Source: Vicingus serpentipes
Lineage (GTDB): Bacteria > Bacteroidota > Bacteroidia > Flavobacteriales_E > Vicingaceae
DNA length: 64,000 bases
Direction: 5' to 3'
Assembly: GCF_007993035.1 (NCBI RefSeq)
Contig: NZ_VOOS01000001.1
Span: forward strand, 186,001-250,000
Numbering within the stretch: position 1 is the stretch's first letter; every line of letters begins with the position of its first letter. Below are positions 1 through 64,000 of the stretch, in pieces. Made by a program: the position numbers and the translations under genes. The notes under the pieces were generated by a model. That model was given only the letters and a program-made list of their open reading frames with translations. It had not been told where the DNA came from and made no database searches.

Positions 1-239
1 TTATCAACATCAGGTCTTTCCATATTCCCTAAAAACTGACGAGCATATGCCGAAAAAGTTTCTAAATATCTTCTCTGTCCTTCTGCGTAAATAGTATCAA
101 AAGCTAGAGATGATTTACCACTACCACTTAAACCAGTTATAACAACTAATTTGTTTCTAGGTATTTTTAATGAAATATTTTTTAGATTATGAACCCTCGC
201 GCCTTCTACTTCTATAAATTCTTCTTCAGATATTGTCAT
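1..239 (-). CDS. uvrA: UvrA excinuclease subunit A, N-terminus only (runs off the left edge)
   Basis: Only the first ~79 residues are inside the window. They contain the UvrA signature start ([12 protein letters not shown]), the Walker A P-loop [14 protein letters not shown] and the following [20 protein letters not shown] stretch, which together are diagnostic of the DNA damage-recognition ATPase of nucleotide excision repair. The start is the ATG at 239. The gene follows the polysaccharide genes on the same strand with an 11-base gap to the transferase upstream; this is probably only the edge of the sugar locus and not a functional link. The rest of the protein, including the zinc modules and second ATPase, cannot be seen. 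Confidence 0.96.
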
Positions 240-250
240 TTAAAACATAA

Positions 251-1315
251 TTACTCTGATTTATCAATATTTTTATTAGCAATATAAAATAAAGTGAAAA
301 ATAAAATTAAGAAATAAGCTACAAAAACAATAGTATAGAAATGACTCCATACTTTTATTGTTGATACAACATAAATTACTATAACTGATGAGACAATAGA
401 AATTAAAGTTATAATAACAGCCACTTGTTTTTCAGTAAATCCTAAATATGATAAATGATGCGTTGTATGATCTTTTCCTCCGACAAAAGGTGAATTTCCT
501 TTTCTGGCCCTTTTAATCACAACCGTTGTGGTGTCAATTATTGGAATAATGAAAGATAATATTGGAATTAAAAATTGTCGGGATATCGAAAATTCAGCAG
601 TTGTAATTGGATTCCATAAATAATTTATACTCAAAGCAGCTAATAATACTCCTAAATATTGGCTACCTGTATCTCCCATATACATTTTAGATGGGTTCCA
701 ATTAAAATATAAAAAACCAAACAAAGAACCTAGCAAGCCTATTACAACTGTCATTGAAATGGTATCAAATTCATTATTATTCAACATTATAATAAATATT
801 GTAAACGCAATAATTAGTGATACAATTGTAGTTATACCATCCATATTGTCGAGCATATTAATAGAATTCATTAATCCTACAACCCATAAAATAGTTAAAG
901 AATAATTGACAATATCACTCTCAAAAACTTGAATATAAGTACCTGAATAAACTAATAGTACTCCACATAAAATTTGAGTAAATAACTTAAGCATAGGCTT
1001 AGTATTATAAGCATCATCCGCTAACCCCATTAAAAAACCTAAAGAAGTAACTCCAATTATACCCGTAAACTGAAAATCAATAGCTTTCCCAGAATATGAA
1101 AATATAAAAGGATGAAGTGTAATAGATAAAAGAAATACTATATAAAAGGTAAGTCCTCCTAATGCAGGTTTCACCTGGCTACTCCAACGGATATGAGTTT
1201 CTGATTCATTTCTTATTCCTAATGTTTTAACAAACCTTAAGAGAATATGATTTATTAAAAATGAGAACAATATTGCTCCAACAAAAAATAATATATGCTT
1301 TATAGGAAAAGGCAT
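251..1315 (-). CDS. Polyprenyl-phosphate sugar-1-phosphate transferase (MraY/WecA family)
   Basis: A 354-residue polytopic membrane protein with about ten hydrophobic segments. Family motifs are visible in order: LADDAYNT (the DDxx motif), MLDNMDGITT, MYMGDTGSQYLG and the late DHTTHHL histidine motif. These enzymes move a sugar-1-phosphate from a UDP-sugar to undecaprenyl phosphate, starting a lipid-linked glycan at the inner membrane. The neighbouring wzc, wza and rfbC genes suggest an exopolysaccharide or O-antigen initiating (WecA/WbpL-like) role rather than peptidoglycan MraY. The frame is open up to 1408, but the ATG at 1315 (MPFPIKH) starts directly before the first membrane helix and leaves a 10-base gap to rfbC, so it is preferred. 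The sugar specificity is not readable. Confidence 0.85.
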   Translation of the reverse strand: MPFPIKHILFFVGAILFSFLINHILLRFVKTLGIRNESETHIRWSSQVKPALGGLTFYIVFLLSITLHPFIFSYSGKAIDFQFTGIIGVTSLGFLMGLADDAYNTKPMLKLFTQILCGVLLVYSGTYIQVFESDIVNYSLTILWVVGLMNSINMLDNMDGITTIVSLIIAFTIFIIMLNNNEFDTISMTVVIGLLGSLFGFLYFNWNPSKMYMGDTGSQYLGVLLAALSINYLWNPITTAEFSISRQFLIPILSFIIPIIDTTTVVIKRARKGNSPFVGGKDHTTHHLSYLGFTEKQVAVIITLISIVSSVIVIYVVSTIKVWSHFYTIVFVAYFLILFFTLFYIANKNIDKSE

Positions 1316-1325
1316 GAAATATAGA

Positions 1326-1868
1326 TTAAAATGGAGATTTAAAAGTTGAAAAGACTGGAGCTTCTTTATCTTTTTCAGACAATAAAGGAGTAATATTTCC
1401 CCAATCAATATTTAAATCCACATCATTCCACAACAAACTTCCTTCAGATTCTTTATTAAAAAAATTAGTGCATTTGTAGCTAAATATTGTGTTATCTTCT
1501 AATGTTAAAAATCCATGAGCAAAGCCTTCTGGTATATAAAACATCAATTTATTGTATTCTGAAATCTCTAATGCAATACTTTTACCATAAGTAGGTGAGT
1601 TTTTTCTAATATCTACAGCAACATCTAGCACTCTTCCTTTTATAACTCTTATTAACTTTCCTTGTGCAAAAGGAGGTTTTTGAAAATGCAATCCTCTCAA
1701 CACTCCTTTTTGGGATAAAGATTGATTGTCTTGAACAAAATTCAAGTCTAATTTATTTTCTTTGAAAACATTTTGATTAAACGATTCAAAAAAATGCCCT
1801 CTTTCATCTTCGAAAACTTTAGGCGTAATCAAATAAACTCCTTTTAATTCTAATTCTTTGATTTCCAT
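1326..1868 (-). CDS. rfbC: dTDP-4-dehydrorhamnose 3,5-epimerase
   Basis: The 180-residue length is typical of RmlC/RfbC. It shows the RmlC cupin features GVYLITPKVFEDERGHFFES near the N-terminus, QDNQSLSQKGVLRGLHFQ with the catalytic-region histidine, and YIPEGFAHGFLTLED. The enzyme epimerises C3 and C5 of dTDP-4-keto-6-deoxyglucose on the way to dTDP-L-rhamnose in the cytoplasm. It lies 3 bases after the Wzc-like gene on the same strand, so it belongs to the polysaccharide operon. The rfbA, rfbB and rfbD partners are not in the window and must be elsewhere if rhamnose is made. Confidence 0.93.
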   Translation of the reverse strand: MEIKELELKGVYLITPKVFEDERGHFFESFNQNVFKENKLDLNFVQDNQSLSQKGVLRGLHFQKPPFAQGKLIRVIKGRVLDVAVDIRKNSPTYGKSIALEISEYNKLMFYIPEGFAHGFLTLEDNTIFSYKCTNFFNKESEGSLLWNDVDLNIDWGNITPLLSEKDKEAPVFSTFKSPF

Positions 1869-1871
1869 TAA

Positions 1872-4337
1872 TTACTTTTTTTTCGATTTAAACAACTTAT
1901 TACTCCATTTATGTTTTTTTGCTTCTGCAACTTCTTCTGCATAATAACCACTTCCTGCCCCATATCCATATGCATAACCATGACCATATCCATAGCCATA
2001 TCCATATGCAGATCCATAACCATATTTTCCACCGTAAGCATTTGTACCTGTTTCAATACTATTTAGAATAATAGACAATTTATTTATATTGTTATCTAGC
2101 ACTAATTTATCAACGTTGTTTACAAAATACTTTTTAGAATACTCACTTTTAAATACATATATAGGATAATCAGCTTTTTTAAGCATCTCCATAGCATCAG
2201 AAACTAGACCTATTGGGGGGTTATCAATGATTACATAATCATAAGTTTGTTTTAATTCATTTACAACCTCTTCTAATTTTCCACTTATTATTAACTCTGA
2301 TGGATTTGGAGGTATAGGCCCAGAGGTTATAAAGTGTAAATTCTCTAATTCACTTTGATGAATGCACTCCTCTATTGTTGTTTTATTAATCAATATTGTA
2401 CTCATTCCAATATTATTCTCAACGGCAAACCCAACATGAATTTTAGGTTTTCTCATATCCAAATCAATTATCACAACTTTTTTACCTGAATAAGCAATTA
2501 TTCCTGCTAGATTAATAGCACAAAAAGTTTTTCCTTCTCCTGAAATTGTTGAGGTAATGGCTATTGTTTTGTTTGTATCTCCTTCAGATATAAATTGTAA
2601 ATTAGAACGAAGCACCCTAAAAGATTCTGCAATAATCGATTTGGGATTTTTATTCACGACTAATTGAGAAACTGGAATATCATATTTATATTTTGGTACA
2701 ACACCTAAAATACCAAATGAAGAGTGAGACTGTCTAACTATATCATCTAATGATGAAATTGTATTTTTAATTATATATTTAATTAGCAACAACACTATAC
2801 TTAGAAAAACACCTGTTATAAAGCCAAAAGAAATAATTAATATTTTATTTGGTGAAATTGGATTTTTAGGTATACCTGCTTCATCTAAAATTGTATGTTG
2901 AGATACAAAACCAGCCTCAGATATAGAATACTCTGTTCTTTTATCCATCAATAATGAAAAAAATTTCTCATCTATTGACAAAACCCTTTGTAATCTAGCA
3001 TACTCTAGTTCATTAGCTGGTATATTTGTGTAGTGACTTTCAATCTCATCAATTTTCCGAATTAAATCTAATCGTTGATTAGTTAATTTTTTTATTAATG
3101 TGTTTATACTTTCAGTTAATAGCTTTTTTTGAACATCTATTTTGTAATTCATTGAATTAATAGCTCCGCTATTATCAGTTACCTCATAAAGCATATTTTC
3201 TTTTAATAAGAGTAATCTTTTCAACTCTGTAACTAATGAAGTAATTCCCGAACTATAATCTGTGCCAGCAAGAATTGATAATAATTTATAAACATCAACA
3301 TTCTTTAACTCTGATTCAATTGAAGAAGAAATTTCAACCAATACATTCTTTTGAAGTTCTATATCTATTAACTGATCTTCTAATTTTGTACTCCTATCAA
3401 AATATTTCTGGGTAGCATCTGCCCCTTTAAAATTATTATCTTTTTGAAATTTTTGAATTTTATTTTCAGATAGTTTTAACTTATTATAATACTTATCAAG
3501 TTGGATATCAACAAATTCTAAAATTTTCTTTGAACTTTTACTTCTCTCTTCAATATCAAAATCGATATATTCTTCAGCTATAGCTGTTACCATATCTCTA
3601 GCTTTTGCAGCATTATAATCTTTAAAAGATATATTAATCGTTTTTGCTGAAATATTAATAGGAAAAACACTTAATTTAGAAATATAATTATTGGCTAAAC
3701 TGGCATTATCATTTAATTTAAAATAGATTACTGCTCCTATAAAATCAGTTACTTTTTCTTTTAATATCTTTATTTTAAAATCAATTTTATCAATAACAAT
3801 AAGTTCTCCACTCTTAAAAACCCCTAAAATTTCTTCACCATCCCTTAACTCAAACTGGTTAATATCATTTATTACAACATTAAATGTATGATTAATAATG
3901 GACGAATCTTTGATATTAAACTCCACATCTATAGGTGCAGACTTATATAATTCATGCTCTAGCAAAGTTCCTTTATTATAAAAACTAATAGCTAGAGGTA
4001 AACGAGAAATAGCTCTTCTAAACAACAGTTTAGATCTTAGTATTTCTATGTCTTTATCTATTGTATTGTTTTCATGAAAATTATCAACATTCAATACTTG
4101 ATTAGCAGTATTTAACGAACCAACTTGAAAAATTAAATTAGATTGGTATACAGGTATAGTATAACGTAAATACAAATAAGAAGAGAGCAAACAGAATAAA
4201 ATAATTACAAAAAACCATTTTAAGTGTGATCTTAATAGGTGTAATAAAAGAATAGGATCTGATTCCGTATTAAAAGTGGAATGCTTCCTATTTTTAATAA
4301 CATCTTGATTGCTATTTATTTGATTATTACTTTCCAT
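1872..4337 (-). CDS. Wzc-like polysaccharide co-polymerase / BY-type tyrosine autokinase
   Basis: The protein has 821 residues. An N-terminal Wzz-type domain carries a membrane helix near residues 37-58. A long periplasmic coiled-coil section (about 270-470) follows, then a GNVR-like segment, a second helix near 500-525, and a cytoplasmic kinase domain from about 560. The kinase shows Walker A STISGEGKTF, Walker A' VVIIDLDMRKP and Walker B DYVIIDNPP. The last ~60 residues hold a tyrosine/glycine-rich tail (12 Tyr between about 768 and 799), as expected of the autophosphorylated cluster of BY-kinases. It controls chain length and export of a surface polysaccharide at the inner membrane. Its ATG overlaps the stop of the Wza-like gene by one base (TAATG), consistent with coupled translation. 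Confidence 0.92.
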   Translation of the reverse strand: MESNNQINSNQDVIKNRKHSTFNTESDPILLLHLLRSHLKWFFVIILFCLLSSYLYLRYTIPVYQSNLIFQVGSLNTANQVLNVDNFHENNTIDKDIEILRSKLLFRRAISRLPLAISFYNKGTLLEHELYKSAPIDVEFNIKDSSIINHTFNVVINDINQFELRDGEEILGVFKSGELIVIDKIDFKIKILKEKVTDFIGAVIYFKLNDNASLANNYISKLSVFPINISAKTINISFKDYNAAKARDMVTAIAEEYIDFDIEERSKSSKKILEFVDIQLDKYYNKLKLSENKIQKFQKDNNFKGADATQKYFDRSTKLEDQLIDIELQKNVLVEISSSIESELKNVDVYKLLSILAGTDYSSGITSLVTELKRLLLLKENMLYEVTDNSGAINSMNYKIDVQKKLLTESINTLIKKLTNQRLDLIRKIDEIESHYTNIPANELEYARLQRVLSIDEKFFSLLMDKRTEYSISEAGFVSQHTILDEAGIPKNPISPNKILIISFGFITGVFLSIVLLLIKYIIKNTISSLDDIVRQSHSSFGILGVVPKYKYDIPVSQLVVNKNPKSIIAESFRVLRSNLQFISEGDTNKTIAITSTISGEGKTFCAINLAGIIAYSGKKVVIIDLDMRKPKIHVGFAVENNIGMSTILINKTTIEECIHQSELENLHFITSGPIPPNPSELIISGKLEEVVNELKQTYDYVIIDNPPIGLVSDAMEMLKKADYPIYVFKSEYSKKYFVNNVDKLVLDNNINKLSIILNSIETGTNAYGGKYGYGSAYGYGYGYGHGYAYGYGAGSGYYAEEVAEAKKHKWSNKLFKSKKK

Positions 4338-5101
4338 TATTGCCTATTAATTAATATAATAAGTGTTAATGTAGTGGTTAATAAACTTAATACTGGAATT
4401 ACATCTCTTATAATTTCATTAACAGTATTCTTTTGTGGTTCAACATAAACTATATCATTAGCTTGCAAAATAAAACCCGCATCTTTTATTCCATCTATTG
4501 TAGAGAAATCAAAATGATATACTTGAGGATCTTTTAAATCTCCACGAACTACTTTAATTTTATGGGCTTTACTTTCCTTTGGCAAACCTCCAACCTGTCC
4601 TATAGCTTCAATTATCGTAGTATTTTCATTTTGGAGATTAATAACCACCCCTTTTCCTATTCCAGAAAAAATAGTTACTCTACGGTTTAAAACATTTAAT
4701 TGAACAAAAGGTTTTTTATAGTAAACAGCATATTGTTCTTGTAAAAAATTCTCAGCTTCTTTAATTTTTTTTCCTTTTAGTTCAACCCTACCAATTATAG
4801 GTAGTTTACACATTCCATCCGATTCAACTAAATAATTAGTCATTGAATTTGTATTGTTTGTTCTACCTTCGTTAAGCGATAAAGCTGTTAGATCTATTAA
4901 ATTAGTCCCATCGTTTGTATATAACTTGAAATCAATAATATCATTACTTGATATGATATAACCAGAAGCTGAATCAGTTGGAATTTCATCAAACTCATAT
5001 CCTTTTTCAGTTTTCATCATTATACTTGGTACAACATTACAAGATGACAAAAACACGAAAATTGATGCTATAAGTGTTAAATATTTATTTTGAAATTTCA
5101 T
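4337..5101 (-). CDS. Wza-like polysaccharide export lipoprotein (Poly_export/SLBB)
   Basis: A 254-residue exported protein. The signal peptide ends in a lipobox (FLSSC), so it should be a lipoprotein. A polysaccharide export domain follows (SSNDIIDFKLYTNDG, DGMCKLPIIGRVELKGK), then an SLBB-like segment, and a single hydrophobic C-terminal helix near residues 230-250 that may act as the outer-membrane anchor, as in Wza-type proteins. It would form the outer-membrane exit for the polysaccharide handled by the downstream Wzc-like kinase. An open frame extends to 5125, but the ATG at 5101 gives a normal signal peptide and is chosen. A 52-base gap separates it from the glycosyltransferase upstream. 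Confidence 0.88.
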   Translation of the reverse strand: MKFQNKYLTLIASIFVFLSSCNVVPSIMMKTEKGYEFDEIPTDSASGYIISSNDIIDFKLYTNDGTNLIDLTALSLNEGRTNNTNSMTNYLVESDGMCKLPIIGRVELKGKKIKEAENFLQEQYAVYYKKPFVQLNVLNRRVTIFSGIGKGVVINLQNENTTIIEAIGQVGGLPKESKAHKIKVVRGDLKDPQVYHFDFSTIDGIKDAGFILQANDIVYVEPQKNTVNEIIRDVIPVLSLLTTTLTLIILINRQ

Positions 5102-5153
5102 AAGTATATCTTTTGTAATCAGCAAATCTATAAAAACTTGTTGTAATATCCAT

Positions 5154-6365
5154 TTATTTTTTAGTTAACTGTAATAAGTCTCTGTATAATATTTCTATAT
5201 CTTTTGTTAGTCTTTCATAACTAAATTTTTCTTTAACAAAACCCCATCCTTTCTGACCCATTTTTATCCTATCGTTTTCACTTTCTATTAAACAAGATAG
5301 TTTTTGCGTAAAATCGTTTATATCATTCACTTCACTTATATAAGCAGTTTTATTTTCCAATGTTATATTTTTAACCCCTCCTACGTTAGTTGTAACTATA
5401 GGCTTATTACTAGCTTGAGCTTCTATTAAACTCACGGGAGTTCCTTCATTAAGTGAGGTTAAAACAACAATATCAAGACCTGCGTTTAACCAATCAATAT
5501 TTTTAATCCACGAAGTAAATGTTACTGGAACTATTTTTTTATGACCATTCCATTCAGTAAAACCAATATTTGAGTTAGAACAATAAGATTTTATTGCTTC
5601 TTTTTCTTCACCATCTCCAACAATAAAAAAACGAACCTTTTTAGTTGTACTCGCCAGAACATTAGCAACAACATCAATAAACATTTTGTGGTTTTTAATA
5701 GACACCAACCTGCCTATAATACCAATAGCTACTTCATCTTCTGAAACTTGATATTCATTTCTAAACGAAATTCTTTTTTCATCTATATCTTCTTGAAATC
5801 TACTCAAATCAAAACCTAATTGAACAACTTCAATTTTATCTAATTTACATATCTTATGTTCTAATCCTAATTCGTTTTTTTGAATATCACTTATTGCTAT
5901 TATTTTACTGGATTTTTTAGCTAAATATCGTTCAATATTTTTATAAAAAGTGGTTTTAGCTTTTCCAAAATAAGAATGAAAAACATGACCATGAAAAGTA
6001 TGTACAATTACCGGAACTTTCATTTTACTTGCAGCTAACCTACCTAAAGTTCCAGCTTTTGAGGCATGAGTATGAACAATATCTGGCTGAAATTCTTTAA
6101 TAATATCTTTAATTTTTTTATAAGCTATTCTATCATTTTTACGATTAATACTTCGCTGCATCTCAGGGATTATAATCGGTTTTAAGCCTAATTTTTCTAA
6201 AATAAATTCCGAGCTTTCTTCTTCTTCGTATTTCTCACCTCCAACTAAAAGTGTTTCAAAATCATCACTTAAATATTTTGTTAAATAAGCCGCATTATAG
6301 GTTGGTCCTCCTAAATTAAATCGATTAATAATACGCAGTACTTTTATTTTTTTCTTCTTAGTCAT
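5154..6365 (-). CDS. Glycosyltransferase family 4
   Basis: A 403-residue GT-B-fold enzyme with no signal peptide. The N-terminal lobe has a glycine-rich FNLGGPTYNAA loop and IVHTHASKAGTLGR; the C-terminal lobe has IGIIGRLVSIKNH and the EGTPVSLIEAQA motif, the E-x7-E pattern of retaining GT4 enzymes. It would add one sugar to the growing lipid-linked repeat unit on the cytoplasmic face. It overlaps the upstream asnB by 8 bases, so the two are probably co-transcribed. Donor sugar and linkage cannot be inferred from sequence alone. Confidence 0.9.
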   Translation of the reverse strand: MTKKKKIKVLRIINRFNLGGPTYNAAYLTKYLSDDFETLLVGGEKYEEEESSEFILEKLGLKPIIIPEMQRSINRKNDRIAYKKIKDIIKEFQPDIVHTHASKAGTLGRLAASKMKVPVIVHTFHGHVFHSYFGKAKTTFYKNIERYLAKKSSKIIAISDIQKNELGLEHKICKLDKIEVVQLGFDLSRFQEDIDEKRISFRNEYQVSEDEVAIGIIGRLVSIKNHKMFIDVVANVLASTTKKVRFFIVGDGEEKEAIKSYCSNSNIGFTEWNGHKKIVPVTFTSWIKNIDWLNAGLDIVVLTSLNEGTPVSLIEAQASNKPIVTTNVGGVKNITLENKTAYISEVNDINDFTQKLSCLIESENDRIKMGQKGWGFVKEKFSYERLTKDIEILYRDLLQLTKK

Positions 6366-8286
6366 TCATGTATTTTTTCCACCAACTATTAAAAACAATT
6401 AATGCCCAAACTGTTGCATGGCTATCTTCCGGATTGCTTGAATAAAGTTTTTGTTTTAATTCATTAATTGCCGACCAATTAAAAACTTCTTGTTCCTCAA
6501 TAAATTTCAGACTTAACAAATCATTCTCAATTGTATCTCGCAATTCATTCTTAAACCAGTTTAGCAAAGGTACTTCAAACCCATGTTTAGGTCGGTTATA
6601 AACTTCTTCAGGTAAATCTTCTTTAAATGCATCTTGAAGAATTTTTTTCTTCATATCTGCATTTATCTTAAATGCTCGAGGCAAGTTAAAAGCAAAATTC
6701 ACAATACGATGATCTAAAAAAGGAACTCTTACTTCTAAGCTATTCGCCATACTCATTCCATCCACTTTTCTGAGCATATCATTTACAAGAACCATTTTCA
6801 TATCAGTATAAAGTACATCATTCAAATCGCCATCTTTTCTGATAAATTTTAACAACTCATCTTTTCTTTTTTTATACTCATGAGCTGTATCACTTAATCG
6901 TTGTGGATTAAAAACCAACTCTTCATTCAATAAATAATTGGCTTTCTCTTCATTTAAAATAGATGCCCATTGCCAATACCTTTCTTTATTCGTCAAGTTT
7001 GCTCCTAGGCTAAACTTATACAATTGACGATTAATATTAAATAGCTTTGAATTTCTAGACTTAGGGAGCTTATTCCAAATTGGAAAACCAGCCTTAACAA
7101 TCGACTCTTTTATTCCTGGATGACGAGATTTGAAGTCAGCCATATGTTTATTGTAACCCGAGAACATTTCATCTGCACCATCACCCGAAAGTGCAACCGT
7201 TACATGTTTTTTAGTGTACTTACTTAATAAATAAACAGCTATAGCTGATGAATCAGCAAAAGGTTCGTCAATATAATCTAAAATATCATTTAAATTTTCA
7301 TATAATTCATCATTTGTTAATGATATAATATGATGATTACTTCCAATTTTTTTTGCTACAGCATTAGCATAATTAGTCTCATCAAAAAAAGGCTCATCTT
7401 TATACCCAATAGAAAAAGTGGACAAATCGTTTTTATGACGTTTTGCTAACAAACTTATAATAGATGAATCAACACCTCCACTTAAAAAAGTACCTACTGG
7501 CACATCAGCAACTAATCTTTTTTGAACCGAATCATCTAATAATCCAACAAGCATTTCTTTAGACTTATCGTAATTCAATGCTGTCTTCTGTATTGTCTCT
7601 TTGTCGTTATAAGGTATTTCATAATATTGAGACTCTACAATCTCATCTATGCAATTAATATTATTGATTTTAATAAAATGACCAGGAGCCAATTTATTTA
7701 CTTTCGTTAAAATTGACTTATTAGTAGGTATGTAATTAAATTGCAAGTAGTTAAACAAACTAACTTGATCTATAGTTTTGTCTATCTTAAATTTAAAAAT
7801 TGCTTTTAATTCAGATGAAAAAATAAAATCTGCTCCATCATAATAATACAATAAAGGCTTTATCCCCATTCTATCACGGGCAATAAATAAACTACCTTCA
7901 TATTTATCATAAACTGAAAAAGCAAAAAAGCCGTTTAGCTTTTCTAAACAATCTTCCTTGTACTTTATATACAAATAGAGTAAAACTTCTGTATCTGAAT
8001 TAGTTATAAAAGAAAAACCATCTTCCAACAATTCTTCTTTTAGTTCTTTATAATTATATATCTCACCATTAAAAATTAGGGCATATCTATTTTCATTATC
8101 AGTAAAAGGTTGATTTGCTCCTTTAGTAGTATCTATAATAGATAAACGTGCATGACCTAATGCAATTTGTTCAAAACCTACTGTTTGTTGGTTATCAGGA
8201 CCTCTTTTAGCTAATGCATTTGTAGCCAGTTTAATTTGAGTTAACTGCTCTTTATTTTTAGATATGATTCCAACTATTCCACACAT
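6358..8286 (-). CDS. asnB: Asparagine synthase (glutamine-hydrolysing)
   Basis: The 642-residue length is usual for AsnB. The protein starts MCGIVGI, so the N-terminal nucleophile Cys2 of the glutaminase domain is present. NGEIYNY and KRGPDNQ follow, and the synthetase half has the pyrophosphate loop LSGGVDSS and a SGDGADEMFSGY segment. It transfers amide nitrogen from glutamine to an adenylated carboxylate, normally aspartate. In polysaccharide loci, AsnB homologues often amidate sugar acids instead; the overlap with the GT4 gene makes that role plausible here but unproven. No key residue appears lost. Confidence 0.92.
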   Translation of the reverse strand: MCGIVGIISKNKEQLTQIKLATNALAKRGPDNQQTVGFEQIALGHARLSIIDTTKGANQPFTDNENRYALIFNGEIYNYKELKEELLEDGFSFITNSDTEVLLYLYIKYKEDCLEKLNGFFAFSVYDKYEGSLFIARDRMGIKPLLYYYDGADFIFSSELKAIFKFKIDKTIDQVSLFNYLQFNYIPTNKSILTKVNKLAPGHFIKINNINCIDEIVESQYYEIPYNDKETIQKTALNYDKSKEMLVGLLDDSVQKRLVADVPVGTFLSGGVDSSIISLLAKRHKNDLSTFSIGYKDEPFFDETNYANAVAKKIGSNHHIISLTNDELYENLNDILDYIDEPFADSSAIAVYLLSKYTKKHVTVALSGDGADEMFSGYNKHMADFKSRHPGIKESIVKAGFPIWNKLPKSRNSKLFNINRQLYKFSLGANLTNKERYWQWASILNEEKANYLLNEELVFNPQRLSDTAHEYKKRKDELLKFIRKDGDLNDVLYTDMKMVLVNDMLRKVDGMSMANSLEVRVPFLDHRIVNFAFNLPRAFKINADMKKKILQDAFKEDLPEEVYNRPKHGFEVPLLNWFKNELRDTIENDLLSLKFIEEQEVFNWSAINELKQKLYSSNPEDSHATVWALIVFNSWWKKYMND

Positions 8287-8334
8287 ACTTTACAAATACG
8301 TAAAACCTCTTACAATGGTTAACAAGTTTAAACA

Positions 8335-8364
8335 AAAAATCCCACTCCAAAGAGTGGGATTTTT
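8335..8364 (-). terminator. Rho-independent terminator after lpd
   Basis: A hairpin with 7-bp arms CCCACTC and GAGTGGG and a CAAA loop is flanked by A and T runs, giving a T-tract on either strand. It lies 20 bases past the stop of lpd and upstream of asnB, so it most likely ends the lpd transcript and insulates the polysaccharide operon. Confidence 0.88.
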
Positions 8365-8384
8365 AATAATTATATAAAGTCTGA

Positions 8385-9773
8385 TTACATATGAATCACT
8401 TCATCGTAAGCTGCAGCTGCAGCTTCCATTATAGCCTCACTCATAGTTGGATGAGGGTGTACAGTTTTAATTAATTCGTGTCCAGTTGTTTCTAATTTAC
8501 GAACAGCAACTAATTCTGCAACCATTTCAGTTACATTAGCACCAATTAAATGCCCACCTAATAATTCACCATATTTAGCATCAAAAATAAGTTTAACAAA
8601 CCCATCTTTATGTCCTGCTGCACTTGCTTTACCAGATGCAGAAAATGGGAATTTACCAACTTTAATATCATGTCCTGCTTCTTTAGCAGCTTTTTCAGTC
8701 ATACCTACAGAAGCAACTTCAGGAGAACAATAAGTACAACCTGGAATATTTCCATAATCTAATGGTTCAACATGAACTCCTGCAATTTTCTCTACACAAA
8801 TAATTCCTTCTGCGGAAGCTACGTGAGCTAAAGCTGGTCCTTTTGTTACATCACCAATAGCATAATAACCAGGTATATTAGTTTGGTAGTAATCGTTTGT
8901 AATAATAATATCTTTATCAGTAGCAATTCCTACTTCTTCTAAACCAATATTTTCTATATTACGTTTAATTCCAACAGCAGAAAGAACAACATCACATTCG
9001 ATAATTTCTTCTCCTTTTTTAGTTTTAATTTTCACCTTACAACCAGCCCCTGCAGTATCAACACTTTCAACAGCTGAGTTCGTCATAACTTTAATTCCTG
9101 ACTTTTTGAAAGAACGCTCTAATTGTTTAGAAACATCTTCATCCTCAACAGGAACTATATTAGGCATATATTCAACAATAGTTACTTCTACCCCCATTGT
9201 ATTGTAGAAATAAGCAAATTCAACACCGATGGCACCAGAACCTACAACAACCATTTTCTTAGGTAATTTAGGTAAAACTAATGCTTCTCTATATCCAATA
9301 ATTTTTTTACCATCTTGTGGTAAATTTGGTAATTCTCTTGAACGAGCTCCAGTAGAAATTATAATATTACTTGCAGCATATTCAGTTACTTTTCCTTTAT
9401 CATCAGTAACATCTACTTTTTTACCAGCCTTTACCTTTGCTGTACCAATAATAACATCAATTTTATTTTTTTTCATTAAAAATTGAATCCCATTACTCAT
9501 ACCTGCAGCAACATCTCTACTTCTTTTAACTATAGCAGGGAAATCAGCATCAGCACTTTTTACTGTAATACCATAGTCAGCAGCATGGTTTATATATTCA
9601 AAAACATTTGCACTTTTTAATAAGGCTTTTGTTGGAATACATCCCCAGTTTAAACATATACCACCCAATTCTGCTTTTTCAACAATTGCAGTTTTTAAAC
9701 CTAACTGTGAAGCTCTAATGGCAGCAACATAACCTCCAGGTCCACTACCTACTACTATAACATCGTAACTCAT
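8385..9773 (-). CDS. lpdA: Dihydrolipoyl dehydrogenase (E3)
   Basis: A full-length 462-residue flavoprotein disulfide reductase. It has the FAD-binding GSGPGGYVAAIRA motif at the N-terminus, the redox-active pair GGICLNWGCIP, a second NAD-binding GSGAIGVEFAYF motif near residue 180, YYAIGDV for the FAD pyrophosphate and the C-terminal active-site HPHPTMSE histidine/glutamate. It reoxidises lipoamide in the pyruvate, 2-oxoglutarate or branched-chain dehydrogenase and glycine cleavage complexes. It is a single-gene unit with its own terminator and no E1/E2 genes nearby, as expected for an E3 shared among complexes. Confidence 0.97.
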   Translation of the reverse strand: MSYDVIVVGSGPGGYVAAIRASQLGLKTAIVEKAELGGICLNWGCIPTKALLKSANVFEYINHAADYGITVKSADADFPAIVKRSRDVAAGMSNGIQFLMKKNKIDVIIGTAKVKAGKKVDVTDDKGKVTEYAASNIIISTGARSRELPNLPQDGKKIIGYREALVLPKLPKKMVVVGSGAIGVEFAYFYNTMGVEVTIVEYMPNIVPVEDEDVSKQLERSFKKSGIKVMTNSAVESVDTAGAGCKVKIKTKKGEEIIECDVVLSAVGIKRNIENIGLEEVGIATDKDIIITNDYYQTNIPGYYAIGDVTKGPALAHVASAEGIICVEKIAGVHVEPLDYGNIPGCTYCSPEVASVGMTEKAAKEAGHDIKVGKFPFSASGKASAAGHKDGFVKLIFDAKYGELLGGHLIGANVTEMVAELVAVRKLETTGHELIKTVHPHPTMSEAIMEAAAAAYDEVIHM

Positions 9774-9874
9774 ATCTAAAATTTTAATTTTTTATTGCTT
9801 ATTAATAGAATGCGAATTTAATAAAAGTTGATTAAGTAATTAAATGATTACTCGATTAAGTTCAATAAGAAATT

Positions 9875-9882
9875 TATCTTTG
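9875..9882 (+). promoter_or_regulatory. Bacteroidota -7 box (TATCTTTG) before the M61 peptidase
   Basis: A perfect match to TAnnTTTG, the -7 element of the Bacteroidota housekeeping sigma factor, lies 21 bases before the ATG at 9904. No convincing TTG is seen at -33. It supports the start at 9904, because the alternative in-frame ATG at 9844 would precede the promoter. Confidence 0.55.
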
Positions 9883-9903
9883 ATTTCTTTTAAAATTACA
9901 AAC

Positions 9904-11616
9904 ATGAAATATATTGTTTCTTACAAAAAACCAAATAACCATTATATTGATATTGAATTTATTATTGACAAAGTAGATTCTGATAAAATTAAAGTGCAAT
10001 TACCTGCATGGCGTCCAGGAAGATATGAGTTAGGAAATTTTGCCAAAAATGTTCAAAAATGGGAAGCTTTTAATTATAAAGGTGACAGATTATCTTCAAA
10101 AAAAATAACTAAAGATTTATGGGAAGTTGAAACAAATGGTACCTCGGAAGTTCATATTAAATATAATTATTTTGCCAACGAAATTAATGCTGGTTCATCT
10201 TATTTAGATGACAAACAACTTTATATTAATGGTGTTAACTGTTTTTTATATTTACCAAACAGACAAAATGAAGGCTGTGAATTAGAACTGAAAATACCTT
10301 CAACTTATAAAGTGGCAACTGGATTAACTCAAACATCAAAACACAACTTTAAAGCAAAAGATTTTCATGAACTAGTTGATTCTCCTTTTATAGCGAGTAA
10401 CAACCTTCAGCATTTTAGTTTTGATGAAAGTAATGTGAAATTTCATTTATGGTTTAATGGAGAATGTAAACCAGATTGGAATAAACTTGAAACTGATTTT
10501 AGAAAATTTATAAAAAATCAAATCGAAGCTTTTGGAGGTTTTCCTGTTAATGAATATCATTTCCTTTTCCAAATTCTAACCTATAGAACTTATCATGGTG
10601 TTGAGCATAGCAATTCAACTGTAATTAGCCTTGGTCCATCTTATGACATTATGAGAACTGAAGGATGGTATAATGAATTACTAGGAGTAAGTTCTCATGA
10701 GCTTTACCATACTTGGAATGTAAAACAAATTAGACCAACTGAAATGCTACCTTATGATTACAGCAAAGAGAATTATACTGTAATGGGCTATTTAGACGAA
10801 GGTGTGACAACTTATTATGGCGATAAATTTTTATTAACCTCAGGAGTATTTGACTGGGAACTATATGCAAAAACTTTTAATCAGTTGCTTGATAGACACT
10901 TTAATAATTTTGGAGTTAATAACTACTCAGTAGCTCAATCTTCTTTTGATACATGGTTAGATGGCTACGTAAAAGGTGCTCCTGGAAGAAAAGGTTCAAT
11001 TTATACGGAGGGTGCTTTAGTAGCTTTTATGACAGATATTTTTATTTTAAAAAACACCCAAAATAAAAAATCATTGAATACTGTAATGAAAACTTTATTT
11101 GAAGATTTTGCTAAAAAAGGACTTGGAGTTGGTGATGAAGATTACAAAAAAGTAATTGAAGAAGTTTCTGGAACTTCTTATGAAGATATCTACAACAATT
11201 ACATACATGGAAATAAAGATTATACCAATCTTTTAAAAGACGCACTTAATTACATAGGCTGTGAACTCTCGGTAGAGTTAAGCAAAAAACATAATGAAGC
11301 CTACTTAGGCTTTAAAGTACGTTATGAAAACGGGAGCTGTTTAATTGATAATATTTGTCATAACTCTTTAGCGGAACAAAAAGGGCTAGCTATAAATGAT
11401 GAAATAATTGCTATTAATGGTGTTAAAATAAACAATGACTTAGAGCTATGGAGCAATTATTTTATTAATGAAGAGATTGGACTTTCTATAAAACGAGAAT
11501 TAAGCACTATTACCAAAATCTCATTTATTCCGAATGAAAAATCAGTTGGTTTTTCTGATTATAAAATAATAAAATTAAAAGAAAACGATAATTATACACA
11601 TTGGAAAACTGTTTAA
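9904..11616 (+). CDS. M61-family metallopeptidase with PDZ domain
   Basis: A 570-residue protein. The N-terminal beta domain (about 1-160) is followed by a thermolysin-like domain with the zinc motif HELYHTWN (HExxH) and downstream YLDEGVTTYYGD, whose Glu is the expected third ligand. The M61 family (glycyl aminopeptidase type) is then confirmed by a C-terminal PDZ segment (about 480-560: LIDNICHNSLAEQKGLAINDEIIAING is only partly conserved). The frame is open from 9844, but the start at 9904 fits the family N-terminus and the -7 box at 9875. No signal peptide is visible with this start, so it is probably cytoplasmic. Substrate unknown. Confidence 0.88.
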   Translation: MKYIVSYKKPNNHYIDIEFIIDKVDSDKIKVQLPAWRPGRYELGNFAKNVQKWEAFNYKGDRLSSKKITKDLWEVETNGTSEVHIKYNYFANEINAGSSYLDDKQLYINGVNCFLYLPNRQNEGCELELKIPSTYKVATGLTQTSKHNFKAKDFHELVDSPFIASNNLQHFSFDESNVKFHLWFNGECKPDWNKLETDFRKFIKNQIEAFGGFPVNEYHFLFQILTYRTYHGVEHSNSTVISLGPSYDIMRTEGWYNELLGVSSHELYHTWNVKQIRPTEMLPYDYSKENYTVMGYLDEGVTTYYGDKFLLTSGVFDWELYAKTFNQLLDRHFNNFGVNNYSVAQSSFDTWLDGYVKGAPGRKGSIYTEGALVAFMTDIFILKNTQNKKSLNTVMKTLFEDFAKKGLGVGDEDYKKVIEEVSGTSYEDIYNNYIHGNKDYTNLLKDALNYIGCELSVELSKKHNEAYLGFKVRYENGSCLIDNICHNSLAEQKGLAINDEIIAINGVKINNDLELWSNYFINEEIGLSIKRELSTITKISFIPNEKSVGFSDYKIIKLKENDNYTHWKTV

Positions 11617-11779
11617 TTTAAACCAAAAGGCTTATTATTATTAATAAATTTGATTTTCGACGACTATTAAAAAACAATAGATTGTTAATAACATTGTATC
11701 GATAAAACTTGCTTTACTTTATTTTAATTTTTAGTTTAGTTACATCTAACAAATTAATTATTAATTAAATTAAAAAAAA

Positions 11780-12226
11780 ATGACAGAAGAATCTACTCAA
11801 GTAACAAGTGAAGCTGGAAAAAGACCAGTTTTTCTTACAGTAATTTGTATCTTATCATTTATTGCAGCTGGATTTGCAATTATTGGATACGTTACTGCTT
11901 TAACAGTAATGGGAGCTGCAGGTGCAGCGATGAGTGCTATGGAAGGCATGGAAGGTATGGAGGGCATGGAAGCTCTAACTTCAGCTGCCCCAAGTGCAGG
12001 TATGACATGGGCATACATTATCGTTGGTTTCTTAACTACTCTAGTTTCTCTATTTGGAGTTATTAAAATGTGGAAATTAAACAAACAAGGTTTTATGCTT
12101 TATGCTGGAGCTAGTGTTGTTTCTATGATTATGGGAATCATTTACAGTGGATTCGGAGTTATGGGATTAATCGTTCCTGTAGCATTCATCGTGATGTATT
12201 ACTTGAATTTAAAACACATGCATTAA
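11780..12226 (+). CDS. Small membrane protein with a Met-Glu-Gly repeat loop
   Basis: A 148-residue protein of unrecognised family. A short polar N-terminus is followed by a first membrane segment (about 18-40), then a loop carrying four tandem copies of the triplet MEG/MEA (AMEGMEGMEGMEA, about 54-66), then two or three further hydrophobic segments to the end (LIVPVAFIVMYYLNLKHMH). The tandem repeat is also visible at the DNA level as a 9-base unit around 11936-11971. It is a single-gene unit followed by a terminator, and the 163 bases before it are AT-rich with no clear promoter. It may be translocation- or envelope-associated, but no function can be assigned. Confidence 0.75.
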   Translation: MTEESTQVTSEAGKRPVFLTVICILSFIAAGFAIIGYVTALTVMGAAGAAMSAMEGMEGMEGMEALTSAAPSAGMTWAYIIVGFLTTLVSLFGVIKMWKLNKQGFMLYAGASVVSMIMGIIYSGFGVMGLIVPVAFIVMYYLNLKHMH

Positions 12227-12245
12227 GAAATTTATTTTTCTATTA

Positions 12246-12275
12246 AAAAGGCTGTTTAATTAACAGCCTTTTTTT
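12246..12275 (+). terminator. Rho-independent terminator
   Basis: A hairpin with arms AAAGGCTGTT and AACAGCCTTT around a TAATT loop is followed by a run of T. It lies 20 bases after the small membrane protein ending at 12226. Confidence 0.9.
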
Positions 12276-12288
12276 ATATATTTACCAC

Positions 12289-12627
12289 ATGGAAAATCAA
12301 AATTTAAACACTCAGCAAGCCTTACCTAACTCAACAGCAGTGTTGGTTTTAGGAATTTTATCTATTGTATTTTGTTTCTGCTATGGTATAATAGGGACTA
12401 TACTTGGAATAATAGGTATTGTTATGGCTAGTAAATCCAATAAGATATACCTTGCATCTCCAGAAAGCTATAGCGAAAGCTCATATAAAAATATGAAAGC
12501 AGGAAGAGTTTGTGCTATTATTGGAACATGCTTATCTGGTTTATATCTTTTAATCATGCTAATTTACATAGCATTTGTGGGTACCCTACTTACATCTATG
12601 CCTTGGGAGCAAATGTTAAATCAATAG
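12289..12627 (+). CDS. Small Cys-containing membrane protein (resembles the 'CCC motif'/DUF4190-type family)
   Basis: A 112-residue protein. A polar, Gln/Asn-rich N-terminus (~16 residues) is followed by a hydrophobic hairpin with a CFCYG motif (about 17-45) and a glycine-rich GIIGTILGIIG turn. A soluble segment with YSESSYKNMKAGRVCAIIG and a last helix (about 75-100) complete it. The layout resembles the small CCC-motif membrane proteins frequent in flavobacteria and, more distantly, DUF4190; this is recognition by eye only. It follows the terminator at 12246 by 14 bases and converges on hutI, so it is probably its own unit. Function unknown. Confidence 0.7.
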   Translation: MENQNLNTQQALPNSTAVLVLGILSIVFCFCYGIIGTILGIIGIVMASKSNKIYLASPESYSESSYKNMKAGRVCAIIGTCLSGLYLLIMLIYIAFVGTLLTSMPWEQMLNQ

Positions 12628-12673
12628 TATTGATGTATAATATAAAAAAAAAGGAGCTATAAATTATTTGCTT

Positions 12674-13924
12674 CTAACTCATTAATTTTCCATTAATAAT
12701 AACTTGCTCTATTTGGTTATGTCCAAAATAATAAGGTAAGTGAGCTATTGAACTTATTTCTTCTGTAATAAAAATATTTGCTTTTTTTCCAACAGTTATG
12801 CTGCCATGAGTTTTTTCTAAACCCATTGCATAAGCTGCATTTATTGTAGCTGCATTTATTGCTTGCTCAGGAGTCAACTTCATATAAATACAAGCTAGTG
12901 ATAATACAAAACTCATGTTACCAGATGGAGTTGAACCCGGATTAAAATCGGTAGCTAAAGCAATAGGCAATCCTTTTTCAATTAATTGTTTTGCAGGAGC
13001 ATAAGGAATATTCAAAAAGAATGAACAAGAAGGCAACAATGTTGGCATTACCTCAGATTTTGATAAATCACTAATATCTTGGTCAGTCATTACTTCTAAA
13101 TGATCAACAGATAAAGCATTATTTTTTATTCCTACCTGTATACCTCCTATTGATGTAAATTGATTCACATGAATTTTAGGAATTAAACCAATCTTGATTC
13201 CAGCCTCTAATATTTCATTTGTTTCTTCTGGAGTATAATAATTCGTTTCACAAAAAGTATCTATAAAATCTGCCAAATGTTCTTTTTCAATTATTGGCAG
13301 CATTTCATTAATAATTAAATCAATATAACCTCTCCTATTTTCTTTAAATTCAGCAGGAATAGCGTGAGCGCCTAAGAAATTAGCCTTAATAGTAATTTCA
13401 CAACTCTCTTTTAATCGCTTAATAACTCTTAACATTTTTAACTCAGCATCTAAACTTAAACCATACCCACTTTTTATTTCAACAGCACCAGTACCAGTTA
13501 ATTGTATTTCTTTAATACGTTTTAAAGCTCCTTTATACAATTCTTCTTCCGATGCATTTTGTAGTTTTTTAGCTGAATTTAAAATTCCACCACCTTTAGC
13601 AGCAATTTCTTGATAGGTCAACCCCTTAATTCTATCTACAAATTCTTCCTCACGAGTTTTAGCAAAAACAATATGCGTATGCGAATCGCACCAAGCAGGA
13701 AAAACCATTTTACCTGAAGCATCAATTATTTCCAAATCATTCCAATCTGTAATTTCAGGAAAATCAATCATATCACCAAACCCGATAATAGTATCATCTT
13801 CAATTGCCAACCAAGCACTTTTTATTGTTGAAAGATTAGCCATCTCATCGCCAGAAAACTTTATTACATTCGCATCAAGAACCTGAACTAGTTCCTTAAT
13901 ATTTTTAATTAAAATTTTACTCAT
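12674..13924 (-). CDS. hutI: Imidazolonepropionase
   Basis: A 416-residue amidohydrolase-superfamily enzyme. It shows the metal-binding CDSHTHIVFA motif, EIKSGYGLS typical of HutI, GAHAIPAEFKENR, HVNQFTSIGG, SVDHLEVM and LATDFNPGS with the late metal-ligand Asp. It hydrolyses 4-imidazolone-5-propanoate to N-formimino-glutamate in histidine degradation. No hutH, hutU or hutG lies nearby, so the pathway genes are scattered or incomplete. The start at 13924 (MSKILIKNI) is preferred over an in-frame ATG at 13939 because a -7 box ends 4 bases before it. Confidence 0.95.
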   Translation of the reverse strand: MSKILIKNIKELVQVLDANVIKFSGDEMANLSTIKSAWLAIEDDTIIGFGDMIDFPEITDWNDLEIIDASGKMVFPAWCDSHTHIVFAKTREEEFVDRIKGLTYQEIAAKGGGILNSAKKLQNASEEELYKGALKRIKEIQLTGTGAVEIKSGYGLSLDAELKMLRVIKRLKESCEITIKANFLGAHAIPAEFKENRRGYIDLIINEMLPIIEKEHLADFIDTFCETNYYTPEETNEILEAGIKIGLIPKIHVNQFTSIGGIQVGIKNNALSVDHLEVMTDQDISDLSKSEVMPTLLPSCSFFLNIPYAPAKQLIEKGLPIALATDFNPGSTPSGNMSFVLSLACIYMKLTPEQAINAATINAAYAMGLEKTHGSITVGKKANIFITEEISSIAHLPYYFGHNQIEQVIINGKLMS

Positions 13925-13928
13925 ATTC

Positions 13929-13936
13929 CAAAAGTA
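13929..13936 (-). promoter_or_regulatory. -7 box (TACTTTTG) abutting the hutI start
   Basis: On the minus strand a perfect TAnnTTTG ends 4 bases before the hutI ATG. If used, transcription would begin at or next to the start codon, so the message would be leaderless or nearly so. No TTG is found at the usual -33 distance. Confidence 0.5.
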
Positions 13937-14002
13937 CAAGATTCTAGTATATTTCTTAATTATTTGTACTTTGAATAGTTAATTAATTTTCGACCCTTTT
14001 TA

Positions 14003-14034
14003 TTGTCCCGTTTAGCTTAAGATTAGTTACTTTG
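14003..14034 (+). promoter_or_regulatory. Candidate promoter for aroC (TTG ... TTACTTTG)
   Basis: A TTG at 14003-14005 is separated by 21 bases from TTACTTTG at 14027-14034, which matches TAnnTTTG except at its second base. The box ends 7 bases before the aroC ATG at 14042, giving a very short leader. It is divergent from the hutI promoter in the same 117-base gap. Confidence 0.45.
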
Positions 14035-14041
14035 TAAGATT

Positions 14042-15121
14042 ATGGCAGGAAATACATTTGGAACTCTTTTTAAGCTAACAACCTTTGGCGAATCTCATGG
14101 GATTGCTCTTGGTGGTGTTATAGATGGTTGTCCAGCAGGATTAGTTATTGATGAAGCATTTATTCAAAGTGAATTAGACAAAAGAAAACCTGGTCAATCA
14201 AGAATTACAACTCAACGAAAAGAAGCTGATAAAGTTGAATTCTTGTCTGGCATTTTTGAAGGAAAAACTACTGGTACACCAATAGGTTTTACCATTTATA
14301 ATACCAACGAAAAATCAAAAGACTACGATCATATTAAAGATAGTTTTAGACCTTCACATGCCGATTTTACTTATGAAGCAAAATATGGACATAGAGATTA
14401 TAGAGGTGGTGGTAGAAGCTCTGCAAGAGAAACAGCAAGTAGAGTTGTTGGCGGAGCAATAGCTAAACTAATATTAAAGCATTACAACATTAATATTAAT
14501 GCTTATGTTACTCAAGCGGGTAAGCTCAAATTAGATAACCCTTATACTTTTTATAATTTAGAAGATACTTATAATAATCCTGCTCGTTGCCCAGATGAAA
14601 AAATGGCGCAACAAATGTTTGATTACATAGATGAGATTAGGAAAGAAGGTGATACTATTGGAGGAATAACAACGTGTGTGGTAAAAGGATGCCCTATTGG
14701 ATTAGGTTCTCCAGTTTTTGATAGATTAGAAGCGGATTTAGCAAAAGCGATGCTAAGCATAAATGCAACAAAAGGTTTTGAAATTGGCTCTGGTTTTAAT
14801 GGTGTTAATCTAAAAGGCTCTGAGCATAACGATGAATTTTATACAGAAGGAGATTTTATTAAAACCAAAACAAACAACTCTGGTGGGGTTCAAGGTGGAA
14901 TAAGTAACGGAGAAGATATTTACTTTAACGTAGCATTTAAACCTGTTGCTACTATTATGAAGCCTCAAAATTCTATCGACAAAAACGGAAAGAATGTTAT
15001 TGTAAACGGTAAAGGTCGCCATGACCCTTGTGTTTTACCTAGAGCAATAGCTATTGTTGAAGCAATGGCTGCAATGGTAATTTTAGACCATCTATTAATT
15101 AATAAAACCACAACACTTTAA
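14042..15121 (+). CDS. aroC: Chorismate synthase
   Basis: The 359-residue length is standard for AroC. Signature segments are present: [18 protein letters not shown] at the start, [30 protein letters not shown] with the FMN/EPSP-binding arginines, and [13 protein letters not shown]. The C-terminal [18 protein letters not shown] is also present. It converts 5-enolpyruvylshikimate-3-phosphate to chorismate, the branch point for aromatic amino acids, folate and menaquinone, using reduced FMN. The downstream symporter starts 5 bases after its stop, so the two are likely co-transcribed although functionally unrelated on current evidence. Confidence 0.98.
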
Positions 15122-15126
15122 AGCAT

Positions 15127-16431
15127 ATGAAAAATCTAGCATTACATTGGAAAATTTTGATAGGAATGTTGTTAGGTGTTGCTTTTGCGCTGCTAATGGT
15201 TCAGTTTAGCTGGGGAAGTGATTTTATAAAAGATTGGATAAAACCTTTTGGTAAAATGTTTATTAATGCATTAAAATTAATAGCAGTTCCATTAATCTTA
15301 GCTTCATTAATCAAAGGTGTTTCTGATTTAAAAGATATTTCAAAACTTTCTAAAATGGGTGGTAAAACTATTGCTACCTACATCGTAACTACTGTTTTTG
15401 CTGTTTCTATTGGTTTAGTTGTTGTTAATGTAATTAAACCAGGAAAAAGTATAAGTGAAGAAACTCGAGCAGAATTATTAGAAAACTACAAAGAAGATGC
15501 TTCAAAAAGTAAAGAAGCTGCATTAAAACAAAAAGATAGTGGTCCTTTACAAGCTTTACAAGATTTGATTCCTGACAACATTATTTCTGCTGCAGGCAAC
15601 AACAGAAACATGTTACAAATAATTGTATTTGCAGTGTTTTTTGGAATTGGGTTAATCCTAATCCCTGCTGATAAATCAAAACCTGTTAAAGATTTCTTTG
15701 ATGGATTTAACGAAGTAATCCTTAAATTAATAGACCTAATAATGCTTGCTGCTCCAGTTGGAGTCTTTGCTTTATTAGCAACTCTTGTTGCTGAATCTCC
15801 GAGTTTAGATTTATTTCAAGCCTTATTATGGTATGCATTTTCAGTTGTTTTAGGTTTAGCTATAATGATTGGTTTCTATGTTTTAATAGTTAAAATTTTC
15901 ACTAAAAAATCGCCAAGTTTCTTTTTTAAAGGAATTTCACCTGCACAACTTCTTGCATTTTCAACTAGTTCTAGTGCTGCAACATTGCCTGTAACTATGG
16001 AAAGAGTTGAAGAGCATTTAGGTGTTGAAGAAGAAGTTGCCAGTTTTGTTTTACCTATTGGAGCTACAATTAATATGGATGGTACAAGTTTATACCAAGC
16101 TGTTGCAGCTGTTTTTATTGCTCAAACTTTTGGTATGGATTTAAGTTTGGGTGCACAATTAGGTATTATTGTTACTGCAACATTAGCATCAATTGGTTCT
16201 GCTGCAGTTCCTGGTGCTGGAATGGTGATGTTGGTTATTGTACTTGGTCAAGCAGGTATTCCAGAAGCTGGTTTAGCGTTAATTTTTGCGATAGATAGAC
16301 CTTTAGACATGTGTAGAACAACAGTAAATGTAACCGGAGATGCTGCTGTATCTATGATTATTGCTAATTCATTTGGAAAACTAAGAGAACCAATCGTTAA
16401 AAATTGGGACGACAACTATCCTAAAAAATAA
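15127..16431 (+). CDS. Dicarboxylate/amino acid:cation symporter (DAACS, GltP/DctA type)
   Basis: A 434-residue polytopic protein. Family landmarks are seen: the serine-rich hairpin FSTSSSAATLPVTM, the NMDGTSLYQAVAAVFIAQ unwound-helix motif that binds sodium or protons, the second hairpin LASIGSAAVPGAGMVML and the DRPLDMCRTTVNVTGD substrate-binding helix. The Arg in the DRPLDMCRTT stretch is the residue that contacts acidic side chains in glutamate/aspartate carriers, so an acidic substrate is likely. A charged insertion of about 30 residues (EETRAELLENYKEDASKS, about 115-145) lies in a loop. It follows aroC by 5 bases. Confidence 0.93.
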   Translation: MKNLALHWKILIGMLLGVAFALLMVQFSWGSDFIKDWIKPFGKMFINALKLIAVPLILASLIKGVSDLKDISKLSKMGGKTIATYIVTTVFAVSIGLVVVNVIKPGKSISEETRAELLENYKEDASKSKEAALKQKDSGPLQALQDLIPDNIISAAGNNRNMLQIIVFAVFFGIGLILIPADKSKPVKDFFDGFNEVILKLIDLIMLAAPVGVFALLATLVAESPSLDLFQALLWYAFSVVLGLAIMIGFYVLIVKIFTKKSPSFFFKGISPAQLLAFSTSSSAATLPVTMERVEEHLGVEEEVASFVLPIGATINMDGTSLYQAVAAVFIAQTFGMDLSLGAQLGIIVTATLASIGSAAVPGAGMVMLVIVLGQAGIPEAGLALIFAIDRPLDMCRTTVNVTGDAAVSMIIANSFGKLREPIVKNWDDNYPKK

Positions 16432-16578
16432 ATTCATTCTAAGCATTTTTCAACATTCTATAATCATTTAAATTTAACTCAAAATAGAGTAATATTTCTT
16501 CTATCTTTTTGTTACTTTTATTCGTTTAAAAATATCTAGTAAAACATTAGACAAAACCTTTTTAATTCTCAAACAACC

Positions 16579-19395
16579 ATGAAAAAAATTCTTAAAATTT
16601 TCGGCTACACATTTTTAGTTTTAATTCTTTTAATTATTGCTCTTCCTTTTATGTTTAAAGGAAAAATAGTTGAAATGGTAAAAGAAGAAACTAATGCCAT
16701 GTTAAATGCTAAAGTTGATTTTGGTGAATTTGATATGGGTTTAATTAGCACTTTCCCAAATTTTAATTTTGAAATCGAAAATGTAAAAGTAGAGGGAGTT
16801 GATAAATTTGAAGGTGTAATGTTAGCAGACATAAAGAATCTTTCGTTAAAAGTAGATTTAATGAGTGTTATAAGTGGTGATGAGATAAATATTAAATCGA
16901 TTCACATAACTGAGCCTAGAATTATTGCTATGGTTTTAGCTGATACTACTGCAAACTGGGACATTGTTAAAGCAACAGGAGAAGTTGTTGAGGAAGAAGT
17001 TACCGAAGAAAGTGCTTCTGCATTTAAGTTAGGTTTAAAAGATGTAACCATAACTAATGGTTATGTGTTATACAAAGATGAAACCATGGATTTATTCACC
17101 GAAATTAAAGGTTTAAACTTTAATATGAATGGTGATATGACTGCTGATGTAACTAACTTAAATACTCATACTACAATAGATGAATTTAATTTAGGAATGG
17201 AAGGTATTGATTACATGAAAAAAGCAATAATAGTTGCTGATGCTGACCTTGAAGCTGATTTATTAAACTCTAAATACACTTTTAAAGAAAATGAATTTAA
17301 AATAAATGAATTGATTTTAGGAATGGATGGTTGGTTAGCAATGCCAGCAGATGATATTGATATGGAATTGACTTTTGGAGCTAAAAAAACAGCCTTTAAA
17401 AACATTTTATCTTTAGTACCTGTAGTCTATATGACTGATTTTGCTTCTGTTAAAACAGATGGTAAACTAGCGTTAGATGGACATGCAAAAGGAACTTACT
17501 CAGAAACTAAGATGCCTGCTTTTGGATTAAACTTAGTTGTAGAAAAAGCAATGTTTAAATATCCTGACTTACCTAAATCTGTAAACAATATTAATATTGA
17601 TTTACATGTTACCAATCCTGATGGTGATTTAGATCATACTATAGTAGATTTGAAAACTTTCCACATGGAAATGGCAGGAAACCCAATTGATGCAAATCTT
17701 TATGTAAAAACTCCTATTTCTGATGCAGATATTAAAGCTGGCTTAAAAGCTGACTTTAGCTTAGCAAGTCTTCAAGATGTAATGCCTTTAGAAGGTGATC
17801 AATTAGAAGGTGATATAAAATCAGACTTGAGTGTTGCTGGTAAAATGTCTGCTATTGAGCAAGAACGTTACCAAGACTTTCATGCAGAAGGTAGCTTTAG
17901 TATTGCTAATATGAATTACAAAAGCGATTCACTTCCTTATGATGTTTACTTAAACATCTTAACACTTAATTTTTCTCCTCAATTTGTTGAATTGGCTCAA
18001 TTTGATTCTAAAATTGGGAAAACCGATATTCAAGCAAATGGTAGAATTGATAATATTATTTCTTACGTATTTAGTGATGATGAGGAATTAACTGGAACAT
18101 TTAATGTAAACTCTACTCTACTAGATTTAAATGAGTTTATGAGTGAGGAAGAAGTAGCTTCAACAGAAGAAAGCACTTCAGTAGAAGAAGAGCCATTAGC
18201 AGTTGTCGAAGTTCCAAAAAACATCAACTTTACTTTAAAATCAACCTTTAAGAAAGTTATTTATGATAACATCGAAATTGATGATATGAATGGTTTATTG
18301 ACTGTTAAAAATCAGAAAGTATCAATGGATAATTTAGACATGAAATTATTGGATGGCGCTATGATTATGGATGGTTATTATGAAACTACAAACCCAGTCG
18401 AACCAAGTTTTAAATTTGATATGGATATTAAAGATTTTGATGTGGAAAAAGTAGCTACTACATTTAATTCCATTACCGAAATGGCTCCAATTGTAAAAAA
18501 TTGTAAAGGTAAATTTGGAACTAAATTGGCAATTAATGGTGTTTTCAATGAGCAAATGGAACCAAACTTAAATACCTTAAATGGTAACGGGAACATGAAA
18601 ACCAAAAACATGCAAGTAGTAGATTTTAAAGCTATGAACAAACTTGCAGATGCTCTTAAAAATGAAAAACTTAGAAAAATAGACATTAACGATGTAAACA
18701 TTTCTTACCAAATTAAAGACGGTAGAGTTTATACTGATCCTTTTGATGTTAAAATGGGAAATACAAAAGGAAAAATGTCAGGTTCTAGTGGTATAGACCA
18801 AACCATAGACTATAAAATGGCTCTTAAAATACCAAGTAAAGATTTAGGAGTAAGTGCCGCAATGGACAAAATGAATGCTCAAGCTTCAGGTCTTGGTTTA
18901 GATTTAAAAGCTGCCGAAACTGTTGATGTAGATGTATTAATTGGCGGAACATTTACTGAACCAAAAATTTCTACGAGTTTAAAAGGCATGGCTAACTCTA
19001 TGGTTGACAATGTAAAAGAGCAAATAAAAGAAAAAATAAATGAAGAAGTTGACAAAGCAAAAGATAAAGCAATTGAAGAAGCTAAAAAACAGGCACAGAA
19101 TTTGAAGGATGAAGCTAAAAAACAAGCTGATAAAATAAGATCTGAAGGTAAAAAAGCTGCAGATGATATTAGAGCTAAAGCAAATGCCGAAGCAGATAAA
19201 TTGAAAAATAAAGGAGGCAATTTCATTGAGAAAAAAGCAAATGAGATTGCTGCTAAAAAATTAGCTGAAGAAGGTGAAAAACAAGCTCAAAAAGTAGAAG
19301 CTGAAGCAAATAAAAAAGCAAACGACGTTGAAGCTAAAGCACAACAAGAAGCAGATAAGTTAGTTGCTGATTCGGAAGCAAAGATTAAAAAATAA
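16579..19395 (+). CDS. AsmA-like envelope protein with a long charged helical C-terminal tail
   Basis: A 938-residue protein. It has an N-terminal membrane anchor (about 5-26, VLILLIIALPFMF) followed by an AsmA/TamB-type beta-rich domain with the usual ISGDEINIKSIHITEPRI and FKLGLKDVTITNGYVLYKDE patterns through about residue 815. AsmA-like proteins span the periplasm and are thought to move lipids or help outer-membrane assembly. The last ~120 residues are Ala/Lys/Glu/Asp/Gln-rich repeats (EEAKKQAQNLKDEAKKQADK and similar) predicted to be continuous amphipathic helix, resembling LEA-type or apolipoprotein-like tails. The PorE-like gene starts 11 bases later, suggesting one transcript. The 147 bases upstream are AT-rich without a clear promoter. 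Confidence 0.87.
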   Translation: MKKILKIFGYTFLVLILLIIALPFMFKGKIVEMVKEETNAMLNAKVDFGEFDMGLISTFPNFNFEIENVKVEGVDKFEGVMLADIKNLSLKVDLMSVISGDEINIKSIHITEPRIIAMVLADTTANWDIVKATGEVVEEEVTEESASAFKLGLKDVTITNGYVLYKDETMDLFTEIKGLNFNMNGDMTADVTNLNTHTTIDEFNLGMEGIDYMKKAIIVADADLEADLLNSKYTFKENEFKINELILGMDGWLAMPADDIDMELTFGAKKTAFKNILSLVPVVYMTDFASVKTDGKLALDGHAKGTYSETKMPAFGLNLVVEKAMFKYPDLPKSVNNINIDLHVTNPDGDLDHTIVDLKTFHMEMAGNPIDANLYVKTPISDADIKAGLKADFSLASLQDVMPLEGDQLEGDIKSDLSVAGKMSAIEQERYQDFHAEGSFSIANMNYKSDSLPYDVYLNILTLNFSPQFVELAQFDSKIGKTDIQANGRIDNIISYVFSDDEELTGTFNVNSTLLDLNEFMSEEEVASTEESTSVEEEPLAVVEVPKNINFTLKSTFKKVIYDNIEIDDMNGLLTVKNQKVSMDNLDMKLLDGAMIMDGYYETTNPVEPSFKFDMDIKDFDVEKVATTFNSITEMAPIVKNCKGKFGTKLAINGVFNEQMEPNLNTLNGNGNMKTKNMQVVDFKAMNKLADALKNEKLRKIDINDVNISYQIKDGRVYTDPFDVKMGNTKGKMSGSSGIDQTIDYKMALKIPSKDLGVSAAMDKMNAQASGLGLDLKAAETVDVDVLIGGTFTEPKISTSLKGMANSMVDNVKEQIKEKINEEVDKAKDKAIEEAKKQAQNLKDEAKKQADKIRSEGKKAADDIRAKANAEADKLKNKGGNFIEKKANEIAAKKLAEEGEKQAQKVEAEANKKANDVEAKAQQEADKLVADSEAKIKK

Positions 19396-19406
19396 TTAAT
19401 TATAGC

Positions 19407-21410
19407 GTGAAGAAGATATTTTTTGGTTTAATATTATTATACATTTTTTCTGGTGCAAATGCACAAGAAGAATTATGTCCTGAACCGAAGAAAAAAGCAG
19501 TAAAATTTTATGAAGCTGCTCAAAAAGCATCTTACAAAGAAAGCTATGGTTTACTTATTGAAGCAATTAAAATTGATCCTAATTACGTAGAAGCTTATGA
19601 TGAATTAGCTGCTATTAACGAACGTAAAATAGCCACAGCTAAAGCTGGTAAAGAAGCTTTTAACTATAGAAATAGAGCTCTAGATTATTATAATAAGATT
19701 ATAGAAATCTGTCCTTCTTATCGAGGATTTTATGCTTCTATGAAAATGGGGGATTACTACTATAGCACGAAAGATTATGGTAGAGCAAAACCATACTATC
19801 AAACCATTTTAAGTTCGCCAAATGCATTTAAAGATGATGAAAGAAAAGCTTATGATAGAGTTGCTAACATTGATGCTTATTTCAAATTGTTAAAAGATAC
19901 TGTTCCTTTTAACCCTCAAAAAGTTGTTGGTCCATCTACAGGTAAAGATGAATATTTACCAATGCTTTCTCCTGACAATAAGTACTTATTTTTTACTCGT
20001 AAAATACCAAACGAATTGAAAGGAGCTTTTGATGCTGGTGAAAAAGAGTTATTTATAAAAAGTAGGCAAATTGCAAAAGATAAATTTAGTAGTGGTATAC
20101 CAATGCCAGAACCTTTTAATTTAGGTCAATTTCAAGGCGGTGTTAGTGTTTCAGTAAATAATAAATTATTGTTTATTACTGTTGTAGATGTTATTCCATA
20201 TAGAGGAAGTAACCCTGCAGGTAGAGGACAAATGTTTGACAATGCTGATATTTTTTATTCAGAGTTTAAAGACGGCGTTTGGACTAAACTCCAATCTGTC
20301 GGTAGCCATATAAACACCCCAACTACATGGGAAGCACAACCTTCTATTTCTTCTGATAATAAAACACTTTATTTTACAAGAGTAATTGATCCTTTTGCTC
20401 CTGATATGGATATTTATAAATGCGAAAGGTTACCTAATGGCTCTTGGGGAGAACCAGAAAAATTAGGACCAAATATCAATACTACTAATGGTGATGAGAA
20501 GTCACCTTTTATGCACTCAGATAGTTACACACTTTACTTCTCTTCTACCGGACATATTGGATTGGGTGGTTACGATATTTTTTATTCGAAAATGGATCCG
20601 AAAACTGGAGAATTTCAACGCCCTACAAATATTGGCTATCCCATTAATACAGAAAAAGATGAGCATGGTTTCATTGTAAACAGAGATGGTGATAAAGCCT
20701 ATTTTGGTTCATCTGACTCAGAAAATGAAAACGACCTAAACATTTATTCATTTGACTTATATGAAGCTGCTAGGCCTGAAAAAGTAATGTTTGTAGGTGG
20801 ACAAATGATTAACAATAAAGGTGAAGTACCAGAAGGTGCAGAAGTAAAGCTTAAAAACACTAAAACTAATAGAGAGGTTGATGCAGTAATTGACCAAGAA
20901 ACTGGTGATTACGTTGCCGTAATGACCGTTGATGAAGGAGAAGATATTATGTTGACTGCTAAGAAAAAAGGATTTGCTTTTACCTCACAGTTAATTAGCT
21001 CTGAAGAAATTGTTATTGGTAAACCAATAAAAACAGAAACTATAGAAATTAAACCAATTGAAGTTGGTGAAACTTATAAAATAAACGACATTAATTTTGC
21101 TACCAACTCCTTTGAGTTAAATAATAGAATTATTTTAGTTTTAAATGAATTCTTAGCCTTTTTAAAAGAAAATCCAACAGTTAAAGTTGCCATACAAGGG
21201 CATACCGATAATGTTGGTGACCCAAAAGAGAATATGGCTTTATCTGAGAATCGTGCGAAAGCGGTTTACAATTATTTGGTTATTGAAGACATTGATCCTG
21301 CTCGTTTATCTTATAAAGGTTTTGGTGAAACCAAACCAATTGCTAGCAACAAAACTGAAGATGGACGTTTAAAAAACAGACGTACTGAGTTTGTTATTAT
21401 TGGGAAGTAG
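19407..21410 (+). CDS. TPR / WD40-like (PD40) / carboxypeptidase-regulatory-like / OmpA protein, PorE-like
   Basis: A 667-residue exported protein with a signal peptide (cleavage near ANAQ). Domain order: TPR-like helices (about 28-140); beta-propeller repeats with PD40 signatures (YLPMLSPDNKYLFFTRK, QPSISSDNKTLYFTR, about 170-440); a carboxypeptidase-regulatory-like fold (about 455-545, GEVPEGAEVKLKNTKTNREV); and an OmpA peptidoglycan-binding domain (about 555-667, IQGHTDNVGD, SENRAKAVYNYL). This four-domain order is that of PorE, which ties the T9SS to peptidoglycan, and the window carries several T9SS cargo genes. Start codon is GTG. Related Bacteroidota proteins of the same layout have other or unknown roles, so PorE itself is an inference. 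Confidence 0.85.
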   Translation: MKKIFFGLILLYIFSGANAQEELCPEPKKKAVKFYEAAQKASYKESYGLLIEAIKIDPNYVEAYDELAAINERKIATAKAGKEAFNYRNRALDYYNKIIEICPSYRGFYASMKMGDYYYSTKDYGRAKPYYQTILSSPNAFKDDERKAYDRVANIDAYFKLLKDTVPFNPQKVVGPSTGKDEYLPMLSPDNKYLFFTRKIPNELKGAFDAGEKELFIKSRQIAKDKFSSGIPMPEPFNLGQFQGGVSVSVNNKLLFITVVDVIPYRGSNPAGRGQMFDNADIFYSEFKDGVWTKLQSVGSHINTPTTWEAQPSISSDNKTLYFTRVIDPFAPDMDIYKCERLPNGSWGEPEKLGPNINTTNGDEKSPFMHSDSYTLYFSSTGHIGLGGYDIFYSKMDPKTGEFQRPTNIGYPINTEKDEHGFIVNRDGDKAYFGSSDSENENDLNIYSFDLYEAARPEKVMFVGGQMINNKGEVPEGAEVKLKNTKTNREVDAVIDQETGDYVAVMTVDEGEDIMLTAKKKGFAFTSQLISSEEIVIGKPIKTETIEIKPIEVGETYKINDINFATNSFELNNRIILVLNEFLAFLKENPTVKVAIQGHTDNVGDPKENMALSENRAKAVYNYLVIEDIDPARLSYKGFGETKPIASNKTEDGRLKNRRTEFVIIGK

Positions 21411-21412
21411 TA

Positions 21413-22540
21413 TTACTCCTTCACAAACTTTTTTACCAATTCACTATTCTTCGTTTTTATCTTTAAGAAATAAATTCCTATAGATAAATTAGAGACCTCA
21501 ATCGTTTTGGTATTAGTTGTTTTATTCATCAACACTTTTCCTGTTAAATCAAGTATAGTAACACTTTCAACTACCTCATTATTTTCAATTGTTAATTGGT
21601 TTGATACTGGATTTGGGTAAATGGCTACATTGCTTAAACTCTTTTCAGTTATAGCTGTTGGTGTAATTTTCCCATAAATATCGTATTGGGCAAAAAACTG
21701 CCATATTTTTTCGGAAGCATTAAAATCGTAATTTGTTGTACCCACTACAACAGGAGCTCCTGGCCAAGTATGCCCGCCATTAATTATTTTATAATGCTCT
21801 ACTTCCACTCCATTTGTTCCATTTTCATAAACATAATGTTCTGCAGTGCAGCCATCAGTAGTGCTTATATTTGGAACATTTGTAAATACAGGCGAGCTAT
21901 TAGTTTGATTAAAACCTACCCAATAATTTAGTGTATTCGCTACTGACGACATTCCTGTAGTTCCATTATAAGGAACAGTTCCATCGGCAGTTCCATGTAT
22001 TTCCATAACCGGAACTGGATGTTGAGGAGAACAAGTTAGCGATTGATTTGTATTCATTGTTCCTGTTACAGAAGCGATTGCAGCTATTCGATTACTTAAC
22101 GAACAAGCTAAGGTATAACTCATAAAACCACCGTTTGACATCCCCGTGCTATAAACCCTACTTTGATTAATGTTATACTGAGCAGATAAAGAATCGATTA
22201 AAGCATTTGTAAAACCTATATCATCAACTGCTCCACCCCAACCAGAATTCCAATAAGGCTGGCTACTGCCGTCAAGTGTTCCCATAGGATGAACAAGAAT
22301 GAAATTTGCTGTATCAGCTATTGCACGAAAATCGCCATAATACATTTGTTCAGTTGAATTACTGGTGTAACCGTGAAAATTGAGTACCAAAGGAGTTTCA
22401 TTACTGGCATTGTATGATGCTGGAACGTATAAAATGTAAGTTCTATGTAAACCTCCATGTATAATGGTATCTGTAATTGTTTGTTGACTAAAACAATTCA
22501 AAACAAAAAATAATAGCAAAGCTAAAAAAGTAGTTTTCAT
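21413..22540 (-). CDS. Secreted esterase of the PHB depolymerase/feruloyl esterase type with T9SS sorting domain
   Basis: A 375-residue protein with signal peptide (ending NCFSQ). The alpha/beta hydrolase core has the nucleophile elbow STGMSNGGF (GxSxG), PLVLNFHGYTSN for the oxyanion-side HG, MEIHGTADGTVPYNG for the acid region and INGGHTWPG with the catalytic histidine, all typical of LpqC/PHB-depolymerase-like esterases. Residues ~300-375 form a type A T9SS sorting domain (IYPNPVSNQLTI ... GIYFLKIKT ... VKKFVKE). It should be exported by T9SS and either anchored at the surface or released. Its stop lies only 2 bases from the stop of the convergent PorE-like gene. The natural substrate is unknown. 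Confidence 0.88.
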   Translation of the reverse strand: MKTTFLALLLFFVLNCFSQQTITDTIIHGGLHRTYILYVPASYNASNETPLVLNFHGYTSNSTEQMYYGDFRAIADTANFILVHPMGTLDGSSQPYWNSGWGGAVDDIGFTNALIDSLSAQYNINQSRVYSTGMSNGGFMSYTLACSLSNRIAAIASVTGTMNTNQSLTCSPQHPVPVMEIHGTADGTVPYNGTTGMSSVANTLNYWVGFNQTNSSPVFTNVPNISTTDGCTAEHYVYENGTNGVEVEHYKIINGGHTWPGAPVVVGTTNYDFNASEKIWQFFAQYDIYGKITPTAITEKSLSNVAIYPNPVSNQLTIENNEVVESVTILDLTGKVLMNKTTNTKTIEVSNLSIGIYFLKIKTKNSELVKKFVKE

Positions 22541-22674
22541 AAAAATAAAGATAAACTATTTTTTTAAACTACTTCGTTACAATCAATTTCCCTATTTAAG
22601 TGATTTACTATAAGTCCGCATAAAAATTAGATTAGTTACGTATCAGTATCGATTAAAATTAGATACAACTATAA

Positions 22675-23406
22675 TTAATTTGAATCATGCGTTTTACTCG
22701 ATCCTTCAATTAATAAATTAAGTTCTTTAAATTCTTCATGAGTAAATTCTCTAAATTCTCCTTTGGCTAAATCGCCTAAATGAATATTCATAATTCTAAC
22801 TCGCTTAAGGGTTACAACTCGATAATCTAAATATTCACACATTCTTCGGATTTGACGATTTAATCCTTGAGTTAGAATAATTCTAAATGTAAAGTCATTC
22901 ACTTTCTCAACTTTACATTTTTTAGTAATAGTATCCAAAATTGGGACACCATTCCCCATTTTTTTAATAAACTCATCACGAATAGGCTTATTAACTCTAA
23001 CGATATATTCTTTTTCGTGATTATTTCTTGCTCTTAAAATCTTATTTACAATGTCCCCATCGTTTGTTAAAAATATTAATCCTTCACTTGGTTTATCTAA
23101 TCTACCTATTGGAAAAATACGTTTGGGATAATTTATAAAATCAATGATATTGTCTTTTTCTACACCTGTATCTGTAGTACATACTATACCTACGGGTTTA
23201 TTAAATGCCAAATAAACAAACTCTTCTTTTGGGGCACTAATCAATTTACCATCAACTCTTACCTCATCTCCTGCTGCTATTTTTGTACCCATCTCTGGAA
23301 CAACACCATTTATAGTAACTCTGCCTTGCTCAATTAACTTATCTGCAGCTCTTCTTGAACAATATCCTGCCTCACTTAAATACTTATTTATTCTTGTTAA
23401 CTCCAT
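22675..23406 (-). CDS. rluF: 23S rRNA pseudouridine synthase, RluF-like
   Basis: A 243-residue protein. It has an N-terminal S4 RNA-binding domain ([20 protein letters not shown], about 5-60) and a RluB/E/F-type catalytic domain with the invariant-Asp motif [20 protein letters not shown], then [25 protein letters not shown]. The YLDYRV and GEFREFT segments favour the RluF branch (U2604 of 23S rRNA in E. coli numbering) over RluB or RluE. An in-frame GTG lies one codon upstream (23409), but the ATG at 23406 is taken. It follows the Moco operon by 53 bases on the same strand. Confidence 0.87.
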
Positions 23407-23459
23407 CACTATATTTTGAGTTGTAAAATTATGAATTTACAACAATAACTGACGCTATA

Positions 23460-24371
23460 TTAATTATGTCTAGCACCTTTTAAAATTTTAAAAACATGTA
23501 ATACTGCAGGAAATATGGCATCCATACTTTCTTTAGCTCCATTAGTGGATCCTGGCAAAGCTAATACTAGTGAATTATCAATTGTACCCGCTATACTTCT
23601 ACTTAGCATTGCATAAGGCATTCTATCTTGACCATAATTTCGAATTGCCTCTTCTATTCCTGGAATCTCTCTTGTTAATAATGGCTTTAGAGCTTCTGGC
23701 GTAACGTCTCTGTTTGAAAGACCTGTTCCCCCAGTATAAATAATCATATTTACTCCTTGATCTGTGTAACTTTTCGCCTTTTCTTGAATAATGTCTTTCT
23801 TATCAGGAATTATCACATAATCTTTTATTGCAACACCACACTCTTCGAGTTTAGAAATTATGGCTTTTCCCGCTTTATCTTCTTTTTGACCTGAAGATAT
23901 CGTATCAGAACAAACAACAACTGCAGCAGTTAAATCTTGTCTAAATTTATCCTTATAATCAGACTTACCTCCTTTCTTTTCCAACAACTTTATATGATGA
24001 ATTTCTACCCCTTTATCAATAGGTTTCAGCATATCATACATATTTAACGAAACAACACTTGCACCATGCATTGCTTCTACCTCAACACCTGTTTTATAAA
24101 TTGTTTTAATCGTTACTTTAATGACTATTTCTAATCCATTTATTTCATAATCTATTCCAGTATATTCTATTGGCATAGGGTGACAATCAGCTAAAATTAG
24201 TGGCGTATTTTTTACACCTAATAAACCAACAGCCTTACACATCGAAAAAACGTCACCTTTAGGTACCGTTTTATTGTTTATTGCTTCTATTGTTTCATGT
24301 TTGCTAACTTTTACAATTGCTTGTGCTGTCGCAATTCTTAATGTAGAACTCTTATGTGTAATATCTATCAT
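23460..24371 (-). CDS. moaCB: Bifunctional MoaC/MoaB(Mog)-type molybdenum cofactor protein
   Basis: A 303-residue fusion. Residues ~1-150 are MoaC (cyclic pyranopterin monophosphate synthase), with LADCHPMPIEYTGIDYEI, GVEVEAMHGASVVSLNMYDM and LLEKKGGKSD. Residues ~150-303 are a MoaB/MogA domain with CSDTISSGQKEDKAG, IIYTGGTGLSNRDVTPEA and ALPGSTNGAKES, which adenylates molybdopterin. The fusion puts an early and a late step of cofactor synthesis in one polypeptide. It is the last gene of the Moco operon, overlapping moaE by 4 bases. No residue expected in either active site appears lost by eye. Confidence 0.93.
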   Translation of the reverse strand: MIDITHKSSTLRIATAQAIVKVSKHETIEAINNKTVPKGDVFSMCKAVGLLGVKNTPLILADCHPMPIEYTGIDYEINGLEIVIKVTIKTIYKTGVEVEAMHGASVVSLNMYDMLKPIDKGVEIHHIKLLEKKGGKSDYKDKFRQDLTAAVVVCSDTISSGQKEDKAGKAIISKLEECGVAIKDYVIIPDKKDIIQEKAKSYTDQGVNMIIYTGGTGLSNRDVTPEALKPLLTREIPGIEEAIRNYGQDRMPYAMLSRSIAGTIDNSLVLALPGSTNGAKESMDAIFPAVLHVFKILKGARHN

Positions 24372-24811
24372 TTATTAACTTTCCATTGGTGTGATTCATC
24401 TTCAAAAATTTCTTTTCCAAAAACTGGAGCCTTTTCTTTAATCTCTTCAACTAAATATCTACAGGCATCCATTGCATTTTTTCGATGAGCAGAAGATGTA
24501 AAAACAAATAAGCAAATTTCACCAGCCTTAACTATTCCTTTGCTATGATAAATATGCATGCATGTTAAATCAAATTTATAAAAAGCACTTTCTCTTATTT
24601 CGTGAAATATATTATTAGCCATTTCTTCATAAACTGAATAATCTATAGCTTGAACAGTTTTACCGTCTATTTCATCAGCCCTAACTTGGCCTAAAAAAAT
24701 ATCATGTGCTCCTATATTAGTTTTTACTTGATGATGAGCAATTGATGTTGCAATTTTTTGAGGAGTTATTGCCCCTTCAACAAAAACATTTTTAATTTTT
24801 TTATCACTCAT
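24368..24811 (-). CDS. moaE: Molybdopterin synthase large subunit
   Basis: A 147-residue MoaE. Recognisable features are HDIFLGQVRADEIDGKTVQAIDYSVYEEMA, the IYHSKGIVKAGEICLFVFTSSAHRKNAMDACRYLVEEIK stretch (conserved His-Arg and Lys region) and KAPVFGKEIFEDESHQWK. It pairs with MoaD to insert two sulfurs into cyclic pyranopterin, giving molybdopterin. The gene overlaps moaCB by 4 bases and follows the MoeB gene by one base, so translation is probably coupled. Confidence 0.95.
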   Translation of the reverse strand: MSDKKIKNVFVEGAITPQKIATSIAHHQVKTNIGAHDIFLGQVRADEIDGKTVQAIDYSVYEEMANNIFHEIRESAFYKFDLTCMHIYHSKGIVKAGEICLFVFTSSAHRKNAMDACRYLVEEIKEKAPVFGKEIFEDESHQWKVNK

Positions 24812-24812
24812 T

Positions 24813-25904
24813 TTAATCCTCCCACATTACAATTCCACCAGTAAGGTTAATTAAATTATCGAAACCATTTTGTGCTAAAAAATCTATAGCATGCATACTT
24901 CTAATTCCATGCTGACAATGAATCACAACTTTTTTGTTTCTATCTATTTTGTCCATATTATGAGGAATGCTTTGCATTGGAATATTAAGCGCTTTTAATT
25001 CTTCAATTTTTGGAGTTTCATAAGATTCTCTTACATCTATGACTTGAATGTCTTCTTTTTTTAAAAGCGCTTTTAACTCTTGTGCTGAAATTTCCTTCAT
25101 ATTTTTTTCCTTTTTTATTCCACAAAAATAATCGTAATCGTACAAATCAAAATCAATTTGCTTTGCAATATTTATTTGGTCTTCATTTCTTGAGATTTCA
25201 ATAATTAATTGAGAAGCCTCCAATGCATTATATATAGCCAATTTACCTGAAAGAGGATTTCCTATATTTAAAATAAGTTTTAACACTTCATTTGCTTGCT
25301 GAGTTCCAATTAAGCCAGGTAAAACTCCTAATACTCCAATCTCAGAACAATTAGAGACAGAACATTCATCTGGAGCATTTGGAAACAAACAACGATAACT
25401 TGGTCCATCCCCATAATTAAAAACGGACACCTGTCCTTCAAACTTGTAGATAGCACCATAAACAAAAGGTTTATTAGTTTTAATGCAAGCATCATTAACT
25501 AAATACCTTGTGGAAAAATTATCAGTTCCATCAACTATAATATCGTATTGGCAAAACAACTCAAGAACATTTTTTACTGTTAATTTTTCTTGATAAATAT
25601 TAAATACTATAAATTGATTTAACTGTTCTAACCTATTTTTTGCAGCTAAGGCTTTATTTGTTCCTATGTCTTGTATTGAGAACAAAACTTGACGCTGCAA
25701 ATTAGTTTCGTCTACTGTATCAAAATCGATAATACCTATTGTACCAACACCCGCTGCGGTTAAGTATTGTAAAACTGGACAACCCAAACCTCCTGCTCCA
25801 ACCACCAATACCTTAGCAAATTTCAGCTTTTCTTGCCCTTTATCACCTACTTTATCCAAGAGTAAATGTCTAGAGTATCGATATTTTTCTTTGTCTGAAA
25901 GCAT
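24813..25904 (-). CDS. moeB: MoeB/ThiF-type adenylyltransferase fused to a rhodanese domain
   Basis: A 363-residue protein. The N-terminal E1-like domain (about 1-250) has RHLLLDKVGDKGQEKL, the nucleotide-binding GAGGLGCPVLQYLTAAGVG and DGTDNFSTRYLVND. The C-terminal rhodanese (about 270-363) shows VIDVRESYE and the active-site cysteine loop HCQHGIRS. It should adenylate the Gly-Gly tail of MoaD, and the rhodanese may supply the sulfur for thiocarboxylation, as in eukaryotic MOCS3/Uba4. The zinc-binding CxxC pairs usual in MoeB are only partly visible (a CSVSNC region). The ATG overlaps the moaD stop as TAATG. Confidence 0.92.
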   Translation of the reverse strand: MLSDKEKYRYSRHLLLDKVGDKGQEKLKFAKVLVVGAGGLGCPVLQYLTAAGVGTIGIIDFDTVDETNLQRQVLFSIQDIGTNKALAAKNRLEQLNQFIVFNIYQEKLTVKNVLELFCQYDIIVDGTDNFSTRYLVNDACIKTNKPFVYGAIYKFEGQVSVFNYGDGPSYRCLFPNAPDECSVSNCSEIGVLGVLPGLIGTQQANEVLKLILNIGNPLSGKLAIYNALEASQLIIEISRNEDQINIAKQIDFDLYDYDYFCGIKKEKNMKEISAQELKALLKKEDIQVIDVRESYETPKIEELKALNIPMQSIPHNMDKIDRNKKVVIHCQHGIRSMHAIDFLAQNGFDNLINLTGGIVMWED

Positions 25905-26149
25905 TATCCTCCTGCAAATGGTGGCAGTAAAGCTACCTCGTCATTATTGTTTAATTTACTATCTAAATCGACTAATTTATGGTTGACAGCTATTTTAAAA
26001 TTAAGTTTATCTAAAACTGAATTTTGATTAACTAAATAATCTTTCAGTTCTTGTATTGAAGTAATATTTAATTCTATTTCTTCTGCTTCCTTACTTAAAG
26101 CTTCTGCTATCATCCCAAAATATTTAAGCTTTAATATCATCTTTTTCAT
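25904..26149 (-). CDS. moaD: Molybdopterin synthase sulfur carrier subunit
   Basis: An 81-residue ubiquitin-like protein of the ThiS/MoaD family. It ends in PPFAGG, the C-terminal Gly-Gly that is adenylated by MoeB and converted to a thiocarboxylate. MKKMILKLKYFGMIAEAL at the start fits MoaD; the ATG at 26140 (MILKLKYF) is an equally possible start. The gene overlaps mobA by 26 bases with the upstream ATG. The two last glycine codons spell GGAGGA just before the ATG of moeB. Confidence 0.92.
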   Translation of the reverse strand: MKKMILKLKYFGMIAEALSKEAEEIELNITSIQELKDYLVNQNSVLDKLNFKIAVNHKLVDLDSKLNNNDEVALLPPFAGG

Positions 26150-26672
26150 TTAAATTGGTAAACAGTCTTTTGCTAAAATGGCTAGCATCTACAACGTTTA
26201 AATTTAACTTTTCAAACAATGTAATCAGCTTTAACTCATTATTATCTAGTGCATTTTTAAAAGGAATTAAACATTTTTTATTAAACACTCCCATTAATTG
26301 ATGAGTTATTTCATCTTTTTTTGGAATAGTAATATCTATACCTTCAGAATGGCTAATTAATAAATTTAAAATACTTGCATTTATATACGGGATATCACAA
26401 CTTAGAACTAAATTTAAGTCGGTTTTAGAATGTAATAAACCGGTATAAATACCACCTAATGGGCCTTTACCTTTAATTACATCTTCAATTACCGGATAAC
26501 CAAACTGCTCATATTCATTATTATTAGAAACAATAATAATATTCTCTACTACCCCCTTCACTACATTTATAATATACTGAATCATAGGTTGACCATCAAT
26601 TAACATTAACCCTTTATCTTCCCCCATTCTAGAGCTACTGCCTCCTGCTAATATAATTGCTGTTCTTTCCAT
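26124..26672 (-). CDS. mobA: Molybdenum cofactor guanylyltransferase
   Basis: A 182-residue nucleotidyltransferase with the family N-terminus IILAGGSSSRMGEDKGLM (GTP loop and conserved Lys), then VIEDVIKGKGPLGGIYTGL and LVLSCDIPYI (metal-binding Asp). It adds GMP to Mo-molybdopterin to make the guanine dinucleotide cofactor used by DMSO-reductase-family enzymes such as Nap/Nas nitrate reductases and formate dehydrogenases. This indicates that such an enzyme is encoded elsewhere in the genome. Its start overlaps the TSUP stop by one base (TGATG), inside the Moco operon. Confidence 0.93.
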   Translation of the reverse strand: MERTAIILAGGSSSRMGEDKGLMLIDGQPMIQYIINVVKGVVENIIIVSNNNEYEQFGYPVIEDVIKGKGPLGGIYTGLLHSKTDLNLVLSCDIPYINASILNLLISHSEGIDITIPKKDEITHQLMGVFNKKCLIPFKNALDNNELKLITLFEKLNLNVVDASHFSKRLFTNLNEKDDIKA

Positions 26673-27418
26673 CAGGTTAAAATTAACTTAATGCAAGCAA
26701 TAGCCAAAACAAAAGCTAACATATACTTCAATAAATTATTATTAAAATGTTTACTTCCATAATAAGCACCAAAAAAACCACCTAATACAGCAGTACCAAC
26801 CAGAATAAACACTTGCTCATCTATTCTAACCCCAGAATAAATTTGACCAAACATACCTGCTGCCGAGTTTACCCATATAAATAATGCAGAAACAGCAGCA
26901 GCTTCTTTCATTTTACCCCAATGCATCAATAAGATTACAGGACTCAAAATAATACCTCCGCCTATACCAATTAATCCCGAAAAAAAACCAATACTTCCTC
27001 CTACAAAAAGTCCTTGCCAAATTTTTACATCTTTAACATTATTAACTTCTTTTCCAAATACATTTAGCATTCTAAAAATTGCAAAAACCAATAACACAGC
27101 TAATATCTTTTTATAGAATGATGCATCAACTTCTATCATTCCACCTATAAAAGCCATAGGAATAGAAGCAAAAGCAAAAACAAGAAATAATTTTTTATTG
27201 AAATGGCCTGCTTTTGTATAATGGACAAATGAAATAGCTGCTACAAAAAGATTTAATAATAAAGCTGTTGGTTTCATTGATTCAGGTGCAAAACCAAACA
27301 ATGCCATCATAGCCAAGTATCCGCTTGCTCCTCCATGACCAACTGAAGAATACATAAAAGCTACTATTGGTAATAGCAATAAAAAAATCCAAATATGCTC
27401 AATTTCAAAAATGTTCAT
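26672..27418 (-). CDS. TSUP-family (TauE/SafE) membrane exporter
   Basis: A 248-residue protein with about eight hydrophobic segments. The glycine-rich GGASGYLAMMALFG near residue 30 and GLIGIGGGIILSPVILLMHWGKMKEAAAVSALFI near 150 are the two repeats characteristic of TSUP proteins, which move small sulfur anions or organic acids. It sits in the middle of the Moco operon, overlapping mobA and moeA by one base on each side, which suggests a role linked to this pathway or to a molybdoenzyme product such as sulfite. The substrate is not determined by sequence. Confidence 0.9.
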   Translation of the reverse strand: MNIFEIEHIWIFLLLLPIVAFMYSSVGHGGASGYLAMMALFGFAPESMKPTALLLNLFVAAISFVHYTKAGHFNKKLFLVFAFASIPMAFIGGMIEVDASFYKKILAVLLVFAIFRMLNVFGKEVNNVKDVKIWQGLFVGGSIGFFSGLIGIGGGIILSPVILLMHWGKMKEAAAVSALFIWVNSAAGMFGQIYSGVRIDEQVFILVGTAVLGGFFGAYYGSKHFNNNLLKYMLAFVLAIACIKLILT

Positions 27419-28596
27419 TACCCAGGAAGCATATGAACTTCTACTAAATCTCCTTTTTCAATATTATCAATTTCATCTGATAAAAAAACCAAACAATTAG
27501 CTTTAGCAAACGACAATAAGACATCAGAGCCTTGTCCTTCTAATAAGTTAACATTATTACCATTTGAAAAAGCTTTCAAAAACTCAGCTCGGCCACTTTT
27601 CTTTTTATAAGATTGATTAATGGGTAGAGTTGTTTTTACTAAAAATGGTTTTGGATTGCCTAGTTGAATGTTTATTGCTGGTTGAACATACAAGTAAAAA
27701 CAATTTAATGCCGCTGCTGGATTACCTGGCAATGCAAAAACTAACTTCTTATTTTTTTTACCAAAAAACAAAGGTTTTCCTGGCTTTTGCTTTACTTTAT
27801 AAAATAACTGTTCTACGTCATTTTCTTCTAAAGCAGGTTTTACAAAGTCATAATCACCAACTGAAATACCTCCAGATAATATCAGTAAATCAGAATTGTC
27901 TAGTGCTTTATTTATTGCAGATTTAGTTTCTTCAAAATCATCTATTAAAAAAACTGTTTCGGCCTCAATATCTAAATTATTTAAAGCTGATTGAAGCATT
28001 AACGTATTAGACTCATATACCTGCCCTTTTTGTAATGTGTTTCCAGTTTTTACTAATTCGTTACCAGTTGCTAAAATAGTAACTCGTGGTTTTTGATGGA
28101 CTTTAATCGAAACAACTCCTAAAGAAGCTAAAAATCCAATTGCAGCAGGATTAATTTTAGTTCCTTTTTCTAATGCTAAATCTCCTTGATTTATCTGATG
28201 TCCCTCTTCACGAATATTTCCACCTATTTTCAAACCTACATCTTTCACAGATAATTGCCCACTCTCAACTACAGTCAATTCTTGCATTACAACTGTGTCA
28301 CAACTTTCTGGAACTTTAGCACCTGTAAAAATTCGAACAGCTTCTCCTTTTTTAATTTCAACATCTCTTAAATCTCCAGCTGCTATTTCATCAATTATAG
28401 TTATTTTGCTTTCAATATCAGAAAACTTAAAAGCATAGCCATCCATTGCACTTTGGTTAAAACTCGGAACATTAATTGGTGCAAAAATATCCTCCGCTAA
28501 AAATAAATTTAATGAATCAAACAAACTAACTTCTATTAGCTGAGATTTACAGCAATTAGCTATCAATATTTCTTTGGCTTCCTTAACTGATATCAT
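27418..28596 (-). CDS. moeA: Molybdopterin molybdenumtransferase
   Basis: A 392-residue MoeA. Visible features are VPSFNQSAMDGYAFK at the N-terminus, IFTGAKVPESCDTVVMQE, the LATGNELVKTGNTLQKGQVYESN motif, ILSGGISVGDYDFV and KPGKPLFFGKK ... ALPGNPAAALNCFYLYV. It inserts molybdate into adenylated molybdopterin made by the MoaB/Mog half of the fusion. Its ATG overlaps the moaA stop (ATGA), and GGAGG from the last two moaA glycine codons sits directly before it. Confidence 0.96.
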   Translation of the reverse strand: MISVKEAKEILIANCCKSQLIEVSLFDSLNLFLAEDIFAPINVPSFNQSAMDGYAFKFSDIESKITIIDEIAAGDLRDVEIKKGEAVRIFTGAKVPESCDTVVMQELTVVESGQLSVKDVGLKIGGNIREEGHQINQGDLALEKGTKINPAAIGFLASLGVVSIKVHQKPRVTILATGNELVKTGNTLQKGQVYESNTLMLQSALNNLDIEAETVFLIDDFEETKSAINKALDNSDLLILSGGISVGDYDFVKPALEENDVEQLFYKVKQKPGKPLFFGKKNKKLVFALPGNPAAALNCFYLYVQPAINIQLGNPKPFLVKTTLPINQSYKKKSGRAEFLKAFSNGNNVNLLEGQGSDVLLSFAKANCLVFLSDEIDNIEKGDLVEVHMLPG

Positions 28597-29597
28597 CCTC
28601 CAATACTTATCATTGCTCTATTTTGAGTATTTTTTTCTTTATCCTGAAAATCTTTATCACTTAACATTCCTCCACGTGATTTATTTTTAGGGTAAACTGC
28701 TTCTAGAATATATGGACCTATATCTTTTCCTTTTCTCAATGGATCTAATAAATTAGTTTCTGCATTAGAAAATAAACAATTTTTAATTCTACCATTTGCT
28801 GTTAAGCGTATTCGGTTACAACTATCACAAAATGGATTTGTTACCGTACTAATCACACCAAAGCTTCCTTCATATCCTTTTATGCGATAGTTCTTAGTTG
28901 TATCGTTTTTCTTGTCTTCTAATTTTATCAATTGATCAGAACCAAAATTTAACGATACTTTATCTAATATCTCTTGCAAAGAAACCACCTTAGAATTATC
29001 CCATTTATTTCCATCGAAAGGCATAAATTCTATAAAACGAAAAGAGACTTTATTATGTTTAGTAAATTCTATAAAATCAATAATCTCATTATCGTTTTGT
29101 CCTTTGATAAGCACAGCATTAATTTTAATATTAAAACCAGCTAAAATACATTGATAGATGTTTCGCATTACTCTATCAAAGTAATCTCTTCGAGTCATCT
29201 CCGTAAATTTATCTTTATCTAAAGTATCTAAACTAATATTTAAGTCTTTTACACCACTTTCTTTAAATAAATCGATGTACTTATCCAATAAAATACCATT
29301 AGTAGTAATTCCTAATTGAATAGGCAAAGCTGTTAATTCTCTAATAATTTTTTCAATGTTCTTTTTCACTAATGGTTCACCACCAGTGAGCCTAATCTTA
29401 TTCACACCCAAATGCACAAATTCCTTGGCCAAATAAATAATTTCTTCGTGAGTAAGTATATTCTCTTTTTCTGAAAGTTGAATACCTTCTTCAGGCATAC
29501 AATAAGTACATCTCAAATTACAACGTTCAGTTAAAGAAATACGCAAATAATTATGCACTCTTCCAAACTGATCTATTATTGTATTTTTTTTCTGCAT
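28593..29597 (-). CDS. moaA: GTP 3',8-cyclase (radical SAM)
   Basis: A 334-residue radical SAM enzyme. The first cluster motif is RCNLRCTYCMPEEG (CxxxCxxC) and the second, C-terminal cluster is CDSCNRIRLTANGRIKNCLF. LTGGEPLVKK gives the SAM-binding GGEP. It ends in the IGG tail, the Gly-Gly needed for catalysis in MoaA. It is the first gene of the Moco operon and starts the pathway by cyclising GTP. The 53 bases before it (29598-29650) show no clear promoter or Moco riboswitch and separate it from dus. Confidence 0.97.
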   Translation of the reverse strand: MQKKNTIIDQFGRVHNYLRISLTERCNLRCTYCMPEEGIQLSEKENILTHEEIIYLAKEFVHLGVNKIRLTGGEPLVKKNIEKIIRELTALPIQLGITTNGILLDKYIDLFKESGVKDLNISLDTLDKDKFTEMTRRDYFDRVMRNIYQCILAGFNIKINAVLIKGQNDNEIIDFIEFTKHNKVSFRFIEFMPFDGNKWDNSKVVSLQEILDKVSLNFGSDQLIKLEDKKNDTTKNYRIKGYEGSFGVISTVTNPFCDSCNRIRLTANGRIKNCLFSNAETNLLDPLRKGKDIGPYILEAVYPKNKSRGGMLSDKDFQDKEKNTQNRAMISIGG

Positions 29598-29650
29598 ATT
29601 GTAGAGTAATCTACTAAATTAAGATATTTATGACTTGCATATTAATTAGA

Positions 29651-30595
29651 TTAAATCTGATCTAATATTTCTCGAACAGCACCTTCATAAGCAGGAATAC
29701 TTTTAGCTTTTTTTATTTTCTTTAATGTTTTTTGAGGGTTAGAAAATGTTGTAGAAAAGTACTCCCAAAAATGTAGCATTTTTATCAACACATGACTTTG
29801 CCCAGACAATGCTGTTTCATATTCATTAAAAAGAGTATCATGAAATTTACCAAAAACCTCTCCTTTATTTTCCGGATAACTTAGATTGTTATCTTTAATC
29901 ATTTGGGGTAAAAAAGGATCTGCTATTAAACCTCTTCCTATCATCCAGTGATCAATACTCGGAAAACGATTTTTTAGTTCATTAAATTTTTCAACCGAAG
30001 TAATGTCTCCATTATAATAAATCTTTTGAGTGGTATTATCTAAACATTTTTGAAAAGAATCTAAATCAACACCTCCCCTATAAAGTTGTTTACCAATACG
30101 AGCATGAATAGCAACATTCTTTATCGGGTATTTGTCAAGCACAGGAAAAACATCTAAAATTTCTAAAGGAGTATCATATCCCATTCGCATTTTCATAGAA
30201 ACAATTATATCTGACTCTTGATGTACTTTATATAAAATGTTATCAATTTTTGTTGACTCACAAATTAACCCCGAGCCCATACCTCTTTTTGTAACCATTG
30301 GGTAAGGACAGCCTAAATTCCAATTTAGCTCTTTATACCCTAAACTCTGTACATATTTCGAAACAAATAAAAACTCTTCAGCATCGTTTGTCATTATTTG
30401 TGGAATAAGATCTGTAACTGAATTGTTTTTGGGTAATAAATCTCTTTCGTAACCAGGTTTAATTTCCAGTTTGCCGTTTAAACGAATATAGGGTGCATAA
30501 AAGGTATCTATGCCTCCAAAATATTTATTAAAAGTATTTCTAAACCGAAAATCAGTAAACCCTTGTAATGGAGATGAAAGTAGTGTAAAACTCAT
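29651..30595 (-). CDS. tRNA-dihydrouridine synthase (Dus family)
   Basis: A 314-residue FMN enzyme of the Dus family. Characteristic stretches are LSSPLQGFTDFRFRN at the FMN-binding N-terminus, LNWNLGCPYPMVTKRGMGSGL with the catalytic cysteine, KMRMGYD and IHARIGKQLYRG, then WMIGRGLIADPFLP. It reduces uridines in tRNA. The branch (A, B or C type) is not certain; the short length is closest to DusC-like. The frame is open to 30625, but the ATG at 30595 overlaps the stop of the sulfurtransferase (ATGA) and fits the family start. Confidence 0.9.
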   Translation of the reverse strand: MSFTLLSSPLQGFTDFRFRNTFNKYFGGIDTFYAPYIRLNGKLEIKPGYERDLLPKNNSVTDLIPQIMTNDAEEFLFVSKYVQSLGYKELNWNLGCPYPMVTKRGMGSGLICESTKIDNILYKVHQESDIIVSMKMRMGYDTPLEILDVFPVLDKYPIKNVAIHARIGKQLYRGGVDLDSFQKCLDNTTQKIYYNGDITSVEKFNELKNRFPSIDHWMIGRGLIADPFLPQMIKDNNLSYPENKGEVFGKFHDTLFNEYETALSGQSHVLIKMLHFWEYFSTTFSNPQKTLKKIKKAKSIPAYEGAVREILDQI

Positions 30596-31389
30596 TTTTG
30601 ACTTAGTGTTGCCCATTCTGTCCATGCCCCATCATAAACTGATGTTTTTTGTTCAGAAACCAATTCACTTGCTAGTAATAAAATACATGCTGTTATTCCT
30701 GATCCACAAGTAAAAACTAAAGGTTTATTTTCAGCATAAATTTTACTGAAAATTTGGGTTAAAGCTGCCTTAGATTTAAACTTATTATTTTCTAAAACAG
30801 TTGCATAATGTAAATTAATTGAATTTGGAATACTCCCACTCAATATGCCCTCTCTAGGATCAGGAGTAGTTCCATTAAACCTTCCTTCAGAGCGAGCATC
30901 TACTAATAATGATTTTTGAGTAACACTATTATTATTCACGAAATCATAATTTTTTATACGGTCACTTTCAAATTTTGAAGTAAAATTACCTCTTTTAAAA
31001 TCTTTATTAAAAATTGTTTGAGTTTCATAGTTATTTGCCATCCAATCTGGTAAACCACCATCTAGAACAGCGATATTTTCATGTCCCATCGTTTTAAACA
31101 TCCACCAAACTCTTGGACTATAAAAAATACCTCTATTATCATAAACAACAATTTTACTATCATTTTTAATCCCTAACTTTTTACAGTTTTCTTCAAATTG
31201 CATAACACTAGGAAAAGTATTTGGAAATTCACTATTATTATCGCTAAACTCATTTTTTATATCAAAATAACGAGCTCCAACTATGCAAATATTATCCTCA
31301 GAAATTTCTTGACTAGCATCTAAAATCACTATTTTTTTATCCTCTAAATTATTATTTAGCCATTGAGAAGATACTATTGATGAATACAT
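30592..31389 (-). CDS. Thiosulfate/3-mercaptopyruvate sulfurtransferase
   Basis: A 265-residue two-domain rhodanese. The N-terminal domain (about 1-130) has KIVVYDNRG and PRVWWMFKTMGH typical of SseA. The C-terminal domain carries LVDARSEGRFNG and the catalytic-cysteine loop FTCGSGITACI, which matches the CGSGV/IT form of mercaptopyruvate sulfurtransferases. It moves sulfane sulfur to thiophilic acceptors such as cyanide or thioredoxin. The overlap with dus implies co-transcription; it may also feed sulfur to the Moco operon downstream, but this is inference. Confidence 0.9.
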   Translation of the reverse strand: MYSSIVSSQWLNNNLEDKKIVILDASQEISEDNICIVGARYFDIKNEFSDNNSEFPNTFPSVMQFEENCKKLGIKNDSKIVVYDNRGIFYSPRVWWMFKTMGHENIAVLDGGLPDWMANNYETQTIFNKDFKRGNFTSKFESDRIKNYDFVNNNSVTQKSLLVDARSEGRFNGTTPDPREGILSGSIPNSINLHYATVLENNKFKSKAALTQIFSKIYAENKPLVFTCGSGITACILLLASELVSEQKTSVYDGAWTEWATLSQK

Positions 31390-31446
31390 AAATGAATTTA
31401 TAAAATAATGAGAAAGTAAATTTAATAAATCGATTTTTGATAAAAG

Positions 31447-31479
31447 AAAAATCCCTTATTGCCTGCAATAAGGGATTTT
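31447..31479 (-). terminator. Terminator downstream of tRNA-Ser
   Basis: Perfect arms AAAATCCCTTATT and AATAAGGGATTTT flank a GCCTGC loop, with A and T runs on the two sides. It lies 9 bases past the 3' end of the tRNA and most likely ends its transcript. The sulfurtransferase start is 58 bases further on, so the whole 31390-31759 gap between coding regions holds this terminator, the tRNA and two -7 boxes, with nothing else recognised. Confidence 0.88.
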
Positions 31480-31487
31480 AATTATTC

Positions 31488-31577
31488 TGGCGGAGGGAGG
31501 GGGATTCGAACCCCCGGTACAGTCTCCCGCACGCATGTTTAGCAAACATGTGGTTTCAGCCACTCACCCATCCCTCC
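31488..31577 (-). tRNA. trnS: tRNA-Ser (anticodon GCU)
   Basis: A 90-base class II tRNA. The acceptor arms GGAGGGA and TCCCTCC pair, with discriminator G and an encoded CCA. The anticodon stem CATGT/ACATG encloses loop TTGCTAA, so the anticodon is GCU, reading AGC/AGU serine codons. A long variable arm precedes the T arm GGGGG-TTCGAAT-CCCCC, as expected for serine tRNAs. Confidence 0.97.
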
Positions 31578-31589
31578 AGATTAGGATGG

Positions 31590-31597
31590 CAAAAGTA
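31590..31597 (-). promoter_or_regulatory. -7 box (TACTTTTG) for tRNA-Ser
   Basis: A perfect TAnnTTTG on the minus strand ends 12 bases before the mature 5' end of the tRNA, leaving room for a short 5' leader. No TTG at the -33 distance was found. Confidence 0.55.
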
Positions 31598-31720
31598 ACA
31601 ATCAATTTTAAATTCCGAAATAAAAATTAAAAAAAATGAACATTTTTTTATTGAGTCTCAATTTCATCCTGATAATCACAGATTTTGTCTAAAATCATTT
31701 ACATAATTCAATTGGAATGC

Positions 31721-31728
31721 TATATTTG
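31721..31728 (+). promoter_or_regulatory. -7 box (TATATTTG) for the ABC importer operon
   Basis: A perfect TAnnTTTG lies 31 bases before the ATG of the binding-protein gene. The -33 TTG is not obvious. Confidence 0.5.
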
Positions 31729-31759
31729 CAAGTCTTGAAAAAAAGCAGATTTAATTGTT

Positions 31760-33526
31760 ATGAAACAAATCAAATTTATTATTCTTTTATTGGTTATTGC
31801 AGTTTTTGATTCTTGTGTTGATAAGAGAGATCTTTCTAACAATACTGTTATTGCACATATATCATCAAACCCAGATGGGCTTCATCCTTTTAATGATAAT
31901 TCAGCAAACAGAACTTATATTTTTAACTATACTCAACAAACCTTGGTTAGTATGGATATTGAAAATTTAGAAATAGAACCTCAGTTAATTAAAAGTATGC
32001 CTGAAGTTAGTGAGGATGGATTAGAATATACTTACGAATTAAAGGAAGGAATAAAATGGGCTGATGGGTCAGCGTTTACAGTTGATGATGTAATTTTTAC
32101 AACAAAAATTCAAGTTTGCCCATTAACTAACAACACAAATGTTAAAGGTAATTACACATCTGTTATAGAATCTGTGAAAAAACACCCTGAAGATCCAAAT
32201 AAATTTATAATGAGAGCAAAAACTTTACATGTTTCAAATCTTGAAATATTTGCTGAAGTTTATATGCAGCAGAAATCTCACTGGGACCCTGATGGTATTC
32301 TTGATAATTTAACTTTTGAAGAAATGTATGATGAGAATTTTAAAGCCTCTGAAGATGTTTCAAATTGGTTTAATAGCTTTAATAGTGGCGACAATAGTTA
32401 CCAACCAGAAAAACTTGTTGGACTTGGGCCTTACCAAGTAACTGAATTTAATATTGGTAGTTATATTACATTAGAGAAAAAAGAAAACTGGTATGGTGAT
32501 GATAATACTACAGATTTAGCATATCAAAACTATCCTGACAAAATAATTTTTAAAATTATCAGTGATGATGCTGCTTCTTACCTAGCTATAAAAAATCAAC
32601 AAATAGATGTATCTACCTATATAGGTACTACTAAATTAATGAAGTTACAGGCTATTGATTATTTTAACAATAATTATCACTCCGCTTTTATGGACCAGTA
32701 TTCTTATTCTTATATGGGGCTAAATATGAAACCTGATGGTACAGAATTTAAACCTTTTTTCACTGACCAAAAAGTAAGAAGAGCAATTGCTCATTTAGTT
32801 CCTGTTGATGAAATTATTGATGTAATTGTTCAAGGGCAAGCTTCAAGACAAGTAGCAAATGTTTCGCCATTAAAAAAGTCTTACAATTCTGATTTAAAAG
32901 TGATTGAATTTGATATTGAAAAAGCTAAAAAATTATTAGACGAAGCTGGTTGGATAGATACAGACAAAAACAACATTAGAGATAAAGTGGTAAATGGAGA
33001 AAAATTGCAATTCTCATTTAAGTTAAGTTACATGAGTGGAAACGCTGCAACTAAAGAAACTATTTTAATGATTAAAGAAGAAATGTATAAGGCAGGTATT
33101 GATGTTATTCCTTCTCCTATGGATTTCACTTTATTCTATAAAAATGCACAAGACCACAAATTTGATGCTATGCTTGGGGGATGGGGTGGCTCAGCAGGTT
33201 ATTCAGATCCAATGCAATTATGGCATACCGAAGCATGGGCAAGTAAAGGCTCTAATTTTACTGGTTTTGGTGATGCTCAAAGTGATTCATTAATAAAACT
33301 TGCAAACACTTCTTTAAATCCAGCCGACCATATAGCTGCAACGAAAGCATTACAAAAGAAAATATATGATGATCAACCTTATGTTTTCATGTATAGTTAC
33401 AAAAGAAAAATAGCAATTCATAAAAGATTTGACAATGCCAATATGTACAATGAAAAACCTGGTGTTGCACTAAACAATTTAATATTAAAACCAGAATTTA
33501 GAGGTAATACTCTTAAACCTGAATAA
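31760..33526 (+). CDS. Peptide/nickel-type ABC transporter substrate-binding lipoprotein
   Basis: A 588-residue extracytoplasmic solute-binding protein family 5 member. The signal peptide ends at the lipobox FDSC, so it is a lipoprotein. Typical SBP_bac_5 segments are LVSMDIENLEIEPQLIKSMP, YTYELKEGIKWADGSAFTVDDVIFT, a KLLDEAGW motif and a C-terminal domain with FDAMLGGWGGSAGYSDPMQLW. It captures a peptide or similar ligand in the periplasm for the two permeases that follow 8 bases later. A ligand cannot be named. Confidence 0.93.
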   Translation: MKQIKFIILLLVIAVFDSCVDKRDLSNNTVIAHISSNPDGLHPFNDNSANRTYIFNYTQQTLVSMDIENLEIEPQLIKSMPEVSEDGLEYTYELKEGIKWADGSAFTVDDVIFTTKIQVCPLTNNTNVKGNYTSVIESVKKHPEDPNKFIMRAKTLHVSNLEIFAEVYMQQKSHWDPDGILDNLTFEEMYDENFKASEDVSNWFNSFNSGDNSYQPEKLVGLGPYQVTEFNIGSYITLEKKENWYGDDNTTDLAYQNYPDKIIFKIISDDAASYLAIKNQQIDVSTYIGTTKLMKLQAIDYFNNNYHSAFMDQYSYSYMGLNMKPDGTEFKPFFTDQKVRRAIAHLVPVDEIIDVIVQGQASRQVANVSPLKKSYNSDLKVIEFDIEKAKKLLDEAGWIDTDKNNIRDKVVNGEKLQFSFKLSYMSGNAATKETILMIKEEMYKAGIDVIPSPMDFTLFYKNAQDHKFDAMLGGWGGSAGYSDPMQLWHTEAWASKGSNFTGFGDAQSDSLIKLANTSLNPADHIAATKALQKKIYDDQPYVFMYSYKRKIAIHKRFDNANMYNEKPGVALNNLILKPEFRGNTLKPE

Positions 33527-33534
33527 TTAACAAC

Positions 33535-35073
33535 ATGTTAAGATATATTTTAAAAAGATTAATTGTTTTTATTCCTACGCTTATAGCAATATCACTGCTT
33601 GCGTTTGTAATAAGTATCAATGCCCCTGGAGATCCAGTTGAAAGACTTTCTAAATCGGCAAATAAAGAAGGTACAGCTAGTGAGCAATCTTCTTCTACTA
33701 AAAAAGTTAAACAAGAAATTAGAAAACGACTAGGATTAGACTTACCGGTGTTCTATTTGAGTTTAGCTACAATGGCAGATAGTGATACTCTATACAAAAT
33801 TGATGATAAAGCTCACCAAGATAACCTACTTAGATTAAGTAGAAAATATGGTAACTGGGAAGCCGTTCAAAACTACTACTTAGCTTTAGTTGCTGCTGCA
33901 GAAGTTACTTCAAATATCGATGTTGAAGAAGTATGCAAATTAAATTCAACATTTACTATACAAGAAATAAATGACGGAGACTCCACTTACTTAGATACAA
34001 TTTATGCCAGTAATTATTCGAAAAATGAAATTACACAAGTAAAAAGTAATACAAGTTTTGATATAATAAGCCTTCAAGAATCTTACAATGAAGATATTAT
34101 ATTATCAAAATTAACCGACCTAGAAAAGAGATATGCTGAAAACGAATTTTTAGCTCCTACAAAAGAATCATTTTTGGCAGTTCAAAAGGCATTTAAAAAC
34201 CTTCAAGAAAATGCTACTCCATGGAAAACTTATATCCCTAAAATTACTTGGTATGGTAAAAATCAGTACCACAGATGGCTATTTGGTGATGGCGGCGAAC
34301 GTAAAGGAGTATTAAGAGGAGATTTTGGAATTTCTTACATCGATAACCAACCAGTTTCTGATAAAATTTGGAAAAAATTTACAGTTTCTTTCGTATTCAT
34401 TTTCCTATCTATTTTATTATCGTATATCATTAGTATTCCTATAGGTATTTACTCAGCATACAAAAAAAACTCAGCTTTCGATAAAGGTTCATCCGTAATT
34501 TTATTTGTATTGTACTCAATGCCTGGTTTCTTTATAGGAACTTTATTGTTGTATGCTTTTGCAAATCCAGATACGCTTGTTTGGTTTCCCGAATCAGGAT
34601 GGCAAGACCCTTCGATTTACCAAGAAGATTGGGGCTTATTTAAATCAATGGCTCACCACTGGCCTTATATGGTTTTACCTTTAATAACCTATACTTATAG
34701 TTCTTTTGCGTTTTTGAGCAGAATTATGCGAGTTGGTATGGTTGACGTTATGGGGCAAGACTTTATTCGAACTGCACGTGCTAAAGGTTTAGGTGAAAAG
34801 AAAGTAGTATTAAAACATGCTTTAAGAAACTCCTTATTGCCAATAATTACAGTATTTGCTAATATTTTCCCTGTTGCAATTGGTGGTTCGGTAATTATAG
34901 AAGTTATTTTTTCTTTACCAGGAATGGGATTAGAAACCTTTAACGCAATACTAAATTATGACTACCCTATGATTGTAGCCATATTTACGATATCAGGATT
35001 TTTAACCGTAATTGGTTATTTAGTTGCTGATATTTTATACGCAGTTGTTGATCCTAGAATTTCTTACTCTTAA
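33535..35073 (+). CDS. OppB/DppB-type ABC permease with a ~165-residue periplasmic insertion
   Basis: A 512-residue permease, while usual OppB/DppB proteins have about 300-340. The first helix (about 8-28) and RLGLDLPVFYL (about 65-75) are canonical. They are followed by a hydrophilic segment (about 80-245) absent from ordinary family members, then the canonical path resumes with GDFGISYIDNQPVSDKI. The C-terminal half carries the ATPase-coupling EAA-like loop DFIRTARAKGLGEKKVVLKHALRNSLLP. The gene lies between the binding protein and the OppC-like gene, in frame and intact. Confidence 0.9.
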   Translation: MLRYILKRLIVFIPTLIAISLLAFVISINAPGDPVERLSKSANKEGTASEQSSSTKKVKQEIRKRLGLDLPVFYLSLATMADSDTLYKIDDKAHQDNLLRLSRKYGNWEAVQNYYLALVAAAEVTSNIDVEEVCKLNSTFTIQEINDGDSTYLDTIYASNYSKNEITQVKSNTSFDIISLQESYNEDIILSKLTDLEKRYAENEFLAPTKESFLAVQKAFKNLQENATPWKTYIPKITWYGKNQYHRWLFGDGGERKGVLRGDFGISYIDNQPVSDKIWKKFTVSFVFIFLSILLSYIISIPIGIYSAYKKNSAFDKGSSVILFVLYSMPGFFIGTLLLYAFANPDTLVWFPESGWQDPSIYQEDWGLFKSMAHHWPYMVLPLITYTYSSFAFLSRIMRVGMVDVMGQDFIRTARAKGLGEKKVVLKHALRNSLLPIITVFANIFPVAIGGSVIIEVIFSLPGMGLETFNAILNYDYPMIVAIFTISGFLTVIGYLVADILYAVVDPRISYS

Positions 35074-35086
35074 TTATTATTTAGCT

Positions 35087-36439
35087 ATGTCAGATAAAAA
35101 AAATAAACAAGCAGAGAAAGATTTTTCTTTTAAGAAATATGCTTGGAAGCAGTTTAAAAAAAGTAAACCTTCTATTATCTCATTATACATCTTATCTTTT
35201 TTAGTATTAGTTGCTATATCGGCTCACTTTATTGCAAACGACCAACCTTTATATGCTAAGTACAGAGGAAAGTCTTTTTACCCAGCATTTCAAACTTATT
35301 TTAATTCAACAAAAACAGACTCGACTATAAACCCACTTACTGGTAATGTTGAAAAATTACAATTTGACATTACAGATTGGAAACAATTAGATTTAGAAAG
35401 TGTTGTTTGGGCACCAATTCCTTATTCTCCTGAAAAACCAGACCGATATAATAGAGAATACGTTTCTCCTACTGCAGTTCAGTACTATAAAAACCCTGAA
35501 GGAAAAAGAGTACAATCTCCTAAAAAATTCCGCCACCACATGGGAACTGATGCAATTGGTAGAGATGTTACTGCAGGTTTAATTCATGGTACAAAAGTTT
35601 CATTATTAGTGGGTATTATCTCTATGGGTATTGCTGCATTAATAGGAATTAGCCTTGGTGCATTAGCTGGCTTCTTTGGCGATAAAAATTTAATTGCTAC
35701 ACGTTTTAGGTACTACATGACTATTTTAGGTGTAATACTTGGTTTCTTTTACGCTTTTATAGCACGTAACATTGCCATTACCGAAGGGTTTAACGAAAGT
35801 ATTGGTTCTGGACTATTTCAACTAATCATAAGCATATTTGTAATGGCTCTAGTTATATTGGTTGTAAACCTTATTGGTAAACTAAAATTACCAGGCTTTT
35901 TTAGTAAAGAAGTTACTGTTCCTGTAGATTCAATTGTATCAAGAAGTATTGAAATTTTAAATTCTATGCCTCGTTTATTGTTGATTATTACTATTTCGGC
36001 AATAATGAAAGAAAGAAGTTTAGTTATCTTAATGGTAATTATAGGTATTACTTCTTGGACAGGTATTGCTCGTTTTACAAGAGCTGAATTCCTAAAAATT
36101 AGAGAATTAGAATATCTGCAGGCTGCAAAAGCTTTAGGCTATTCAAACAGAAGAACAATGGTAAAACATGCCTTACCTAATGGTTTAGCCCCTGTATTTG
36201 TATCCATTGCTTTTGGTATTGCCTCGGCTATCTTAATTGAAAGTGGTTTATCTTTCCTTGGTATTGGAGTTCCTGACGAATCTGTAACTTGGGGTTCTTT
36301 ATTGAGCTTAGGACGACAAGAATTTGAAGCATGGTGGTTAGTAATGTTCCCTGGTATTGCAATTTTTATTACCATAACGGTTTACAACCTAATTGGAGAA
36401 GGCTTAAGAGATGCTTTAGATCCAAAATTAAAACAGTAA
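35087..36439 (+). CDS. OppC/DppC-type ABC permease with extra membrane segments
   Basis: A 450-residue permease, compared with about 300 usually. A cytoplasmic N-terminus leads into the first helix (about 32-52), then a long periplasmic stretch with HHMGTDAIGRDVTAGLIHG, typical of OppC. An additional ~80-residue segment with two hydrophobic helices (around TILGVILGFFYAFIA and LIISIFVMALVILVV) lies between canonical helices. The EAA loop EYLQAAKALGYSNRRTMVKHALPN is intact. The frame is open from 35024 inside the oppB-like gene, but the ATG at 35087 (MSDKKNKQ) is the natural start. No ATPase gene follows; a terminator does. Confidence 0.9.
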   Translation: MSDKKNKQAEKDFSFKKYAWKQFKKSKPSIISLYILSFLVLVAISAHFIANDQPLYAKYRGKSFYPAFQTYFNSTKTDSTINPLTGNVEKLQFDITDWKQLDLESVVWAPIPYSPEKPDRYNREYVSPTAVQYYKNPEGKRVQSPKKFRHHMGTDAIGRDVTAGLIHGTKVSLLVGIISMGIAALIGISLGALAGFFGDKNLIATRFRYYMTILGVILGFFYAFIARNIAITEGFNESIGSGLFQLIISIFVMALVILVVNLIGKLKLPGFFSKEVTVPVDSIVSRSIEILNSMPRLLLIITISAIMKERSLVILMVIIGITSWTGIARFTRAEFLKIRELEYLQAAKALGYSNRRTMVKHALPNGLAPVFVSIAFGIASAILIESGLSFLGIGVPDESVTWGSLLSLGRQEFEAWWLVMFPGIAIFITITVYNLIGEGLRDALDPKLKQ

Positions 36440-36458
36440 TACTATCTATATTACAACT

Positions 36459-36495
36459 AAAAAAGCCGAATAACTTAAAGTTATTCGGCTTTTTT
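36459..36495. terminator. Bidirectional terminator
   Basis: A long hairpin with arms AAAAGCCGAATAACTT and the complementary AAGTTATTCGGCTTTT lies between the convergent ABC permease and the nucleotide pyrophosphohydrolase genes, with an A run before and a T run after it. It can serve both transcripts and shows that the ABC operon ends without an ATPase gene. Confidence 0.92.
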
Positions 36496-36496
36496 G

Positions 36497-36904
36497 TTAG
36501 TTACCCAATATCGTTTTTATATCTGGTTTAAAATATAAGTCACTTTTAAGCACCTTTCCATCTTCTCTGTAAATTGGTTGCCCATTCCCATCCAACTTAC
36601 TCATATTGCTTCGTTGTATTTCTTCAAAAACTTCTTCAATTTTATGCTGCATACCATGCTTTAAAATTGTACCACATAAAATATATAACATATCCCCTAA
36701 AGCATCAGCTACTTCAACCAAATCACCATTTTCAGCAGCCTCTAAATACTCTTCATTTTCTTCACGCATCAATTTGTATCGCAACAAATAATCTTTTTCA
36801 GCAATTTTACCAATTGGTGCTTGTTCATTACCTATTTTAAAAGCATCATGAAACTCCCCTACCATGCTAATTACCTCTTGTAATCTTAATGTTTTATCAC
36901 TCAT
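36497..36904 (-). CDS. MazG-like / PRA-PH-type nucleotide pyrophosphohydrolase
   Basis: A 135-residue all-alpha protein. The metal-binding pattern of the all-alpha NTP pyrophosphatases is visible: REENEEYLEAAENGD and EVADALGDMLYILCGTI (ExxE ... ExxD). The C-terminal NMSKLDGNGQPIYREDGKVLKSDLYFKPDI segment is typical of the phage-like/phosphoribosyl-ATP-pyrophosphohydrolase-like group rather than MazG itself. It probably hydrolyses unwanted or regulatory nucleotides in the cytoplasm. The ATG at 36904 (MSDKTLR) is preferred over 36913. Confidence 0.85.
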   Translation of the reverse strand: MSDKTLRLQEVISMVGEFHDAFKIGNEQAPIGKIAEKDYLLRYKLMREENEEYLEAAENGDLVEVADALGDMLYILCGTILKHGMQHKIEEVFEEIQRSNMSKLDGNGQPIYREDGKVLKSDLYFKPDIKTILGN

Positions 36905-37000
36905 TATATTCAATTTATCGTTTCTACAAAGATGAAGAATAGGTAGTTAAAAAAATTAAAAAGTCTTTAACATTTTTTAACAATGAGAAATTAACCTACA

Positions 37001-37031
37001 TTGGTATTCTTAAAACCTCTGGTTAACTTTG
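37001..37031 (+). promoter_or_regulatory. Full Bacteroidota promoter for the moxR-bat operon
   Basis: TTG at 37001-37003 and TAACTTTG at 37024-37031 are separated by 20 bases, matching both the -33 and -7 elements of the Bacteroidota housekeeping consensus with the expected spacing. It ends 20 bases before the ATG of moxR at 37052. This is the best-matching promoter of this type seen in the window. Confidence 0.75.
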
Positions 37032-37051
37032 GTTAGTTAAAATTGATAAAA

Positions 37052-38104
37052 ATGGAAGAAACAAATTTTGAAAATCCAGTAACACAAGAAAGCACGAATA
37101 CTAACCCTGCTTCTAGTGTAGATATTAAAGCCTTAAACGAAAGAATTCAAAAAGAAAGTGCTTTTGTAGATATTTTAACCATGGAAATGGATAAGGTAAT
37201 TATTGGACAAAAACACATGACCGAACGATTATTAATTGGCCTATTATCTAACGGACACATTTTATTAGAAGGTGTTCCTGGTTTAGCAAAAACATTAGCT
37301 ATTAATACACTTGCTAAAACAGTTGATGCAAAATTTAGTAGAGTTCAATTTACTCCAGATTTATTACCTGCCGATGTTATCGGTACAATGATTTATAACC
37401 AAAAGCAAGAAGCTTTTACAGTAAAAAAAGGACCTATTTTTGCCAACTTTGTATTAGCAGATGAGATTAACCGTGCTCCTGCAAAAGTGCAAAGTGCTTT
37501 ACTTGAAGCAATGCAAGAGCGTCAAATTACAATTGGCGAAACTACCTTTAAACTTCCTGAACCATTTTTAGTACTAGCTACTCAAAACCCTGTTGAACAA
37601 GAAGGAACTTATCCATTACCAGAAGCACAGGTGGATAGATTTATGTTGAAAGTAGTATTAGATTATCCTAAAAAAGAGGAAGAGAAATTAATCATTAGAA
37701 ATAACATTTCTAAAGCTGGTTTCCCTACTCCAAACTGTGTATTAACTCCAGACGATATATTAAAAGCAAGAAACGTTGTAAAAGACGTTTATATGGACGA
37801 GAAAATTGAACAATATATTGTAGATATTGTTAATGCAACTCGTACTCCAGAAGATTATAATTTACCAGAATATAAAAACTTAATCAATTTTGGTGGTTCA
37901 CCAAGAGCTAGTATAAACTTAGCTTTAGCTTCCAAAGCATATGCTTTTATAAAACGAAGAGGTTATGTTATTCCTGAAGATGTAAGAGCAATTTGCCACG
38001 ATGTACTTAGACACAGAATTGGTTTAAGCTATGAAGCTGAAGCAGAAAACATTACAACTGAAGAAATTATAAACGGTATTTTAAATAACGTAGAGATACC
38101 ATAA
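37052..38104 (+). CDS. MoxR-family AAA+ ATPase
   Basis: A 350-residue protein. It has Walker A LLEGVPGLAKTLAINTLAK, Walker B NFVLADEINRAPAKVQSALLEAM and the MoxR sequence VLATQNPVEQEGTYPLPEAQVDRFM, with sensor 2 GGSPRASINLAL. MoxR ATPases act as chaperone-like partners for VWA proteins and stress functions. It heads the Bat operon, 32 bases before the DUF58 gene. A TTG at 37043 would add three residues, but the ATG at 37052 lies correctly after the promoter. Confidence 0.96.
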   Translation: MEETNFENPVTQESTNTNPASSVDIKALNERIQKESAFVDILTMEMDKVIIGQKHMTERLLIGLLSNGHILLEGVPGLAKTLAINTLAKTVDAKFSRVQFTPDLLPADVIGTMIYNQKQEAFTVKKGPIFANFVLADEINRAPAKVQSALLEAMQERQITIGETTFKLPEPFLVLATQNPVEQEGTYPLPEAQVDRFMLKVVLDYPKKEEEKLIIRNNISKAGFPTPNCVLTPDDILKARNVVKDVYMDEKIEQYIVDIVNATRTPEDYNLPEYKNLINFGGSPRASINLALASKAYAFIKRRGYVIPEDVRAICHDVLRHRIGLSYEAEAENITTEEIINGILNNVEIP

Positions 38105-38136
38105 AGACAATTTAACTATTTTGTCTTCATCAACTT

Positions 38137-39021
38137 ATGTCAAGTAGTAATTCAAATACAACCGAACTTTTAAAAAAGGTTAGAAAGATTGAAATTAAAA
38201 CCAGAGGGCTGAGTAATCAGATGTTCTCTGGTGAATATCATTCTGCCTTTAAAGGAAGAGGTATGACTTTTAGCGAAGTTAGAGAATACCAACATGGCGA
38301 TGAAATAAGAACCATTGACTGGAATGTTACAGCTCGTTTTAACCAAGCTTATGTAAAAGTATTTGAAGAGGAACGTGAGATGACCGTAATGCTTTTGGTT
38401 GATGTTAGTGGATCGAAAGAATTTGGTACACAACAAAAATCAAAACAAGAGTTAGCAACAGAAATCTGTGCTGTTTTAGCATTCTCAGCAATTCAAAATA
38501 ATGATAAGGTTGGTGTAATTTTTTTCTCTGATAAAATTGAAAAATTCATTCCTCCAAAAAAAGGTAGAAGTCATATTTTAATGATAATTAGAGATTTAAT
38601 TGACTTTGAACCTGAGAGCAAAGGTACTGACATAGGAATGGCCTTAAAGTATTTTGCTAACGTAATTAAGAAAAGATGCACTGCTTTTATCCTTTCTGAT
38701 TTTGTAGACTCAAATTTTGAAGACGCATTAAAAATTACAAATAAAAAACACGATTTAGTTGCTTTACATTTATATGATAATGCTGAAGAAGATTTACCAA
38801 ATCTAGGTTTAGTTCCGCTTTTAGATGCGGAAACTAATGAAATAAAATGGGTAAACACTTCTAATAAAGACGTAAGAAAAAATTACAAAGCTGATGCATT
38901 GAGAAGAAAGGCAGAACTAAAGAATACATTTAAAAAATCGGGAGTGGATGTTGCTGAAATTGCAACCGACCACGACTACGTTAAGCCTCTAATGAACTTA
39001 TTTAAAAGAAGAGAACATTAA
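38137..39021 (+). CDS. DUF58-domain protein of the Bat operon
   Basis: A 294-residue cytoplasmic protein. The DUF58 signature RGMTFSEVREYQHGDEIRTIDWNVTAR is present, followed by a degenerate VWA-like fold beginning VMLLVDVSGSKEFGT (MIDAS-like DxSGS). It regularly stands between MoxR and BatA and probably links the ATPase to the membrane VWA proteins. Its stop overlaps the next ATG (taATGa), consistent with translational coupling. Confidence 0.94.
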   Translation: MSSSNSNTTELLKKVRKIEIKTRGLSNQMFSGEYHSAFKGRGMTFSEVREYQHGDEIRTIDWNVTARFNQAYVKVFEEEREMTVMLLVDVSGSKEFGTQQKSKQELATEICAVLAFSAIQNNDKVGVIFFSDKIEKFIPPKKGRSHILMIIRDLIDFEPESKGTDIGMALKYFANVIKKRCTAFILSDFVDSNFEDALKITNKKHDLVALHLYDNAEEDLPNLGLVPLLDAETNEIKWVNTSNKDVRKNYKADALRRKAELKNTFKKSGVDVAEIATDHDYVKPLMNLFKRREH

Positions 39022-39971
39022 TGAAAAAATTATTTTACATATTAATCTCTTTTATTTGTTTAGCTCAAGTTAATGCTCAAACCTATTCAGTTGAAGCTAT
39101 TGCTGATACAAATTCAATTTTAATTGGAGAACAAATAAATATTTCATTAAAAACAACTTATACAGTTAACGAAGGAGCAATTTCAATTGGATTTCCCACC
39201 CTGTATGATACTATTAATCAGTATGTAGAAATTGTAAACAAGACTAAAATTGATACGTTAATCCCAAATAAAGAAGAACCTTACACCTTTCTTCAAGAAC
39301 AAATAATAACCGTTACTTCTTTCGACTCTGGCTATTATGCCATTCCACCTTTTCTGTTTGTTGTAAATAACGACACAATAGCATCAGAACCTATTTTAAT
39401 AGAAGTTCAAACAATGCCAGTTGATACTGCACAAGCAATTTTTGACATAAAAGGAATTATTGACGAACCTTTTTCTATTACTGATTGGTTAAAAGATAAT
39501 TGGTGGTGGTTAGTAGCTATTTTAGTGCTTGCAATTGTTATTATTTGGGTTATTAAGTACTTGAAAAACAGAAAGCCAGAAGAAATTATTGAAGAAGTTG
39601 TTCCTCAAATACCTGAGCATATTATTGCATTAGAAAAACTAGAAAAAATAAAAGAAGAAAAACTATGGCAGGAAGGGAAAGTAAAATTATACCATTCTCA
39701 TATTTCAGAAATATTAAGAGAGTATATTGAAAACAGATATCAAGTGAATGCCTTAGAGGAAACGACATCTGAAATATTGCATGGATTAAGATTGCAAAAC
39801 ATTTCCCCGGAGTTAATGAATAAATTAACTCAAACATTAACCTTAGCCGATTTAGTAAAATTTGCTAAAGAACAACCCCTTGCTAACGAAAATGAAATGA
39901 GTATTGGTGCTGCAATAGAATTTGTTAATACAACTAAATTAATTATCACTGAGAGTAAGGATGCAAATTAA
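39021..39971 (+). CDS. Bat-operon membrane protein with BatD-like ectodomain and cytoplasmic tail
   Basis: A 316-residue protein with signal peptide (VNAQ), a periplasmic beta domain (about 20-155, SVEAIADTNSILIGEQINISL, similar in start to BatD and OmpA-lacking ectodomains), one membrane helix (about 163-184) and a cytoplasmic helical region (about 195-316) with REYIENRYQVNALEETTSEI. That last pattern resembles the DUF4381-type tail of VWA-operon proteins. It is found between DUF58 and BatA in Bacteroidota. It overlaps batA by 11 bases. Its role is presumably structural or as a membrane partner of BatA/B; not demonstrated. Confidence 0.8.
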   Translation: MKKLFYILISFICLAQVNAQTYSVEAIADTNSILIGEQINISLKTTYTVNEGAISIGFPTLYDTINQYVEIVNKTKIDTLIPNKEEPYTFLQEQIITVTSFDSGYYAIPPFLFVVNNDTIASEPILIEVQTMPVDTAQAIFDIKGIIDEPFSITDWLKDNWWWLVAILVLAIVIIWVIKYLKNRKPEEIIEEVVPQIPEHIIALEKLEKIKEEKLWQEGKVKLYHSHISEILREYIENRYQVNALEETTSEILHGLRLQNISPELMNKLTQTLTLADLVKFAKEQPLANENEMSIGAAIEFVNTTKLIITESKDAN

Positions 39972-40959
39972 TTGGAACGACATATCATTTGCTAACCCTG
40001 AATTTTTCTGGGCTTTGTTATTTATCCCTATTTTATTGGTGTGGTACATTTTACGCAACCGCAAATTGCAAGGTTCTATTAAAATTACTTCCCTAAATAC
40101 TTTTAGCGATTTAAAAACAAACATTTCTCGTCACTCAATTATCGCCTTGAGATGCTTAGGATTAGCTGCTTTAATAACAGCAATTGCTCGTCCTCAAACA
40201 TCATTAAGTTGGCAAAATGTAACTACTGAAGGTATTGATATTGTAATAGCATTGGATATTTCTGGTAGTATGTTAGCAGAAGATTTTCGACCAAATAGAT
40301 TAGAGGCTTCTAAAGATGTAGCAATGGATTTTATTGCCGAACGCCCAAATGACAGAATTGGATTAGTAATTTATGGTGGAGAGAGTTTTACCCAATGTCC
40401 TTTAACTAGTGACCATGATGTATTATTAAATTTATTTGGCGGCATCCAAAACGGAATGATAGAAGATGGAACTGCAATTGGTATGGGATTAGCAACAGCT
40501 GTAAACCGTTTAAAAGATAGTGAAGCAAAAAGTAAAGTTGTTATTTTATTAACTGATGGTTCAAACAATTCTGGATCAATACCACCTGTTACTGCTGCCG
40601 AGATAGCTCGTGAATTTGGAGTGCGAGTTTATACTGTTGGAGTTGGTTCGATGGGTGAAGCTAGAATGCCTTTTCAAGACCAATTTGGTAGAATACAATA
40701 CCAAAATGTACCTGTAAGAATTGATGAAAAAACATTAAAAGATATTGCTTCTATTGCTGATGGAAAATATTTTAGAGCTACAGATAAAAACAAACTAGAA
40801 AATATTTACAAGGAAATTGACAAGTTAGAGAAGTCAAAAATTAATGTAACTGATTACAAAAAAAAATCAGAACATTTTTGGCCATTTGCCTCATTAGCTG
40901 CAGCTTTATTATTACTTGAATTTTTATTAAAAAACATAATATTTAAAAGCGTTGTTTAG
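39961..40959 (+). CDS. batA: BatA, VWA-domain membrane protein
   Basis: A 332-residue protein. An N-terminal helix pair (about 10-75) includes NPEFFWALLFIPILLVWY, then a VWA domain with MIDAS motif VIALDISGSML (DxSGS), TSDHDVLLN and VVILLTDGSNNSG, and a C-terminal helix (about 300-320). BatA and BatB form a membrane complex in Bacteroides and are linked to oxygen or stress tolerance. It overlaps the gene before by 11 bases and batB by 8 bases. Confidence 0.95.
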   Translation: MQINWNDISFANPEFFWALLFIPILLVWYILRNRKLQGSIKITSLNTFSDLKTNISRHSIIALRCLGLAALITAIARPQTSLSWQNVTTEGIDIVIALDISGSMLAEDFRPNRLEASKDVAMDFIAERPNDRIGLVIYGGESFTQCPLTSDHDVLLNLFGGIQNGMIEDGTAIGMGLATAVNRLKDSEAKSKVVILLTDGSNNSGSIPPVTAAEIAREFGVRVYTVGVGSMGEARMPFQDQFGRIQYQNVPVRIDEKTLKDIASIADGKYFRATDKNKLENIYKEIDKLEKSKINVTDYKKKSEHFWPFASLAAALLLLEFLLKNIIFKSVV

Positions 40960-41992
40960 GTTCGAACATCATATTGCATTATGGGCTTTAGCAGTAATTA
41001 TTCCGCTAATAGTTATCGTATATCTTTTTATTCAAAATTGGAAAAAAAGAAAACTGAGAGATTTTGGTAACGCAAATGTTATAGAACGATTAATGCCTAA
41101 TGTAGCAAAAAAGCAGCCTGTTGTAAAATTTATATTGTTCACTTTAGCAATGATTTCTTTGCTAATAGGTATTGCTAATTTACAATACGGAACTAAGCTT
41201 GAAGAAGTTAAACGTGAAGGTGTAGATTTAATGATTGCTCTGGATGTAAGTAATAGTATGCTTACTGAAGATCTTTCTCCAAATAGATTAGAAAGAGCCA
41301 AACGAGCAATTTATCAGTTAATTGAAAAGTTACATAACGACCGTTTAGGAATTATTGTTTTTGCTGGAGAAGCTTATGTGCAATTACCAATTACAACTGA
41401 TTATTCTGCTGCCAAATTATTTTTAGAAACGATTGGTACAGATATTATACCTAAACAAGGTACAGCTATTGGTTCTGCTATAGATTTAGCTATGGAATCT
41501 TTTGATTTTGAAAACAGCACAAGTAAATCAATAATTGTAATTACAGATGGTGAAAACCATGAAGATGATGCTGTAAAATCGGCTACCGCTGCTGCTGAAC
41601 TAGGTGTTTTAGTTCACACCATTGGTATGGGATCTGAAGGTGGTGCACCAATTCCAATTTATAGAAACGGTAAGCAAATTGGCTTTAGAACAGATAATGC
41701 TAACAACACAGTTGTATCTAAATTAAACGAAAGCATGCTTAAAGAAATTGCTACTGCTGGTGAAGGAACTTATGTTAGAGCTACAAATGCAAATGCTGGC
41801 TTAGGTATTATTATGAACGAAATTAACCAAATGGAAAAAACTGAATTTGATAGTAAATCTTATAGTGATTACGAAGATCGTTTTCAACCATTTTTATTAC
41901 TAGCTCTACTTTTGTTTGTAATTGAATTTTTCATCTCTAATAGAAAAAGTAGCAAACTGGATAAAATTAATTTGTTTAAAGTGAAAGAATGA
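40952..41992 (+). CDS. batB: BatB, VWA-domain membrane protein (TTG start)
   Basis: A 346-residue paralogue of BatA with the same layout: N-terminal helices (ALWALAVIIPLIVIVYLF and a second at about 55-75), a VWA domain with MIDAS MIALDVSNSML and IVITDGENHEDD, and a C-terminal helix (about 315-330). The start must be TTG at 40952, which overlaps the batA stop; the next in-frame Met lies inside or after the first helix and would delete it. MIDAS is DVSNS rather than DxSGS, still compatible with metal binding. It overlaps batC by 4 bases. Confidence 0.93.
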   Translation: MFRFEHHIALWALAVIIPLIVIVYLFIQNWKKRKLRDFGNANVIERLMPNVAKKQPVVKFILFTLAMISLLIGIANLQYGTKLEEVKREGVDLMIALDVSNSMLTEDLSPNRLERAKRAIYQLIEKLHNDRLGIIVFAGEAYVQLPITTDYSAAKLFLETIGTDIIPKQGTAIGSAIDLAMESFDFENSTSKSIIVITDGENHEDDAVKSATAAAELGVLVHTIGMGSEGGAPIPIYRNGKQIGFRTDNANNTVVSKLNESMLKEIATAGEGTYVRATNANAGLGIIMNEINQMEKTEFDSKSYSDYEDRFQPFLLLALLLFVIEFFISNRKSSKLDKINLFKVKE

Positions 41993-42780
41993 TAAAGTAC
42001 ATTTTATACATATTAACATTTATTATTTCATTCTCGGCTTTTGGTCAAGAAGAGAAAAAACACATCCGTGAAGGAAACAATCTTTATGAAGAAGGAAAAT
42101 TTGATGAGGCTGAAAATAGCTACAATACTGCTTTACAAAAAAATAGTCAATCTGTAAAAGCTGAGTTTAACTTAGGTGATGCATTGTACAAACAAAAAAA
42201 ATTCGCTGAAGCTGCTCAACAATTTCAAAAAGTTGCTGAACACACTAGTAATGATGAAATAAAAGCAAATGCTTATCACAACATTGGTAACTCATTATTA
42301 CAAGCAGAAAAATATGATGAAAGTATCAAGGCTTACAAAGAAGCTTTAAAACTGAACTCAAAAGACGATGAAACTCGTTATAATTTAGCCTACGCTAAAA
42401 AGAAATTACAACAGCAACAAGAACAACAAAAGAAAGACGACGAGAAAAAAGACGACAAAGATAATAAAGACGAACAGAACAAAGACAAGGATAAACAAGA
42501 CCAAAAAGATAATAAGGATAACAAAGACAAGCAAGACGAACAGAACAAGGACAAGCAAGACAAGAAGGGCGAAGAAAATAAAGATAAACAAGACCAAAAA
42601 GACGGCGAAAAAGACAAAGAAGATCAAGAAAAACAAGAGCAACAAAAACCGAATCAAATTTCTAAGCAAGATGCACAGCGAATGCTAGATGCACTTAACA
42701 ATCAAGAGAAAAAAGTGCAAGCAAAATTGAAAAAGAAAGGAGAAAAAGGAGAAAAAACAACCATTGAAAAAGACTGGTAA
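41989..42780 (+). CDS. batC: BatC, TPR protein with a long Lys/Asp/Glu/Gln tract
   Basis: A 263-residue exported protein with signal peptide (SAFGQ). Three or four TPR units (about 22-135) include NLYEEGKFDEAENSYNTAL and KAYKEALKLNSKDDETRYNLAYAKK. Residues ~137-226 are almost entirely K, D, E, Q and N in repeating KDKQDQKDNKD-like units, and the end is a short DAQRMLDALNNQEKKVQAKLKKK helix. BatC is a periplasmic partner in the Bat complex. The low-complexity section also creates long antisense open frames that are not genes. It begins at the ATG overlapping the batB stop. Confidence 0.9.
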   Translation: MIKYILYILTFIISFSAFGQEEKKHIREGNNLYEEGKFDEAENSYNTALQKNSQSVKAEFNLGDALYKQKKFAEAAQQFQKVAEHTSNDEIKANAYHNIGNSLLQAEKYDESIKAYKEALKLNSKDDETRYNLAYAKKKLQQQQEQQKKDDEKKDDKDNKDEQNKDKDKQDQKDNKDNKDKQDEQNKDKQDKKGEENKDKQDQKDGEKDKEDQEKQEQQKPNQISKQDAQRMLDALNNQEKKVQAKLKKKGEKGEKTTIEKDW

Positions 42781-42827
42781 CAAAATGATTATTGTCAACT
42801 AAATAATTGATTATTTTGTACAATTAA

Positions 42828-44630
42828 ATGAAAGCATTTATTAAACATATAGGACTTACTTTTATTGCAATTATAATTGCATCAAGCATCTTTGCTCAAG
42901 ATTTTGAATTTACTGCTGCTACAAGTAGAACTGAAGTAGCCACAGGAGACCGTTTTCAAATTGAATTTGCAGCGAACGGAAAAATCACAAATTTTAAAGC
43001 TCCTAACCTTTCTAACTTTAGAGTTTTATCAGGTCCAAACCAATCTACCAACATGTCATGGGTAAATGGTAAAACAAATGCATCTTACAGTTATAGCTAT
43101 ATTTTAATGGCTGTTAAAGAAGGTGAATTCACCATTGGACCTGCCGTTGCTGCTCATGAAGGTAGTGCTTACAATACCAATTCATTAAAAATAACAGTTA
43201 GCAAAGGAGCAAATGTTCAGCAACAAAGTAATTCTCAATCTAATTCAAAAGTTAGTCAAGAAGATGTTGCAAAAGATTTATTTATTAAATCAAGCGTTAA
43301 TAAAACTACTGCTTACCAGGGAGAACAATTAATTGCTTCTTATAAGCTTTATACAAAAGTGAATATTGCCGGAAATGAATTAGTTAAAAATGCTGATTTA
43401 AATGGCTTTTGGAGTCAAGAAATTGATATGGGACAAACACAATGGAGCCAGGAAGTTATTGGAGGATACCGTTGGAATGTGGCTACAATTAGAAAAATAG
43501 TGTTATTTCCTCAGCGTTCTGGTGACCTAGAAATTGACCCTCTTGAAATGAAGTTTATTGTACAACGAAGAGCAAGTGGTGGTGGGAACTCTCCTTTTGA
43601 TCAATTTTTTGGACGAGTGGAAAACGTTGAAATACCTTTAAAAAGTAAAGCAATAAAAATAAAAGTGCTACCCCACCCTACAGAAGGTAAACCTGAAAGT
43701 TTTAATGGAGCTGTTGGTCAGTTAAATATGACTTCAAACATTACTGCAAATAAGGTGAAAGCAAATGAAGCTATCAATATTAAAATAAAAATTTCAGGAA
43801 AAGGAAACATTCCTTTAATTGACAATTTAGGAATAGAATTCCCTGATGACTTTGAAACTTACGACCCTAAAATTAATGACAACTTCAGTACAACAAGTAA
43901 TGGTGTATCTGGCTCAAAAGAATTTGATTACTTAGTAATACCAAGACATGCTGGCACTTTTAATATTGCACCAATCGAATTTAGTTATTTCGATCCTTCT
44001 ACTAAAAAATATAAAACATTAACTTCAGAGCCTTACACTATTGAAGTTGAGAAAGGTGACGGTTCAGCTAATAATGTTACATATTCTGGAGCTAACAAAG
44101 AAGATGTAGAAATTTTAGGAAACGATATTCGTTACATACACCTAAAAGAAATAAAAGTGAGCTCAGCTACAACTAGTTTTTACAACAGCTTATTATTTTA
44201 CATTTTACTTTTAAGTGCTCCTCTCCTTTTTGTGCTTGCTTTTATTTTTAGAAATAAAATTAGAGCTTCTCAAAAAGATGTGATTGGTAACAAGAAAAAG
44301 AAAGCAGGTAAAGTAGCAAGTAAACACTTAGCTTCTGCTAAAATTAGTTTAACCAACAACCAACAAAAAGAGTTTTATGAAAATATTTCTAAAGCGATTT
44401 ACGGTTATGTTAGCGACAAATTAAATATTGCTTTATCTGAGTTGAGTAAAGAAAATATAACCCAAAAGCTATCAACAATACAAATATCTGAAGCAACAAC
44501 AAAAGAGCTATTAGATACGCTTGAACTATGCGAAATGGCTCGCTTTGCTCCTATTTCTGTTTCATCTCAAGAAATTTACAATAAAGCTGAAAATAGTATT
44601 AACAAAATTGAAGAGGAGGCAAAATCATGA
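42828..44630 (+). CDS. batD: BatD, protein of the aerotolerance operon
   Basis: A 600-residue protein with signal peptide (SSIFAQ). Repeated beta-sandwich domains (about 20-430) include SRTEVATGDRFQIEFAANG and FDYLVIPRHAGTFNIAPIEFSYFDPSTKKY, which is the BatD/oxygen-tolerance signature. One membrane helix near 455-475 is followed by a cytoplasmic helical tail. The protein should expose its large domain in the periplasm and pass a signal or force to the cytoplasmic MoxR side. It follows batC by 47 bases and overlaps batE by 4. Confidence 0.93.
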   Translation: MKAFIKHIGLTFIAIIIASSIFAQDFEFTAATSRTEVATGDRFQIEFAANGKITNFKAPNLSNFRVLSGPNQSTNMSWVNGKTNASYSYSYILMAVKEGEFTIGPAVAAHEGSAYNTNSLKITVSKGANVQQQSNSQSNSKVSQEDVAKDLFIKSSVNKTTAYQGEQLIASYKLYTKVNIAGNELVKNADLNGFWSQEIDMGQTQWSQEVIGGYRWNVATIRKIVLFPQRSGDLEIDPLEMKFIVQRRASGGGNSPFDQFFGRVENVEIPLKSKAIKIKVLPHPTEGKPESFNGAVGQLNMTSNITANKVKANEAINIKIKISGKGNIPLIDNLGIEFPDDFETYDPKINDNFSTTSNGVSGSKEFDYLVIPRHAGTFNIAPIEFSYFDPSTKKYKTLTSEPYTIEVEKGDGSANNVTYSGANKEDVEILGNDIRYIHLKEIKVSSATTSFYNSLLFYILLLSAPLLFVLAFIFRNKIRASQKDVIGNKKKKAGKVASKHLASAKISLTNNQQKEFYENISKAIYGYVSDKLNIALSELSKENITQKLSTIQISEATTKELLDTLELCEMARFAPISVSSQEIYNKAENSINKIEEEAKS

Positions 44631-45403
44631 GAAATTTTAGCCTAAACATCGTTACTTTATTTTTATTCAGTTTATTAGTTAGCAATGGCTTTGCTACTTC
44701 AATCAAAGACCCAAATATTGATTATAACAAAGCAAACGAATTATATGCTGAAACAAAGTACAACGAAGCAATAGAAATATATGAGCAGCTTATTAAAGAT
44801 AATATGTTATCAACTGACATCTTCTTTAATTTAGGAAATGCCTATTATAAAGTGAATGATATTCCTTCTGCAATTCTAAACTACGAGAAAGCACTAAAAT
44901 TACAACCTGATAATGAAGACGTTATTTTTAATTTAAAATTAGCAAACGGTAAAACCATTGATAAAATTGAAGCAGCTCCCGATTTATTTATTACAAGTAC
45001 ATGGAACACTTTAGTTACTTCCAAAACTGCTGACAGTTGGGCATACTATACAATTAGTTTATTTTTTATTGCACTTATTTTATTTGTGAGTTATTTAATT
45101 TCTTACCAAATTCTTATTAAGAAATCAGGCTTTTATGGTGGTTTATTCTTTTTAATATTAGGTTTATTTTGCTGGTTAATGGCTGCTCAAAATACCGCTT
45201 ACCATGAGCGTTCGGCAGAAGCTATTATATTTACAGAAACGGTTACAATTAAAAGTGAACCAAATACAGCAAGTGAAAAATTATTCACACTTCACGAAGG
45301 AACAAAAATTAAAGTTTTAGAAACAACTACAGATTGGGCTAAAATTAAATTACCAAATGGTAATGAAGGTTGGTTGAGGACGTCAGATATTAGAACAATC
45401 TAA
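44627..45403 (+). CDS. batE: BatE, TPR and SH3-like membrane protein
   Basis: A 258-residue protein. The signal peptide is followed by TPR units (about 28-115, NELYAETKYNEAIEIYEQLI and FFNLGNAYYKVNDIPSAILNYEKALKLQPDNEDV), two membrane helices (about 140-162 and 170-190), and a C-terminal bacterial SH3-like domain (about 200-258, VTIKSEPNTASEKLFTLHEGTKIKVLE). This is the BatE architecture. It is the last gene of the operon, overlapping batD by 4 bases; the methyltransferase starts 9 bases later. Confidence 0.92.
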   Translation: MRNFSLNIVTLFLFSLLVSNGFATSIKDPNIDYNKANELYAETKYNEAIEIYEQLIKDNMLSTDIFFNLGNAYYKVNDIPSAILNYEKALKLQPDNEDVIFNLKLANGKTIDKIEAAPDLFITSTWNTLVTSKTADSWAYYTISLFFIALILFVSYLISYQILIKKSGFYGGLFFLILGLFCWLMAAQNTAYHERSAEAIIFTETVTIKSEPNTASEKLFTLHEGTKIKVLETTTDWAKIKLPNGNEGWLRTSDIRTI

Positions 45404-45412
45404 TCTCTCAAA

Positions 45413-46201
45413 ATGGACTACCTAAAAATCAACAAAGAATTATGGAATAAGAAAACTGATATTCATGTTAATTCTGATTTTTATGATAATGAAAACTTTA
45501 TAAAGGGAAAATCTTCTTTAAACTCAATTGAATTAGAACTTTTAGGGGATGTAAAAGGAAAATCTATACTTCATTTGCAATGCCATTTCGGTCAAGATAC
45601 CATTTCATTAAGTAGATTAAGAGCAACAACCGTTGGAGTAGATTTATCTGATAAAGCGATAGCTACAGCCAAAGAGTTAACTAAAACCACAAATACAAAT
45701 GCTGAGTTTATTTGTTGCGATGTATATGATTTACCAAACCACCTCAACCAAAAATTTGATATCGTTTTTACAAGTTACGGAACAATAGGTTGGCTACCCG
45801 ATTTAGACAAATGGGCAAAGATTGTATCTCAATTTTTAAAACCAGAAGGACAGTTTGTTTTTGTAGAGTTCCACCCTTTTGTGTGGATGTATGATAATAA
45901 CTTTAAAGAAATTAAATACAGTTACTTTAATGTTGAACCTATTATAGAAGTTGAAGAAGGAACTTATGCTGATAAATCTGCAAACATAAAACAAACGGAA
46001 GTTAGTTGGAACCATGATTTGAGTGAGGTAATTAACAGTTTAATAAAAAACGGATTAACCATTAATTCATTTAATGAATACGATTACTCTCCTTACAATT
46101 GCTTTAATGAAACAATAGAAATTGAACCAAACAAGTATAAAATAAAACATTTGGCTGATAAAATACCAATGGTCTATAGCATTATCGCAACAAAACACTA
46201 G
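45413..46201 (+). CDS. Class I SAM-dependent methyltransferase
   Basis: A 262-residue protein of the Methyltransf_11/25 type. The motif I variant is KSILHLQCHFGQDTISLSRLRATTVGVDLS, where the usual glycine-rich loop is replaced by HLQCHFGQD, a form seen in a defined subgroup of these enzymes. FDIVFTSYGTIGWLPDLDKWAKI and LKPEGQFVFVEFHPFVWMYD follow. The substrate is unknown. It follows batE by 9 bases and may be read through from the bat operon. Confidence 0.85.
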   Translation: MDYLKINKELWNKKTDIHVNSDFYDNENFIKGKSSLNSIELELLGDVKGKSILHLQCHFGQDTISLSRLRATTVGVDLSDKAIATAKELTKTTNTNAEFICCDVYDLPNHLNQKFDIVFTSYGTIGWLPDLDKWAKIVSQFLKPEGQFVFVEFHPFVWMYDNNFKEIKYSYFNVEPIIEVEEGTYADKSANIKQTEVSWNHDLSEVINSLIKNGLTINSFNEYDYSPYNCFNETIEIEPNKYKIKHLADKIPMVYSIIATKH

Positions 46202-46220
46202 TTTCATTTTAATAATTATT

Positions 46221-46254
46221 ATTTATCTTTAGACCATACAAACAAAAGATAAAT
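46221..46254. repeat. Inverted repeat before lpxD
   Basis: Perfect 10-base arms ATTTATCTTT and AAAGATAAAT with a 14-base spacer end one base before the lpxD ATG. The left arm overlaps TATCTTTA, a near match to the -7 box. It could be an operator or a chance feature of AT-rich DNA. Confidence 0.4.
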
Positions 46255-46255
46255 A

Positions 46256-47278
46256 ATGAAATTTAGTGCACAGCAAATTGCAGCAGCCCTAAAAGGGTCA
46301 ATAGAAGGAAATGAAAATGTAGATGTAAATAGCATCTCAAAAATTGAAGAAGGAAAACCGGGTTCAATTTCATTTTTAGCCAATCCAAAATATACTCAAT
46401 ACATCTATAATACAAATGCTTCAATCGTAATTGTAAACAACGATTTTAAAGCTACTGAACCTGTAAAACCAACTTTAATAAGGGTTGAAAATGCAGAAAA
46501 TGCTTTTGGACAATTATTAGCAATGTATTCTCAAGTTAAGTTAGATAAAAAAGGTATTTCACCTCAAGGTTTTATTAATGAAACTGCTACTGTTGGTGAA
46601 AATATATATTTAGGCGAATTTGCTGTAGTAGCCGAGAATGCTAAAATCGGTAATAATGTAAAAATTTACCCTCAAGTTTATATTGGAGAAAATGTAACCA
46701 TTGGTGACAATACAACCTTATTTGCTGGAGTTAAAATATATTCTGATTGTTTGATAGGAAAAGATTGTATTATCCACTCCGGAACTGTAATTGGTAGCGA
46801 TGGATTCCGTTTTGCCTTACAAGATGGTGGTAAAAAAATACCTCAAATTGGTAATGTGATTATAGAAGACAATGTTGAAATAGGTTCTAACTGTTCTATT
46901 GATAGAGCGACTATTGGCTCTACTATTTTAAGAAGTGGAGTAAAATTTGACAACCTTGTACACATTGCCCACAATGTTGAAATAAAAGAAAATAGCTATT
47001 TAGCTGCTGGTAATGTTGTTGCAGGATCTACAACAATTGGTAAAAACTGTATGTTTAGCGGACAAGTTGGAATAATTGGTCATTTAGAAATTGCCGATAA
47101 TACAATGATTGCTGCACAATCTGGAGTTTCAAAAAGCATTAAACAACCGGGCACAGCAGTAATGGGAAGCCCTTCTATGGAAATTACAAAATATAGAAAA
47201 AACTATATCCATTTTAAAAACTTAACAGACATCGTTGATAAACTTAAAGGTGTAGAGAAAAAAGTTAGCGAAAGTTAA
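46256..47278 (+). CDS. lpxD: UDP-3-O-(3-hydroxyacyl)glucosamine N-acyltransferase
   Basis: The 340-residue length matches LpxD. The N-terminal uridine-binding domain (about 1-100, [20 protein letters not shown]) is followed by a left-handed beta-helix of hexapeptide repeats (about 105-300). The catalytic region is [29 protein letters not shown], with the conserved histidine pair, and [22 protein letters not shown]. It adds the second acyl chain in lipid A synthesis, so the cell has a lipid A-containing outer membrane. It is preceded by a near -7 box and an inverted repeat, and not grouped with other lpx genes here. Confidence 0.95.
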
Positions 47279-47332
47279 TTAAGCATTCCAAATATATTCT
47301 AAATCATAACCACATTTCTAAATATGTTGGGT

Positions 47333-47340
47333 TAACTTTG
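47333..47340 (+). promoter_or_regulatory. -7 box (TAACTTTG) before fmt
   Basis: A perfect TAnnTTTG ends 5 bases before the ATG at 47346. It overlaps a GTG at 47340 that would otherwise be a possible fmt start, so the box favours ATG. The message would be leaderless or have only a few bases of leader. Confidence 0.5.
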
Positions 47341-47345
47341 TGGCT

Positions 47346-48299
47346 ATGAAAAAAAAGCTGAGAATAGTTTTTATGGGTACTCCAGATTTTGCTGTGGAGT
47401 CGTTAAAAATATTAGTTGAAAATAATTACAATGTAGTTGGTGTAATTACTGCTCCTGACAAACCAGCTGGAAGGGGACAGAAACTGAATGAATCGGCAGT
47501 TAAAAAATACGCTGTTGAAAATAACTTAACAGTATTACAACCCTCCAATCTAAAAGCAGAAGACTTTATTGCTGAATTAAAAGCATTAAATGCTAACTTA
47601 CAAATAGTCGTAGCATTTAGAATGTTACCAGAAGTTGTATGGGATATGCCAGAAATAGGCACCTTTAATTTACATGCTTCTTTATTGCCTCAATACAGAG
47701 GTGCCGCTCCAATTAATTGGGCAATAATAAATGGAGAAAAAGAAACAGGTGTTTCTACTTTCTTTTTACAACACAAAATTGATACAGGAGATATTATTGC
47801 GCAAGAAAAAGTAGCTATTGGAGAGAACGAAACTGCTGGTGAATTACACGACAAGTTAATGCTAATTGGTAAAGATTTGGTTTTAAAAACGGTTCAAGAC
47901 ATTGAAAACAATAATATTACAACTCAACCACAAAACGAAAATCAAGTATTAAAAGAAGCCTATAAAATATTTAAACCTTTTTGTAAAATTGATTGGTCAA
48001 AACCAATTGATGAAATTCATAACCACATAAGGGGATTAAGCCCTTACCCTACTGCATTTGCTGAATTTAAAAATAAAGAAACAGGCGATATTATTTCCTG
48101 CAAATTTTTTAAAACAATTAAAGAATTAGCTGCTCACAATAATGAATCAGGTTCAATTGTTCAATCAAAATCTGAAGTTAAAATTGCTGTAAATGGAGGA
48201 TATATACATTTACTTGAAATTCAACTCGCAGGAAAAAAAAGAATGGATATAAAAGCTGTATTAAATGGTTTCGACTTCAATAATTATTCAATAATTTGA
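47346..48299 (+). CDS. fmt: Methionyl-tRNA formyltransferase
   Basis: A 317-residue protein. The formyltransferase domain carries RIVFMGTPDFAVESL at the start, APDKPAGRGQKLN, FNLHASLLPQYRGAAPINWAIINGE (the conserved N, H and the SLLPxYRG motif) and TGVSTFFLQHKIDTGDII with the catalytic Asp. The C-terminal OB-fold domain (about 210-317) includes IHNHIRGLSPYPTAF. It formylates initiator Met-tRNA. The following MFS gene starts with TTG overlapping the stop. Confidence 0.96.
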   Translation: MKKKLRIVFMGTPDFAVESLKILVENNYNVVGVITAPDKPAGRGQKLNESAVKKYAVENNLTVLQPSNLKAEDFIAELKALNANLQIVVAFRMLPEVVWDMPEIGTFNLHASLLPQYRGAAPINWAIINGEKETGVSTFFLQHKIDTGDIIAQEKVAIGENETAGELHDKLMLIGKDLVLKTVQDIENNNITTQPQNENQVLKEAYKIFKPFCKIDWSKPIDEIHNHIRGLSPYPTAFAEFKNKETGDIISCKFFKTIKELAAHNNESGSIVQSKSEVKIAVNGGYIHLLEIQLAGKKRMDIKAVLNGFDFNNYSII

Positions 48300-49543
48300 A
48301 GTTATTTTCATTTATAAAATATTACCAAAAATTAGAACCGCATATAATTAAATTTATAATTGCAGAGATATTTTTGCAATTAATCAATGCGTCTTTTATG
48401 GCAATTATGCTAATCTACATGGAAAAAGTAGGTTATCAAGATCACGAAAGCGCTTCCTTTGTTTCTTTTCGATTTTTAGGTGTTTTATTATTTGCTTTTC
48501 CTCTCGGATTATTAATAAAGGGAAGAAAAATTGCACCTTTTTTTAAAATTTCATCAATAGCTACTCCAATGTTATCTCTTGTTATTTTAGAAGCTATTGA
48601 TCATCAAAACGATATTTTACTTTACACAAGTTTGTTCTTATGGGGGCTTAGTTTTACAGGAATACAAATAACTGCCTTACCCTATATTTTGAGAAATGCT
48701 AGTAAAGAATCGCATACAGAGGCTATTACCTTAAGTTATTCTACTTGGAGTGTTGCGGGAATTGTTAGTGGTATTATAATCTATACACTTAATTTAATTA
48801 ACCCTGAATTATTTAATGAGAAGCTAATCCTGCAAATTATTTCAATTCTTGGTTTTGGTTGTGCTATTTTTATTTTTAATATAAAACACAAAGAAATTGT
48901 TCCAACGCTTACTTCTAAACGATTAAACCTAAAAGATTTTGATTGGAAAATTATTATAAAAGCACTTGTGCCTACTTTAATAATTGCAGTTGGAGCTGGG
49001 CTAACCATCCCATTTATTGGCCTATTTTTTTATAAAGTACATGGATTAGATTCTAATCAATTTGCAATGCTTAGTTCATTTGCAACGGCAATAGTTTTCA
49101 TCTTTGTAATATTTGTGCCTTACATCAAAAATAAATTGGGGTATAAATTAGCAATACCTTTAACTCAAACCATTGCTATTTTAGCCTTAATTACTCTAGC
49201 ATTTACCGAAATTATGCCTCTTGAATTTGCTATTTACATCGCAATGTTTGCCTATGTAATTAGGCAGCCTTTAATGAACATGGCTGGACCTATGACATCT
49301 GACATTGTAATGAAATATGTAGGTGAAAAAAATAGAGAAATGATGAGTGCTTTAACTGCAGCTGTTTGGTCTGGTAGCTGGTTTATTAGCTCATTAATAT
49401 TTCAAATTCTTCGCCAAATAGGTTTACAATACATTTATGTTTTCTTAATTACTGCTGGCCTTTATTTTTTCGGAGTTTTCATTTACTTCCTTTTAATTTT
49501 AGATTACGAGAAAAAAGTAAAATTAGGCGAAATCGAAAATTAG
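48296..49543 (+). CDS. MFS transporter (TTG start)
   Basis: A 415-residue protein with about 12 hydrophobic segments arranged in two halves, with the family-type loop FRFLGVLLFAFPLGLLIKGRK between helices 2 and 3. Its first codon is TTG at 48296, overlapping the fmt stop (TTGA), since no ATG occurs near the first helix; translation is probably coupled. A precise substrate cannot be assigned. The gene ends 67 bases before the propeller lipoprotein. Confidence 0.85.
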   Translation: MKLFSFIKYYQKLEPHIIKFIIAEIFLQLINASFMAIMLIYMEKVGYQDHESASFVSFRFLGVLLFAFPLGLLIKGRKIAPFFKISSIATPMLSLVILEAIDHQNDILLYTSLFLWGLSFTGIQITALPYILRNASKESHTEAITLSYSTWSVAGIVSGIIIYTLNLINPELFNEKLILQIISILGFGCAIFIFNIKHKEIVPTLTSKRLNLKDFDWKIIIKALVPTLIIAVGAGLTIPFIGLFFYKVHGLDSNQFAMLSSFATAIVFIFVIFVPYIKNKLGYKLAIPLTQTIAILALITLAFTEIMPLEFAIYIAMFAYVIRQPLMNMAGPMTSDIVMKYVGEKNREMMSALTAAVWSGSWFISSLIFQILRQIGLQYIYVFLITAGLYFFGVFIYFLLILDYEKKVKLGEIEN

Positions 49544-49610
49544 TTCCACCTCATCTGATAAATATCATATATAAATAGCTCATTTTTAGTACATTTAACA
49601 CATGTTATTT

Positions 49611-50609
49611 ATGAAGTATTTTAAATTTTATATCATCTTTATCTCCATTGTAGGTTTGTTTTCTTGTTCAAAAGAAGCAACGGTTTATGATAAGCCTGCT
49701 GACCAGATAACTCCTGGCAACGAAACTTTCTCTCAAATTTACAACACTTCAAACACCAATCTTTTAAGCAATATTATTAATGATATTGATGCTTCAGTAA
49801 ATCCAATAAAAATTGCTACCGAAAATGGGTTAACCTACTTTGATGGAACTAATTGGACAACTTATTCTACTTTAAATTCATCTTTGCCAAGTGATATAAT
49901 TAACTGTGTAATTACAGGTACTGCATACACTTGGATAGGCACTAATACTGGACTTGTTAGATTTGATGGGAATACTATGACTATATATAATACTTCCAAT
50001 AGCCCAATTCCAACAAACAAAATAAGAAGCTTAGCAATAGACAATGTTGGAAAATTATGGATAGGAACTTTTAGTGGTGGTGGTTTAGCTAGTTTTGATG
50101 GTACAACATGGAATGTTTATACTCCTAGTAATTCTGACCTACCTAATAATGCTGTTGCTTCTGTAAAAGCAGATAACTATGGAAATATATGGGTTGGTAC
50201 AGCAAATGGTATTTCAAAATTTGATGGTTTAAACTTTACAAACTATAATACTTCAAATTCTCCTTTACCAAATAGTAATGTTTACACCATTAATATTGAC
50301 GATACAATTGTTTGGATTGGAAGTAATGGAGGTTTAACAAAGTTTAACGGCTCAACTTGGACTAATTATAACTCTTCAAATTCTGGATTACCTTTAAATT
50401 TAGTAAGAGCTATTGTTTTAAAAACAAGTACAAATTTAACTGTTGGCACTGAAGGACAAGGAATTGTTGATTTTAATGAAATAAGCAATACTTGGACTCA
50501 TTATAACACCAACAACTCTAACTTACCAAACAACTACATTAATAATATTACAATAGCTTACGATAATAAAAAATGGCTATCAACCAATAACGGGATAGCC
50601 ATTCAATAA
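49611..50609 (+). CDS. Lipoprotein with seven two-component-regulator-type propeller repeats
   Basis: A 332-residue protein with a lipobox (GLFSCS), so it should be an outer-membrane or surface lipoprotein. The rest consists of ~42-residue repeats, each having W-I/V-G-T-x-x-G-x-x-x-F-D-G then WTxYxxxNSxLPxNxI, counted by eye at about seven (YSTLNSSLPSD, YNTSNSPIPTNK, YTPSNSDLPNNA, YNTSNSPLPNSN and YNSSNSGLPLNL among them). This is a seven-bladed propeller of the Reg_prop type, normally the sensor half of hybrid two-component systems, but here no kinase or DNA-binding domain follows. Start chosen at the ATG of MKYFKFY. Function unknown. Confidence 0.85.
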   Translation: MKYFKFYIIFISIVGLFSCSKEATVYDKPADQITPGNETFSQIYNTSNTNLLSNIINDIDASVNPIKIATENGLTYFDGTNWTTYSTLNSSLPSDIINCVITGTAYTWIGTNTGLVRFDGNTMTIYNTSNSPIPTNKIRSLAIDNVGKLWIGTFSGGGLASFDGTTWNVYTPSNSDLPNNAVASVKADNYGNIWVGTANGISKFDGLNFTNYNTSNSPLPNSNVYTINIDDTIVWIGSNGGLTKFNGSTWTNYNSSNSGLPLNLVRAIVLKTSTNLTVGTEGQGIVDFNEISNTWTHYNTNNSNLPNNYINNITIAYDNKKWLSTNNGIAIQ

Positions 50610-50630
50610 AATAAATATATACCTAGTTTA

Positions 50631-53477
50631 TTATTCTTTAATAAATTTGAGATTCTTCTTATTAAAATCATCACTTAATGTAAGAAAATACATTCCTTTA
50701 GTTAAGTTACCGGTTGCTATAATAAATCTATTTTCCCCCTTTTCAGAAGTGTAGGTATTACTTAATACAATTTTACCTGATATATCATGAATTTCAAGTA
50801 ATACATTAGACCTAGTATTTGTATTAAACGATAAATAGCTCTCTCCTTGAACTGGGTTTGGATATAAAGCTAATAAATCAAAAGAAGTTTCAATCTTAAC
50901 AGATTCAATATTTGAATACGTATATTTTCCATCAAAATCTGTTTGCTTAAGCCTATAATAAGAAATTCCTTTATAAGGCTTTGTATCATAATCTGTATAA
51001 CCTTTAAATGAAGTTGAATTACCTTCTCCATCAACTACTTTTACAACTTCATAATTTTCACCATCTATAGATTTTTCAATTGTAAAATAATCATTATTTG
51101 TTTGAGATAATGTAATCCATTCTAACTCAACAATGTCGTCCTTTACTCTAGCATTAAATTGAGATAATTCAACAGGAAGTAATATATTAGTTCCAGAAAA
51201 CTCCCATGTACAATTTGAGCCAGCATTACCATCAGTTGCAATAATATAAGTATTTGCTGGATCTAGGCCAGACAATGTTAGAGGAGTATTACCAACTGCA
51301 CAACCTAAAAACCCAGGTGACGTGTAAGTCCCTACATCTCCACAAGAAGCCCAAACTCCAAATTGAGCAACCCCACCTGCTCCATCATTACAATTAATAT
51401 CAGTTATATCAAGTGTTGCTGTAACATCTGATACATTTACTTCATAAAATGTGGTATTCTCATTACTCCCCCAATTACCACCATCACATGGATAACCTCC
51501 TACAGCTGGAGTTGTAAAAGTTGCTCCAGTAGCACCTAAATTACATGCTCCACCACTTGCTGCAGTTGCAGTTGCACACTCATCATTAGCAGGTGGAGCC
51601 CCAGCAGCAATTTGACCATAATCTATTGAAAAGGCATTTGATGCATAATAATACAACCACAAATCTTTAGTATCATCTAAATTACTAAATGTTACATTAT
51701 AAATAGCTATACCTGAACCCGAGACATTAAATGTAGGTAAACACCCTATATAAGAACCTGCCGTAGGGCAAGTTGCACCTGGAGCCGTTTGATAAGCAGC
51801 TACATAACCAGCAGTATTACCAGGAGGAGCACCATTAAAAGCATCAAACTGCCATTGATACTGTTCAACACCTGGTTCAAGACTAACGTGTAACCATCCA
51901 CCATCATCACCAACAGCACTCGAACAACCTATGGTTGCAGCATTATAAGGCTCTGTAGGAGATGCACTAGTTACAACTTCTGCAACTGGGTTATATAATC
52001 CATAAGCAGAAGTTCCAATATGCTCGCAAACATATGGGTAGATATCAGCTTGAGAAGCAGTTGTACATCCACTTGTACCGGTTATTGGTCCTGGCTGAGT
52101 ACATGAAGGACAGAAAGCTCCTCCACAATCAACTCCAGTTTCATCACCATTTTGAATACCATCTGTACATAAATTACCACAAGGTGCACAAACAGACCCT
52201 CCACAATCAGGTCCTGTTTCTTCTCCATTTTGAATTCCATCTAAACAAGTACCACATGGTTCACAATCTACACCCCCACAATCTATCTGATCTTCATCAG
52301 CATCTTTAACGTTATTATAACAATGACCTGAAATAACTGTAAAACAATAATCCTCCGTTTCTCCAAAAGTGTTATCATAACAACCACTTGTGGGATTGGT
52401 GCTATAACTTGTAACTATTCTAATTTCATAATCACCATCAGCTTGACCTCCAGGTATAGTGATTGTGCCTGTTAGTTGGCCACCTCCTGTTGTCTCCCCC
52501 ATATCTACAGCTTCACCTGCATCTAAAAAATCACCATCGTTATTCCAGTCAATATAATAAAATGTGTGAAGAGTATATGCTGAGCTTGTCATATCAACTG
52601 TTAATGTAGTAGATGTTCCTACAATTAACTCAACACAAGACCCTGTATAATCTGTATAAGGAGTCCATCCACTCGATTGGCTTATAGAATTAGCATTTCC
52701 TGGTATCGAAACATTTGAGATATGACCAGTTGTTGCTGATCCCCAAGAAACATCACAATAATCCCAACATCCAGGGCCTTCAGAGTTAAATGTCATATCA
52801 TCAGAAAAAGAGGCTGTACCGTCGTTAGAAGTCCATGTATAAGTGTAAGCGGTACCTGCTGTCATTCCTGTTGCAGTTGAAGTTGGACTATTTGGACTCG
52901 TAATAGTTGGCCCAGCTGGAGATACAGTCCAAGTACCTGTTGCTGGTGCTACACTGTTACCAGCTAAAGTTACAGATGTAGAACAATCTCCAGTTGCTTG
53001 GTCGCCACCTGCATTAGGCGCTGGCAAACAACCAATAGTTGCTGAAAACGAAGGGTTTGGACTACTGTCTTCACATAAAAACCGAATTGTAATACATGCT
53101 CCAGGTGCACTCCCAGTTACAACTACAGGAGATCCTGTAGAATTCGGTCCATCTTGATGTAAGATAGTTCCACCGGTTCCTGTACCATCATAAACATATA
53201 AAATATCATCACTATTTGTCCCTCCATTATTATTTAAAGTAACACTAGTTATATTAAAATAAGCAACTTCACCGGCAGCAGGACAAATAGTCATAGTGTA
53301 ATCACCAGTTGAAGAAAAAACATCACTAATTGTACTAGTACCACAAGTATAACTTCCGCTATTATAAGTATTGCCATTTTCTGTAGTTAAATCAAAGTTT
53401 TGACTAAACGATTTAATACTAAATGAGAACAAAAAAATTGCTACTAGGTAAAATTTATTTAATGAAAACATTTTCAT
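50631..53477 (-). CDS. Large secreted T9SS protein with CUB-like, GEVED and Cys-rich repeat domains
   Basis: A 948-residue protein with signal peptide (SFSQ). Reading order: a CUB-like beta-domain (about 25-152, CGTSTISDVFSSTGDY ... ILYVYDGTGTGGT); an Ig/PKD-like segment (about 155-235); a GEVED domain (about 240-380, FYYIDWNNDGDFLDAGEA ... FGETEDYCFTV); three Cys-rich repeats of type DCGGxxCxPC (about 390-460); a beta-rich stretch with six or more cysteines; and a type A T9SS sorting domain (about 865-948, LYPNPVQGESYLSF ... KGMYFLTLSDD). It should be exported to the surface as an adhesin or binding protein. It follows the 86-residue exported protein by 19 bases on the same strand. Confidence 0.9.
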   Translation of the reverse strand: MKMFSLNKFYLVAIFLFSFSIKSFSQNFDLTTENGNTYNSGSYTCGTSTISDVFSSTGDYTMTICPAAGEVAYFNITSVTLNNNGGTNSDDILYVYDGTGTGGTILHQDGPNSTGSPVVVTGSAPGACITIRFLCEDSSPNPSFSATIGCLPAPNAGGDQATGDCSTSVTLAGNSVAPATGTWTVSPAGPTITSPNSPTSTATGMTAGTAYTYTWTSNDGTASFSDDMTFNSEGPGCWDYCDVSWGSATTGHISNVSIPGNANSISQSSGWTPYTDYTGSCVELIVGTSTTLTVDMTSSAYTLHTFYYIDWNNDGDFLDAGEAVDMGETTGGGQLTGTITIPGGQADGDYEIRIVTSYSTNPTSGCYDNTFGETEDYCFTVISGHCYNNVKDADEDQIDCGGVDCEPCGTCLDGIQNGEETGPDCGGSVCAPCGNLCTDGIQNGDETGVDCGGAFCPSCTQPGPITGTSGCTTASQADIYPYVCEHIGTSAYGLYNPVAEVVTSASPTEPYNAATIGCSSAVGDDGGWLHVSLEPGVEQYQWQFDAFNGAPPGNTAGYVAAYQTAPGATCPTAGSYIGCLPTFNVSGSGIAIYNVTFSNLDDTKDLWLYYYASNAFSIDYGQIAAGAPPANDECATATAASGGACNLGATGATFTTPAVGGYPCDGGNWGSNENTTFYEVNVSDVTATLDITDINCNDGAGGVAQFGVWASCGDVGTYTSPGFLGCAVGNTPLTLSGLDPANTYIIATDGNAGSNCTWEFSGTNILLPVELSQFNARVKDDIVELEWITLSQTNNDYFTIEKSIDGENYEVVKVVDGEGNSTSFKGYTDYDTKPYKGISYYRLKQTDFDGKYTYSNIESVKIETSFDLLALYPNPVQGESYLSFNTNTRSNVLLEIHDISGKIVLSNTYTSEKGENRFIIATGNLTKGMYFLTLSDDFNKKNLKFIKE

Positions 53478-53496
53478 AATATCTTAATTAAAACTA

Positions 53497-53757
53497 TTAA
53501 TCTTTTATTTCAGGAACAATTGAAATAAAAAGAGGTTTTTTGTTTTTTGAATCAGTTCCAGGAGTTTTAGATTCCGTAATGCTTATTTGCGATTCACTTG
53601 GAATGAAATAAGCTTCCTTTAAAGTTCCATCTTCAGTTTGAATTACTTCAAAGGAATCATTGTTGTTTATAGCGTTAGAATCATTAACAACTTCAAGAGT
53701 ACCTTGAGCAAATAATCCTAATGGTAAAAACAATAATATTGTAATTAATTTCTTCAT
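53497..53757 (-). CDS. Small exported protein upstream of the T9SS adhesin
   Basis: An 86-residue protein with a clear signal peptide (ILLFLPLGLFAQG) and a short, acidic, Ser/Asn-rich mature part without recognisable domain. It lies 19 bases upstream of the large T9SS gene in the same direction, so it is probably co-transcribed and may be a partner or chaperone of that protein. No function is known, and it could also be a small independent exported peptide. Confidence 0.65.
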   Translation of the reverse strand: MKKLITILLFLPLGLFAQGTLEVVNDSNAINNNDSFEVIQTEDGTLKEAYFIPSESQISITESKTPGTDSKNKKPLFISIVPEIKD

Positions 53758-53952
53758 TTTATTCTATATTTGATAAGTGGTTAAGGACGTTTTTCCTTTA
53801 GGGTGTTCACTTTATCTATAAATTTATATGTAATTTGTATAACAAACTTACTAATTTATAAGTACTTATAACTAAAATAATAACAAAAAATCGACCTGAC
53901 AATAATTATTTAACAAAATATAACTATAAAATTGGATTCCTACACAGTTAAA

Positions 53953-55455
53953 ATGAAAAACTTTTTATACATACTCGCCTTTATCGAAGGTGGTGCTGTA
54001 ATGTGTATTGAGTTGTGTAGCGCTAAAATATTATCTCCATTTTTTGGTACTTCTATTTATGTATGGGCTTCAGTTTTAGGTATTACTCTTACAGCATTAA
54101 TGTTAGGCTATTACTTTGGGGGCTATCTTTCTAGTAAAAACAAAAAAACAACTACTATATTTTGGTTAATGCTTATTGGAGGATTCCTAGTTTCAGTAAC
54201 TCCAATTTTAAGTGATTTTATTTTACCCATTACTATTCGCTTTAACTTATTGATTGGCACAATAGTATCCTTATTCTTTTTCATGTTTTTTCCGTTGTTT
54301 TTATTTGGAGCAACTTCGCCTTTATTAATAAGCTGTTTAACCAATAACGTTAACGATTCTGGTAAAAGTAGCGGAACCATTTATGCAGTTTCAACTTTTG
54401 GAGGTATAATTACCACTTTTACAGTTGGTTTCTATACCTTGCCAGAGTTTGGGATAGCAAAAACGTTATACACTTATGGTTTATTGGTTATCCTTTATAC
54501 AACATTTTTATTTATTACTACTCGAAATTTTAAAATGCCAATAGCCATTATTGTTTTAGTTGGTTTATTGAGTTACAATTTCCATAACCGGTTTCAATAT
54601 GAAAATACCCTATATGAGTCAGAAGGTATTTTAGGTCAAGTAAAAGTTATAGAGCGCTATTACAAAGAAGGTGAAACATTTAAACCTTATAGAGAATTAC
54701 TCGTGAATAATATTTGCCAGACTATGATGGATAAAGATAATCCTGAAAAAAGTTACTGGGACTATGTTGACATTTTAACTCGAAACATTAATCATTATAA
54801 AAAAGGGAATAACACATTGCTACTAGGGCTAGGTGGTGGCACCCTATACAAACAATTAAGAAAAAACAACTTAATTATAGATGTTGTTGAAATTGATGCA
54901 AGAATTGCGGATGTTGCAAAAAAATATTTTCACATTGAAAATGATTTAACAGTTGAAATTGATGATGCCCGACATTATATAAATACAACCAAAAATAAAT
55001 ACGACATTGTTATTTATGATTTGTATAATAGCGAAACTCCTCCAATTCATTTAATGACTAAAGAATCATTCAAAGAAATTAAAGCTATTTTAAATCCTAA
55101 TGGTTTGCTAATTATTAATTTTTATGGTTACGTAAATCGCTCTAAAGGTAAAGGTGCTCGGTCTATTTACAAAACACTTAAAGATTGTGATTTTAATACA
55201 CATCTAATTGCAACTCCAGGTAACGAAAATCAACGTAATTTGTTATTTATGAATAGCCCGAACACACTTGAAGTAAAGAACAACAACTCTACTATTTATA
55301 TTAATGAAAATGATATTAATATAAATGATGCTGTAGTTTTAACTGACGACAAACCAGTTTTAGAACACATTTATTTAGAAGCAGCTCTAGATTGGCGCAA
55401 AAACTACAATGAAATTAATGCTAAACAATATTTAAATAATTATGGCAAAAACTGA
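53953..55455 (+). CDS. Membrane-fused spermidine synthase-like methyltransferase-fold protein
   Basis: A 500-residue protein. The N-terminal half has about seven hydrophobic segments (MKNFLYILAFIEGGAVMCIELCSAKILSPFFGTSIYVWASVL begins the family). The C-terminal half (about 215-490) is a spermidine-synthase-like Rossmann fold with TLLLGLGGGTLYKQL for SAM-type binding, DVVEIDARIADVAKKYF and DIVIYDLYNSETPPIHLM. The role may be aminopropyl transfer or a related membrane function; many fused proteins of this kind are uncharacterised. The frame starts at 53932 by TTG, but the ATG at 53953 is used. It overlaps the DinB gene by 14 bases. Confidence 0.85.
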   Translation: MKNFLYILAFIEGGAVMCIELCSAKILSPFFGTSIYVWASVLGITLTALMLGYYFGGYLSSKNKKTTTIFWLMLIGGFLVSVTPILSDFILPITIRFNLLIGTIVSLFFFMFFPLFLFGATSPLLISCLTNNVNDSGKSSGTIYAVSTFGGIITTFTVGFYTLPEFGIAKTLYTYGLLVILYTTFLFITTRNFKMPIAIIVLVGLLSYNFHNRFQYENTLYESEGILGQVKVIERYYKEGETFKPYRELLVNNICQTMMDKDNPEKSYWDYVDILTRNINHYKKGNNTLLLGLGGGTLYKQLRKNNLIIDVVEIDARIADVAKKYFHIENDLTVEIDDARHYINTTKNKYDIVIYDLYNSETPPIHLMTKESFKEIKAILNPNGLLIINFYGYVNRSKGKGARSIYKTLKDCDFNTHLIATPGNENQRNLLFMNSPNTLEVKNNNSTIYINENDININDAVVLTDDKPVLEHIYLEAALDWRKNYNEINAKQYLNNYGKN

Positions 55456-55939
55456 AACAGAGGTATTGATTGAAATGCTCGAAATGAATAGAGATTTAAC
55501 TAAGTTTTATTTAAAGAAATTAGAAGGTCAGGATTTATACAAAGTGTTTGAAGTAGAAGGAAAAGAACTAAATAGTATTTTATGGCTAATTGCACATATA
55601 ACTGTTTCTGAAAATTGGTTACTATTGGTTTGCACCGGAGGAGATAGAGTAAAGATACCTTGGGCTCGTCAATTTGGTTTAGGTTCTGAGATACCTAAAA
55701 AAGAAGATTATCCTAGTACTGAAGATATAATGACTCAATTTGATAATGTACATAATACAGCTATAAATTATATTAAAACATTAACGGAGGAGGATTTAGC
55801 AAAACCAACAACTAATGGGGTAAATTTTGGAGGAGAAGATAGTATTAGAGCTATAATTAAACATGCTGCTAGACATGAAGCAACTCATGCAGGGCATTTA
55901 GGATGGCTATGCAAATTATTTGGCGTTAAAACAATTTAA
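55442..55939 (+). CDS. DinB-family protein
   Basis: A 165-residue four-helix-bundle protein. DinB-type positions are LWLIAHITVSENWLL in the second helix, with its His, and HEATHAGHLGWLC near the end, giving a likely metal-binding His triad. Members include metal-dependent thiol transferases (bacillithiol or mycothiol type) and others of unknown function. It overlaps the previous gene by 14 bases, implying co-transcription. The 206 bases after it, before rho, contain no recognised gene or RNA. Confidence 0.82.
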   Translation: MAKTETEVLIEMLEMNRDLTKFYLKKLEGQDLYKVFEVEGKELNSILWLIAHITVSENWLLLVCTGGDRVKIPWARQFGLGSEIPKKEDYPSTEDIMTQFDNVHNTAINYIKTLTEEDLAKPTTNGVNFGGEDSIRAIIKHAARHEATHAGHLGWLCKLFGVKTI

Positions 55940-56145
55940 TGCTAAATACTTGTTTAATCATTTTATTTCGTATAATTGTACTGTCTTATTCCTGACAAGA
56001 GTTAAAATCAACAAAAGTTATTTTCACATATTTCAAATAAATTGTTGTAATTATTATAATTACTTTTTCATATCATAAAGCAATTGCATTTTCTTGCAAG
56101 AATCTCATAAAAAGACATTAAAAAATAAAAACATTATCACATTAC

Positions 56146-57849
56146 ATGTACGATATTATTGAATTGAACAAAAAGCTAGTTGGCGAATTGCGCGACATAG
56201 CAAAAGAAGTTGGGCTTAAAAAGTTTGAAAAACTTAAAAAAGAAGATTTAGTTTACCAAATTTTGGATCAACAAGCAATAAACCCAATTAAAAAAACAAC
56301 CACTGAAAAACCCGAACCAAAAAGAAAACCTGTAGGTTCTTCAAATGGTTCAACAGGAAACAGTAAACCAAAAAGAAAAAGATTACCTTCTGATACTCCT
56401 GATTTATTTAAACCAATAGATAAATCTAATGAGCCCAAAGAAGTTCCTGCTGCCAATGTTGCTTCAGAAAACAAACCTACTCCAATTGAAAAACGAGTAC
56501 CTAACAAAAGGCCAATTGAAAAAGTAGCTCCAGTTAAAGCAAACAACGAAGCTGTTTCTACCGAAACTCAAAAACCAGAGGAAAATACAAACCAAAACAC
56601 GCCTCATAAAAAACCAAATCACCCGAATCCAAGACCAGAAAAGAACATTCCAAACCCAAGACCTGCAAACGAAAATAGACCTGCAAGATCTTTTGATAAA
56701 GAAAGAAAACCTAAACCAGAGGCTGAATCACTTTATAATTTTGATGGAATTGTTGTTAGTGAAGGTGTTTTAGAAATTATGCCTGATGGCTATGGTTTCT
56801 TACGCTCTTCAGATTATAACTATTTAAATTCTCCTGATGATATTTATGTTTCTCAATCTCAAATTAAATTATTTGGATTAAAAACTGGTGATACCGTTAG
56901 AGGTGGAATTCGCCCTCCGAAAGAAGGTGAAAAGTATTTCCCTTTAATTAAAGTAGAAGCAATCAACAATAGAGAGCCAAGTGTAGTAAGAGATAGAGTT
57001 CCTTTTGAATACCTTACTCCTATTTTCCCAAAAGAGAAATTAAATTTAGCAAGCCAAGGTTTATCTACAAGAGTAATCGATTTATTTACTCCAATAGGTA
57101 AAGGACAAAGAGGTATGATTGTAGCTCAGCCTAAAACTGGTAAAACTACCTTACTTAAAGATGTTGCAAATGCAATTGCAGCAAACCACCCAGAAGTTTA
57201 TTTATTGATTTTATTAATTGATGAAAGACCTGAAGAGGTTACAGACATGGCTAGAAGCGTTGATGCAGAAGTTGTTGCTTCTACATTTGATGAACCTGCA
57301 GAAAAGCATGTTAAATTAGCTAATCTTGTTTTAGAAAAAGCTAAACGTATGGTAGAATGCGGACACGATGTAGTTATTTTATTAGATTCTATTACTCGTT
57401 TAGCAAGAGCATACAATACTGTTTCTCCTTCTTCTGGTAAAGTATTATCTGGTGGTGTTGATGCTAACGCTTTACACAAGCCAAAAAGATTTTTTGGTGC
57501 AGCTCGTAAAATAGAAAATGGTGGTTCATTAACCATTATTGCAACTGCACTTACTGAAACTGGTTCTAAAATGGATGAAGTTATCTTTGAAGAATTTAAA
57601 GGTACTGGAAATATGGAGCTTCAATTGGATAGAAAAATTTCTAACCGTAGAATTTACCCTGCTATCGATATCGTTTCATCGAGTACAAGAAGAGAAGATT
57701 TATTACTTGGCGACAACATTACACAACGTATGTGGGTGCTACGTAACTACATTGCAGACATGAACCCAGTTGAAGCAATGGAATTCTTAAGAGATAGAAT
57801 GAATCAAACCGTTAGTAACGAAGAGTTTTTAGCTTCGATGAACGGATAA
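56146..57849 (+). CDS. rho: Transcription termination factor Rho
   Basis: A 567-residue protein, longer than the ~420 of E. coli because of a ~150-residue Lys/Pro/Asn/Glu-rich insertion (about 45-195) between the short N-terminal helix bundle ([23 protein letters not shown]) and the RNA-binding cold-shock-like domain ([21 protein letters not shown]). The ATPase has Walker [20 protein letters not shown], Walker [18 protein letters not shown] and the Q/R-loop-type [34 protein letters not shown]. It ends transcription by hexameric RNA translocation. A palindrome follows at 57869. Confidence 0.97.
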
Positions 57850-57868
57850 AGAATTATTGAATTGTGAG

Positions 57869-57908
57869 TTATGAATGTTGAATATTATAGATTATTCAAC
57901 ATTCATAA
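57869..57908. repeat. Perfect AT-rich palindrome between rho and the DUF4199 gene
   Basis: 16-base arms TTATGAATGTTGAATA and TATTCAACATTCATAA pair perfectly around an 8-base loop. There is no T-tract directly following, so it is not a typical intrinsic terminator. Similar palindromes are scattered in Bacteroidota intergenic DNA, so this may be a dispersed repeat or a transcript-stability hairpin. Confidence 0.75.
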
Positions 57909-57932
57909 TTTAAAACTTAAAAATCATAAAAC

Positions 57933-58466
57933 GTGTTTAAAAATCCTTTTCAAGTAGCTATTTCATTTGCTGTAGTAGCTCTTTTAGTTAAGCTTATTAT
58001 TTTTACGCTTGAAGCTCAACATGGTGCAATGGAAACTTATATCCGATACATCTATATGTTAATATTATTAACAGCTGTGTTTTTTGGAATAAGAAGTAAT
58101 AAAATTACTGAAGAAGGTCCTACTTCTTTTGGACAAGATTTTAAAGCTGGGGCCAGAACTGCAGCTTTTTTCGCTTTACTTGTAGCTGGTATTACATATG
58201 TTTATTATGCAAAAATTGATGTAAACTTTTTCCCTATCATGAAAGCTGATTTAATCAGTCAATATGCTGATATGATTCCTGATTTAATTAAAGAAAAAGG
58301 CTTAAAAGAAGCGAAAGCAATTACTCAAAATAACATTATTGGTTTAAACACTATTTTTTCTCCCTATTCGCAAGCTACCTACACCTTGTTTGGTTTAGTT
58401 TTTATGGGAATGTTTAATTCTGTTGTTTTTGCCTTGGTTATGAAAAAAATACCTGGATTTAAATAG
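57933..58466 (+). CDS. DUF4199-family membrane protein (GTG start)
   Basis: A 177-residue protein with four hydrophobic segments (about 8-28, 35-55, 72-92 and 145-168). The sequence AISFAVVALLVKLIIF with GPTSFGQDFKAGARTAAFFALLVAG is typical of DUF4199, a Bacteroidota family of unknown function. Start codon is GTG at 57933, supported by the family-like N-terminus. The C-terminus overlaps the end of the convergent anti-sigma gene by 8 bases, and no terminator separates them. Confidence 0.83.
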   Translation: MFKNPFQVAISFAVVALLVKLIIFTLEAQHGAMETYIRYIYMLILLTAVFFGIRSNKITEEGPTSFGQDFKAGARTAAFFALLVAGITYVYYAKIDVNFFPIMKADLISQYADMIPDLIKEKGLKEAKAITQNNIIGLNTIFSPYSQATYTLFGLVFMGMFNSVVFALVMKKIPGFK

Positions 58467-58893
58467 CAGTATTTCCTTTTTTATACTTTCTATACTTAAC
58501 TACTAGTTCAACAAAAAGTAATCCTACAATAGAAGAAAATATAACGTTTAAATAAGAGATTTGAATCGATTTAATTTCAATTTCTACTACTTGAGACAAC
58601 ATCATTAATGCAGATAGACCAAGTATTATATATATAATACCTTTGGTGTCTAATCCTATGAAATTAGGTTTATCTTGCGCAAAATAGTGTGCAATTTTAT
58701 CGCTTAAATCTACTTGCTTTGTAACTTCTATTGATTCTTTTATATGAATAGCGAAAGATTGTTCTTCTTCAACTTTGTTTAAACATTGATCGCAAGCTTT
58801 TAAATGCTGTTCAATTGTATTTGAATAATTGATATCACTAATCAGTTGATTAGCATATTCAAAAACTTCTATTTCGGTTAAATGCTTATCCAT
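58459..58893 (-). CDS. Putative anti-sigma factor (zinc-finger-like N-terminus, two membrane helices)
   Basis: A 144-residue protein. The N-terminal part has an HxxxCxxC arrangement (EQHLKACDQCLNKVEEE, around residue 30), which is the anti-sigma zinc-finger motif. It is followed by two hydrophobic segments (about 82-98 and 108-128), the second leading to a short basic tail (VKYRKYKKGN). It is encoded directly after the sigma factor gene with an 8-base overlap, the usual arrangement for a membrane anti-sigma that sequesters its cognate ECF factor. The signal that releases it is unknown. Confidence 0.82.
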   Translation of the reverse strand: MDKHLTEIEVFEYANQLISDINYSNTIEQHLKACDQCLNKVEEEQSFAIHIKESIEVTKQVDLSDKIAHYFAQDKPNFIGLDTKGIIYIILGLSALMMLSQVVEIEIKSIQISYLNVIFSSIVGLLFVELVVKYRKYKKGNTAI

Positions 58894-59449
58894 GGCGTAA
58901 TTGGTTAATTAAAGTTACATCTTTTTCTGTTAAAATAGATTTAAAACTCTCTCGTGCTCTATAAAGTTTTACCCTCACGTTACTTTCTGAAAACTTAGTT
59001 ATTTCTGCAATTTCTTTTAGTGACATTTCTTCTAAATAAAAGAGGGTTAGCATCTCTTTAGCATCAGTTGATAATTTATTAAAGTAATACTGAATTGTTT
59101 CATTTAAATCTTCGTTATCAAAAAGTGCTATAATATTATCTCCATTTAATGTGTTTTCTATACTAGGAGAAATTTCAGTTGTTTCTAATTTATTTATTCT
59201 AATGTAGTTTAAGGTTTCTCTTCTTGCAACGGTGTAAACCCAAGTTTTTAATTTTGAGTCTCCTTTAAACTGCTCTATTTTTTCGATACACTTTATTAAT
59301 ACATCTTGAGTAATTTCTTCAGCCACCTCATTATTGTTTAATATCCTAACACAAAGCACATATACAAACTGCTGGTAATTATTTACAAAATAATTAATAG
59401 CAGAAGTTTGCTTATTAATAAGGCCCAATATTAAATCTGAATCTTTCAA
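58886..59449 (-). CDS. ECF-type RNA polymerase sigma factor
   Basis: A 187-residue protein when started at the TTG at 59449 (MKDSDLILGLI). Region 2 includes VRILNNNEVAEEITQDVLIKCIEKIEQF and LKTWVYTVARRETLNYIR; region 4 includes LSTDAKEMLTLFYLEEMSLKEIAEITKFSESNVRVKLYRAR. The frame is open from a GTG at 59476, but that codon lies next to a promoter-like -10 element, so the downstream TTG is preferred, giving the usual start of ECF factors just before region 2. It overlaps the anti-sigma gene by 8 bases and faces the DUF6249 gene. Confidence 0.9.
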   Translation of the reverse strand: MKDSDLILGLINKQTSAINYFVNNYQQFVYVLCVRILNNNEVAEEITQDVLIKCIEKIEQFKGDSKLKTWVYTVARRETLNYIRINKLETTEISPSIENTLNGDNIIALFDNEDLNETIQYYFNKLSTDAKEMLTLFYLEEMSLKEIAEITKFSESNVRVKLYRARESFKSILTEKDVTLINQLRHG

Positions 59450-59471
59450 ATATCTTAAATCTATTAAATAA

Positions 59472-59499
59472 GACACACATATACATAAATACGTTACAA
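59472..59499 (-). promoter_or_regulatory. Putative ECF promoter facing the sigma gene (TTGTAAC ... TGTGTC)
   Basis: On the minus strand TTGTAAC (59499-59493) is followed by TGTGTC ending at 59472, with 18 bases between GTAAC and the final GTC. It agrees with the general ECF pattern of AAC in the -35 and GTC in the -10 element. The same two motifs with the same spacing face the DUF6249 gene. Confidence 0.65.
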
Positions 59500-59528
59500 C
59501 TATTTTAAAAAAATATTTTTTTCTTTTT

Positions 59529-59556
59529 TTGTAACATCTAAAAACAAACCTGTGTC
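59529..59556 (+). promoter_or_regulatory. Putative ECF promoter facing the DUF6249 gene (TTGTAAC ... TGTGTC)
   Basis: TTGTAAC at 59529-59535 is followed by TGTGTC at 59551-59556, with 18 bases between GTAAC and the final GTC. This is identical in motif and spacing to the opposing site at 59472-59499. The site ends 32 bases before the ATG at 59589. Confidence 0.65.
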
Positions 59557-59588
59557 AAAGAATACAGAAACCAATAAAAATTAATATT

Positions 59589-59939
59589 ATGAGAGAAGTA
59601 ATAGCAGTATCAATACCAATCATAATTACCCTAGGGGCATTTGCAATGATTGTTATATTAAGAAGATTAGAACATTTAGAAAAATTAAAAATGATTGAAA
59701 AAGGAATGGACATCAGTAAAATGCAAAAACCTCATAAACCGGGTGGTGCAATAAAATTTGCCTTAATGGCAATAGGTGTTGGTATCGGTCTTTTTGTTGC
59801 TAGCATTTTAGATTCATACACAGAAATAGATAATGAAGTATTATACTTTTCAATGATATTTATCTGCGGAGGTGCTGGCTTATTTATTGGTAATGAAATT
59901 GCTGATAAAAGAATTAAAGAAGCAGAAAAAAATCAATAG
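59589..59939 (+). CDS. DUF6249-like membrane protein, likely target of the adjacent ECF sigma factor
   Basis: A 116-residue protein. Its first hydrophobic helix (about 5-24, VSIPIIITLGAFAMIVIL) is followed by a basic cytoplasmic loop RRLEHLEKLKMIEKGMDISKM, then two helices (about 55-75 and 85-103) and a charged tail. This layout is that of DUF6249 proteins, of unknown function. The gene is divergent from the sigma factor and has an ECF-type promoter matching that of the sigma gene. It is followed by a strong terminator. Confidence 0.8.
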   Translation: MREVIAVSIPIIITLGAFAMIVILRRLEHLEKLKMIEKGMDISKMQKPHKPGGAIKFALMAIGVGIGLFVASILDSYTEIDNEVLYFSMIFICGGAGLFIGNEIADKRIKEAEKNQ

Positions 59940-59960
59940 TGCAATTAGTTTAGTTAGTGT

Positions 59961-59994
59961 AAAAAAGGTGAGTTTTAAAACTCACCTTTTTTTT
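59961..59994. terminator. Bidirectional terminator after the DUF6249 gene
   Basis: Arms AAAAAAGGTGAGTTTT and the complementary AAAACTCACCTTTTTT pair perfectly with almost no loop, followed by T. The convergent mpl-like gene ends at 59993, so the hairpin can end both transcripts. Confidence 0.9.
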
Positions 59995-61351
59995 ATTTCA
60001 CCAAACCTCTTCCAAATTGGTCTAAATTTTTTCCATCAAAATTACCCGAGCTCATTAATAACAAAACTTTATTATTCCAATCTTTGGTGGATAACATTTC
60101 AAACAATTCGTCAGAATTATTATAAATCGTAACATTATCAGAACCAAAAGCAGCCTTAACTTTTTCTGGTGTTATTGCGGCAAGTTTTTTATGTGCTATA
60201 GTATGATTGCTATAATAAACATAAGCCTCATCAGCACTAGCCATACTATCTTTATATTCTTTTAAAAAAGTAGCATTTAAACTACTAAAAGTATGCAGTT
60301 CCATACAAGCAATTACTTTACGTTCAGCATATTGTTGCTTAACCGCTTGGGTTGTTGCTTTTAATTTCGATGGAGAGTGTGCAAAATCTTTATATACAGC
60401 AGTTATTTCATTTTTAGCTATTAGTTCTAATCTTTTCGATGCTCCTTTAAAATCTTGAATAGCTTCATAAAACTGTTCATCATCAATTTTTAACTGGTTA
60501 CATACCAATCTTGCACCTTCTAAATTTTGTAAGTTATGATCTCCAAAAATTTCTAACGGAATTTTATTTCCATGAACTAAAACAGATGTTACTCCATTTT
60601 CTATTACGTTTTCTGGTGTTTGGTAACCAATTCTATCAATATCAGGATTTGGTGTCATCAAGGCAACTTTATTTACTTCAGCATCTGCTTTGCAATAAAT
60701 TAAAGCTCCTTTTTTCTCAATTAATGAAACAAAAGTTGAAAACTGTTCTACATAATTTTCAAAAGTTGGAAACACATTTATATGATCCCAAGCAATTCCA
60801 CTTATTAATGCAATATTGGGGTGATACAAATGAAATTTTGGTCGTCTATCAATAGGAGAAGACAAATACTCATCTCCTTCTAAAATAATCAACTTAGAAT
60901 CGGTTATTTTAACCATTGTATCAAAGCCTTTTAATTGCGCTCCAACCATATAATCAAAATCGATATTTAGCTTGCCTAACACATGTAAAATCATTGAAGT
61001 AATTGACGTTTTACCATGGCTACCACCAATTACAACACGTATTTTATTCTTAGATTGCTCATAAATGTATTCTGGATAAGAATAAACTTTTACACCCAAT
61101 TCTTGTGCCTTTAACAACTCAGGATTATCAATTCTTGCATGCATTCCCAAAATAATAGCATCTAAATCTGTTGTTATTTTTTCGGGAAACCACCCAAATT
61201 CTTCTGGCAAAAGCCCATATTTAGCAATTCTACCTTTGCTTGGTTCAAATATTTCATCATCAGAACCAGTAACATTAAATCCTTTTTTATGTAAGGCAAT
61301 TGCTAAATTGTGCATTGCACTCCCTCCTATTGCTATAAAGTGTACTCTCAT
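59993..61351 (-). CDS. mpl: UDP-N-acetylmuramate:L-alanyl-gamma-D-glutamyl-meso-diaminopimelate ligase (Mpl-type)
   Basis: A 452-residue Mur ligase. MRVHFIAIGGSAMHNLAIAL at the start and the ATP-binding GGSHGKTSITSMI are present. GAQLKGFDTMVKI, LEGDEYLSSPIDRRPKFHLYHPNI and SGIAWDHINVFPT are typical of Mpl, which reattaches recycled tripeptide to UDP-MurNAc in peptidoglycan recycling. MurC is the closest alternative, but the N-terminal MHNLA and the middle section favour Mpl. It is a single gene convergent on the DUF6249 gene. Confidence 0.92.
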   Translation of the reverse strand: MRVHFIAIGGSAMHNLAIALHKKGFNVTGSDDEIFEPSKGRIAKYGLLPEEFGWFPEKITTDLDAIILGMHARIDNPELLKAQELGVKVYSYPEYIYEQSKNKIRVVIGGSHGKTSITSMILHVLGKLNIDFDYMVGAQLKGFDTMVKITDSKLIILEGDEYLSSPIDRRPKFHLYHPNIALISGIAWDHINVFPTFENYVEQFSTFVSLIEKKGALIYCKADAEVNKVALMTPNPDIDRIGYQTPENVIENGVTSVLVHGNKIPLEIFGDHNLQNLEGARLVCNQLKIDDEQFYEAIQDFKGASKRLELIAKNEITAVYKDFAHSPSKLKATTQAVKQQYAERKVIACMELHTFSSLNATFLKEYKDSMASADEAYVYYSNHTIAHKKLAAITPEKVKAAFGSDNVTIYNNSDELFEMLSTKDWNNKVLLLMSSGNFDGKNLDQFGRGLVK

Positions 61352-61420
61352 AGTTGTTGCTAAATTTTAGTTTTTAAAGCACTATAAACTTATTTTAAAA
61401 TATAGTTGCTTCTACTTTCT

Positions 61421-61428
61421 TATCTTTG
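61421..61428 (+). promoter_or_regulatory. -7 box (TATCTTTG) before the MBL-fold hydrolase
   Basis: A perfect TAnnTTTG lies 39 bases before the ATG at 61468. No TTG stands at the -33 distance. It lies upstream of an in-frame ATG at 61426, which would therefore be at the transcription start; the internal ATG is better supported. Confidence 0.5.
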
Positions 61429-61467
61429 GAATTGTCAACAACAAAGTGTTACTATAAAAAAATCAAC

Positions 61468-62307
61468 ATGAAAATTTATCCTTTAAATACCGGAAATTTT
61501 AAATTAGATGGAGGTGCAATGTTTGGCGTTGTACCTAAAACAATATGGCAAAAAACAAACCCTGCCGATAGCAATAACATGTGCAGCTGGAGTATGCGTT
61601 GCATGCTTATTGAAGATGGTGATAAATTGATTTTGATTGACAATGGAATTGGCGACAAACAAAGTGAAAAGTTTTTTAGCTATTATTACATGTTTGGTGA
61701 CGATAGTTTAGAAGGCAACATTAAAAAATTAGGATTTCATCCTGATGATATTACAGATGTATTTTTAACACACCTGCATTTTGACCATTGCGGTGGTGGA
61801 ATTAAATGGAACAAAGACCGAACAAAGTTTGAAGCTACATTTAAAAATGCCAATTACTGGACCAACAGTAGCCATTGGAAATGGGCCACAGAACCTAACT
61901 CAAGAGAAAAAGCTTCTTTTTTAAGAGAAAACATAATACCAATGATAGAGTTAGATCAGTTGCGATTTATTGACAAAGAAGGCTTTAATTATTTTGATAT
62001 TTTAATGGTAAACGGACATACCGATGCACAAATGATTCCACACATTAAATACCAAGATAAAACAGTAGTTTTTATGGCTGATTTACTACCTTCTATTGGA
62101 CATATTCCTGTGCCTTACGTAATGGGTTATGATACTCGACCTTTATTAACCTTAGATGAAAAAGCTGAATTTTTAAAAACGGCTGCTGACAAAGAATACA
62201 TCTTATTTTTTGAGCACGACCATGTAAATGAATGTTGCACTGTACAACATACCGAGAAAGGTGTCCGTTTAAAAGATACATTTAAGTTTAATGAATTGTT
62301 TAGCTAA
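61468..62307 (+). CDS. MBL-fold metallohydrolase
   Basis: A 279-residue protein. The metal-binding motif is TDVFLTHLHFDHCGGGIKW (HxHxDH), followed by further ligands in VNGHTDAQMIPHI, VVFMADLLPS and LFFEHDHVNECCTV. This arrangement resembles the lactonase/quorum-quenching and related group of metallo-beta-lactamase-fold enzymes, but no substrate can be stated. It has no signal peptide. The DUF4476 gene starts 3 bases after its stop codon, so the two are probably translated from one message. Confidence 0.88.
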   Translation: MKIYPLNTGNFKLDGGAMFGVVPKTIWQKTNPADSNNMCSWSMRCMLIEDGDKLILIDNGIGDKQSEKFFSYYYMFGDDSLEGNIKKLGFHPDDITDVFLTHLHFDHCGGGIKWNKDRTKFEATFKNANYWTNSSHWKWATEPNSREKASFLRENIIPMIELDQLRFIDKEGFNYFDILMVNGHTDAQMIPHIKYQDKTVVFMADLLPSIGHIPVPYVMGYDTRPLLTLDEKAEFLKTAADKEYILFFEHDHVNECCTVQHTEKGVRLKDTFKFNELFS

Positions 62308-62310
62308 GGT

Positions 62311-63105
62311 TTGAGATTAAACACTACAAATTCATTAATTATTAGTTTTTGTTTGTTGTTTACACTAACAACAAAAGCACAGACTTGTGCTGTAGTATTT
62401 GAAAGTAGTGATACCAATTTCTATTTTACTTCTAAATTGAATCAACAAATACAGAACTCCGTTTTTGTGAATAACATAAAACTAACGGGTTTAGAAGCTA
62501 ACAATAAATATTTGGCTCAACTAAGATTTAAAAACGACACCATAGAACTTCAAGAAACCTTGTTTTTATTGGATGCAGGATTTACCCATTATTATAAGGT
62601 TGACAAAAAAGGGATACACCTAAAAAAAATTGCCCCCACATTGGATGAAAAACCCGACCCTAACCAATATTTAGTGGTTTATGATGGATGGCAAAAGCCA
62701 CAAAAACCTGTTGAAAGTTTAATTGACTCTAACGAAATAGTAAAAGATACTATTGAATTTGAGAGTCATTATCAATTAAATGATTACGAAGGAAAAATTG
62801 GTTGCCCTTGGCCATTAAACGTTGATGATTTTAATGCACTTTTAATTGAAGTAAAACAGAAAAACTTAGAAGACGATAAACTTGCTTATTTAAAAGAACA
62901 ACTTGATACTGCTTGTATTTTAACCGAGCAATTGAGTAAAATATTTACTGTTTTAGAATACGAAGAAAGTAAACTAGATTTTGGCTTGTTTATTTACCCT
63001 AAAACTTTCGATATTGACCGCTTTTTTGATATTGCCAAACAACACCTTAAATTTGAAAGTCACATCGAAGAGATTAGGAAACGGTATAAAGTAAAGAAAG
63101 AGTAA
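62311..63105 (+). CDS. Exported DUF4476-domain protein (TTG start)
   Basis: A 264-residue protein with signal peptide (TTKAQ) and start codon TTG at 62311, three bases after the previous stop. The middle is a small beta domain (about 25-110). Residues ~165-260 (CPWPLNVDDFNALLIEVKQ ... LTEQLSKIFTVLEYEESKLDF ... IYPKTFD) match the DUF4476 pattern, a Bacteroidota family often found in periplasmic or outer-membrane-associated proteins. Function unknown. Another open frame starts within the last bases of this gene. Confidence 0.75.
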   Translation: MRLNTTNSLIISFCLLFTLTTKAQTCAVVFESSDTNFYFTSKLNQQIQNSVFVNNIKLTGLEANNKYLAQLRFKNDTIELQETLFLLDAGFTHYYKVDKKGIHLKKIAPTLDEKPDPNQYLVVYDGWQKPQKPVESLIDSNEIVKDTIEFESHYQLNDYEGKIGCPWPLNVDDFNALLIEVKQKNLEDDKLAYLKEQLDTACILTEQLSKIFTVLEYEESKLDFGLFIYPKTFDIDRFFDIAKQHLKFESHIEEIRKRYKVKKE

Positions 63106-63371
63106 AATTTAGCTATATTTATTCACTCGCTTCACTTTTTGTAAATGACAAAAAAGACTACATAACTGCAATCGCATTTTTCGAATTAGGATTACGATAT
63201 TTTCCAGATTACCTTGATTTTTATGTCGATATTATTGAGTATTCTATGGTCTTAAACGATATGAAAAAAGTAGATCATTATAAAAATATTCTGCGCAATA
63301 AGACAATAGAAAGTTCTTATATGAATAGTTCAGAGAAAGAAGAACTATTGGAGTATATTAATAAAGAATAA
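63090..63371 (+). pseudogene. Orphan reading frame without a start codon (likely gene remnant)
   Basis: A 93-codon open frame in a different phase from the preceding DUF4476 gene, with no ATG or GTG/TTG before codon 53 (ATG at 63246). The sequence (FVNDKKDYITAIAFFELGLRYFP ... DFYVDIIEYSMVLNDMKKVDHYKNIL) looks like the TPR-like tail that ends many Bacteroidota esterases and TPR proteins. It may be the 3' end of a gene whose 5' part has been lost, or a frameshifted extension of the preceding gene. A short 41-residue product from 63246 is possible but poorly supported. Confidence 0.5.
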
Positions 63372-63504
63372 AACGTTTGCTAACAATGGCTATAAGTAAT
63401 TGCTTTTTCTCTCCTACTTTGGAAATTCCTGCGGAATTTCCAACTTGGTGTTTACTTGTAAAGTTAAGTGCTAAACCACGCAACTACTCATAGCCAAGAA
63501 CGTT
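63372..63504. repeat. Nested palindromic element (REP/MITE-like), 133 bp
   Basis: The element begins and ends with AACGTT. Inside, arms at 63388-63403 and 63480-63495 (GGCTATAAGTAATTGC and the complement of GGCTATGAGTAGTTGC) pair at 14 of 16 bases. In the middle, TTGGAAATTCC and GGAATTTCCAA (63419-63429 and 63433-63443) form a perfect 11-bp hairpin with a TGC loop. There is no gene in it. With the orphan frame at 63090-63371 it fills the 403-base gap between the DUF4476 gene and the next T9SS gene. Confidence 0.7.
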
Positions 63505-63508
63505 AAAA

Positions 63509-64000
63509 CTACTCCCCAACCTTTAGCAATTTAGTTGAGAATACACCGTTTTTAGTTTTTACTTCAATAAAATAAACTCCATTAGGATAGTTGGAAATAT
63601 CTAGTTGAACAGTATTAAACTTCTTTAAGGTTTCTCCCAATACATTTTTAAGTGTAATGTATTCAATCATCTCATCACTTTTTATTGCAATTTTACCAGT
63701 TGTTGGGTTTGGAAATACCAAAGATTCGTTTTTATCCGTTAATTCTTCTATTCCAATCACATCAATATATTTAGTTTGTGCTGCATCAGCACTTGCTTGT
63801 ATATCAGATAAGCTATCACCTGCTATTATAGCAAAAGATATAATTTGACCTTCTCCAGGATTTAGAGTGAAATTACCTGAGCTTACAACATGCATTACAT
63901 CTTGTCCATTTGGAGCTCCTGCATTTAATCGGTTGGTTGCTATTGTCGTAAACTTTTCTGCGGTTGTAAAACCTCCATTCATATCTACTCCTCCTGCACC
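63509..64000 (-). CDS. T9SS-sorted secreted protein, C-terminal part (runs off the right edge)
   Basis: The open frame continues to the window edge, so the 5' end is outside and no start can be chosen. The visible ~163 residues include NFTLNPGEGQIISFAIIAGDSLSDIQASADAAQTKYI, a segment often seen before the sorting domain of secreted peptidases and adhesins, and a type A T9SS sorting domain (LVFPNPTTGKIAI ... NGVYFIEVKTKNGVFSTKLLKV). The catalytic or binding domain that would tell its function is not visible; a subtilisin-type peptidase is one possibility but unproven. Confidence 0.85.
   Translation of the reverse strand, partial: GAGGVDMNGGFTTAEKFTTIATNRLNAGAPNGQDVMHVVSSGNFTLNPGEGQIISFAIIAGDSLSDIQASADAAQTKYIDVIGIEELTDKNESLVFPNPTTGKIAIKSDEMIEYITLKNVLGETLKKFNTVQLDISNYPNGVYFIEVKTKNGVFSTKLLKVGE

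Follow-up and report, generated by a model that had tools for sequence, protein, structure and literature searches.

In ECF systems the sigma factor is restrained, until a signal arrives, by an anti-sigma factor that is co-transcribed with it. The BcrS-AbcS system (ECF16) of Brucella melitensis, together with the bcrXQP operon, is autoregulated and induced by HOCl, and its promoters, deduced from 5'-RACE, gave the consensus (T/C)GTAAC-N17-CGAA (PMC8315932). The locus described here, found in a 64 kb stretch of DNA (the window), resembles it in having a sigma/anti-sigma operon and a target operon with matched TGTAAC -35 promoters, here predicted from sequence. It belongs to a different phylum, and its -10 element is of the GTC type (TGTGTC in the window), where that of Brucella, and thereby of the ECF16 (BcrS-like) group, is CGAA. 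In Acinetobacter the direct regulon of SigAb comprises three targets only, and both SigAb-AabA-AabB and RpoE-RseA-RseB of E. coli share with our locus an autoregulated ECF factor, a membrane anti-sigma factor and a further protein; in those systems, however, the additional proteins, which are not known as DUF6249, are encoded inside the sigma operon, and the promoters differ from those of the window (PMC12153292).

Within the Bacteroidota, CirY-CirZ-Spy and EcfO-Reo of Phocaeicola vulgatus are ECF/anti-sigma pairs with a small regulon, as is predicted for the present locus, but their targets are the Spy chaperone and adjacent genes, or NigD proteins, whereas the predicted target in the window is a DUF6249 gene; further, Reo spans from the cytoplasm to the cell surface, unlike the 144 aa anti-sigma candidate of the window (PMC13114119). 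The ECF promoters proposed for Bacteroides thetaiotaomicron have a TGTT -10 element (PMC12596196), compared with GTC in the present module. No paper on a GTAAC promoter of Bacteroidetes ECF factors was found in the part of the literature covered.

The features of the locus are collected in Table 1. Based on sequence comparison we consider it very probable that they form an autoregulated ECF sigma/anti-sigma circuit, with the DUF6249 gene as its conserved and nearly only outside target.

Table 1. Predicted features of the sigma/anti-sigma and DUF6249 locus, in positions of the window
Feature	Position	Strand	Remarks
Membrane anti-sigma factor (predicted), 144 aa	58459..58893	-	Zinc-motif domain with two TM helices; reading frame overlaps the stop of sigma
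ECF sigma factor, 187 aa	58886..59449	-	TTG start; regions 2 and 4; PF04542 6.5e-15, PF08281 4.5e-13, TIGR02937 7e-29
ECF-type promoter (predicted) of the sigma/anti-sigma operon	59472..59499	-	-35 TTGTAAC 59493-59499, -10 TGTGTC 59472-59477; conserved in orthologs
ECF-type promoter (predicted) of the DUF6249 gene	59529..59556	+	-35 TTGTAAC 59529-59535, -10 TGTGTC 59551-59556; conserved in orthologs
DUF6249 small inner-membrane protein, 116 aa	59589..59939	+	Three long helices; PF19762 1.4e-15

The sigma factor scored 100.6 bits against TIGR02937, and its matches to PF04542 and PF08281 were above the cut-offs; no Pfam or NCBIfam profile of region 1 or 3 matched, and its length of 187 aa is close to the 190 aa or so of ECF factors. 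The protein is accordingly classified as an ECF (group 4) factor. Its longest open reading frame starts with a GTG at 59476, within the -10 element. The TTG at 59449 is conserved in 9/9 family orthologs checked (L006-L014 compared), and judged from this it is likely the real start, which would place the promoter about 22 nt ahead of the gene. The TTG start common to all nine family sigma orthologs suggests weak translation of the sigma factor. In many other Bacteroidia (L182-L185, L197-L199 and L201) the GTC of the -10 element ends just 9-13 nt ahead of the sigma ATG, and a nearly leaderless sigma mRNA is therefore expected there.

The anti-sigma candidate carries an Hx3Cx2C motif in its N-terminal domain and is encoded beside the sigma gene, as is characteristic of class I zinc anti-sigma (ZAS) factors; in the alignment the columns H4 and H30xxxC34xxC37 are invariant in 9 orthologs. 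We interpret the protein as a class I anti-sigma factor of the zinc-motif kind, predicted to bind both sigma and zinc. It shares HxxxCxxC with the class I anti-sigmas ChrR and RsiW, and a low-confidence model and a weak profile match resemble their domain: residues 1-65 of the model (mean pLDDT 68, which is low) aligned with ChrR at Z 8.5 and rmsd 4.5 over 64 residues, and the profile match to RsiW reached E 0.012. Unlike in ChrR and RsiW, the domain is joined to two predicted TM helices with a loop of about ten residues between them. No Pfam or NCBIfam domain was detected in the protein. With 144 aa and a short loop it is not of the FecI/FecR or Reo type, where a large anti-sigma factor carries a periplasmic or surface domain. 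The HxxxCxxC motif is absent from most related modules elsewhere. Convergent to the anti-sigma gene lies a gene for a DUF4199 membrane protein (57933-58466), which keeps this position in several relatives (L006, L007 and L012).

The DUF6249 protein matches PF19762 with 57.6 bits against a curated cut-off of 33, and all 57/57 aligned relatives match the same family at E <= 0.01. The AlphaFold2 model (mean pLDDT 90.5) has helices at residues 2-37, 53-77 and 83-115. After the first helix the aligned proteins share a conserved, positively charged segment, RRLEHLEKLKMIEKGMD, whose charge suggests that it is a cytoplasmic loop. Against the PDB the model had no match at E <= 0.001, and when PDB sequences were searched with a profile, only chance-level matches came up. 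In the part of the literature covered, no bacterial study that describes DUF6249 was found, and the name itself occurs solely in one plant kinase study.

The preliminary description had pointed to two matched divergent sites with TTGTAAC and TGTGTC and exactly 18 bases from GTAAC to GTC, and both were located at exactly the positions it gave. The minus-strand site reads TTGTAACGTATTTATGTATATGTGTGTC and the plus-strand site TTGTAACATCTAAAAACAAACCTGTGTC, i.e. both are TTGTAAC-N15-TGTGTC or, in shorter form, GTAAC-N18-GTC. Dinucleotide shuffles of the 64 kb window gave 0.11 expected matches to TGTAAC-N16/17-TGTC, against the two found, which are the two promoter sites. A search of the whole genome (2,918,678 bases) with TGTAAC-N15..17-GTGTC returned three matches: the two window sites and one other, which is in the wrong orientation and situated where a coding region begins. 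An AAC-type -35 and a GTC-type -10 element ahead of the sigma factor's own gene is the pattern of ECF autoregulation, supported here by sequence and conservation.

To the family sample of 46 genomes an order-level search added none, giving the identical 46. A DUF6249 relative was present in 11/46 genomes, and ten of these 11, window included, have a divergent sigma gene and both sites. It had been set beforehand that absence of the motif pair from orthologous intergenic regions would speak against the proposed circuit; the pair is present in 9/9 family orthologous loci besides the window, with GTAAC...GTGTC or GTAAC...TTGTC on both sides of the locus. In the more distant family relatives L015 and L016, genes for DUF6249, sigma factor and membrane protein stand in one operon.

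PF19762 was found in 97/396 Bacteroidia genomes. Profiles for both proteins, built from the fetched locus surroundings, were used to classify 110 non-redundant loci, of which 105 have an ECF sigma gene beside DUF6249, mostly in divergent orientation: 78/110 are immediately divergent (one scored by hand), 8/110 are divergent with genes between, 17/110 have DUF6249 followed by sigma on one strand and 2/110 the opposite order, while 5/110 showed no sigma gene within the stretch. Two of these five were resolved with more sequence. In G311 the sigma gene is about 2 kb distant and the site is present; in G144, where the two genes are 275 kb apart, DUF6249 has two sites in tandem ahead of it and the sigma gene has one. 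The other classes of the phylum have a sigma gene at 35/35 DUF6249 loci, 30 of them divergent, so the pairing holds overall for 140/145 loci. Short two-helix proteins adjoin nearly every DUF6249-linked sigma factor. One locus, L131 (G283), has DUF6249 and both sites and no recognisable adjoining sigma gene; the gene has possibly been lost or broken.

The motif was also recovered without prior assumption. All pairs of 5-mers and 4-mers with spacers of 14-19 were counted in the 78 divergent intergenic regions of Bacteroidia, and the top word toward DUF6249 was GTAAC-N18-GTCA (36 loci), and that toward sigma GTAAC-N17-CGTC (25 loci), each against a shuffled maximum of 7. Of these regions, 64 have GTAAC-N17..19-GTC toward DUF6249 and 62 have it toward sigma; 59/78 have it both ways, compared with 0 in 100 first-order resamplings. 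When the GTAAC-to-GTC spacer was scanned from 6 to 40, the counts for the two directions peaked at 18 (49/45 loci), followed by 17 (11/11) and 19 (5/6), and most other spacers were found in 0-2 loci. A minor second peak was seen at spacer 15, with 6 loci each way. Where other genes intervene, both sites are kept at 8/8 loci, which gives both sites in 67/86 divergent loci class-wide. At least one strict site is missing in 19/78 immediately divergent loci, and the strict motif is absent also from many DUF6249-sigma operons; those relatives would thus use another sequence or promoter. In relatives the -10 element takes the forms CGTC, TGTC and AGTC, and in the other classes the top word was AACC-N17-GTC, present both ways in 16/30 regions. 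A chance origin of the motif pair is rejected on the basis of the shuffles, the spacer scan and the conservation, and the comparisons support that the circuit arrangement, as predicted from sequence, is conserved across the phylum.

To estimate the size of the regulon we used strict patterns, from which weaker members may escape, with the reversed pattern as control. In ten family genomes TTGTAACA-N15/16-TGTC gave 21 matches, 15 of them within the module, and the 6 off-module matches were no excess over the 12 in the control. In fifteen class genomes TGTAACC-N16-CGTC gave 34 matches with 18 within the module, and again the 16 off-module matches showed no excess over the control (28). In three genomes (G338, G215 and G414) the two module promoters are the sole matches. 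With no such excess outside the module, the strict regulon is in essence confined to the module, and a large regulon was rejected on the same grounds, with one exception. Two genera of family f34 (G144 and G389) have a gene for a DUF2807 (GIN domain) lipoprotein that is preceded, at a distance of about 15-30 nt, by a site (L180, site at 1501; L212, site at 3071), and this gene is likely an added regulon member.

The proposal that the sigma factor drives the DUF6249 gene as well as the operon to which sigma itself belongs found strong support in the comparison, through the 9/9 orthologs, the 67/86 divergent loci and the covarying spacers. Among 67 loci with both sites, from 17 families, 62 have equal spacer lengths at the two sites, against 40 on average and at most 51 in 5000 shuffles. 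The base preceding GTC is shared in 54 of these loci, against 28 on average and at most 40 in the shuffles, which do not correct for ancestry. Such agreement is the trace expected if one protein reads both sites. Further, the 101 linked sigmas group together in one clade (support 0.96), apart from the other 16 sigma-family proteins that the window genome encodes, and no divergent pair was found at any of those 16 genes. The existence of these 16 genes could also mean that the promoters are real and read by a different ECF factor, the adjacent sigma recognising another sequence, and indeed a further ECF sigma gene in the window genome has a single GTAAC-N18-GTC just upstream (L237, 1435-1460). 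We regard this as very unlikely, given that the pair is tied to one sigma subfamily across 17 families, that the spacers covary, that the linked sigmas are one clade and that unlinked gene copies still carry the site. Recognition of both promoters by one sigma subfamily is thus the supported reading of the sequence comparison. It should be noted that the two TTGTAAC elements of the window face each other as inverted copies, as would be seen if GTTACAA...TTGTAAC were an inverted-repeat operator for a dimeric repressor or activator instead of a pair of -35 elements. Between loci, however, the distance from one element to the other varies from 15 to 221 bases, yet GTAAC to GTC stays fixed at 17-19, and sites also persist single, far apart or unlinked. 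As the spacing is constant inside each site and not between the elements, the operator is rejected and carries hardly any probability in our judgement.

In the circuit we propose, the two-helix zinc-motif anti-sigma factor would keep the sigma factor at the membrane. The signal would arise in or at the inner membrane, since the anti-sigma has two helices and almost no periplasmic part, and would release sigma, which would then take RNA polymerase to the two matched, outward-firing promoters. From the one, sigma's own operon would be transcribed, with positive feedback through sigma and negative feedback through the anti-sigma; from the other, the DUF6249 gene, the output besides the sigma operon. 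As the pairing and the matched switches recur across much of Bacteroidota, we hold it as almost certain that DUF6249 is a constant member of the sigma factor's circuit. Regarding its role, we give about even chances to DUF6249 being a dedicated component of the circuit, with feedback on the sigma/anti-sigma complex. Somewhat short of even is the chance that the circuit is as proposed and DUF6249 a plain effector without regulatory function, acting as the single output to repair or change the inner membrane. Such a role would suit a membrane protein that is small, has three helices and has a promoter of its own, and the f34 motif ahead of the DUF2807 envelope lipoprotein gene indicates that effectors can be added; the 140/145 pairing with sigma and the first place of DUF6249 in DUF6249-sigma-anti-sigma operons are, as we judge, what would sooner be expected of a regulatory subunit. 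The near-obligate pairing and the first-gene operons therefore lead us to favour a feedback or sensing role over that of plain effector. In a wider form, possible though rather doubtful, DUF6249 might be a third regulatory subunit throughout Bacteroidota, in systems whose whole direct regulon is the system itself and which use DUF6249, instead of a periplasmic sensor domain, to sense and reset the state of the inner membrane.

In a coevolution study recognisable class I anti-sigmas adjoined only 6% of Bacteroidetes ECF factors (PMC7406223). The two-helix proteins beside the DUF6249-linked sigmas may be part of the anti-sigmas missed in that count. Throughout the phylum the DUF6249 family is now tied to a single ECF sigma subfamily and a single promoter sequence, and this link to a sigma factor offers a direct means of switching DUF6249 on.
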